In this document: piece after piece, positions 1 through 37,347 of the stretch
Layout: each line of letters starts with the position of its first letter
How positions within the stretch are numbered: position 1 is the first letter of the stretch
DNA from: Planctomycetota bacterium
Lineage (GTDB): Bacteria; Planctomycetota; Planctomycetia; Pirellulales; Pirellulaceae
Assembly: GCA_027619595.1 (NCBI GenBank)
Contig: JAQCHP010000039.1
Location: 1-37,347, forward strand
Length of the DNA stretch: 37,347 nucleotides
Direction: 5' to 3'
Translations under genes and position numbers: made by a program
Notes under the pieces: generated by a model
The model's input: only the letters and a program-made list of their open reading frames with translations
Databases searched by the model: none
What the model was told of the DNA's origin: nothing

Positions 1-2
1 GC

Positions 3-677
3 TGCCTGAGCCGCCCCTGGATGACACCTCAAGCTGTCACGCCATTGGCAGTACAAACGGCGAATCCTGGCGGCAATCGATCTGCGGCAACAAAAGCGAC
101 TCCTCGTTTGGCAACAGACGGACCTCAGCCGCCAAGCACGCGACAGACGCCGGAGACGAAAGCAGTTGTTTCGCATGGGACCGAGGAGTCGCTGGCGGGT
201 ATAGAAACTCAACTGCCTGAGACGCAAGTGCCTGAGACTGCGTCCCACGGACCATCGACGGAATCGCTGCATTCCATGGTTGCTATGCTGAACAACGAGA
301 CGCGTCCCACGACCACTGGCAGCGAACCGATCCCAGGTCGATCTTCCACGGTATTACCCACGGTACCCCAGCAGCCTGAAAAACCAGCGGCGAAGCCTAG
401 AGAGACTCGTAAAGCAAAACTGGCCGCTTCCGTCGCCCCGTCACAAACATCAACCTCAGCAGAGGACGTTGACATGATTCAGTTTCGCGATGACGAAAGT
501 GATCGATTGCCGATCCCGCCGGGGGAAGTAAGGGACAGCGATGAGCGTTTGACCAACGGAGGTTGGACCGTTGTTTCCGAAGTCCACACAACTTCAAAAT
601 CGAAAGTGGCAAACGAGAAGAAACGTGACGACCGCACCAGCACCATGGAACTCGTTCCCTTGACTGAAGATGACTAA
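3..677 (+). CDS. C-terminal part of a Pro/Thr/Ser-rich hypothetical protein
   Basis: The reading frame is open to the left window edge, so the true start lies outside; the first ATG inside is at 21. The visible part is low in complexity and rich in Pro, Thr, Ser, Gln and Glu, with no recognisable domain. It includes a near-repeat of the type 'ETQLPETQVPETA', basic clusters around 'KPRETRKAKLAA', and an acidic end (ELVPLTEDD). Such composition fits a disordered linker or tail of a longer planctomycete protein. No function can be assigned. The stop codon TAA overlaps the stop of the convergent holA by a few bases (674-677). I am confident that it is coding from the long open frame and the tight convergent spacing, but not of its role. 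Confidence 0.6.
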   Translation, partial: CLSRPWMTPQAVTPLAVQTANPGGNRSAATKATPRLATDGPQPPSTRQTPETKAVVSHGTEESLAGIETQLPETQVPETASHGPSTESLHSMVAMLNNETRPTTTGSEPIPGRSSTVLPTVPQQPEKPAAKPRETRKAKLAASVAPSQTSTSAEDVDMIQFRDDESDRLPIPPGEVRDSDERLTNGGWTVVSEVHTTSKSKVANEKKRDDRTSTMELVPLTEDD

Positions 678-1795
678 TGGGTACGTAAACGAAATTGTTG
701 TGCCAGTTCGAGGATCAACAACTCCAATGCGACACGGGCTCGGTCCGGCTGCGAGTGACTTCCTTTTAAAGCAACATCGGTTTCGAGCAATCGCTGATAG
801 AGTTTTCCGCCCCGCACACGACCGATCTGAATCAATTGATTGGCAGCTTTCTCTACCGCGCCAACGGGCCAATTTTTAAACCCCGCTTTTAGGAGCATAT
901 CGGTAAGTTTCGCTTTTTTGCCGTCCCGCTCTGCTTCCTGGACGCGACGTGTTGCGGCGGCAAATCGTCGCAGCGTCCAGGACATGCTGCCAAAAATCGC
1001 CATTTCGGCTTCTCCGGCCTGCAGCAGCCGACCCAGTTGGGTGAGCGCTTCGGGGGCATTTCCCTGGCAAGCGGCTTCGAGCATATCCCACGTCGTCTGA
1101 GCACGCCAACCACCCACGGCCTGCTGTATATCATCCAACGTCACTTGTCCTTGACCGTCGCCCCAGACGGCGAGCTTCGCCAGTTCCTGGTCGAGGCGTC
1201 CACATTCAAGACCAGCCAAATCCAACAACAGAGCAGCCCCCTTGGACGGCAGGTTGACGCCATGCTGTTGTTTGGCCCGTTGTTCGATCCACTTCGTTAA
1301 CCGGTTGCGGTCGATCTGTCCCCGATTCGCCGTTTCCGGGGGACAACATCGAATTTGTGCGCCATGCTCACCGACGATTCGATGCAAACGTGTATTCGCT
1401 GGCCAGCTCTCGACATCCAACACGAGGACACAGCGAGCGGGACAGTTTTCGGCAAACACTTCGAGTTGCGATCGCCATTTCTTGACGAACTCGTCGGCAT
1501 CCTCCACGACCGCCGCACCGAGTGGCGGGCCAAAGAGACTCGGCGTACAAATTTGGTCGTGCACGTCACGCCATGTCGCCTCTTTCCCTTGTAAACGGCT
1601 GAGCGGAAAGTCTGCGGCTTCCCCCATCCACTGACTCGACAACTCGTGAACGACTTCTCGCCGCAAGAACCGGTCAGGTCCCTGGACGGCGACCAATCCG
1701 TGAGGAACGACTCGCAATTTCGTCTTCGCATCCAACAGATCGAACGCGTGGATGGCCGTCTGTTCCTTTTGCTTACTCACGGTTGTCTTGGCCAT
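674..1795 (-). CDS. holA: DNA polymerase III subunit delta
   Basis: This encodes a 373-residue protein resembling HolA, the clamp-loader subunit that opens the beta sliding clamp during replication. The N-terminal part (about residues 30-160) has the degenerate AAA+ architecture of the family, with 'VAVQGPDRFLRREVV' at the start and a 'CVLVLDVESWP' strand where Walker B would lie. The middle has 'LLDLAGLECGRLDQELAKLAVW', matching the conserved delta motif (normally ..G.D...L..EL.KL..). The C-terminal collar region carries the usual 'MSWTLRRFAAA' helix. Length is close to the usual 330-370. The ATG at 1795 follows a GAGGAAA ribosome site at suitable spacing. It is transcribed away from a 21-base poly-A/T tract. 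It stands alone, not in an operon. Confidence 0.9.
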   Translation of the reverse strand: MAKTTVSKQKEQTAIHAFDLLDAKTKLRVVPHGLVAVQGPDRFLRREVVHELSSQWMGEAADFPLSRLQGKEATWRDVHDQICTPSLFGPPLGAAVVEDADEFVKKWRSQLEVFAENCPARCVLVLDVESWPANTRLHRIVGEHGAQIRCCPPETANRGQIDRNRLTKWIEQRAKQQHGVNLPSKGAALLLDLAGLECGRLDQELAKLAVWGDGQGQVTLDDIQQAVGGWRAQTTWDMLEAACQGNAPEALTQLGRLLQAGEAEMAIFGSMSWTLRRFAAATRRVQEAERDGKKAKLTDMLLKAGFKNWPVGAVEKAANQLIQIGRVRGGKLYQRLLETDVALKGSHSQPDRARVALELLILELAQQFRLRTH

Positions 1796-1809
1796 GCGGT
1801 TGTTTCCTC

Positions 1810-1866
1810 AAAAAAATCATTGTGCGGGCGCAAAAAAAAAAAAAAAAAAAAATCATTGTACCGGCG
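1810..1866. repeat. 21-bp poly-A tract with flanking 21-bp direct repeats
   Basis: A run of 21 adenines (1832-1852) lies between the start of holA (minus strand) and the start of the dockerin gene (plus strand). A 21-bp sequence at 1810-1830 (A7 followed by TCATTGTGCGGGCG) is repeated with two changes at 1846-1866 (A7 followed by TCATTGTACCGGCG), so the long A run sits between, and partly belongs to, two direct copies. Read on the minus strand, each copy contains an ACAATGATTTTTT segment upstream of holA. It could be a slippage-prone promoter spacer, a duplication product, or partly an assembly artefact. Confidence 0.85.
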
Positions 1867-1947
1867 AGATTTTCTGGGTACCCTTTACAAATTATCTTTG
1901 CCATATTAGGGGGATCAAACCGCTCACCCAGATTGAATTCCACTTCG

Positions 1948-3199
1948 ATGCTCAACAACGTTCTTCGCCCACTTGTGAGAATAAACAGTGGTCTCATTAG
2001 CATACTGCTGACGTGGCAGGCTGCGCATGGGACACCGCTCGTCTACGAGGGATTTCGGTTACCGTTAGCCGACGGCGCATCGCTCGTGGGGCAGGGAGGT
2101 GGCTATGGTTTCGCGCCGCAATCAACTTGGGACCTCAGCGAGACCCCAGACAATCGGGCCCCAGGTACTGTCCGCTTTCGCGCGGAAGGGCTCAGCTACA
2201 GCGATTCCATGGGACGTCCGCTGTTAACTGAGCCGGGTGCCGTCGAATTGCAAGCGGCGGACCTTGAGAATATTTTTTCGCGTCCACTGGCAGAACCGAT
2301 CACCGTCCGTCCTGGAGAATATTGGGTAAGCTACTTAATGAAGTGGAACGGAAACGCCAGTGGTCTACCGCCGTTTCAACCCGGCAGTCTTTTTTGGACC
2401 CCCGACGGGGAATGGGACCGAGGCGCTGTCGGGTTGCCTCCATCCAACCTACCGACAGCAACCCTTGGCTTCATCAACGGGCAGGCTAGTCCCGTTTCCG
2501 TGCAACCACTGGAAACACATTGGATCGTAGTCCGCATCTCTCGTGGCGAATTAGGGCTCCCAGCAAACGCAGTCCTCGATCGAGCTCAGTTGTGGATCGA
2601 TCCGCCGCTACAGACCCCCGGGATGCCGCACGCTGAGTATCAGGGCACGAAGCTGCTCGATTCGCGACGCCAGCGCGTGGCGCATCAAATTCAATCACAT
2701 TGGCCAGGGAGTCTATACGCTGGACGAATTCCGCATGGGGCAATCCTTTGGCGATGTTGCGCCCATCGCGTCTTTGCTGCCGTGCGACCTGAATCATGAC
2801 GGCCGTGCGGACGGCGCCGATGTGGCAATCCTGTTCGGGAATTGGGCGCAATCGGGTCAGGGCGATTGCCATCACGACGGGATCGTGGATGCCGCCGACC
2901 TAGCGGTGATCTTCTCGAATTGGACCGGCGACGCAACGTCGACGCTTGTCGAAATTTGGTCAAATCCGACTCGGCCGACGCAAGGGTCGGTCCCTGAACC
3001 GCAGCATGGCGCGTGGTGGCCCGTCTATTGGTGGTTGGCTCTCTGCACGGCTCGCAGTCGTACCGATGGAGTAACCGTGGATGGTTCGGAGTGCAACGCT
3101 GCGAAGGGTTACAATCCGGGAGCTTCTTCGATCGGCCGTACATCCAGGATCTGTACCTGTGGCCGAAGCGGCGCCGTGCGAATCGGGTGCTTCGTGTAA
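1948..3199 (+). pseudogene. Exported dockerin-like / PEP-CTERM protein, frameshifted
   Basis: The ATG at 1948 starts a signal peptide (hydrophobic 'SGLISILLTWQAAHG') followed by about 220 residues of a beta-rich secreted domain of unknown function. Around 2640-2665 the coherent sequence changes from frame 1 to frame 2. Frame 1 runs through 'PHAEYQGTKLLDS'; frame 2 resumes with 'RDASAWRIKFNHIGQG' and continues to two dockerin-like calcium motifs, 'DLNHDGRADGADVAILFGNW' and 'DCHHDGIVDAADLAVIFSNW'. A 'SVPEPQHGAWW' sorting tail follows. Both halves are convincingly coding, so this is one gene with a +1 or -2 frameshift (mutation or sequencing error). The tail runs past the expected basic end (TARSR) and overlaps the convergent gene, hinting at a second frame change near 3060. 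Function: probably a cell-envelope-sorted protein. Confidence 0.75.
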
Positions 3200-5061
3200 T
3201 TTGTGGCGTAATTTCCGACGTGATCTTCGGCCTGGATTCTCAGTAGCACTTCCTCGGGGACCGCCGCATCGACACGCCAAGTAAAGAATCCCGAGTTTTC
3301 TAGTGACGTCGCGATGAGATTCCAGGGACCGCTCACTGACTGTGCATATTCCAATCGAATGGGTGTGCGACTCAAATTCGCGTCAGAAGCAGTCCAACGC
3401 ACCACGAGGTTACCTTGTTGCGTCCCTTGCCCGTACTCCACGCTAGTAATCTCCGCCGTAGGTCGCGTCCAGTCGGTGAGTACTTGAAAATCAGGCTTGT
3501 CGCCGGCACCCGGAGCGGCGCCCGAAAGCCCATCACGCGTCTGGACTACCAGTCGAAATCCGTGGAGCCTTTCTTGATTGACTTGCACACGCATCGGTGA
3601 AACGCAGTCGTCGTCACTCGCCTGAAGAACCCAAGTCGCTCCGTCGTCTAAAGTCGACCACAAGTCGACCTTTTCGGCCGATCCAGGCGACAGATGCCGC
3701 AGATCGTACGTCAGATCGAAGGTCCGCGACTGTGACAATCGAACGTCGGCAGGCAGCGGTAACGGGGCCCCGTACTTCGATCCTCCTTCGTCGGGAGAGT
3801 ACGTCGGTGGCAGTTGAGAAACTTGCCTGTCTAGTTTGTATTCATCTGCCGCGGGCGATTGTACCGTGAACGCGGTGCCCCCTTCGGAGCTAGGACTCGC
3901 TTCCGCCATACGGGTAAGCGGTTCTTCCACCTCCCGCAAATTTTTATTTCGGAGCGATACCGGCAGGGCGGCTGTTCCGGCGGGGCGATCCGGCGGACCA
4001 GCCGGACCAAGGGCGGCGGAATTTGACTCCGCAGTTGAGGGAACCGCATCCGACCCCCCAGCCGCGGTCCATCCTCCCGCCGCATGTGGCGAAAGTGGCT
4101 TGTCGGTGGCGGATGGTTGCCATCTCTGCGCGGAATTTTCGGCCGGGCCAACCGGGCCTTGCGGCGGCAGCCGCTGGGCCACGGCGACGCGGTGCACGAT
4201 GTCCCGTGTATTGCCCGCCTGGTCCTCCAGGATCGCACGTACTTCGACCATTCCATCCGAGGCGGGCTCAGCCCACCAACTCACCTCCCCTTGAACCTGG
4301 AGGCTTCGAGCACCTGCCGGGGGTGGCAGGGCCACCCCTTTCCAGGCCGACCCACCCGTTCGGTACTCGATCTTTAGTGGGTTCGGTGATAGGTGAGCAT
4401 CGCTGGCCGTCCACTTTGCTCGCAATTCTCCCGCGTGCCCCACGTTTGCCGTAAATTCTAGGTCTGGCAGCACAGTATCGACGACCACCCGCAGCTCAGC
4501 GCGCAGAGCGGAATTAATTGCCGCCGGGGAACTCTCCTGGACTGGCGAACGCTCTTGGACCGTCCAAACGGCGAAACAGTAGTCCCCATCTTCAGCAGCA
4601 CGAAAATGAAAGCCGCCGCTATCGGGTGATTGCCGCTGGTAGAATTTCCAGGTGGCACCACCGTCGGCAGAAACGTACAACCGCACTTCGGCAGGGGGCG
4701 TCTCTCGCGGGTTCACGGTAAACGGGATGGTGAAAACCTGCTGGCGTGTAGCAATTGGGTCAGGAAGCTGTGCCAATACGGGTGAATCCACCGTCCCGCT
4801 GTTTGGCGGTAGCGTGTTTGCAGGTCGCGTCTCAACATCGGAACCCTGCTCCAACCGGAGGTTAGAAGGCAGGGCAACGTCGGCTGCGCGCGTACTTTGG
4901 GGCCAGGTGAAACCGCAACAGGAAATCAGAGCGGCACCGACAGCCAATTTGGCACCGGCAACGGACCCCAGGGCCGCCAGGGGACGCCGGCGGCGGTCGT
5001 CTGCTCGAAACCACAGGGCCCTAGGTACCATGAAGAATTTGCGCCGCTGCCTAGCTATCAC
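3109..5061 (-). CDS. Secreted protein with repeated Ig/FN3-like modules
   Basis: A 650-residue protein. The start shown is a GTG; an ATG at 5031 is an alternative. The N-terminus is strongly basic (DDRRRRPL) followed by a hydrophobic stretch 'AKLAVGAALISCCGF' and a likely cleavage region 'STRAAD', so it should be exported. The mature part contains at least two copies of the same module. One copy begins 'VRLYVSADGGATWKFYQRQ' and continues to 'KWTASDAHLSPNPLKIEYR'; the other begins 'VDLWSTLDDGATWVLQASD' and continues to 'RWTASDANLSRTPIRLEYA'. A Pro/Ala/Ser-rich linker separates them. I recognise the style as a recurrent planctomycete protein but know of no demonstrated function; a structural envelope or adhesion role is inference. 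No catalytic motif is visible. Its 3' end overlaps the convergent dockerin gene by 91 bp. Confidence 0.8.
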   Translation of the reverse strand: MIARQRRKFFMVPRALWFRADDRRRRPLAALGSVAGAKLAVGAALISCCGFTWPQSTRAADVALPSNLRLEQGSDVETRPANTLPPNSGTVDSPVLAQLPDPIATRQQVFTIPFTVNPRETPPAEVRLYVSADGGATWKFYQRQSPDSGGFHFRAAEDGDYCFAVWTVQERSPVQESSPAAINSALRAELRVVVDTVLPDLEFTANVGHAGELRAKWTASDAHLSPNPLKIEYRTGGSAWKGVALPPPAGARSLQVQGEVSWWAEPASDGMVEVRAILEDQAGNTRDIVHRVAVAQRLPPQGPVGPAENSAQRWQPSATDKPLSPHAAGGWTAAGGSDAVPSTAESNSAALGPAGPPDRPAGTAALPVSLRNKNLREVEEPLTRMAEASPSSEGGTAFTVQSPAADEYKLDRQVSQLPPTYSPDEGGSKYGAPLPLPADVRLSQSRTFDLTYDLRHLSPGSAEKVDLWSTLDDGATWVLQASDDDCVSPMRVQVNQERLHGFRLVVQTRDGLSGAAPGAGDKPDFQVLTDWTRPTAEITSVEYGQGTQQGNLVVRWTASDANLSRTPIRLEYAQSVSGPWNLIATSLENSGFFTWRVDAAVPEEVLLRIQAEDHVGNYATNYTKHPIRTAPLRPQVQILDVRPIEEAPGL

Positions 5062-5247
5062 TCGCCGCTCTGCCCAGCGCAGAACTTATCGCGTCGGCTT
5101 GCGCATCGACCGCTTCGACATCCCAGCTGCTGCCTTTCTCGTTCAGGCGGTACGACCGGTAGTAGTCACACGACCCGCTCACGACGACAGTAGGAGCAGC
5201 CGGAATGCTGCCGGCGCACCGCGGCCCATTTGGCCAGGCGCCTTTCC

Positions 5248-5904
5248 CTAGACCGGATTTGTCTCGCGGAATCGACGAACGATCGCCTGAAATTTCCGGG
5301 CGCGTTCGGTAATTTCGGTGAACTTCGCGCCATGGATATCAGCCGCCGACACTAAGCAACCGCCGACACCCAGCATGACAGCACCTGCCTTTAGGAAGTC
5401 TTCGGCCGTATCCAAGTCGACACCTCCAGTGGGCATCAGGCGAATTTGGGGCAAGGGCGCCCGCAAAGCTTTAAAGTAGGCTGGACCGCCGAGGTCGGCG
5501 GGGAAAACCTTGACCACGGCTGCTCCCGCTTCCCATGCGGTCAAGATCTCCGTTGGCGTTAGAGCGCCGGGCATCACGGGGACTCCGTAGCGGTTACCGG
5601 CCGCGATCACTCCCGCTCGTACGACGGGCGAGACAAGGAAACGTGCCCCGGCCAGCATGGCCACTCGAGCTGTTTCTTCGTCGAGGATGGTGCCAGCCCC
5701 CAATAGGATCTGGTCGCCCAATTCGTCTGCTACTCGCTCCAAAACCTTCTCGGCCCGAGGAACAGTGAATGTCACCTCCATGGCGGACACGCCCCCGGCA
5801 TGCAGCGCACGGCAGGTTTCCAAGAGTTGATCGCCGCGATCGCAGCGCAACACGGCCACAATTCCCTGTTGCAACAGCTGCGTTAATATTTGATGGTTAC
5901 TCAT
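5248..5904 (-). CDS. eda: KDPG/KHG aldolase (2-dehydro-3-deoxyphosphogluconate aldolase)
   Basis: A 218-residue class I aldolase that splits 2-keto-3-deoxy-6-phosphogluconate into pyruvate and glyceraldehyde 3-phosphate (and may act on 4-hydroxy-2-oxoglutarate), as in the Entner-Doudoroff or uronate routes. The key residues are visible: Arg20 in 'GIVAVLR', the catalytic Glu43 in 'AMEVTFT', the phosphate loop 'LLGAGTILDE', 'FLVSPVV', and the Schiff-base Lys132 in 'AVVKVFPA'. 'MPTGGVDLDTAEDFLKAGA' and 'LGVGGCL' form the C-terminal phosphate site. The frame extends upstream to 6015, but I chose the ATG at 5904 because homology begins there and a GGAG lies 11 bases upstream. No edd or kinase gene is adjacent, so the physiological substrate cannot be told from context. 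Confidence 0.93.
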   Translation of the reverse strand: MSNHQILTQLLQQGIVAVLRCDRGDQLLETCRALHAGGVSAMEVTFTVPRAEKVLERVADELGDQILLGAGTILDEETARVAMLAGARFLVSPVVRAGVIAAGNRYGVPVMPGALTPTEILTAWEAGAAVVKVFPADLGGPAYFKALRAPLPQIRLMPTGGVDLDTAEDFLKAGAVMLGVGGCLVSAADIHGAKFTEITERARKFQAIVRRFRETNPV

Positions 5905-6031
5905 GTTGTAAGTGGCTCCGACTTCGTAGTGGATTTTTACTCTAGAATTGCCTAAAATTGCTCGAGGATCGCTCCCGGTCTGGCAACCGCTGGACCGATT
6001 CGGTTCGCTCATCAAGAATTCGGAATAGAAA

Positions 6032-6298
6032 GTGGTCCTTGAATATATCGGTTCCCCCCCCGGTCAGGCAATGATCCTTGTAACGATCACGCTTATGCTG
6101 GCGATCGTAGGCTACTACCTCGTGAAAAGGTTTCGGGATAGCAACGACGACGACGATACCTGGAGCCGAGCTCTGGACGAATTTCGCGAAATGCATGACC
6201 GAGGGCAACTGAAGGATGCCGAATACCGAGATGTCATCGCTACCGTCACTATGACGCTACAGCAGCGACAGCAGGATCGCGATAGGGACCCGCAATGA
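6032..6298 (+). CDS. Small single-span membrane protein with SHOCT-like tail
   Basis: An 88-residue protein starting at GTG 6032 (an ATG at 6071 preceded by AGG is an alternative, giving 75 residues). One membrane helix (about residues 15-32, 'ILVTITLMLAIVGYYLVKRF') is followed by an acidic spacer and an amphipathic segment, 'ALDEFREMHDRGQLKDAEYR'. This resembles the short SHOCT-type helix-turn motif (xLxxL...GxItxeEY) found at the ends of many small membrane proteins. The function of such motifs is not settled; oligomerisation is usually proposed. It is divergent from eda, with about 130 bases between the two starts. No partner gene is evident. Confidence 0.65.
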   Translation: MVLEYIGSPPGQAMILVTITLMLAIVGYYLVKRFRDSNDDDDTWSRALDEFREMHDRGQLKDAEYRDVIATVTMTLQQRQQDRDRDPQ

Positions 6299-6305
6299 AA
6301 GGTCA

Positions 6306-6333
6306 ACGAAAGGTGATTGACGAAAGGTGATTG
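6306..6333. repeat. 14-bp tandem duplication in the clpX upstream region
   Basis: ACGAAAGGTGATTG occurs twice in immediate tandem (6306-6319 and 6320-6333), preceded by a partial copy (TGAAAGGTCA at 6297-6306). It lies in the roughly 410-base gene-free stretch 6299-6708 between the small membrane protein and clpX. Apart from this and a G/C-rich GGTGGCGGTGGCGG run near 6367-6380, I see no gene, no clear terminator and no confident promoter in that stretch; the clpX promoter must lie there or further upstream. Confidence 0.8.
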
Positions 6334-6708
6334 GCTGAGGGCGAACAGCCACCGACGAACAGGAAGCGGTGGCGGTGGCGGTTGCACCCAGCGAGCCAAT
6401 GACTTTTTGAGACCCAAACGTCATGCAGACGCGTAAATCAAGAGATCCCATTCGGCGAAGATCGAGGCGAAGGAGGAACTGCACTAGGTCATGATTTGAG
6501 GACAGAAGAGAAATACGTCACGACGTATGTGTTTCTAGTTTTGGTTTTATCGTCGCTCGAGTTCACACAATGGACAAGGACGTTCCCAGAGGCAACCGCG
6601 TGATGCAAATCACCGGCAGCCGTTCGAGCATGTGATTGTTTAAGGATTGCCCGGTCGCCAGCACTAAGAAATTGGGTGTTGATAGCCGGGCGGCAAGAAG
6701 GAGAAGAC

Positions 6709-8004
6709 ATGCCCACGGGAAAGGACGGAAATGCCACTCGCAAGGGAGGCAATACCACGAAGAAAAACGCGTTTTGTTCATTTTGTCGAAAAAGTTATCG
6801 CGACGTAGGACCGCTCGTTGAGGGTCCTGGGGACGTGTATATCTGCGGTGAGTGTATTGAATTGTGCCAATCTATTTTGGAACAAGAACAAAAACGCCGC
6901 GGTTCGACTAAACAGCTATTTAGCAAGATTCCCGCACCACGAGAAATCGTGGCGCAACTCGACGAATACGTCATCGGTCAGTCGTCGGCAAAACGAGTGT
7001 TGGCAGTAGCGGTTCACAACCATTACAAGCGGCTTTCGTTAGGGTGGGAAGGCGGCGACGTGGAGATCGAGAAATCGAATATCCTGTTGCTCGGACCGAC
7101 CGGCTCTGGCAAGACCCTGCTGGCGCGAACCTTGGCACGCGTTCTGAACGTCCCTTTTGCCATTGGCGACGCCACAACCCTCACCGAAGCAGGTTATGTG
7201 GGCGAGGACGTGGAGAATCTTCTGCTCAAACTGCTCCATGCCGCAGATTTCGATATTGAGGCTGCTCAACGTGGTGTCCTTTACATTGACGAAATCGATA
7301 AGATTGGCAAGACTTCGCAAAACGTGTCGATCACGCGAGACGTTTCCGGCGAAGGCGTGCAGCAAGCGCTGCTGAAAATGCTGGAAGGCACGACAGCCAA
7401 TGTACCGCCACAAGGGGGCCGCAAGCATCCTGAACAGCAGTACATTCAGATGGACACGAGTAACATCTTATTCATCTGTGGTGGCACATTCGTGGGGATT
7501 GATGACATCATCCGAAAACGACTCGGTAAGCGTTCCATCGGATTTGGCCAAGAGGTTGGCGCTTCCAACGAGGAAGAGCTGGCAACACTTTTGCCACGAG
7601 TCACCAGCGACGACATCCTGGAATACGGATTGATTCCTGAGCTCGTCGGCCGGTTGCCAGTAACCTGTGCTCTGACGCCGCTCGATGAATCAAGCTTGGT
7701 CCGAGTTCTCACCGAACCCAAGAATGCACTCGTCAAGCAGTACCAGAGCCTCTTCCAGATGGAGGGTTGTGGTCTCGAATTCACCGAAAACGGCCTGCGG
7801 GCAATCGCACGTCGGGCTCAGGAAAAAGATACAGGAGCACGTGGCTTGCGGTCGATCATCGAAGAGGTAATGTTGGACATTATGTACGAGTTGCCGGATC
7901 GGGGTGAGGGGCACCAATACGTCATTTCGGACGAAGTGGTGGAAGGCCGAGCACCTTATTTCGCAATTCCCGATTCGCAGACACCTAAGTCAAGAAGCGC
8001 CTGA
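6709..8004 (+). CDS. clpX: ATP-dependent Clp protease ATP-binding subunit ClpX
   Basis: ClpX is the AAA+ unfoldase that recognises tagged proteins and feeds them into ClpP. The N-terminal C4 zinc-binding domain is present ('FCSFCRKS' and '[10 protein letters not shown]'). It is followed by Walker A '[15 protein letters not shown]', the pore loop '[11 protein letters not shown]', Walker B '[12 protein letters not shown]', the '[13 protein letters not shown]' segment, the 'GRLPV' box and the sensor-2 region '[19 protein letters not shown]'. At 431 residues it has normal family length. The frame opens earlier (6676), but the ATG at 6709 is preceded by AAGGAG with 5-base spacing, so I chose it. 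Unlike many bacteria, no clpP or tig gene lies beside it; clpX stands alone, followed by a strong terminator. Confidence 0.97.
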
Positions 8005-8058
8005 CGTTCGTTCTTCGCGGAAATTTCCACGAGGTAACCGAGTCAGAGAAGCACGTTC

Positions 8059-8093
8059 CAACCCGGGTTCGACCCCTAGTCGAACCCGGGTTG
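8059..8093 (+). terminator. Rho-independent-type terminator after clpX
   Basis: A perfect 14-bp inverted repeat (arms 8059-8072 and 8080-8093, loop of seven bases CCCCTAG) is followed by TTGTATTT. The arm is CAACCCGGGTTCGA. It lies 55 bases after the clpX stop and before the next plus-strand gene. The T run is imperfect, so termination is likely but not certain. The arm itself contains the self-complementary ACCCGGGT. Confidence 0.75.
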
Positions 8094-8183
8094 TTGTATT
8101 TCCGGGGCAACTCAACTACATTTTGCTACGTATTTGATATCGCAACTGTTGGAAGCGTCTAACGACCGGCAACGGAGCAATGA

Positions 8184-9863
8184 ATGCTTCGCGTGGGATT
8201 ATTGCTAGAAACGATGATGGTGCCCCGCTGGGCTGCCGCGATGCTGCGCACTATCCAGGAGAGCAATTACGCGAGTATCGAACTGCTCATTCGCAACGCT
8301 ACGCCACGTCCCACCTCTACGCCCGTCCTCCAGAAACTCGCCTCGAACTGGTACAAATTGCCCCAGGTAGCGCTGCGACATTGCCTTGAATTTGGTGAGC
8401 GACTGCTGGACGGCGACCAAAAACTGTTGGACCCTTTTGTACCCGAGCCCCTCCCCGCACCGTACCTACAGATCCCAAGTATTGACGTCCTGCCGATCCG
8501 CAAAGAATTTTCGGACTATTTGACACCGGAAGACATCCAACGCATACGAGAATTCAACCTGGACGTCATCTTGCGAATCGGATTCCGCATCTTGCGTGGC
8601 GAGGTCCTAAGCACTCCGAAATTCGGAATTTGGTCACTGCACCACGGGGATAATTTGGTAAGCCGCGGCGGTCCGGCCGGGTTTTGGGAATCGATGGAAG
8701 GCCGGCCAACCACCGGCATCACACTACAAATCCTCACGGAAGACCTCGACAACGGTCAGGTTCTGGCACGTTCGAATGTCGCAACCAACCGCTGGTCCGT
8801 TAAAGAAAACCGGGCCAACTTATTCTGGAAATCGACGCAAATTATCCCACGCAAACTAGAAGAACTCCACCGTCACGGCGCCGAAGAATTTCAACGTCGC
8901 ACGGCACTGCGAAACCCACACCCACACTCCTACTGCCAAAGACTGTACAAGTCGCCCACAAATTGGCAACTTCTGCGACTACTTGCCAAGAAATTCGTCG
9001 CCAAGTCAGCGAACCACGTCTTGGAAAAAAGCACAACCAATCGCTGGGTTCTGCTCCACCGATTCGGAGATGACCTTTCCAGTTCTTTTTGGCGATATCG
9101 CCGTATCTCGCCACCTCCAGGCAGATACTGGGCGGATCCTCATGTACTTCAAAGGAATGGACTTTATTACATTTTTTTTGAAGACTATTGCCTAGCGAAA
9201 AAACGCGGCAGGATCTCCGTCATCGCCATGGATGATCAGGGGCGCACGTCGAAACCCACCAACGTGCTGGAACTCGATCAACACCTCTCGTATCCGTTCG
9301 TCTTCGAATGGAAAAACGAAACGTATATGATCCCCGAGACTGGTGCGCGCAGGACCGTTGAACTCTACCGCTGCACGCGATTTCCCGATCAGTGGGAGCA
9401 CGTCATGAACCTCATGGAAAATGTGCATCTGGTCGACGCTACCTTATATTATGATGATCAACGATGGTGGATGTTCGCGGCAAGGGCAGAGCGTTTGCGC
9501 GGTTCGCATTCCGACGAAGCGGTACTTTACTACGCAGACGACTTTCGCACGAAGGATTGGCAACCGCATCCCGACAATCCGATTGCCGAATATGTTTCAG
9601 CGTCGCGGCCCGCTGGAGCGCTGTTCCGGTGGCACGGCCGACTCTATCGGCCCGTGCAGGACTGCTCACTTCGATACGGCTACGGATTTCGTTTGTGTGA
9701 GATAACTCACCTTTCGACCGACACCTTCCGAGAACAGGTGGTCGACTCGGTCACGCCGCACTGGGATTCTCACGTGATCGGAACGCATACCTTTAACCAC
9801 ACCGGACGACTCACTGTGATCGACGCTCAAGAGCGTAAATGGCGCTGGTCACGCTGGCGGTAA
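8184..9863 (+). CDS. Formyltransferase-like plus beta-propeller (GH43-like) glycosyltransferase-type protein
   Basis: A 559-residue cytosolic protein without a signal peptide. Residues about 1-240 resemble a formyltransferase Rossmann domain, with 'VDVLPIRKEF'-type spacing, 'IRIGFRILRGEVLSTPKFG', the signature-like 'WSLHHGDNL' and 'RGGPAGFWE'. Residues about 280-559 look like the five-bladed propeller seen in GH43/68-type proteins, with repeated blade motifs 'RYWADPHVLQRNGLYYIFFED', 'SYPFVFEWKNETYMIPET', 'LVDATLYYDDQRWWMFAA' and 'SRPAGALFRWHGRLYRPVQD'. This domain pair is known from bacterial relatives of the plant glucosamine inositolphosphorylceramide transferase family. The substrate here is unknown; a role in glycolipid or surface glycan assembly is inference. 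The ATG at 8184 follows GGAG at 6-base spacing. Confidence 0.8.
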   Translation: MLRVGLLLETMMVPRWAAAMLRTIQESNYASIELLIRNATPRPTSTPVLQKLASNWYKLPQVALRHCLEFGERLLDGDQKLLDPFVPEPLPAPYLQIPSIDVLPIRKEFSDYLTPEDIQRIREFNLDVILRIGFRILRGEVLSTPKFGIWSLHHGDNLVSRGGPAGFWESMEGRPTTGITLQILTEDLDNGQVLARSNVATNRWSVKENRANLFWKSTQIIPRKLEELHRHGAEEFQRRTALRNPHPHSYCQRLYKSPTNWQLLRLLAKKFVAKSANHVLEKSTTNRWVLLHRFGDDLSSSFWRYRRISPPPGRYWADPHVLQRNGLYYIFFEDYCLAKKRGRISVIAMDDQGRTSKPTNVLELDQHLSYPFVFEWKNETYMIPETGARRTVELYRCTRFPDQWEHVMNLMENVHLVDATLYYDDQRWWMFAARAERLRGSHSDEAVLYYADDFRTKDWQPHPDNPIAEYVSASRPAGALFRWHGRLYRPVQDCSLRYGYGFRLCEITHLSTDTFREQVVDSVTPHWDSHVIGTHTFNHTGRLTVIDAQERKWRWSRWR

Positions 9864-9935
9864 TTCGCAGGCCGACTTTACGGTCTCGAATGCCTGCCAT
9901 TTTTGTGGTGGAATCTGGTTGACGCTGGTTATCAC

Positions 9936-12644
9936 TCAGGGCGTCGATTCTTGTTCCTGGGTGAGCGATTCAAGAGACTCCCGCAACCCTTTAGCCACGC
10001 GATCGCCACCGCCGATAAAGAGCCGGGCTACTTTCCCCTCCCGGTCGATCACGACCGTCTGCGGAATCGAGCGAGCTTCATAGGCATGGGCGGCAACGCC
10101 ATCACGGTCCAACACAACCGTCGGATGGAGGTCGATGCGCTCCAAGAGACTGCGAATCGTGGCAGCATCTTCTTCCAAGTTGATGGCTATCAACTCCACG
10201 TCGCGACTGGCGAATTCATCGACCACCCCCTGCAATTCTGGCATCCACTGCACGCAGGGGGCACACCATGTTGCCCAAAAATCAAGGACCACAATTTTTC
10301 CCCGACGGGAGTTGAGAATGAATTTCGCCCCGTCCAACAATTCAAGTTCGATCGCCGGAGCGGGCTGTCCGACGAGACTCGATTCCCGCCCGGCAGTATC
10401 GGTTGGACTTTCCGGGGACTGACTCACATACCGTGGCTCCACTGCAGGACTTAGCTTCCAACGATGGAAGCTAAGTCGGGCCGCTTCTCGCTCAATGAGT
10501 TCTCCAATCAGCAGTTGGTCGACATTTCTTAAATCTACCTTCACTTCTCCCAATACCGGCCCTGTCCCCGATAATGTCGAATCTACCAGGGCGGTGGGGA
10601 GCATCGTGACGCGTACGCCATCCCCTTGGACTGCCTGGACCCTACCTGGACTAGATTTGGGGATTTCTGATTTTTCTTCCTCATGCAACCACGTGATAAA
10701 CGCAACGTGCTCGCGAGGAATTTCCTTCGTCTCCAAGTGCACTTCGGTAGTAACAAATTCTTCGTCCATCGCAACCACGCGTGTCCGTAGAAAATCACCG
10801 CTCCTGGACTGAATCAAATGCGTTGGAGGAACATCTCGCTGCGCACGTGGGAGTGTTAGCAATCGCTGTCGCTTGGCCCGAGGCGGTACAATTTGCGGTT
10901 TTCCTTTGGTTAACACTACCGCCTGGATATCTTCCTGACGAATAAACGACGCGGCAGTAACTTCCGCGGAGAATTCAACGCCTTCTTCATTAATCCCCTT
11001 CACATCACAGGCAAACGAATCTCCCGTTCGCAAGTGAATCGTGTGTCCCACTTGCGACGCGGCACGACGTGATCGGTTGAATACACGGAGAAGGCTACCA
11101 ACAACGCTTGTGTTTTCTTCCGGATGGGGCTCCGATTGTGGCTCGCGGTACACGATACGACCGGCAGCTCCTCGGCTGAGCGGACTCGCATTTGCGCTGC
11201 CCGATGGCTGCCAAACAAGTTGCGAACGATCCCCTTCCACCTGAACGCCGGCAAGGTTCCCGGGGACGACCTGCCCATTAAGTTCGAGCAACCCACGGCC
11301 AGAATATTCGTTCCCCACGGCATTCGTCGGATCCTTTTGCGGATCACACCGAATCGACAAAACTTGTTCTAACGGCAATCGAACCGGTGAGTCGATGTCT
11401 CGATGCAACAGAACCAACTTGCCGCCCTCCGTAGCAGTGACCTCGCCACTCAAATGCGTGTCAGTATCAAGCGACACTCGCACGTTTCCAGGCGGCGTCA
11501 CAATCTCTTTAGTTCCAAACACAATCGCATCCACCTGCTCGGCAGGAACGGACACCACACCGGACGGTCCCATGACGACAAATTCTTTAGTCGTCGCGTC
11601 GTAACGCTGTGTTTCTCCCTCCAAAATTTCTCCGTTGATACGGTAGATACACGGATGGTCCGTCGCTTGAGCCACGGGGGCCAATCCGTTCCAGCGTGAG
11701 ACCTGTACGCGTTCCAACTTGAGGCCCCGTTTCTTTGCATCAATGCGGATCCCAGTTCCCGAACTGCCTAGTACCGACAATTGTCCGACTGGCTTCTGAC
11801 TGTCGTCCACTGCGATGGCCTGACCAGTGTCCTGGTTGATATAGAGCACAAGGTGCAGTCGCTTCTGCTCGGGCGCAATCGATTGTACCAAGACAACATC
11901 GGCCGCGTCGTCCAATTCTCGCACGAGCACAATTTCGTCGCCCCAAGATTCCAAGCGCAAAGCACGCTGCGCATGGACACGAATTCGCCCCACGCCAACC
12001 GCAATCGAGAATTCGGGGCGTTGTTCCCAGGACACCTCCAATTCGATGCGTGCTTGTTGCGGAATATTCAAGTCGCCAAAAAGACTTGCGTTTTCAGCGA
12101 TTGCCAGTGGACGTCCCGCTTCGTCGCGCCATGAGTTTTCGGATGCCATCCACTGGTCCAAACCATGGGGACCGAAGTAAATAAAATTTGTAGATGCGAG
12201 GTGCGGAAGAAGGCGGTGTACCGCCGATCGCGCGAGTATAAATTTTCCATGCGGAGAATGCAATTCGAGAATTGTATCGTCTAGCCGTACGACGCTACCA
12301 TAAAGCAGGTCGCCATTTGCTAACTGACACGACATGCTTCGATCGGGCGCGCGCCGGGACCGGTTCTCGGAAAAACGGATCCCTTTGACCCGACTCGTGG
12401 CAAAATCAAATGCCTTGTCGAAACCGGTCATCGACCAGCGTAAGACGCCCGATCGGTCACAGTCCTCGAGTTTTCCGGCGAGAAATCTCCCGTCTGCCAG
12501 TTCCAGGTGGCCGTCACGGCACGTCGCATCGGCTGGTAATGCGCCGGTTGCGGTACTCAACACCACTAAAATCCCCAACAAGGCGCACTCGTAGGTCGAT
12601 CTTCGAAATAGGAGTGAATTCGCGACCATCCTGTTTTGTTGCAT
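9936..12644 (-). CDS. Exported 902-residue protein with C-terminal TlpA-like thioredoxin domain
   Basis: A signal peptide is visible ('LLGILVVLSTATGALPADA'). The long N-terminal part (about residues 40-760) is beta-rich, with repeated short units of the type 'LELADGRFLAGKLEDC', 'CQLANGDLLYGSVVRLDD', 'IYRINGEILEGETQRYD' and 'HLRTGDSFACDVKGINEEG'. Each reads as 'x.NGD.L.G.v..', suggesting a string of small repeats. Residues about 765-902 are a thioredoxin-fold domain of the TlpA/ResA type: 'GQPAPAIELELLDGAKF', 'VVLDFWATWCAPCVQWMPEL' with the CxxC at 794-797, and the cis-Pro loop 'SIPQTVVID'. So it probably acts outside the cytoplasmic membrane in thiol-disulfide chemistry. The fusion partner is unrecognised. 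It is convergent with the preceding gene. Confidence 0.82.
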   Translation of the reverse strand: MQQNRMVANSLLFRRSTYECALLGILVVLSTATGALPADATCRDGHLELADGRFLAGKLEDCDRSGVLRWSMTGFDKAFDFATSRVKGIRFSENRSRRAPDRSMSCQLANGDLLYGSVVRLDDTILELHSPHGKFILARSAVHRLLPHLASTNFIYFGPHGLDQWMASENSWRDEAGRPLAIAENASLFGDLNIPQQARIELEVSWEQRPEFSIAVGVGRIRVHAQRALRLESWGDEIVLVRELDDAADVVLVQSIAPEQKRLHLVLYINQDTGQAIAVDDSQKPVGQLSVLGSSGTGIRIDAKKRGLKLERVQVSRWNGLAPVAQATDHPCIYRINGEILEGETQRYDATTKEFVVMGPSGVVSVPAEQVDAIVFGTKEIVTPPGNVRVSLDTDTHLSGEVTATEGGKLVLLHRDIDSPVRLPLEQVLSIRCDPQKDPTNAVGNEYSGRGLLELNGQVVPGNLAGVQVEGDRSQLVWQPSGSANASPLSRGAAGRIVYREPQSEPHPEENTSVVGSLLRVFNRSRRAASQVGHTIHLRTGDSFACDVKGINEEGVEFSAEVTAASFIRQEDIQAVVLTKGKPQIVPPRAKRQRLLTLPRAQRDVPPTHLIQSRSGDFLRTRVVAMDEEFVTTEVHLETKEIPREHVAFITWLHEEEKSEIPKSSPGRVQAVQGDGVRVTMLPTALVDSTLSGTGPVLGEVKVDLRNVDQLLIGELIEREAARLSFHRWKLSPAVEPRYVSQSPESPTDTAGRESSLVGQPAPAIELELLDGAKFILNSRRGKIVVLDFWATWCAPCVQWMPELQGVVDEFASRDVELIAINLEEDAATIRSLLERIDLHPTVVLDRDGVAAHAYEARSIPQTVVIDREGKVARLFIGGGDRVAKGLRESLESLTQEQESTP

Positions 12645-12821
12645 AACAGCACTTCTCGGAAGTCAAGTGATCTCTATCGCAAATACCAATATGTCATTCG
12701 CCAATTGTATCACGTATTCGATCGTGCCAGTACCTTCGCCCCGCACCTCAGGTCTGCAAAGCCCCACAAAACGCTTATACTGGCGTGTGCCATTCACCGC
12801 TTGCCCCCTGGGAATAACAGG

Positions 12822-13679
12822 ATGAAACGTGCCCTCGCAAACTTCTTTGTTCTGATCACAATGTCACTTACCGGGTTCTGCGCCGAACCACAAGCTACGA
12901 CGAACGTCGCTTCCAGCGGAACGCGCCCAGGCGAAGAACGATCCGACAACGGAATCCAGGTTCCGCTTCTCTGGTGTCCGAGTGGCAAGTTCACGATGGG
13001 AAGTCCGGCGTCGGAGGAGGAACGAGACACGGACGAGGAACAAGTTGCCGTCGAGATATCCCAAGGATTTTGGCTAGGAAAATTCGAAGTAACTCAGGGG
13101 AATTGGGAACGCGTGATGGGTGCTGTGCCGCGCCCCCCAGTCGAATGCGTTCGATACGGCGATTTGTATCCGATCGTCAACGTGACCTACGTGCAAGCAC
13201 TGGAATTTTGTGTGAAACTTACCGAGTCGGAAGCTGTTGCCGGTCGTTTAAAGGGACAGGAATCGTACCGATTGCCAACGGAAGCGGAGTGGGAATACGC
13301 ATGCCGCGCCGGTACGACCACGAGCTACAGCTTTGGAAACGATGCAGCCCAACTGGCGGAATACGCCTGGTATCAAAAGAACACATCCGCTGCCGGCGAA
13401 GAGTTCGCCCACCAAGTCGGCCTGAAGCGAGCCAATCCGTGGGGCTTCCACGATCTCCATGGAAACATGTTTGAATGGTGTCTCGACGCCTATACACCGT
13501 CACTCCCGGGTGGACGCGACCCACTGCACCAAGACGGTTCGACGGTGGTGGTGCGTGGCGGATGTTGGGACTACAACCCGCGAGATGCACGTTCCGCAGA
13601 TCGTTTCGGAAACCTGGGTCCCGATTGGAAAAGCGTCAACGTGGGCTTTCGAATCGTATTAAGTTCCTCCGGCCACTGA
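12822..13679 (+). CDS. Exported formylglycine-generating-enzyme-like (SUMF1/FGE-sulfatase) protein
   Basis: A 285-residue protein. The frame is open from 12636, but a signal peptide starts at ATG 12822 ('MKRALANFFVLITMSLTGFC'), which fixes the start. The rest is a single FGE-sulfatase fold domain with the family landmarks 'SGKFTMGSPASEEERDTDE', 'ISQGFWLGKFEVTQGNWERVMG', 'YRLPTEAEWEYACRAGTTT', 'NPWGFHDLHGNMFEWC', 'VVRGGCWDYNPRDARSADR' and 'VGFRIVL'. True formylglycine enzymes activate sulfatases by oxidising a Cys with a copper-binding Cys pair. Many bacterial homologues with only this fold do other things, and there is no sulfatase in the window, so sulfatase activation is not established. 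It is divergent from the thioredoxin-tailed gene and convergent with aroF. Confidence 0.88.
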   Translation: MKRALANFFVLITMSLTGFCAEPQATTNVASSGTRPGEERSDNGIQVPLLWCPSGKFTMGSPASEEERDTDEEQVAVEISQGFWLGKFEVTQGNWERVMGAVPRPPVECVRYGDLYPIVNVTYVQALEFCVKLTESEAVAGRLKGQESYRLPTEAEWEYACRAGTTTSYSFGNDAAQLAEYAWYQKNTSAAGEEFAHQVGLKRANPWGFHDLHGNMFEWCLDAYTPSLPGGRDPLHQDGSTVVVRGGCWDYNPRDARSADRFGNLGPDWKSVNVGFRIVLSSSGH

Positions 13680-13758
13680 TCCCGTCGCAGTCCGCACGGC
13701 ATCTTTTTGGCGCGTTCCCTCGATGCCTTCGTTGTTCAATGGCCGCACGTTATCACTG

Positions 13759-14772
13759 TCATAGTTCCACGCCAACAGCGGCAGCCACTCGACGACAGCG
13801 GGCCATCATTTGCGAAAACTGGTCATATGTCAGTGACTGATAACCGTCGCTCAGTGCACGCTCCGGCTGCGGATGGACCTCAACGATAATCCCGTCGGCA
13901 GCGATGGCAACGGCGGCCACGGCCATGTCCGGCACCATCCAGGCGTGCCCCGTACCGTGGCTGGGATCAATCACGACCGGCAGGTGGGTCTTCTCGTGCA
14001 GGTACGTAACCGTCGCCAAAGGCAACGTAAACCGCGTGTGGGATTCGAATGTCCGAATGCCCCGTTCGCACAACATGACGCGCGGATTGCCCGCATCGAG
14101 AATGTATTCTGCGGCTAACAATAGCTCCTCTAGTGTGGCACTGGGGCCACGCTTGAGCAATATCGCGCGATCGGTCTTTCCCACAGCCTCGAGCAGGCGA
14201 TAATTTTGCATGTTGCGCGCCCCCACTTGCAACACGTCGGCGTAACGAGCCACAAGTTCGACATCCTCTGTCGACATCACTTCGGTGACCACGGCCAGCC
14301 CCGTCTCATCACGTGCCATGGCCATTAGCTTCAATCCAACTTCCTTGAGCCCTTGGAAGCTGTAAGGGCTAGTCCGCGGCTTGAAGGCTCCGCCCCGGAG
14401 CGCCGTCGCACCGGCTGCCTTAACGGCCCGCGCGGCGGAAAGAATTTGCTCCTCGGTCTCCACCGAACAAGGACCAGCGATCACACCACAATGCCCGCCA
14501 CCGACGCGCAACCCACCGGCAACGACTTGCGTGGGCTCAGGCCTTAACTCACGACTAGCCATCTTATAGGGAGCCAAGATCGGCACGACCTCCGCCACCC
14601 CGGGAGCCGACTCAAGCGAAGCCTTCGCCTGCTTCCGGTCATCTCCAACCGCCGCTACGACTGTCCGTTCCGTCCCGACAATCACGTGGCTCTTTAGATT
14701 CATTGACTCGATCAGGGCCACCACGTGTTGAACCTGGTCCGAGCCAGCGTTTTTCTTCATTACAACGATCAT
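13759..14772 (-). CDS. aroF: 3-deoxy-7-phosphoheptulonate (DAHP) synthase, AroF/AroA-beta type
   Basis: Catalyses the first step of the shikimate pathway, joining phosphoenolpyruvate and erythrose 4-phosphate. It is 337 residues, the usual length of the type I-beta enzymes that carry an N-terminal ferredoxin-like (ACT-like) regulatory domain (here about residues 1-70, starting 'MIVVMKKNAGSDQVQ'). The barrel follows with 'VIAGPCSVETEEQ', the active-site 'LRGGAFKPRTSPYSFQG', 'VLQVGARNMQNY', 'ILLKRGPSATLEE', 'LCERGIRTFE', 'VVIDPSHGTGH' and 'VEVHPQPERALSDGYQSL'. The ATG at 14772 has GGGAG nine bases upstream. The gene stands alone; expression appears to be governed by the attenuator at 14843-14985, which fits end-product control by aromatic amino acids. 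Whether the enzyme is also inhibited through the N-terminal domain cannot be read from sequence. Confidence 0.96.
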   Translation of the reverse strand: MIVVMKKNAGSDQVQHVVALIESMNLKSHVIVGTERTVVAAVGDDRKQAKASLESAPGVAEVVPILAPYKMASRELRPEPTQVVAGGLRVGGGHCGVIAGPCSVETEEQILSAARAVKAAGATALRGGAFKPRTSPYSFQGLKEVGLKLMAMARDETGLAVVTEVMSTEDVELVARYADVLQVGARNMQNYRLLEAVGKTDRAILLKRGPSATLEELLLAAEYILDAGNPRVMLCERGIRTFESHTRFTLPLATVTYLHEKTHLPVVIDPSHGTGHAWMVPDMAVAAVAIAADGIIVEVHPQPERALSDGYQSLTYDQFSQMMARCRRVAAAVGVEL

Positions 14773-14842
14773 GTCGAAAATCTCCCATCTTTGAGTGTGT
14801 ACGAAACAACTGTGGCGACAAACAACCCCGTGACCCTCAACG

Positions 14843-14875
14843 AAAAAACCCCGAGACGTCAGTGACTTCTCGGGG
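14843..14875 (-). terminator. Attenuator terminator (3:4 hairpin) in the aroF leader
   Basis: On the minus strand the arms CCCCGAGA and TCTCGGGG (plus-strand 14868-14875 and 14849-14856) form a perfect 8-bp stem. The loop can extend the helix by a further GTC/GAC pairing. Six T residues follow immediately (A run at 14843-14848 on the plus strand). It is a textbook intrinsic terminator, but it lies upstream of aroF in the same direction, 70 bases before the start codon, with no gene ending at it; the preceding minus-strand gene stops at 15028, before the leader peptide. That placement marks it as an attenuator rather than an end-of-gene terminator. Confidence 0.9.
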
Positions 14876-14969
14876 CCTTGCTGTGGGGATGTGGTCAGAT
14901 AGCAATAAAGCTAGGTGCACCCTCCGGCCCCGCTACGAAAGCGGGCGTATAGCCAATAACCGAAGGTGC
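14871..14969 (-). promoter_or_regulatory. aroF attenuator: competing 1:2 and 2:3 (antiterminator) hairpins
   Basis: Segment 2 on the minus strand (CGGGGCC, plus-strand 14926-14932) is the exact complement of GGCCCCG (14871-14877), which overlaps the 5' arm of the terminator; this 7-bp all-G/C pairing would block termination. Alternatively, segment 2 folds back on the leader-peptide coding region: GCACCTTC (14962-14969) with GAGGGTGC (14917-14924, one G-U pair) and CCCGCT (14940-14945) with AGCGGG (14929-14934). The aromatic codons lie in or just before that 1:2 hairpin. A ribosome stalled there would free segment 2 for antitermination. This is the logic of the trp and phe attenuators; its use here is inferred from sequence. 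Confidence 0.85.
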
Positions 14970-14985
14970 CGTGAATGTTGATCAT
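14911..14985 (-). CDS. aroF leader peptide rich in Phe, Tyr and Trp
   Basis: A 24-codon frame from ATG 14985 to TAG 14911. It begins 'MINIHGTFGYWLYARF' and ends 'RSGAGGCT'. Residues 8-16 hold Phe8, Tyr10, Trp11, Tyr13 and Phe16: five aromatic residues in nine, covering all three aromatic amino acids, the end products of the pathway that aroF opens. An in-frame upstream ATG at 15000 would add five residues. No good ribosome site precedes either ATG. The peptide is presumably not functional as a protein; its translation should sense charged tRNA-Phe, tRNA-Tyr and tRNA-Trp. The aromatic cluster, the following hairpins and the position together make chance unlikely. Confidence 0.85.
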   Translation of the reverse strand: MINIHGTFGYWLYARFRSGAGGCT

Positions 14986-14991
14986 GCGGTC

Positions 14992-15020
14992 ATTATGCAT
15001 TATCGAGGCGCCCCACACAA
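14992..15020 (-). promoter_or_regulatory. Candidate promoter for the aroF leader
   Basis: On the minus strand TTGTGT (15015-15020) and CATAAT (14992-14997) are separated by 17 bases, resembling a sigma-70-type -35/-10 pair. Transcription would then begin close to the leader ATG at 14985, giving a very short or absent untranslated stretch, which would fit the lack of a ribosome binding site. GATAAT at 14998-15003 is an alternative -10. Planctomycete promoters are poorly defined, so confidence is low. Confidence 0.3.
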
Positions 15021-15027
15021 GATGCTC

Positions 15028-15726
15028 CTACCCGGAATGGTGCCGACGTTGCACGGGACGATTCGCCCTCGTTTCGTGCGTCTTGCGGTAACCATGCTCA
15101 ATCGCAAACCATTCTGCGTACCGCTCACGGTCCGTATAGCTTGAATTGCGTTGATCCAGCAAATGACCCAATTCGTGGATCAGAATATTATTCAGGTAGA
15201 AGTCCTTCACGGTTGCCTCCGACCAAGTCAGCTGCCAACTGCAAGGGGGAACCTCCCGCCACTGGCCACCATACATACGAGCCTCGTTGTACTGAGCCGG
15301 CGACGGTGACCGCGCGTAGAATTCTGTCAACGAGCTTTCGATCGGATACAGATACAGGGTCGAACCCCATTGCATCCCATAACAGGGAAAACTCTGCTTC
15401 TTGCGCGTGATGCGGCTCAGTTGCACCACTTCCAATGATTCCAGCATGTAAGCTGGCAGTTGGGCTAGCCGCTCGCGAATCTCCGGTTCGGTTACCACAT
15501 GTCGATAACCGTCTCCAGGCTTCTGTACTACGACTCGATAATTCCCATCATTGGTCTCGCGTGGTTCGTACCAGTCCTCAGGCGGAGAGAATGCACCCCG
15601 CTCATTGCGTCCGTTCCCGCGCGCCCGTTGACTCAATGCCGAGTTATGACGAAACTTCCTAGCGAAGGAACCCGCGTTGGGAACCGCTTGCCGAATGTTC
15701 TTGCGTAAGTTAGTACGATGGTGCAT
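15028..15726 (-). CDS. Putative zinc metallopeptidase-like protein (HELGH motif)
   Basis: I chose the ATG at 15726, with GAGG nine bases upstream, giving 232 residues; the frame extends to a GTG at 15741. The C-terminal part holds 'NNILIHELGHLLDQRNSSY' followed by 'DRERYAEWFAIEHGY'. This is an HExxH zinc motif, with Glu residues (AEWFAIEHG) about 20-25 positions later that could supply the third ligand as in gluzincins. The N-terminal third is basic and looks disordered, without a signal peptide. No known peptidase family can be named with confidence. It lies immediately upstream of the aroF attenuator on the same strand and could contribute read-through transcription. Its substrate and role are unknown. 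Confidence 0.7.
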   Translation of the reverse strand: MHHRTNLRKNIRQAVPNAGSFARKFRHNSALSQRARGNGRNERGAFSPPEDWYEPRETNDGNYRVVVQKPGDGYRHVVTEPEIRERLAQLPAYMLESLEVVQLSRITRKKQSFPCYGMQWGSTLYLYPIESSLTEFYARSPSPAQYNEARMYGGQWREVPPCSWQLTWSEATVKDFYLNNILIHELGHLLDQRNSSYTDRERYAEWFAIEHGYRKTHETRANRPVQRRHHSG

Positions 15727-15952
15727 CTGCAGGAGCCTCACTACAAGCCAGGGCGGACCAAACCGCCCTTGGGAGACACCTCCATGCTACTTGGGCGTCC
15801 AGTCTAAATTCAAGTGTATATTTATAAGTTATTTCTACATAAGGACTTACGAAATTCGACCGATTGTCCAGCGAGGGGCAAACCGGTTCCGAGAATACGA
15901 TTTCCCCTCCTAACCCCTACGTCCGTCACCTGACAACTGCGCGAGAAACTGG

Positions 15953-16222
15953 ATGCCAAACTCCTACCAAGTCACGGTCTATACGCGTTCCGGATGCCAT
16001 TTGTGCGACGATGCGATCCACCTCATTCAACAACACGGCATTGAACCGCGACTCGTCGACATTGATGCCGACGAGACCTTGCGAGGGCAATTTGATTCGT
16101 GCGTTCCGGTAGTCGAGATCGACGGCAAGATCCGATTTCGCGGAAAAGTGCAGCCACTGCTTCTGAAACGGATTCTTCGACCAGTCGCCGATCCGCGTAC
16201 ACGAACGGGCCTACCGGAATGA
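15953..16222 (+). CDS. Glutaredoxin-family protein
   Basis: An 89-residue protein with the glutaredoxin/thioredoxin-like start 'YQVTVYTRSGCHLCDDAIHL', giving a CxxC redox pair at Cys15 and Cys18. A conserved 'VPVVEIDGKIRFRGKV' (cis-Pro region, then the beta-hairpin) follows. It is shorter than classical glutaredoxins and matches the small cytosolic glutaredoxin-like (DUF836-type) proteins whose electron donor is uncertain. It ends eight bases before thiO and is almost certainly co-transcribed with it. The upstream 200-base gap to the divergent metallopeptidase gene contains an AT-rich segment near 15805-15840 that could hold a promoter, and a 7-bp hairpin (AGGGCGG/CCGCCCT) near 15750-15770. 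Confidence 0.82.
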   Translation: MPNSYQVTVYTRSGCHLCDDAIHLIQQHGIEPRLVDIDADETLRGQFDSCVPVVEIDGKIRFRGKVQPLLLKRILRPVADPRTRTGLPE

Positions 16223-16230
16223 GTTGCTGA

Positions 16231-17364
16231 ATGGATCGCCAACCGCAAAATCTCAAATCGTCGCCGCATTGTGTGGTAGTTGGGGGCGGTGTTATCGGTT
16301 TGTCCATTGCCTATGAACTCGCACGGCGTCACGTGCAATGCACGATTATTGATGCTCCCCGGGCAACGACTCAGGCCTCCTGGGCCGCAGCGGGTATATT
16401 ACCGACGCCCCATACTGGGATCGGAGCCGATCCAAGCGAACCGCTGCGATTGTTGTCACATCAGATGTATGCCGAATGGTCTCGTTGGCTGCTAGAAGAA
16501 ACGGGCATTGACAATGGCTTCCGCCAATGCGGCGGACTTCACTTGGCACGCGACCCGGCAGAAGCGGCGGCGCTGGTCGCGTCCATGACAGAACTAATCG
16601 TCGATGGCGGGCGCGTCGAACGCCTGTCGACTGCAGAACTCAAGCGATGCGAACCGAACCTGCAACTCGATCGCGTGAATCACGATGCAATCTTCCGCTT
16701 ACCCGACGAGGCACAGATTCGGACCCCCCGGCACTTGACAGCACTGCGTATCGCCTGCCTGCAACGCGGGGCCCAGTGGATCACGGCGCACGTCACTGGG
16801 GTGCGCTCGCTCGATAACGGCCAAGTGCAGATATCTTATGCGAACGAAACCATTCGCTCGGACTTCGTATGTCTAGCCGGGGGCGCATGGACCGGTGAAT
16901 TCCTAAGGAACCTCGGTGTACGGACAGGTATCGAACCCATGCGAGGCCAAATGGTCCTGTGGCACCTGAAATCGCCTCTCATTGATCATGTCGTCAACGA
17001 AGGGCTCCGTTATCTGGTCAGTCGTCCCGATGGATATCTCTTGGCGGGCGCTACTGTAGACGACTCGGGATTTGATCACGAAACACGCGATCAGGACCTC
17101 AAGGATCTCGTTGCTTTCGCAGAATCTTGGCTTCCGGCTCTCGCAAACGTGGGAATTCATACAACCTGGGCCGGCTTGCGCGGAGGTTCTCGACGAGGAC
17201 GCCCCTACTTGGGTCGCATTCCCGGACAAGAAAACATTCTGGTAGCAGCCGGTCACTTCCGCAGTGGCGTGCATTTAGCCCCCGCCACAGCAATGGCCAT
17301 CGCGAATCTTCTTCTGCACGAACCTTCGCCGTTCGACCTCACTCCGTTTGGTATCCAGACTTAA
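16231..17364 (+). CDS. thiO: Glycine oxidase ThiO (FAD-dependent D-amino acid oxidase family)
   Basis: A 377-residue flavoprotein. It opens with the FAD-binding dinucleotide fold 'CVVVGGGVIGLSIAYELARR', followed by 'ASWAAAGIL', the usual second FAD contact of ThiO. Later come 'PMRGQMVLWHL', 'YLVSRPDGYLLAGATVDDSGFD', the substrate-site 'WAGLRGGSRRGRPYLG' and the C-terminal FAD motif 'GHFRSGVHLAPATAMAIANLL'. ThiO oxidises glycine to iminoacetate for the thiazole of thiamine. No other thiamine gene is in the window, so a related D-amino-acid or sarcosine-type substrate cannot be excluded. It follows the glutaredoxin-like gene by eight bases. Its 3' end overlaps the convergent glycosyltransferase gene by 26 bp. 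Confidence 0.88.
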   Translation: MDRQPQNLKSSPHCVVVGGGVIGLSIAYELARRHVQCTIIDAPRATTQASWAAAGILPTPHTGIGADPSEPLRLLSHQMYAEWSRWLLEETGIDNGFRQCGGLHLARDPAEAAALVASMTELIVDGGRVERLSTAELKRCEPNLQLDRVNHDAIFRLPDEAQIRTPRHLTALRIACLQRGAQWITAHVTGVRSLDNGQVQISYANETIRSDFVCLAGGAWTGEFLRNLGVRTGIEPMRGQMVLWHLKSPLIDHVVNEGLRYLVSRPDGYLLAGATVDDSGFDHETRDQDLKDLVAFAESWLPALANVGIHTTWAGLRGGSRRGRPYLGRIPGQENILVAAGHFRSGVHLAPATAMAIANLLLHEPSPFDLTPFGIQT

Positions 17365-18970
17365 ATGGGGGATCAGTCGCGGACGCCTCAACTTGCAATT
17401 CAAATAACCGCAAGGAACCGAACGAGTCGACCTGCCTCATTCGCCAAGCTCGCTGCCTTAATTGAAGTTGTCGCAGCACGCGATCCAAGGCGATCCCGTC
17501 GTTACTAGCACTCAGCAGCAACCAGGCCCCTGTTGCACTGTCCAACTGGACCAAATCCTCGTCCTTGAGCGGAGCGTCACTTCGTGATGCAATTGGTATT
17601 TGCATTTTCGGCGGAATACCCGTGTCGTAGATCGACCGCAGAGGAAACAGTAGGTAATCTCGCCATGCGTCCCACTCATCGATTGGGCGTGCGGTGAGCC
17701 ACGGCGTCTCGATCAGGCCGGCGTCGAGCATAATTGGCCAAGGGGCATCCTTGCGACTGGCAATCCGTGTCGCTGCCGAGGCCCAGTCCTGGTGACGGTT
17801 AGGCAACGGCCAGTCTCCGGTCCGAACAAACCGCAAAAATGTCGCACCGTGGCACCAGCACAGAACGCACAATAGGATCGCGCACTGTGACCTTCGTTTA
17901 GATGCCAAGCTGGTCACGACTCCACCCAATATCAGTGGCGCGAGCGAGGCGACCATCAGGTAGCGTCGAAAAAACAGACGTGCCCAATCCCACTCTGTCA
18001 GTACTAATGCGCCTACCATTGGCACGACAAACCAGCAAGCGGACCACAAGAGAAACGGGCTCAACTGTCGCCAATTCTCTTTGATTTCCTGCCCCAGCCC
18101 ATTTCCCCCAACACGAACGGCACGCAAACTGACATTCACCAGCCAACAGAGGCCTAGGCAAAGGCATGGCACCAGCACGTAGGATGTGATGGGGAACATT
18201 TCGATGACGCCCTGCCACGTCGGTTGCGGCACGAACAATTGCCAATTCTCGCGTCGTGCCAGTAACTCACCTAACCGCCGACCAAGCATCGCCAGCGCCG
18301 CCAGAGGAATGAGGCTTCCATACCAAAACCGGTTCTGTTGGAGAAGCGTTCGGCCCCTGGGGGTTACTACCAGAAACACAAACTCTGCCAGCACCAGCCA
18401 AACGGATGTAATGTGAGTCCACAGCAGGATGGCGGCGATACAACCCCAGCTTGCCGCCACCCTTGTGACGCGTTCTGCCTGCCACAAATTCCAGAAAATG
18501 GCCACGTGCGTCAGCGTCAAGAATTGCACCATGGCATAGGGACGCGCTTCGGACGCAAAAAAAATGAAGTCGCTGTCCAATGCGATCAGCACAGCGGTCA
18601 ATGCCGCCGCACAGCTCGACCCTGTCCACGATCGCATTAAATAGAAGGCCACTGGTACCAATACCGTTCCGCAACCGATAGACAGTCCACGCAGCGATAT
18701 CGCCGACGGGCCGACTAGGTTGGAAATCAGCCAAACGAGCGTGAAATAGACCGGTGTGGAATTTCCTTGGCGGGCGCGAAGATCGATATGCCGAAAATCA
18801 TCCGCCACAACCCAAGCCGTGTGCAATTCGTCCAACCAGAGGCTTTGGCGGGCGGCATTCCACCGCAGCCATAGCGATAGAACCGTCAGGCCCAGCACGA
18901 AGAGGAACTCGCGCCACCGTACAAATTGCACGGAACCAAGATCATTCCGGAGAAACGACAATGAGTTCAT
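17339..18970 (-). CDS. GT39-like (ArnT/PMT-type) membrane glycosyltransferase
   Basis: A 543-residue polytopic membrane protein with about ten hydrophobic segments, starting 'FLFVLGLTVLSLWLRW'. The first periplasmic loop carries 'SLWLDELHTAWV', the acidic 'DE' motif typical of GT-C enzymes that use polyprenyl-phosphate sugars. A further family-like segment is 'DSDFIFFASEARPYAM'. The soluble C-terminal portion (after about residue 420) is likely outside the membrane. The sugar and acceptor cannot be deduced. It is the last gene of a minus-strand operon; its start overlaps the end of the ExeA-like gene by 29 bp, which implies translational coupling. The operon context points to envelope polysaccharide or glycoprotein assembly. 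Confidence 0.82.
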   Translation of the reverse strand: MNSLSFLRNDLGSVQFVRWREFLFVLGLTVLSLWLRWNAARQSLWLDELHTAWVVADDFRHIDLRARQGNSTPVYFTLVWLISNLVGPSAISLRGLSIGCGTVLVPVAFYLMRSWTGSSCAAALTAVLIALDSDFIFFASEARPYAMVQFLTLTHVAIFWNLWQAERVTRVAASWGCIAAILLWTHITSVWLVLAEFVFLVVTPRGRTLLQQNRFWYGSLIPLAALAMLGRRLGELLARRENWQLFVPQPTWQGVIEMFPITSYVLVPCLCLGLCWLVNVSLRAVRVGGNGLGQEIKENWRQLSPFLLWSACWFVVPMVGALVLTEWDWARLFFRRYLMVASLAPLILGGVVTSLASKRRSQCAILLCVLCWCHGATFLRFVRTGDWPLPNRHQDWASAATRIASRKDAPWPIMLDAGLIETPWLTARPIDEWDAWRDYLLFPLRSIYDTGIPPKMQIPIASRSDAPLKDEDLVQLDSATGAWLLLSASNDGIALDRVLRQLQLRQRAWRMRQVDSFGSLRLFELQVEASATDPPFKSGYQTE

Positions 18971-19760
18971 CCGCTACCGCAGCCACATGTTCAGCGTCGA
19001 TTTCTTGACGCTCATCTGCGTAAGCGATCAACATACTCAAGTCACAGATACGATTAATTCGTCGCGGCGTACCTTGCGATATTTCAAATACTGTGTCCAG
19101 TGCCGCATCGGTAAAAATGGGCTGCCTTGCTCTCGCGGCCCGCAATCGATGTTGAACGTACCCCGCAGTCTCATCGGCCGACAAAGATCGCAGCAGACAT
19201 TTTACTGCCAGACGCTCTTCGAGTGCCGGCATCCGCTCGACAAGTGTCAGCAGTGACGGTTGACCGGCCAACACAATCGTCAGGTGTGGGCTCCCGTTTC
19301 GCCCCAAGTTTAACAACAATCGAACCATTTCCAGATGTTCGCGTGAGTCAAGCAAGTGAGCTTCGTCAAGCACCAAGATAGCGTGTTTACCCTCTTCCGT
19401 ATTTTGCGCCAGGAACGCAGTGAGTCGCAGAAGTCGTTCATGGGGTGGCAACTCGTCCACACTCGATTGCCGGGTAATTTCTGCGCATACCAACGCCAGC
19501 AATTCGGGGGCTGGCAGACGCGGATAGACCACACTCACCTGCGGCTGGTATTCTGTGGGTAGTCGTCGCAAGAGATCTCCCAACAGCAGCGTCTTGCCAA
19601 GCCCAGCAGCGCCGGACAACAAAGCTGCTCCACGTTGCTGCTCGATCACGTACCGCAGTTTTAACAATGCCCCTTGATGAGATTCACTGGGATAATACAG
19701 GGACTCGTGAAACGTGCTCTCAAATGGTTTGCAGGTCAAGCTCCAATGCGATTCGTACAT
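18942..19760 (-). CDS. ExeA-like AAA ATPase
   Basis: I chose the ATG at 19760 (272 residues) because homology starts with 'MYESHWSLTCKPFESTFHES' and AAAGGG lies six bases upstream; the frame itself is open to 19916. Walker A is 'GAAGLGKT' (residues 50-57), Walker B 'AILVLDEAHLL' (about 127-137), then 'LTIVLAGQPSL' (sensor-1 region) and 'SQGTPRRINRICDLSMLIAYA' (sensor-2 region). This is the ExeA/GspA ATPase type, first known from type II secretion but also widespread beside polysaccharide-biosynthesis genes. There is no GspB or secretin gene here, and the neighbours are a CpsD-like ATPase and a glycosyltransferase, so a role in glycan export or assembly is the better guess. Confidence 0.85.
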   Translation of the reverse strand: MYESHWSLTCKPFESTFHESLYYPSESHQGALLKLRYVIEQQRGAALLSGAAGLGKTLLLGDLLRRLPTEYQPQVSVVYPRLPAPELLALVCAEITRQSSVDELPPHERLLRLTAFLAQNTEEGKHAILVLDEAHLLDSREHLEMVRLLLNLGRNGSPHLTIVLAGQPSLLTLVERMPALEERLAVKCLLRSLSADETAGYVQHRLRAARARQPIFTDAALDTVFEISQGTPRRINRICDLSMLIAYADERQEIDAEHVAAVADELIVVSPE

Positions 19761-19795
19761 TCGAAACCCTTTCGCTGTGAATTGTTTGACGAAAT

Positions 19796-20710
19796 CTACG
19801 CGGCGAAATTTCTTGCCACGCCCAATACGGCCAATCCGGCCGCACGCATTTGACTTTGTGCGTGTGTTACTTCCGCATCGCTGGTAACGCGTGGATCGCG
19901 AACAACAATCCAACATAGTGAAGGGTCATGGGGTTCCGACCACTCGGCACTCTCCACTTCCGTTACAAGCGGTGCATCGACGACGACCAGCTCAAAATCT
20001 CGTCGTGCTGCTCGCATCAATCGCGTCGGCTGCCAATTCTGAGCCTCCACTGCGTGCGAGAGCGGAACTACCGTTAGCTGTTCTTCCAGGGCATGGATGG
20101 AAACTCGTGCCAGATCCTCCGGTGATTCCGTCCATCCGCTAGGGGCGAGCAGGCCCAAGGCTGTCGCGAGGCCGGGGTTCGCACGGTCGGCATCCACCAA
20201 CGCGACATGAATCCCCAATTGAGCCGCCTGGCGCGCTAGTACACAGGCCGTCGTGGTCCGTCCCTCCCCATGGTGGCAACTGGTAACCGCCACCACATGA
20301 CGCCGGCCTGGGTTCTCGCGTAGAAAATAAACAAATTGCTCCACGGCATCTGCCGCAGTTTGCAGAAGGTCTTTCACCACCGCGGGCCACGCCAGTCGGT
20401 CGACTTCCCAGCCGTAACTGCTGTCCCTTTCGGGTGCGACCAAGTTTTCCGGCGTAACGATCTCGCGGTGCGAGATCAGTTCCTCGTGCAGGACGGAATT
20501 GTCGTGAGCAGCCGCGCCGTACTGCGATTGCGCTGGAACGTGCGATCTCTCCTCGTCCGTAGCAGTGTCCGACTCAACGGGAGTCGCCGATATCCTCGGA
20601 AACTTCACCACGCGTTCCGCCACGGGCTGGGCTCGCAGCAAACTCGGAACAGCGCTATGGGACGACCCGCCATGGAACGCGCGAATGAGTGCCCTGTCAA
20701 TGTTTGTCAT
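19796..20710 (-). CDS. CpsD/ParA-like ATPase with modified Walker A
   Basis: A 304-residue protein. The first 100 residues look disordered. The ATPase part begins near residue 137 with 'HVVAVTSCHHGEGRTTTACV' (Walker A), 'HVALVDADRANPGLATALG' (Walker A', DxD) and 'FELVVVDAPLV' (Walker B). This is the layout of BY-kinase cytoplasmic domains (CpsD/CapB) that control capsule polymerisation. Two features differ from the norm: the Walker A Lys is replaced by Arg (GEGRTT instead of GEGKST), and there is no C-terminal tyrosine cluster. It may therefore be a weak or non-kinase regulator. Its start overlaps the stop of the upstream gene (ATGA at 20707-20710), and the ExeA-like gene follows after 35 bases. 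Confidence 0.8.
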   Translation of the reverse strand: MTNIDRALIRAFHGGSSHSAVPSLLRAQPVAERVVKFPRISATPVESDTATDEERSHVPAQSQYGAAAHDNSVLHEELISHREIVTPENLVAPERDSSYGWEVDRLAWPAVVKDLLQTAADAVEQFVYFLRENPGRRHVVAVTSCHHGEGRTTTACVLARQAAQLGIHVALVDADRANPGLATALGLLAPSGWTESPEDLARVSIHALEEQLTVVPLSHAVEAQNWQPTRLMRAARRDFELVVVDAPLVTEVESAEWSEPHDPSLCWIVVRDPRVTSDAEVTHAQSQMRAAGLAVLGVARNFAA

Positions 20711-21882
20711 CGGATGGTTCCCGTGGGGACGCGCCCTATCTGCCCCTGCAACTGCGTGGCAGGAACACTGTTCGAGGGTTGAGCATTGGTTTGCGGATAC
20801 AATGATGCAGATCCTGCACCATGAGGCTGCTGCGGATTTAACTGCAAGTACGGCATCTCTGCCGGATACAGATACGTGTCGGGACTTGTCTGTGGGTATC
20901 CGGTGGAACTCAGGGCTGCAGCGGTAACAGGGCTTCCGGAACTAACGGCTGACTGCCGCGGATCAGGTAAAGCAGCTTGTGCGGGCGGTGCTACCGGCAA
21001 TGCTGGATACGCGGTCTCAGGATAACTCGTAGTCGTCGGTACGGAGCCCGATTGTCCCAGAGACATTCCGCCGTCCGTGGGATTAGACGCAGTAACAGCA
21101 GTAGGAGGTAATGCTGGTACGAACGAATTCGCCGCGGCCGGATTGCTTGTGACAACAGGGCTCGTTGCGACTGGCGACGATTCAGTAACTTCGAGCGTGG
21201 GCGGAGGTTCCATGGACGGCAGGGCAGGGTGCACTTCAGTGGCGGTCGCCGCCTTAGTCGCATCCGACTGCGCAACAGGTGCGATCGGCTGTTCCGTTGT
21301 CGCTGGGGCGGAACTAGGTGGCGCACCTACGGACTTCCGCGCTGGCGTGTTTGCGTCCGCCACGGAATTCTCCGGTACTTCTACATTCGCCTTTCGCATG
21401 GATACGACAACAAACCACAAAGCGAGAAGAGTCACCGCGATGACCCCTGTCCTTTTTAGCCGAGTGGGCAGCGTACCGAAACGGATCGCGGGTGAAATCG
21501 TGACTTCGGCATCGGCGGAGGTTGAAGAATGGTTTGCTGCCGAATTCCCGGAAATGGCTTCGCCGACAGTTTCCACTCGTTCGTCACATGCGGGCGCAGC
21601 CACACCAACCGTGTTGTGCGTTTCGGTCTCCTCGCTCAGATGACCATCCGTTGGCAAAATCCGTACCATCTGTACGGATTTTTGCTTTTCCAAGGTGGCA
21701 CGTGACGAGGGCGTCCCCAATTCGTCCCTTAAGCTCGCCTGCGAACGGGCTTCCAGCATTTCGGCAAAGGCCGCTTTTTGTCTGGCAACCATGCTGGCGG
21801 GAGAAACGTCCGGCAATGATAGCAAGCTACGATGCGAAATTGCGTCCGGCTTACGTCCGTGATGTAACGAGTTATCCGGCAT
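20707..21882 (-). CDS. Single-span membrane protein with Pro/Ala/Thr-rich extracytoplasmic tail
   Basis: I chose the ATG at 21882 because AAGGAG lies eight bases upstream; the frame extends to a TTG at 21930. The 391-residue product has a cytoplasmic N-terminal part (about 1-144, including the helical 'MVARQKAAFAEMLEARSQA'). One membrane helix follows at about 145-162 ('TGVIAVTLLALWFVVVSMRK'), then a long tail of Pro, Ala, Ser, Thr and Val without a recognisable fold. The topology resembles periplasm-spanning or scaffold proteins paired with ATPases, but no GspB or Wzz domain can be named. It is the first gene of the operon and is coupled by an ATGA overlap to the CpsD-like gene, so it may anchor that ATPase or the ExeA-like ATPase at the membrane (inference). 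Confidence 0.75.
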   Translation of the reverse strand: MPDNSLHHGRKPDAISHRSLLSLPDVSPASMVARQKAAFAEMLEARSQASLRDELGTPSSRATLEKQKSVQMVRILPTDGHLSEETETHNTVGVAAPACDERVETVGEAISGNSAANHSSTSADAEVTISPAIRFGTLPTRLKRTGVIAVTLLALWFVVVSMRKANVEVPENSVADANTPARKSVGAPPSSAPATTEQPIAPVAQSDATKAATATEVHPALPSMEPPPTLEVTESSPVATSPVVTSNPAAANSFVPALPPTAVTASNPTDGGMSLGQSGSVPTTTSYPETAYPALPVAPPAQAALPDPRQSAVSSGSPVTAAALSSTGYPQTSPDTYLYPAEMPYLQLNPQQPHGAGSASLYPQTNAQPSNSVPATQLQGQIGRVPTGTIR

Positions 21883-22007
21883 TCTTTTCGCTCCTTCGGT
21901 ACCATGCCATCTGACGGGCTCGCCATCCAACGAGTGACCCGAAGAGTGAATCGGCTCCCAACGTGCCGATCTTGAGCATCAGGCAAAAAATAGCGATTAT
22001 GCGGCGA

Positions 22008-22039
22008 CCCCAGAGCGGTGCATATGTGCCGCTGCGGGG
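22008..22039. promoter_or_regulatory. Long hairpin in the metH upstream region
   Basis: AGCGGTGCATATGTGCCGCT (22014-22033) is self-complementary, with two G-U wobbles if transcribed. It is extended by CCCC/GGGG (22008-22011 and 22036-22039) across a two-base mismatch. It lies about 125 bases before the metH start and is not followed by a T run, so it is not a terminator for plus-strand transcription. It could be an operator dyad or an RNA leader element. I found no cobalamin-riboswitch B12 box in 21883-22161, and no ribosome binding site before the metH ATG. Confidence 0.5.
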
Positions 22040-22161
22040 CAACTATTCGCAGTCAGAGCCGCATTCAGCTATACTCGTGCTTTCGTCGGCGGATCCCGAT
22101 CGACGATTGGCACCCATTGCCCCTCAATTCCTCTCCTTTCTACAAGCCCTAGCATCTGTCC

Positions 22162-25100
22162 ATGGCCCAAAACATCCCGTCCGCTACAACCCTTGCTCAG
22201 CAATTGGCCAGCCGAATCTTGATTCTCGACGGCGCTATGGGCACAATGGTCCAGGCCCTTGGTCTCCAAGAATCGGATATTCGCGGCGATCGCTTCCGTG
22301 ACCACCGACCTGACAAGGATCTGAAGAACTTCGCCGATGTACTTTGTCTCACTCAACCCGATGCCGTAACCGAAATCCACCGGTGTTATCTCGCCGCGGG
22401 CGCGGATATTATCACTACCAATACGTTTGGTGCCAGTCCGATCGGTGCGTTGGAGTTCGACCTACCCGCTAGTCTTGTGGCAGAAGTCAATTTCGCGGCG
22501 GTAGCCTGTGCACGTAAGGCTGCCAATATGTTTCACGATCGCCCCCGGTTCGTTGCGGGCTCGATCGGCCCCACGACCAAACAAACGGCCATCTCCACCC
22601 GCGTTGACGACCCGGCGCATCGCGATGTCACGTTTCGCGAAATGGAAGAATCGTATTACGCTCAAATTAAGGCCTTGGTAGAGGCCGGTGTCGACATCCT
22701 CATGCCGGAAACGGTGATTGATACCCTTAATCTGAAGGCCTGCCTGTATGCCATCGCAAGGTACACCGAAGCAGCGGGCACCTCCGTGCCGGTGATGGCA
22801 TCCGGTGCATTCATGGAAGGTGGCGCTACGTTTGTCTCAGGGCAACTGGTCGAAGCATTTTGGAACTCCATCTCCCATTTCCCACTTTTTTCGGTCGGCA
22901 TGAATTGCGCCTTAGGTCCGCGCGCGATGCGTCCTCACCTAGAAGAGCTATCACGGGTAGCTACCGTTCCGGTTAGCTGCCATCCCAACGCGGGGCTACC
23001 GAATGAAATGGGGCAATTCGATCTTGGCCCGGAAGAAATGGCGGGCCTGATCGCTGAATTCGCGCGCAGTGGCTGGGTTAATATTGTCGGTGGATGCTGC
23101 GGCACGACCCCGGCACATATCGAAGCGATGGCAGCCGCTGTACAAGGCATTCCCCCGCGCCAGATACCAACCGTCGAACACTGGACCCGCCTTAGCGGCA
23201 CGCACCCTTATACGATTCGCCCCGATGCAAATTTCGTCATGATCGGCGAACGGACGAACGTCACCGGTTCCCGCAAGTTTGCCCGCCTGATTCGCGAAGG
23301 CAACTACGAAGAGGCCCTCGATATTGCCCGACAACAGGTCGTTGGAGGTGCCAACATCATTGATATCAACGTCGACGAAGGAATGCTCGATAGCGAAGCC
23401 GAAATGACAAAGTACCTGCGCCTTATCGCGGGAGAAGCCGACGTAGCCCAAGTTCCGGTCATGATTGACAGTTCCAAATGGTCAGTTCTCGAGGCTGGAC
23501 TTCAAGCCGTTCAAGGCAAGTCGATCGTCAATTCAATTAGCCTCAAGGAAGGTGAGTCCGAGTTCTTGCGATTGGCCAAGGAAGTTCGTCGCTACGGCGC
23601 GGCCGTCGTCGTCATGGCATTTGACGAAACGGGCCAAGCGACCACCGTTGACCATAAGGTGGCGATTTGCCAGCGCGCCTTCAAGCTACTGACCGAACAC
23701 GTCGGATTCCCGCCGGAAGACATTATTTTCGATCCCAATATTCTCACGGTCGCAACGGGAATGGAGGAACATAACGACTACGCGCGTCACTTTATTGACG
23801 CCGTCCGAGAAATCAAACTAGCCTGTCCCGGCACAAAAATCTCGGGTGGTGTGAGCAATATCTCTTTCTCTTTTCGCGGCAATGATCGCGTGCGCGAGGC
23901 CATGCACGCAGCGTTTTTGTACCACGCCATCCAAGCGGGGATGGATATGGGCATCGTCAATCCTGGCCAACTAGAAGTCTACGAACAAATTGAGCCGACA
24001 TTACTGGAACGAGTCGAAGACGTCCTGCTCAATCGTCGGCCGGACGCTACCGAGCGGCTTATCGAACATGCTGGCAGCCTCCGCGCAGACACTCGGACGG
24101 CCGCAATAGAAGACGAAGCTTGGCGCAGTGGCTCAGTCCAGGAACGATTATGCCACGCCCTGCTCAAGGGGGTCGTCAAATATATTGACGAAGATGCCGA
24201 AGAAGCACGACAAACATACGCCACTTGCCTGGAAATTATCGAAGGACCGCTGATGCAAGGGATGAGTATCGTAGGCGACCTTTTCGGAGCGGGAAAAATG
24301 TTCCTGCCTCAAGTCGTCAAGTCGGCGCGGGTGATGAAGAAGGCTGTGGCCTACCTGGAACCCTTCATGGAACAGGAAAAGCTCGCCTTAGGGCAGCAAG
24401 CTCAAACAGCTCGTGGTCGCATCGTCCTGGCGACTGTCAAAGGCGACGTTCACGATATTGGAAAGAACATTGTCGGGGTTGTGCTGGGGTGCAACAATTA
24501 TGAAATAATCGACCTGGGGGTCATGACTCCAGCCAATCGAATTCTGGACGTCGCGTTGGAGAAACAAGCGGATATTGTTGGACTCTCTGGGCTCATCACT
24601 CCCAGTCTCGATGAAATGGTGCATGTTGCCAAGGAAATGCAACGCCGCGGTATGCAGGTCCCACTCTTGATTGGCGGAGCCACCACGAGCGCCAAGCATA
24701 CAGCTGTGAAAATTGCGCCTCATTACAATGCACCGACCGTCCATGTCTACGATGCATCACGGAGCGTCGGAGTCGTAGAACGGTTATTAACGAAGGATAA
24801 AGACGCACACGAGGTCTATCTCAGCGAAAATCGGCAACTCCAGGCGGAACTCGTCGCGTCTTACCAGAAGAAGTCTGCAACATTGGTATCCTATCGCGAC
24901 GCCTATGCGCAGCGACTTGCTACCGATTGGTCGCGGGTGCGCATTGACCGGCCGTCTTTCCTTGGAATAAGGGAATTACCAGATGTACCGTTGAAAGAAC
25001 TCGTCCCCTACATCGACTGGTCACCCTTTTTCATGGCATGGGAATTAAAAGGGAAATTTCCTCGGATATTCGACGACGCGATTGTGGGTAAAGAAGCACG

Positions 25101-25851
25101 ACGCTTGTACGACGATGCTCAGTCCATGATCAAGCAAATGCAGGACCAGGCGACAATCAAAGCTCGCGGAGTGTACGGCTTTTGGCCTGCCGCCAGTGAT
25201 GGCGACGATATCGTCGTCTACTCCGATGAGAACCGCAATCACGAACAAGCACGTTTCCACATGTTACGGCAACAGTGGCAGCGGCAAGGCCAAACCGAAT
25301 ACTGCAGCTTGGCGGATTTTATCGCGCCGATGTCCAGCGAACGAGCAGACTTTCTCGGGGCGTTTGCCGTAACGACTGGAATTGGCATCGACTCGCTAGT
25401 CGATGCGTACGAAAAAGACCATGACGACTACTCAGCTATTTTGGTCAAGGCAATCGCGGATCGGTTCGCCGAAGCGATGGCGGAATGGCTCCATGCGCAG
25501 GCTCGACGTGATTGGGGATATGGGTGTGAAGAACAATTCACGACAGAACAACTCATTGAAGAATCGTATCGAGGCATACGTCCGGCACACGGCTATCCAG
25601 CATGCCCTGACCATACCGAGAAGCGTATTCTTTTCGATCTCTTGTCACCGGATACGCATGCCGGAATTACGCTCACCGAGAATTATGCCATGTGGCCAGC
25701 CGCGAGCGTGAGCGGACTCTATTTCGCACACCCCAACGCCAGATACTTTGCCGTGGGTCCTATCGGTCGGGACCAAGTTGAAAACTATGCCGCACGCAAA
25801 GGGATCTCATTGCCCGAGGCCGAACGCTGGTTGGCACCCAACCTGAATTGA
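22162..25851 (+). CDS. metH: Cobalamin-dependent methionine synthase
   Basis: Transfers the methyl group of methyltetrahydrofolate to homocysteine through cobalamin. At 1229 residues it is the full four-module size. The homocysteine domain starts '[19 protein letters not shown]', with zinc ligands Cys249 ('GMNCALG') and Cys312-Cys313 ('[10 protein letters not shown]'). The pterin domain has '[16 protein letters not shown]' and '[18 protein letters not shown]'. The cobalamin module has '[20 protein letters not shown]', with the cobalt-ligating His764, then '[15 protein letters not shown]' and '[17 protein letters not shown]'. The C-terminal AdoMet-binding reactivation domain contains '[18 protein letters not shown]' and '[16 protein letters not shown]'. 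All key residues are present. It is monocistronic; no metF is adjacent. Confidence 0.98.
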
Positions 25852-26444
25852 CGTAGTAAGACATTATCTTGTCCGCACGACCACGAAGCCCAAGAAGGTG
25901 ATTGCGTCACTGACGACGTCACTACGTCAATCTAATCGCCAATATCTCAACACGTTGCGCAGCGAGTCCGAATTCCATGTTTCGACATGCAGCAATCAAT
26001 TGCCCCACAATGGCTTAATCCCACCCCCAACACCTCCCCGGGATTTGCCCCCGCCGGCGTAACTTTTCCGTCGACAGCCAACGACTCCAGACAGCAATCG
26101 TGACGACCGGGAACAACGCAGGATATTCCCCGATTGCCGATTTGGCCATCAATCGACCTACCACTCCCAACGATCGCCGGCCTCGTCGTCACTCGCCGAC
26201 GATCAACTAACCACTCTTGAAACGCTCGAACAGAAGTATTCCCAATTTTTCAGGAATTTCTCTGTTCGCTTTTCGCTTGGCCCTGCGTCTCAGAGATTGA
26301 GGGAACGGGCGGTCCGTGTGGCATTGTCCCGTTTCACCCGACGGAGTCGTCACCGGAGCTATTTCATCGCGCTGGTCGTCCAGCGCGAGTCCGGTTACGA
26401 CAAATCGCTGAGAATCGGCTTGATAATGGCGAAAGGAATAAACT
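25852..26444. other. Gene-free stretch between metH and the RAYT gene
   Basis: I find no convincing gene in these 593 bases. Near 25899-25931 an imperfect dyad (GATTGCGT...ACGTCAATC) encloses two direct GTCACT units; it could be the metH 3' hairpin, but no T run follows. A nested hairpin near 26353-26394 is listed separately. An 81-codon open frame on the minus strand (25947-26192) has no recognisable features. Confidence 0.5.
26353..26394. repeat. Nested hairpin (REP-like) just upstream of the RAYT gene
   Basis: TCGCGCTGG (26367-26375) and CCAGCGCGA (26380-26388) form a perfect 9-bp stem with a TCGT loop, enclosed by an outer CCGGA (26353-26357)/TCCGG (26390-26394) pairing. It ends 50 bases before the RAYT start. 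RAYT proteins act on imperfect-palindrome REP hairpins, so this may be one of its targets, but only one copy is visible here. Confidence 0.5.
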
Positions 26445-27554
26445 ATGGCAACGCCGCGAAAAGACACTTTCGATCCGCACGTTGTGGGGATTTATCACTG
26501 CATGACACGTTGCGTCCGGCAACTGTTCTTATTGGAAAGTGACGAAAAAGCCGACCGAGAAAACGCGGGTAGGTGGGATTTCTGCGAGTTTCGCCTGGCG
26601 TACCTGGCGGGGCTATTTGCAATCGACGTTCTTGACTTTGCGTTGTTATCGAATCACATCCATACGCTGTTGCGAAACCGACCCGACGTCGTATCGGCGT
26701 GGTCGGACCGTGAAGTGGCACGACGTTGGTTCAAACTCCATCCGTCGGAAGTGCCATCCAAGGAGAAAAACCACGTCCTTACTGAGCAGGACATCGACCA
26801 AGCTGCGGCGGACAAGGAATTGATGGCACACGCACGTCGTGAGCTAAGTAGTCTTTCCCATTTTCAAAAGTGCCTGTTGGAGCCGATTGCGAAGGAATTC
26901 AATCGGCGGGATAAGAAGAAAGGGCATTTTGTGGCGGAGCGATTTCGTTGCAGGAGGATTGATTGCGACGGGGGCCTGCTCCTTTGCAGCGTGTATATTG
27001 CTCTCAATCCGTTCCGAGCGGGACTCGGCGACACGCTTCAGGAGCATCCGTACTCGTCCTATTCACGCAGGTTTCGGGGTGAGGCAAATTGGCTTTCGCC
27101 GCTGTTCCTGGATGAACGGGCAATCGCCTACGATCAAGTTGCGGAAATGACCGAAGGTGAAGAGGGTGTGCAGCGGCTCGTGGCCCAAGCGAACGTTCTG
27201 CCGTCGCCCCGTTGTTCCGAAAAGGGGACCCTTCCGTTGCGTTGGTCCGAGTATCAAGAGATCACTGACTGGACGGCCGAACATATTGGTACGCGTCGAC
27301 GCCTCGGTCAAAGGGAGCAGGAGGTAACGGTCCCGGAGCGCATAGAGGACTTACTTCAGAGCCTTGGAATCGATCCCAAGTATTGGTTGGACACGATCGA
27401 CCGCTATGCGGAAATGTTCCACAATTTCGTTGCAATGCCAAGCCAAATGGAGACGATTGCCCGTCGCTTGAAGCGGAAGTACGTGAAGGGGACTAGAGCT
27501 TGCCGAACTTGCTTTGTGGAGCAGGCGACAAGTTCGCAAGAGCTGCCGGAATAG
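26445..27554 (+). CDS. REP-associated (RAYT / Y1_Tnp-type) transposase-like protein
   Basis: A 369-residue member of the IS200-like HUH family. The first strand 'GIYHCMTRCVRQLFLLE' and the histidine pair in 'FALLSNHIHTLLRNRP' (His71, His73) form the HUH metal site. The 'HFVAERFRCRRI' and 'LLLCSVYIALNPFRAGL' segments match the conserved second half of the RAYT domain. It is longer than IS200 TnpA (about 150 residues), with extra segments as in planctomycete versions. In the region equivalent to the RAYT catalytic-Tyr helix the sequence reads 'CLLEPIAKEFNRRDKKKGHF' and lacks the usual Tyr, so activity is uncertain. SD: GAAAGGA before the ATG. A tandem repeat array lies about 200 bases downstream. 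Confidence 0.82.
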   Translation: MATPRKDTFDPHVVGIYHCMTRCVRQLFLLESDEKADRENAGRWDFCEFRLAYLAGLFAIDVLDFALLSNHIHTLLRNRPDVVSAWSDREVARRWFKLHPSEVPSKEKNHVLTEQDIDQAAADKELMAHARRELSSLSHFQKCLLEPIAKEFNRRDKKKGHFVAERFRCRRIDCDGGLLLCSVYIALNPFRAGLGDTLQEHPYSSYSRRFRGEANWLSPLFLDERAIAYDQVAEMTEGEEGVQRLVAQANVLPSPRCSEKGTLPLRWSEYQEITDWTAEHIGTRRRLGQREQEVTVPERIEDLLQSLGIDPKYWLDTIDRYAEMFHNFVAMPSQMETIARRLKRKYVKGTRACRTCFVEQATSSQELPE

Positions 27555-27751
27555 CAGTCAGCCTCGTTTTACTAAGCTGCCTTTTCTACCAATCTTGAAG
27601 TGCCATAAAGCACCTTCTGCGCTCGGCGTGCGCGCACTCAGGTCGATTTTCCGCTGTTTTTTTCGTGATTTAGCGATTCGCGTCCGCTGAACTCCCCAGA
27701 TCGCCAGCTACAAAAGAGCCCCCTTTAGGTCTCCCGCTAGAAACCCCAAAA

Positions 27752-27845
27752 ATGACTGTCCGCTTTCTAAAGATGACTGTCCCTGTCTTTTTCAAGATGA
27801 CTGTCCCTGTCTTTTTCCAAGATGACTGTCCCTGTCTTTTTCCCT
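27752..27845. repeat. Tandem repeat array downstream of the RAYT gene
   Basis: Four copies of a unit beginning ATGACTGTCC start at 27752, 27773, 27797 and 27822 (spacing 21, 24 and 25 bases). The last three share ATGACTGTCCCTGTC followed by TTTTTC; the first is diverged after ATGACTGTCC. There are no spacers, so it is not a CRISPR array. From memory, similar GACAGGGACAGTCA-type motifs accompany RAYT-type transposases in many genomes; this should be checked by search. The remainder of the 27555-27751 gap holds a poly-T run (27656-27663) and nothing else I recognise. The array ends two bases before the truncated dockerin frame. Confidence 0.88.
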
Positions 27846-27846
27846 G

Positions 27847-28488
27847 ATGCTCGTGAACCTCATTGATGTGTATCTGGCAAACGGACAGCTCGATATTGGC
27901 ACGTTCGGGAGTGCCTTCCAAACGCCCCTGCTTGCGCAGGGCTTCCGTCGCAATCCAGCATTCGGCGGCACAGGACCATCCACCCTCAGCGGACTCGATT
28001 CCGGAATCGCCTACGTCACGCTGGTCCCAAGACATCTCGTGGAAGTGGAGGTGAACGCGAGCCTCGGGGGTTTCGCGGCCAATGGTTTGGACTGGGAAAC
28101 GCTCGAAGTCGCCTATATCCTTACACCGTTCGATGGTGGCGACTACAACCAAGATGGCCACGTCGACGCGGCCGACTTTACCGGGTGGGCCCGTAACGTG
28201 GGACAACCGGTTGGGACGCTCCCCGTCGATCCTTGGGCTGGTATCACAGCGTCGCCGATTGGCGATCCGCAATTTGTCGTATGGCGTGACAACTTCAACA
28301 CGAGTTCCGGGACAAATGCCGCCATGTCGGTTCCGGAACCGAAATCTGGGATACTGCTTGCCACCGTTGGGGTCGGCGTGCTTGCCAGATCGACCCGCCG
28401 CCGAGACGAAAACCGATTGTCACGATTCGGGTACATACGAGAATGTCGGAAGTCGAACCACGCGAGTCTCCAGTCCCCGTGGAGATAG
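27847..28488 (+). pseudogene. 5'-truncated dockerin-like / PEP-CTERM protein remnant
   Basis: A 213-codon frame begins directly after the repeat array; the nearest in-frame stop upstream (TGA, 27823) lies inside a repeat unit. There is no signal peptide. The sequence starts in the middle of a beta-rich domain ('LIDVYLANGQLDIGTFG'), continues to the calcium-type motif 'DYNQDGHVDAADFTGWARNV' and a second half-motif 'DPQFVVWRDNFNTSSG', and ends with the sorting tail 'SVPEPKSGILLATVGVGVL' plus 'RSTRRR'. Intact relatives carry a signal peptide and several hundred residues upstream, so the 5' part has been lost, apparently by insertion or recombination at the repeats. The frame runs on about 35 codons past the basic end and overlaps the convergent phosphoesterase gene by 69 bp. 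Confidence 0.72.
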
Positions 28489-29199
28489 TTCAAGGATACG
28501 ATAGCCGGCTGGGGCCGCTTCGAAGGTAGCTTGATCCCCTTCAGGGCGGAACTGCAGGCCCGTGGACGGCGTCGTCACCATACGAACATGAGGGGCAAGA
28601 GGAACGTCGAATTCGCGATGTACATGCCCGCAACAGACGAGTTGAATCGTTGGGTTTGAGCGAATGCGATCGAGCAAAGGCTCGGCATCTTGAAGCCGGA
28701 TTCTGTCCATCCAAAGACTCCCCACAGGGACGATCGGGTGATGCATAAACAGCGCCACGCGAAGCCCCTCGGCGGAAGCGACTTGCTCATCCAGCCACTC
28801 CAATTCGCCTTCGCACAACTGACCTGCCACCTCGCCGGGCGACTGTGTGTCGAGCCCAATGCAACGCCATCCATCGCCATCAAACGAAAAATGTAGGGCT
28901 GGTCCTTCGTCGCTCCCTTGACCCACAAGGAGTTCTCGCAGCACCCCACGATCATCATGATTGCCGGGCACAACGTGCAAACGATCGAGCCAAGGCATCA
29001 CGAGGTCTCGGACGGCCAGAACTGCCGCTCTCGATTCGTCATGTGTGTGGTCGCCCGTGACCACAACATGATCGAAACGATCCTGCGTGTCGTGCACATG
29101 CTGCACGACCTCGCTGAGAGATTCTCGCGTAGGAATTCCCTTGAGCCGCATGCCGGGCTCGGCAAAAACATGGAGGTCCGTCAGTTGCAGGATACGCAT
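28420..29199 (-). CDS. Metallophosphoesterase, CpdA-like (cyclic-nucleotide phosphodiesterase family)
   Basis: A 259-residue calcineurin-like phosphoesterase without a signal peptide. The metal-binding motifs are all present: 'LTDLH' (Asp8, His10), 'VTGDHTHDES' (Asp50), 'VPGNHDDRG' (Asn80, His81), 'FMHHPIVP' (His153/His154) and 'CCGHVHREFD' (His192, His194). The order and length match class III cyclic-nucleotide phosphodiesterases (CpdA) that hydrolyse cAMP, but many relatives act on other phosphodiesters, so the substrate is open. The ATG at 29199 is the natural start because homology begins at residue 1. It is convergent with the dockerin remnant. Confidence 0.88.
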   Translation of the reverse strand: MRILQLTDLHVFAEPGMRLKGIPTRESLSEVVQHVHDTQDRFDHVVVTGDHTHDESRAAVLAVRDLVMPWLDRLHVVPGNHDDRGVLRELLVGQGSDEGPALHFSFDGDGWRCIGLDTQSPGEVAGQLCEGELEWLDEQVASAEGLRVALFMHHPIVPVGSLWMDRIRLQDAEPLLDRIRSNPTIQLVCCGHVHREFDVPLAPHVRMVTTPSTGLQFRPEGDQATFEAAPAGYRILELSPRGLETRVVRLPTFSYVPES

Positions 29200-29323
29200 G
29201 TAGTGAAGTTCTCCGTCACAAGCTCAATGGTAACCGCGTAAGGCCCTGCGGCCCGCAATCGTTCACGTCCAGGTCATCGGTGGCGATACGAAATTTGAAT
29301 CTCGCCGATTTGCCAAGGAGCAC

Positions 29324-30889
29324 TCATCCGTCAAGGGAAGAACGTTCGCAAATGGCCCCCGTCTTTCTGTTCCGGTACTTGGCTCGATCGCGCACCAAAC
29401 ACAAACCGACCGACGCCAACACTTGTAGCACCATCGTCGGCGGCTCGGGTACTGCGGTTGTCAAGAAGGAACCGCCGAAAAGAGCATCTCCGAAATGAGC
29501 TTTCCAGGTGTCATACTGCGCCTCTCGGATCGGTCCGCCATTGATGTTATTGGGAAGTGTACCGGAAGGTGCGCCCAGTATGTCGCGCCAAGCGGTGAAA
29601 TCCGCGGCGTCGACGACGCCGTCGCCGTTGTAATCGCCCGGGAGCATGATTGTTAAAGGATTGCTAATCATTCCATCAAAGGTGGAAAGGATCTGGTAAA
29701 GATCGCCAAGGTCATTGTCGGCGACTGGTGAGACTTCGAGGTAGTACGTCCCGGGCTCTGTCAAAGGCCAGTTGACCATGAATGGCAGGTCGGTCTGCCG
29801 CGCGATAGGAAACGTTTGGCCGTTTTCGGTATAGCTGGTCTGGTTGAAGACGTCCGCAAAGTAGTAGGTATCGTCAAACTCCGCCATCACGTTCACACCG
29901 TCGGGGCCGATGAGGCGAAGGTTGGGGTTGAAACTCCGCAAATAAATTTGCTCGTCCGAGGATGCGCCGCTGAGCACGTTAACGGTCAACGCACCGGGCG
30001 AGATCGTTGTGAACTGGTAAACGTCGACGTCGTTGGCAGAGTCGTGAAGCTCGCCGGTATGAAAAGCTACCCTCAGGCCAGAACTTTCGCCTTCTGAGAA
30101 GAGCAGGGGCGCTGCCGTGGAGGGCGTACCGCCGGCGTCGCTGTTTTCGAATGTTTCCAAGACGGGTTGACTCACCAGCGAATCACCCCCGAATCTCGAC
30201 CCGCCGGAGATGTCGAGTATGGCTCGCTCAAGAGGGTTCAGGTTTTTGCCCACACCAATCACCGGACCAATCGTTGCCATTAACGAGCCCTTTTGGGCGG
30301 AACCGGTTGACGCGTAGTTAGCGGGAGTTATCGAGGGCTGGCCGTACATGTGCCAGTGATTGAGACCGTAGATGTGACCCAATTCATGTGAAGCCACTCG
30401 TCCCATCTCGACAGCAACGGCGTTGATCCGCTGTTGCTGCGTCGCGTTCACGGGCAACCCGTTGAGGATCGACCAGAAGTTGCCCAAAAATACATTGGCG
30501 ACGGAGTTCGGGCCGTAGTTGCCAATATAATTAGAATTCGTGCTGCCGTAGGGGCCCAAGCCGTCCTGACCGCCCAAGGCTGCGAAATCGACCCTATCCC
30601 GGTTCCCGCCCGGATCTGAAAAAGCAAAACCGATGTCATACCCCTCCCAAACTCGCCGAATTTCAACGAAGGTCCGTTCGAAGATTTGATTCTTTTCGTT
30701 TTGTGTGAAATCGCCCCACAAGTAATTGGGATCGATGTTGTTGCGGATGACATCGTCGGCCAAATCCAAATTGGCCCCCTAGTCGCCGGTGAAGTCAAGA
30801 AACACCGTTGTGCTGGCGAATGTCCCCGATTGTAGCGCCACGGATAGGCAAATGGCGGCCACTTGCCAGACTATCTGGGATCGATTCAT
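29324..30889 (-). pseudogene. Metzincin-like exported protease with dockerin/PEP-CTERM tail, interrupted by TAG
   Basis: From ATG 30889 a signal peptide ('MNRSQIVWQVAAICLSVALQ', probable cleavage near 'SGTFA') leads into 'STTVFLDFTGD'. An in-frame TAG follows (30781-30779, codon 37). The same frame continues at once with 'GANLDLADDVIRNNIDPNYL' through 480 more codons. The body holds a metzincin zinc site HExxHxxGxxH ('VASHELGHIYGLNH'), a beta domain resembling bacterial pre-peptidase C-terminal modules ('DVYQFTTISPGALTVNVLSG'), the dockerin-like 'GDYNGDGVVDAADFTAWRDI' and the tail 'AVPEPPTMVLQVLASVG'. Only one codon is wrong, so this is a very recent nonsense mutation, a suppressed codon, or a sequencing error. 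A restart downstream would lack the signal peptide. Confidence 0.8.
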
Positions 30890-31302
30890 TGTTGTTTCAC
30901 TTTCGGCGGAGTTGACGCGACGATGCTGCTCCCAAGACGTTCCGTTGACGTGGGCAGTGCGCAACGGACCCTGAGTGTTCACCCCAGTATGGACTGGGGT
31001 GGTAGGGGGTGCAAGCCAAGCGACTCTTCATACTGGTGACCCCGTGAGAAGTCGGTATCCTTTTAACCTGGGAGACTTCACATTGATCACGCACCGACAA
31101 AGACGGGTGCCGTATCTTCGAAGTCTGCCCATTGTTCGACACGCTCATGGGTAAAGGCCAACAGGTGTGATGTTCGGCCTGACTCGAGTTAGAATCGATG
31201 GATTACTCCTCGCTGATTTTGCGAACAGGTGCCTCGGTCGGCCGTCAAGTTCTCGAACATCGACACATGTTCATTTCCGCGAGGGGGTGAGGAGAGTCAA
31301 AG
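30890..31302. other. Gene-free divergent region between protease and nitrilase genes
   Basis: No gene is seen in these 413 bases. They hold a perfect 9-bp hairpin CACCCCAGT/ACTGGGGTG (30980-31001, loop ATGG) and, near 31044-31081, a dyad of GTGA(GA)AGTC with GACTTCAC around an AT-rich centre. Neither is followed by a T run. Promoters for both flanking genes should lie here. A GAGGAGA ribosome site precedes the nitrilase ATG. Confidence 0.5.
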
Positions 31303-32295
31303 ATGAGTAAGGCAAGCACGCTGCAACCGCTCCGGGTTGGTTTGGTTCCAATCCGCGCCGAGTTCGGCGACGTCGCGAAAAACCTCGCCAATATTCTCGA
31401 CTGGATCGAGCGGGCCGGAGCACAAGGTGCAAAATTGGTGTGCTTTCCGGAAACCGCGCTGCAAGGCTACTGCAGCGTACCAGAAGTCGTGCGCAGGCTG
31501 GCTGAACCGGCGGATGGACCGAGTTGCCAGGCCATCCATCAGTACGCTCAGCGACTGGGTCTCGTCGTTTCGCTAGGCATGTCCCTGCGGCAGGGCGAAA
31601 GGGTATTCAACAGTCAGGTCTTCATTGGCCCGTCAGGGTATCTCGGTGCTCAGCATAAGATCCACCTCTGTGGATTCGACAAAGTCTACGACCTTGCTTC
31701 CGACTGGAACGTGATCGACATCGGTGGCTGGAAGATGGGCACGACCATTTGCTACGACTCAGAGTTTCCCGAAGCTGCCCGCATCCTGGCCGTGAAGGGC
31801 GCCGACCTTTTGTTAATGTCTTTTGCGAACGGACGGCGCAATTGGAAAAACCAGGCGGCGCAGGTGGGCGATTGGCAGGACGAGCACATGCCGTTTATTC
31901 CATCGAGGGCTTACGACAACCGAATGTTTGTCGTGGGTGTGAACCATGGAGGTGAAGTGCGAGATGTGGAAGGGAACGCCTTGGCGAATCCCGAGGGCCA
32001 AGAGGGTGTGTTGGAGTGGGCTCCCCGAGGCAGCTTGCATCACTGGACCGGCTATGCGTTCGCCATCAATCCCATGGGCCGGCTAATAGCAGAAGCGGAC
32101 CGCACTGACCATGGAGAGAAACTGCTGACAGTCGATCTCGATCCTGCGCTTCTCGACGAAGCCCGATACCCATGCCCCGTGAAGTTACCTTCAGGGCCTG
32201 ATTGTGGCGACTTCGTTCACGTTCGGCGCACGGATACCTTCGCGGAAATTCTGCTACCCGGCCGGGCTGAAGACCGGAGAAGTGACCGCACGTGA
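31303..32295 (+). CDS. Carbon-nitrogen hydrolase (nitrilase superfamily)
   Basis: A 330-residue cytosolic enzyme. The catalytic triad of the superfamily is present: Glu50 in 'LVCFPETALQGY', Lys119 in 'AQHKIHLCGFDK' and Cys150 in 'MGTTICYDSEFPEAAR'. 'PFIPSRAYDNRMFVVGVNH' supplies the usual dimer and substrate strand. These enzymes hydrolyse amides, carbamoyl groups or nitriles; the closest named types by motif style are the N-carbamoyl and omega-amidase-like branches, but the substrate cannot be fixed. The ATG at 31303 follows GAGGAGA at suitable spacing. A remnant of a second nitrilase-family gene lies 490 bases downstream on the same strand. Confidence 0.87.
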   Translation: MSKASTLQPLRVGLVPIRAEFGDVAKNLANILDWIERAGAQGAKLVCFPETALQGYCSVPEVVRRLAEPADGPSCQAIHQYAQRLGLVVSLGMSLRQGERVFNSQVFIGPSGYLGAQHKIHLCGFDKVYDLASDWNVIDIGGWKMGTTICYDSEFPEAARILAVKGADLLLMSFANGRRNWKNQAAQVGDWQDEHMPFIPSRAYDNRMFVVGVNHGGEVRDVEGNALANPEGQEGVLEWAPRGSLHHWTGYAFAINPMGRLIAEADRTDHGEKLLTVDLDPALLDEARYPCPVKLPSGPDCGDFVHVRRTDTFAEILLPGRAEDRRSDRT

Positions 32296-32783
32296 GCGAC
32301 TCGATCGAGACTTTGACACATGTGCAAACCGGAAAGAGCGACTGCCGTGCGCCTACGCCTACCGATCGATTCGAACCCCTCCTTTTACTCATTCCCCACG
32401 GTGTGGCGATAAAGCGTGTTATACCAAACCGTCACGGTATAAAAATCGTAGATACGAATGCGTAGCGGCTGAGCGAACGACCGTGCAACCTAAGTTCAAG
32501 CCCACCCTAGGAACTACGTGATTCTCCCTCGCAGCTTCAGACGGAAACATAATTTAATTTCCAGTTCGACCGGTTACGACGTTGGATTGCCTGGCGCCTG
32601 GCATTTCTTTCGCCTTTATAGAGGCGAATCGATGGGGTAACTAGGGTCCGGCTCTCCGACGAGACTTGCTTGACCGAGGGATGCGATCGACTTAGGATCA
32701 CGACCGGTCGCGCACTTGGGATCGTACCGATGTGCTGACCGTTGCACCTAAGTCAATTCTCCTGCCCATCGGAAAGACGGAAG
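32296..32783. other. Gene-free stretch after the nitrilase gene
   Basis: I see no gene in these 488 bases. Two small dyads are present: TATACC/GGTATA (near 32419-32441, followed by A5) and TTCGCCT/AGGCGAA (32609-32615 and 32622-32628, loop TTATAG). The first, read on the minus strand, has a short T run upstream rather than downstream, so it is not a good terminator in either sense. GATTCGAACCCC near 32375 resembles a tRNA T-loop, but no tRNA can be folded around it. Confidence 0.5.
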
Positions 32784-33152
32784 ATGGCGACCCTGCCTCG
32801 ACGAGACTTCCTGCGGGCCAGTTTAGCAGCATGTGAAGTTGCCAAGATTACCGAGATATTCCGCATTGCGGGAGCACAGATCGATATTCACTTAGGCAAC
32901 AAGTCGGCCAATTTCGATCACAGGGTGGCCAGGGTGGAAGTAGCCAGGGTGGAATTAGCCGGGGCGGACGAGGAAACATTAATATACGCCGATCTGGATG
33001 TCCGCCGACTGCTAAATAAACAACGAGTTCGCATGCCGGGTCGGCACTGTATCGATCTTTTTATAAACCACCGCCCGGAGATGTACGGTCCCCTGGTGAA
33101 GCCGCTTCCGCAAGACATTGTCCGATCACGTGGCTACGGACGCCGTTGTTAA
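32784..33152 (+). pseudogene. Internally deleted remnant of an exported nitrilase-family gene
   Basis: A 122-codon frame starting at ATG 32784. It begins with a twin-arginine-type leader, 'TLPRRDFLRASLAAC'. Next comes what looks like the first strand of a carbon-nitrogen hydrolase ('IFRIAGAQIDIHLGNKSANF'). After a short repetitive stretch ('RVARVEVARVELAGADEE') it jumps to a nitrilase-like C-terminus ('LIYADLDVRRLLNKQRVR', 'IDLFINHRPEMYGPLVKP'). The parts that would carry the Glu, Lys and Cys of the active site are missing. The junction consists of 15-bp tandem repeats, suggesting loss of about 500 bases between repeats followed by slippage. It could also be a small novel protein, but collapse of an intact gene is the simpler reading. 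Confidence 0.65.
32928..32972. repeat. 15-bp tandem repeats at the deletion junction
   Basis: GCCAGGGTGGAAGTA (32928-32942), GCCAGGGTGGAATTA (32943-32957) and GCCGGGGCGGACGAG (32958-32972) follow each other directly. A further partial copy, CAGGGTGG, lies just before at 32921-32928. Each unit keeps the reading frame (15 bases, five codons) and encodes ARVEV, ARVEL, AGADE. They sit exactly where the nitrilase remnant loses its core. Confidence 0.85.
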
Positions 33153-33179
33153 ATCAAACGAAAGAATAGGCGTGTTACC

Positions 33180-33818
33180 ATGAGTAATTTTGGCGAAGTT
33201 ATCCGTCAACTTGAGGACTTTGTCCTGGCGGAAAACGATCTTTACGGCGCAGGCAGAGTTCCGTTCGAACACGAGGGAGAAACCCAATATGGTTATCCCT
33301 ACGTTCGCTCCTCGCACCGATTATTCGAAGAAGCGGCGCTGGTCTGTTCCAATCTAATACCGAAGCCGGTTCACGATATCCGCTTTTTGGAAGTTGGCTG
33401 CGGTCTTGGCACAAAATGTGAAATCGCCAGGCAACATGGTATGCATGCAACGGGTTTCGATTTGAAAAGTGAGTATGTAACGCTTGCCCGCCAGATTTTT
33501 CTCGACTGTACTTTCCTGGAGGCCAATGCCCTGGAATTTGACTACGGCGAATTTGACCTCGTCTACTATCACGTTCCGTTTTTCGATGATCGGTTATTGT
33601 TTCAGCTGGAACTTCGCATTTTTTCGCACCTTCCGATTGGGGGTGTCCTGTTGGTTACGAATTTTTCCCAGGCATTTCAACGAGCGATGTACGATTCAGA
33701 CGGTATCAGGACGTCTTTTCGGTCGGTTTTCTTTGATCCGGGTCTTGAACTCGGTGACTTGCAGGTTCTCCAGAAAAAATCAATTTTCGACGTGCAGTCT
33801 TTGGCGGGCCTGAGCTAG
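33180..33818 (+). CDS. Class I SAM-dependent methyltransferase-like protein
   Basis: A 212-residue protein. The SAM-binding motif I is clear, 'RFLEVGCGLGTKCEIARQHG' (about residues 69-88), followed by motif II with an acidic residue, 'HATGFDLKSEYVTLARQIF', and then 'FLEANALEFDYGEFDLVYYH' in the position of motifs III and IV. The N-terminal 65 residues and the C-terminal part do not point to a known substrate. Base composition is lower in GC than the genes on the left, which fits the accessory character of this part of the window. The ATG at 33180 lies 27 bases after the stop of the nitrilase remnant, so the two may share a transcript. Confidence 0.78.
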   Translation: MSNFGEVIRQLEDFVLAENDLYGAGRVPFEHEGETQYGYPYVRSSHRLFEEAALVCSNLIPKPVHDIRFLEVGCGLGTKCEIARQHGMHATGFDLKSEYVTLARQIFLDCTFLEANALEFDYGEFDLVYYHVPFFDDRLLFQLELRIFSHLPIGGVLLVTNFSQAFQRAMYDSDGIRTSFRSVFFDPGLELGDLQVLQKKSIFDVQSLAGLS

Positions 33819-34020
33819 CCTCCAGTTCCTTGGCCATCTCCAGAAATTTCAACCAACGACCCTCCATTTTGCGGTCCCGGAAGGACTATATTCTCATAAC
33901 GTTTGGGTCACACGGAAGATATGTGGGTGGGGCTGGAAGCGGTGTGGGTACGTTTTCCAGGCGCAATGCAACCGTCGCACGTATGGCAAACACCGCTTGT
34001 TTTTGAGATTTGTTTCGGTT

Positions 34021-34086
34021 CGCGGCTGTAGCTCAGTCGGTAGAGAAGTCGCATGACTTTCTAGTTCTCGAACGCTCATAGCCGGA
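34021..34086 (+). other. Degenerate tRNA-like fragment (5' half)
   Basis: GGCTGTAGCTCAGTCGGTAG (34024-34043) is a textbook tRNA 5' half: the end of an acceptor strand, T8-A9 and a D-arm (GCTC-AGTCGGTA-GAG). TAGCCGG (34079-34085) could pair with GCGGCTG (34022-34028) at six of seven positions, including one wobble. In between there is no normal anticodon arm (GAAGTC-GCAT-GACTTT forms an odd hairpin) and no proper T-arm, and the whole is about 65 bases, too short. It is best read as a decayed or partly deleted tRNA gene, possibly an integration scar. The gap 33819-34020 before it shows nothing recognisable. Confidence 0.4.
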
Positions 34087-34096
34087 ATTATAAATC

Positions 34097-34700
34097 ATGC
34101 GACGTAGTTTCATTTGCATCGTGATCGCGTCTTGCTTCGGATTCACCTCTGCTGACGACAACTTGCGATATATCAATGGACCTACCACAAGACATCGGCT
34201 TTGGCGTTGCGAATTCGTCTCTAATGAATGGCCCGCTGCTACTGGATTCTGACCTGATCTATAAACTATGGGATGAAGCGGATCTATACAGCTCGCTTTA
34301 CAACAACCAATGAGGTATCCAATTCGGTGCCCAATACACGCAGGGACGCTTTCGTCTTCGTGGAGGTTACGTTTGGGCGCAAAATCCAATCGATGATATG
34401 CCGGGTACCAATCTAGGTGGTGTGATTCAGCCAGGCGATTTGGCTGTCGTTCGCTATTCACAGGGACTGTTGGCGGTCACCAGTCAACACCGGATATCGT
34501 TTGGTCTAGAGGTCGTCGATCGGATTCCCGTCGTTGATTTAGACATGGTGACTGGCGGTATGTTTCGCGACAACCAGCAGCTCGGCAACCTCGCAAACAC
34601 ATCGATCGAAAGTTATTGGATCGGACTGCGGCTCACGTGGATGTTTGGACGCTGCGCATGCGGCCCCATCTCGTCCCCAGACCACTGGTGTTCCAATTGA
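34097..34700 (+). pseudogene. Broken outer-membrane beta-barrel-like protein
   Basis: ATG 34097 opens a signal-peptide-like start ('MRRSFICIVIASCFGFTSAD'), which in that frame stops at 34252. From about 34176 another frame carries coherent sequence: 'DLPQDIGFGVANSSLMNGPL', then 'YKLWDEADLYSSLYNNQ', then an in-frame TGA (34312-34314) where a Trp codon would fit. The same frame continues with 'GIQFGAQYTQGRFRLRGGYV', 'SQHRISFGLEVVDRIPVVDL' and 'SYWIGLRLTWMFG'. The alternating pattern and the aromatic-rich last strand resemble a short outer-membrane beta-barrel. At least one frameshift and one nonsense codon separate the pieces, so the gene is probably dead. The parent family is not certain. Confidence 0.55.
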
Positions 34701-34850
34701 TTGAGGGGGCTCACTCACCATCATGCTCGCTCGCGCGTATCGCTAGCGAGACGATGGGCGTGCGAGCTACCTACACCCTGGTTGATGGTTGCTCGATACT
34801 ACTATGCGCGGTCTTGCACCCTTAGGGAGAGGATATTCATGCTGTCCTTC

Positions 34851-35180
34851 TCAATGGCGCTGAGCACAATCGACGCATTGCGTCGTAAATGGCAAGGCAC
34901 TGAGTCTTGCCTGAGTAATCGGGCGGCTGCAGTCAACACAGGTTCCGTAGGTGCCAGCGTCGATTCGACTCAAAGCCAGTTTGATTTCGTGAATGTCATG
35001 CTCTGTAAGGTCACTGAGCGCGCTGAGGACTTCGTCATTGGTATGTAATGCTGCGTTTTCTTTCCAGTCTGGCCCCCCCGGATCACTCAGCCGATTTTCA
35101 ATTCGCTCCGCTCGGTCAGTCAGTTCCAACAATTTTGCTTCCAGTTGTCGTTTGCAATTTGCAAGAGTTGAGTTCGACAT
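34851..35180 (-). CDS. DksA/TraR-family zinc-finger protein
   Basis: A 109-residue protein of the DksA/TraR type. An N-terminal coiled-coil-like helical part ('LANCKRQLEAKLLELTDRAE', 'SALSDLTEHDIHEIKLALSR') precedes the zinc finger 'GTYGTCVDCSRPITQARL' and 'PFTTQCVDCAQRH', with Cys81, Cys84, Cys102 and Cys105 as ligands. The protein ends right after the finger, as in TraR-like and small planctomycete members. DksA proteins bind the secondary channel of RNA polymerase and alter initiation. The acidic tip (DxxDxA) of true DksA is not evident here, so a strict DksA function should not be assumed. GGGAGAA lies upstream of the ATG as a ribosome site. Confidence 0.87.
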   Translation of the reverse strand: MSNSTLANCKRQLEAKLLELTDRAERIENRLSDPGGPDWKENAALHTNDEVLSALSDLTEHDIHEIKLALSRIDAGTYGTCVDCSRPITQARLSALPFTTQCVDCAQRH

Positions 35181-35848
35181 CGTGAGTTCTCCCAGCGCAA
35201 TGAAAAGAACCGGTCAGGGAACGAAAACTCAGACCGCACGCGAGGCTCTGCTTGATCGTCTGGCTCCGCCGGTCAATGGCAATCTGGAGCGCCCACCGGA
35301 GCAAATTTCATTCCCAAACGATCAATGACCGGCCGATTGGCAGGGTCTAGCAGGATTTCGCTTGCGGGAAATCTCGAACGGGAATAGTAAACTCGGTCGA
35401 TTTGAGAATGCTGATCTATAGTGTGCGTAACGGCGCGCCGTCCCCAAGATGACACAGTGCAAGTACTCCCGGCGCAGACGGGGTGCGTTGGCCTAAATGC
35501 CGTTCTTGTATTCGACGGCCATTGAGGCGATCAAGTCACCAGACGGCCTCTATCGCGATACGGCAAGTAGGTCGAATCGAAGTTCGTTGGACTGCAACCT
35601 GCAACCAACCCAGTGGAAGGCCACGGAAGATTCCGTCACTATGCGATAATCCATTCCTAGGCGACACTGGATGGTGCTCGGGGCGGGGTGTAAAATTCCA
35701 CCGACGGGGTTCATCAAACGCTATACAGGGTAGGGCGGTCCATGGCGCTGGCGGACCGTCATAATCAGGCTCACTGCGTCATCCAGACGCATTCAATGGA
35801 GCCTGTGCAAACTCTCGAGAGTCCCGCAAATTCCTGATCGGTTAGAGA
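35181..35848. other. Gene-free stretch between the zinc-finger gene and the membrane-protein gene
   Basis: I find no supportable gene in these 668 bases. A 42-codon frame from ATG 35200 to 35328 has no features. A dyad CGGTCC/GGACCG (near 35736-35757) with an 11-base centre is visible but lacks a T run. The sequence may be decayed DNA like the rest of this region. Confidence 0.45.
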
Positions 35849-36376
35849 ATGATGTTTTGGCGAATCGCACGCTGGTGTTGTCTGATTTTGTGCTGCCATT
35901 TATGTATCTTCTCAGTTTTGATGTTTGCGGTAGGTGAATATCCCGGACTTGATGTATCGACTGCGTCAGTTTCGCCCGCTGTCGACTGTGCGATCAAGTT
36001 CCATAATTCGCTGTTGTTTCTTCCAGGCGGAACGTTTGCATTTGCACTGGGAACGGCCGCAATTTTCCGTAAAGTGTCTACGGGCAAACTTGGAGTGTTT
36101 CTCCTTCTGGCACACGTTAGCGTAGCGATGATCGCTGGATTGGCGCTGACAATTGCTGCCGCTGTAATCGTAGCATTTGGACCAATCTCAATGGCGAACG
36201 GTATTGTTTGGGTACCTTTTGACAGATCAGAGATTTGGGCGGGAGTTATATTTACGACCTTTCTCCTTGTTCCAGCCATCTTTGTGGCTGTCGCTAAAGG
36301 GCTCTCGCTGCTCGGGTACAATGTCGACGGACGCGCGTCGGAACGGCCATCGAGGTCAGATACTTTCTTCAACTAA
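35849..36376 (+). CDS. Hypothetical polytopic membrane protein
   Basis: A 175-residue protein with about four hydrophobic segments: 'WCCLILCCHLCIFSVLMFAV', the region around 'LLFLPGGTFAFALGTAAIF', 'VFLLLAHVSVAMIAGLALTI' and 'AGVIFTTFLLVPAIFVAVAK'. The C-terminal tail is hydrophilic ('GRASERPSRSDTFFN'). No motif allows a family assignment. Two ATGs (35849 and 35852) are possible starts; only GAGA precedes them. The conserved membrane-helix pattern and a 528-base frame support a real gene, but conservation cannot be judged here. Confidence 0.6.
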   Translation: MMFWRIARWCCLILCCHLCIFSVLMFAVGEYPGLDVSTASVSPAVDCAIKFHNSLLFLPGGTFAFALGTAAIFRKVSTGKLGVFLLLAHVSVAMIAGLALTIAAAVIVAFGPISMANGIVWVPFDRSEIWAGVIFTTFLLVPAIFVAVAKGLSLLGYNVDGRASERPSRSDTFFN

Positions 36377-36451
36377 AAGCGGGTGTAGACGTAAGAAAGG
36401 GGACAAGCTGATTACCGCGACAAATCGGCAGGTACTTCGCGACGCCGAGTA

Positions 36452-37335
36452 CTACTGACGTAAGTAGACCCAGACACGACCGTGAAATTGATCGCCGTCA
36501 TAAATTGCCTTTTGTTCGCGGTAATACCGACTTTGCTCTTGGTTCGCGCGCATCATGGCTGCTCGCACTGAATCGGCGTTTGGCCGCTTGCTGGTCTCGT
36601 GATTCGTTTCGCTCGGCTTGTTGAAGAGTCGGTAATAACGAGCCCACGATTTCAACGCCGCCGCCTGGTTATCAGCCGCTTGTTCTCGGGATTGTTGTTC
36701 GTCCGCGTCAAGAACTTTTCCGAACTGATCACCGCTGTCGCCGATTAACAAGTCAAGGGCTCCATCTCCATTCCAATCGGCAGCACAGATATGCAAGGAT
36801 GTGCCAAGTATTCGGCCTTCTGGCACCTCCTCAATGAGCGTCTGTGGCGATTCGAATTTGGAGCCATCGCGTCTCCGACGTTGTAGTACGCCACGACACT
36901 ACCGTCATCGCAACCGATGAGCAAATCAAAGACCCCGTCGCGGTTCCAGTCGACTACAACTGGCATCGCATGTTGCCCCGGAACAGTAATTGGCTGGCCA
37001 CCGCTGAGAATCGGTGTCGGCTTGCTAAATTGCAACTTGCCACCTTCACTGACGTTCCGCAAAAGAAAAACGCAACCAGTCGGAGACGGAACTAAGGTAC
37101 CAGCCACAATATCCTTGCGTCCGTCGGCGTCCCAGTCCACGGCCGCAATTCCGCCGAGCATATCGCTCACGTGAATCTTTTCTGTGTCGCCGTCACTAAT
37201 TGGTTGCGACGCCGAAAACTGTCCCGGACCGTGCTGTCGAAATACTACGATGTACCCGAGGTGCTCGGTGGACGTAAGAATATGGCTCTTCCGATGAATC
37301 CGTGGGTAAAACGGGTCAAATCGATTGCGTTCGTG
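36452..37335 (-). pseudogene. FG-GAP/VCBS-repeat protein, frameshifted and probably partial
   Basis: Two minus-strand frames make up one protein. From the right edge the first frame reads 'RFDPFYPRIHRK', 'GYIVVFRQHGPGQFSASQPI', then the FG-GAP units 'GIAAVDWDADGRKDIVAG' and 'PVVVDWNRDGVFDLLIGCDD' to 'GSVVAYYNVGD'. Near 36868-36876 the coherent sequence moves to another frame ('DGSKFESPQTLIEEVPEGR', 'ICAADWNGDGALDLLIGDSG') and ends with a helical tail 'SWARYYRLFN...RVWVYLRQ' at 36452. FG-GAP units fold into calcium-binding propeller blades in secreted proteins. In the first frame a TAG lies at 37336-37338, eleven bases from the edge, so either a second lesion exists or the real frame enters from a different phase. 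Genuine decay or sequence errors are both possible. Confidence 0.72.
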
Positions 37336-37347
37336 CTACGTAGGTAA

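Follow-up and report, generated by a model that had tools for sequence, protein, structure and literature searches.

The aroF gene on this stretch of planctomycete DNA is very probably controlled by a trp-type, ribosome-mediated transcription attenuator that senses the charging of the Phe, Tyr and Trp tRNAs together. By the features that can be tested in sequence, the aroF leader is recognisable as such an attenuator: a short ORF rich in codons for the end products lies upstream of a biosynthetic gene, the leader ORF is followed by an intrinsic terminator before the structural gene begins, an antiterminator shares the 5′ arm of the terminator and is mutually exclusive with it, and a further hairpin overlaps the leader and competes with the antiterminator. 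The leader is unique in the window (the whole stretch of DNA analysed, 37,347 nt) when both strands are searched for ORFs of 12–45 codons with at least five aromatic residues in nine and a terminator within 90 nt. The parts, frame and pairings were read directly from the DNA, and their conservation and co-variation from related loci. The features are as follows.

15015..15020, minus strand: −35-like element TTGTGT, read from the sequence
14992..14997, minus strand: −10-like element CATAAT, 17 nt from the −35 box and ending 6 nt before the leader ATG
14911..14985, minus strand: leader ORF MINIHGTFGYWLYARFRSGAGGCT, 24 codons followed by the TAG, with the ATG at 14985 and the TAG stop at 14913-14911; read from the sequence, peptide type kept at 42/48 orthologous loci
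14947..14964, minus strand: predicted control codons Phe8, Tyr10, Trp11 and Tyr13
14940..14945, minus strand: segment 1, CCCGCT, the 5′ arm of the anti-antiterminator hairpin 1:2 (perfect 6-bp stem, −9.7 kcal/mol)
14926..14934, minus strand: segment 2, of which AGCGGG (14934-14929) pairs with segment 1 and CGGGGCC (14932-14926) with segment 3
14871..14877, minus strand: segment 3, GGCCCCG, the 3′ arm of the antiterminator and 5′ part of the terminator (2:3 co-variation, 0/5000 permutations)
14849..14875, minus strand: terminator hairpin 3:4 (−17.2 kcal/mol; co-variation in 35 aligned leaders), with an 8-bp outer stem of arms CCCCGAGA (14875-14868) and TCTCGGGG (14856-14849) and a 3-bp inner stem, GTC/GAC
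14843..14848, minus strand: T6 tract of the terminator, read from the sequence
14782..14786, minus strand: GGGAG, the likely Shine-Dalgarno sequence of aroF, read from the sequence
13759..14772, minus strand: aroF, 3-deoxy-7-phosphoheptulonate (DAHP) synthase, the putatively regulated gene, named from NCBIfam matches

The aroF product matches the NCBIfam DAHP synthase models NF006421 (479.5 bits, cut-off 335) and TIGR01361 (371.8 bits, cut-off 267.75). The element GGCCCCGAGAAGTCACTGACGTCTCGGGG followed by T6 (14877-14843) starts 33 nt past the leader stop, and 70 nt separate the terminator end from the aroF start. A sequence-only reading of this DNA had described a 24-codon minus-strand frame with five aromatic residues in nine, a terminator with an 8-bp perfect stem and U6, a complementarity between GGCCCCG and CGGGGCC, and an alternative folding of segment 2 back on the peptide-coding region, all of which we found where it had placed them: the five aromatic residues lie in FGYWLYARF, the complementarity of 14877-14871 to 14932-14926 is exact, and the fold-back is the CCCGCT/AGCGGG hairpin. 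Since CGGGGCC overlaps AGCGGG and GGCCCCG overlaps the terminator arm, pairings 1:2 and 2:3 are mutually exclusive and 2:3 excludes the terminator. Both the terminator and the promoter were absent from the output of a simple consensus scan of the window, probably because the scan had a loop limit of 8 nt and a promoter threshold of 9/12, the promoter-like pair in the window scoring 8/12.

In the mechanism that we propose, transcription would begin at the leader ATG and a ribosome would enter directly on the 5′ end of the RNA. With Phe, Tyr and Trp all plentiful the ribosome would reach the UAG and cover segment 2, and terminator 3:4 would form; with any one of the three in short supply it would stall at Phe8, Tyr10, Trp11 or Tyr13 and cover segment 1, segments 2 and 3 could then pair, and transcription would continue into aroF. 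If the leader were not translated at all, hairpin 1:2 would form and termination would be the default. Stalling and termination in vivo, and which amino acid would act most strongly, we infer. Folding was modelled for seven cases, in which the ribosome was assumed to cover 14 nt, counted from the first base of its A-site codon, as in E. coli. The modelled ribosome positions gave the expected switch: with the ribosome at Phe8, Tyr10, Trp11 or Tyr13 the antiterminator was the fold of lowest energy for a transcript reaching as far as the terminator loop, with the ribosome at Phe16 or the stop codon it was not the best fold, and hairpin 1:2 formed when no ribosome was placed. For the full leader, the terminator lay within the lowest-energy fold in all seven cases, and the antitermination decision would thus have to be kinetic, as in known attenuators. 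Phe16, the fifth aromatic codon, sits in the loop of hairpin 1:2, and in the model a ribosome stalled at this codon would hide segment 2 and give no derepression.

The leader type is conserved upstream of homologous aroF genes, one of the two checks to which the sequence-only reading had tied its proposal. A protein search of 60 relatives yielded 48 aroF orthologues at ≥67% identity, the gene in the window included. Of these, 42, again including our own gene, are preceded by a leader with a terminator as judged by a finder that accepts ORFs of 12–45 codons with at least four aromatic residues in nine and a terminator within 90 nt. The finder gave no leader at the remaining six (L022, L024, L038, L040, L041 and L048). 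It was positive in none of 20 upstream regions of aroF paralogues in the same 60 genomes (20 of the 38 with about 45–53% identity) and in 1/240 dinucleotide-shuffled upstream regions of the orthologues. At a stricter cut, stretches with at least 5/9 FYW plus a terminator were present in 39/48 aroF upstream regions vs 0/30 leuA regions, and at least 5/9 Leu was seen in 21/30 leuA vs 3/48 aroF regions.

All three of Phe, Tyr and Trp occur in 34/42 leaders, whilst four hold Phe and Tyr and four Phe and Trp; the joint Phe/Tyr/Trp sensor of the earlier reading is supported, with the correction that a stall at Phe16 is predicted to leave aroF repressed. Across the 42 leaders pooled, the aromatic share was 26.9% in the leader frame vs 8.4% and 10.3% in the other two frames, and it peaked 12–16 codons before the leader stop. 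The order of the aromatic residues varies freely between leaders and the composition is kept. The Phe codon TTT made up 72/108 Phe codons in the leaders of L001-L030 vs 12/58 in aroF genes (p = 1.5e-8), the latter being the 10 of those 30 loci whose genes were readable by an aroF-start pattern. Position counts also show a recurrent RGAGG tail in the leader peptides of relatives.

The pairings were assessed by alignment, by a swap test and by resampling of codons. In an alignment (A1) of 35 of the 42 leaders, without L006, L015, L020, L027, L029, L033 and L042, the terminator had 95.4% of cells paired with strong co-variation and many double changes. For 2:3, the computed pairing between segments 2 and 3 of the same leader was compared with that between its segment 2 and the segment 3 of other species. 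The native mean over the 42 leaders was −21.3 kcal/mol vs −17.7 kcal/mol for swapped pairs, a value matched by 0/5000 permutations, and the own pairing beat its own mean swap in 34/42, the other eight pairing no better with their own segment 3 than with those of others on average. At 47 loci outside the alignment the values were −19.1 and −15.4 kcal/mol (0/5000 permutations), with 43/47 pairing better than their own mean swap; 43 of these loci are not among the 42 leaders and four (L015, L020, L027 and L033) were already in the first swap test, and the set includes the near-identical groups L069/L071/L077 and L070/L074/L075. The locus set behind the 47 came from 84 sources with 95 model matches, of which 13 opposite-strand, partial or second matches were dropped to leave 82 loci, L042 and L203 having given no match. 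The 2:3 pairing is exemplified by GGGATCTCCGGGCC with GGCCCTGAGATCC in L083 and by GGGATTTCGGGGC with GCCCTGAAGTCCC in L088. For hairpin 1:2, the region had a mean of −8.9 vs −6.2 when the codons of these peptides were resampled synonymously (the 100 null means went no lower than −7.9) and was more stable than its own null median in 33/36 leaders, those without L006, L015, L020, L027, L029 and L033.

Column counts gave weaker support to both of these pairings than did the swap tests and the synonymous null. On A1, 65.8% (1:2) and 67.3% (2:3) of cells were paired, a modest share, and the paired share and covariation score were above most shuffles, but double-sided changes were no more numerous than in shuffles, and 1:2 slid by three columns scored nearly as high (0.170 vs 0.186). 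The modest column signal may arise because the register differs between lineages; the swap test tolerates register shifts and is clear where the columns are equivocal. Of the two alternative pairings, 2:3 has strong backing from swapping and 1:2 has backing from the synonymous null, with a modest column signal for each. Overall, the trp-type reading is supported by the leaders at 42/48 orthologues together with these swap tests and this null. We also considered GGAGG near the leader stop as a Shine-Dalgarno sequence that holds the terminating ribosome. This stretch had a strong Shine-Dalgarno-like energy in 32/42 leaders and the exact GGAGG in 24/42, but 63% of synonymous resamples reached the same energy and the element is not supported beyond peptide and codon usage, and we rejected it; pairing of the GGAGG stretch with the spacer 5′ of the terminator was weakly supported, 180/5000 permutations being as good.

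The leader ORF appears to begin at the 5′ end of its transcript. Promoter-like pairs with at least 8/12 matches, ending 4–10 nt before the leader start, were found at 25/42 leaders vs 3.6% of shuffles, with exactly 6 nt between the pair and the start codon in 18 of those 25, whilst the best −35 candidate started with TTG in 33/42 leaders and 17/42 had no pair of at least 8/12. A strong Shine-Dalgarno sequence (−6 kcal/mol with the anti-Shine-Dalgarno) was present at 0/42 leader starts and at 29/48 aroF starts. In the window, too, the −10-like box lies directly upstream of the start and no strong Shine-Dalgarno sequence precedes it, the combination found in part at 25/42 (promoter pair) and in part at 42/42 leaders (no strong Shine-Dalgarno). 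By a start rule that we assume here, the 6-nt spacing would put the first transcribed base at the leader start codon. Transcription therefore probably starts at or next to the A of the leader ATG, and the promoter-like pair 6 nt before the ATG, with no strong Shine-Dalgarno sequence, points to leaderless translation of the leader ORF, as the sequence-only reading had suggested.

These results also bear on three other explanations of the locus. A 237-codon ORF with its stop at 15028 ends 42 nt upstream of the leader ATG, so that a terminator is to be expected somewhere here, and the terminator might belong to that gene and the short frame be accidental. However, the promoter-like pair TTGTGT-17-CATAAT sits between this ORF and the leader, similar pairs occur at 25/42 leaders, leader and terminator recur together at 42/48 orthologous loci, the aromatic excess is specific to one frame and the 2:3 pairing co-varies, which makes this explanation highly improbable. 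We give as little credence to the leader being a nascent-peptide arrest sequence, in which the peptide, perhaps with a small molecule, would stall the ribosome in place of tRNA charging: the recurrent RGAGG tail would fit such a role, but the leaders keep their aromatic composition whilst its exact arrangement varies freely, and the tails read outside the taxonomic order differ, which is what a tail devoted to RNA pairing would lead one to expect. The same variation in arrangement and tail led us to discard a functional small protein as well as arrest by a specific peptide.

An aromatic amino acid riboswitch, a T-box or a protein-bound RNA could use the same terminator. No Rfam family reached its gathering score in the window, T-box and riboswitch families included, nor did Trp_leader and Phe_leader, which we take to be the Rfam names of the trp and phe operon attenuators; at 16 related loci there were five matches with E no higher than 1, the best at E 0.1, and none of them reached gathering score. 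Sensor-type switching upstream of the same genes is known (PMC2965389), but what is conserved here is a reading frame, and we hold such a sensor to be highly improbable as well. The attenuator that senses Phe, Tyr and Trp charging would give the phylum, with its unusual cell biology, a concrete control circuit and would imply coupled transcription and translation in Planctomycetota, apparently on leaderless transcripts. A single leader would sense every end product of a branched pathway, all three of them, at the first step that they have in common, which would be a simple way of regulating one shared enzyme when any of its products runs low.

With a covariance model (R1) built from the aroF leaders, the same device could be traced to leuA and into other classes of the phylum. 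R1 matched once in the genome of the window (E 1.1e-11) and, at E ≤0.01, in 111/248 genomes of the class, a count that pools aroF leaders, leuA leaders and some chance matches. Amongst 40 matches hand-picked from a longer match list, the 20 from outside the order comprised 15 upstream of aroF and five upstream of leuA, and the 20 weaker ones from inside the order comprised 14 leuA, one aroF and five unclear or chance matches; leuA was called by an N-terminal motif, with L105 confirmed by NCBIfam. A direct search found leuA leaders such as MNQNLLLLQLLLITPGC in 26/30 leuA regions of relatives at a looser cut. As the aroF-leader model picks up poly-Leu leaders of leuA too, attenuation seems to be a general feature of these bacteria.

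In many members of the class, poly-Leu leader ORFs with terminators lie upstream of leuA (2-isopropylmalate synthase), as at L105, L106, L102, L103, L104, L112, L115 and others. The window's own genome has MPTRPWLLLRLKRRGTSPR and a terminator upstream of leuA (L269, G000 contig C67), weaker than in relatives. At L268 (G017 contig C4) an Ile/Val-rich leader, MPNTLINVGSQIGPITIVRIVVPGRCGLG, and a terminator precede a gene that by eye starts like citramalate synthase, suggesting isoleucine attenuation.

At the level of the phylum, 29/294 genomes had an R1 match. The 18 matches from outside the class, all of them read, comprised three at aroF of the window's type, two at prephenate dehydratase-DAHP synthase frames, five AroFGH-like, two leuA, one trpE and five unclear. 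In one family of another class of the phylum (L120, L121, L124, L125 and L130) an aromatic leader stands before DAHP synthases that read as AroFGH, two of them confirmed by NCBIfam; the device is thus not tied to one enzyme type. At L126 and L132 one open frame encodes prephenate dehydratase and DAHP synthase together, with chorismate mutase also present in L126, and a Phe-containing leader and terminator lie upstream of the fusion frame in both. A distant planctomycete (L136) has a possible Trp/Tyr leader, MTRTASNFPSRTWRPYAYGTEASAGLPG, upstream of trpE.

Named aroF loci were considered for the best 80 listed. The 17 nearest of these are titled as Planctomycetota throughout, and eight of them gave a finder hit; so did 11 of the remaining 63 listed, those 11 all bearing titles of other phyla. 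Amongst the matches listed, the finder-positive titles from other phyla were Pelobacter, Geobacteraceae, other Deltaproteobacteria, Acidobacteria, Chloroflexi and Calditrichota; loci from other phyla with a strongly aromatic leader ORF and a terminator before relatives of the same aroF were L205, L209, L222, L224, L229, L242, L245, L251, L263, L265 and L267. L197, from a record titled Candidatus Kuenenia stuttgartiensis, is the same aroF locus as in G043, a genome of the window's order, and the title may be wrong.

On balance we lean slightly towards a wider reading, in which leader-peptide attenuators for amino acid synthesis would be spread across the Planctomycetota, at aroF, AroFGH-type DAHP synthases, leuA, probably cimA, prephenate dehydratase-DAHP synthase fusions and trpE, and would be largely leaderless in the case of aroF. 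The aroF member would then act as an OR gate: if Phe, Tyr or Trp ran short, any of them alone, the shikimate pathway would be opened at its common entry. The sensitivity would depend on the distance of each codon to segment 1 and on the use of the rarer Phe codon.

Amongst the open-access papers listed, titles and abstracts gave no description of leader-peptide attenuation in Planctomycetes, Planctomycetota or the Pirellula group, and an open-access search for leaderless transcripts in Planctomycetota returned only work on S. meliloti. To the authors of a 2010 survey, leader-peptide systems had been known from Proteobacteria and Actinobacteria only, and they then added Firmicutes (PMC2965389). 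A genome-wide survey of leader genes that includes Planctomycetes concerns the distance to the main gene, and its main text does not name aroF (PMC4833913), though the aroF leader may be listed in its bulk tables. The aroF device recurs in many related bacteria and seems not yet to have been described for them.

The trp and phe operon attenuators of Proteobacteria are built of segments 1–4, control codons and a terminator, sense one amino acid and usually have a Shine-Dalgarno sequence. The aroF leader shares this logic of segments, control codons and terminator, but it encodes three amino acids and has no Rfam match at gathering score. In enterobacteria one leader also reads several end products, as in ilvGMEDA/ilvB and thr, although these are branched-chain amino acids or Thr/Ile and not aromatic ones. 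The sequence-only reading had seen the sensing of several amino acids as a departure from one-residue sensors; such ilv-type leaders are a precedent for it.

There are other parallels. A Shewanella aroF element has been classed as an attenuator sensing Tyr-tRNA (PMC2659441); attenuators were predicted before tyrA operons, some with a DAHP synthase gene, in an account whose accessible text does not use the term leader peptide (PMC1173090); and a Leu-rich upstream ORF precedes leuA in Actinobacteria (PMC1262725). The uORFC-13-1 motif, with 24 representatives from Acholeplasma and environmental sequences, likewise places an upstream ORF with Phe codon(s) beside an intrinsic terminator before aroF, but it has a ribosome binding site and is described as having at least one Phe codon only (PMC8632094). 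The S. meliloti trpL transcript begins with the ATG of the leader ORF and is leaderless, as predicted from sequence for the leader described here, but trpL contains Trp codons only and belongs to the Alphaproteobacteria (PMC7298713). A close likeness in gene and peptide is the aroF leader of C. glutamicum, which carries Phe-Tyr-Phe (PMC4046766) and is a further precedent for sensing more than one amino acid. The leader gene there is aroR, with aroF under negative control by Phe and Tyr that is called translational (PMC7356990), and the title of Neshat et al. (2014), cited in the same paper, speaks of ribosome-mediated attenuation. Both systems thus place an aromatic leader peptide upstream of a DAHP synthase gene; the C. 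glutamicum leader is from another phylum and involves Phe and Tyr only, whilst Trp is also encoded in 34/42 of the leaders described here.
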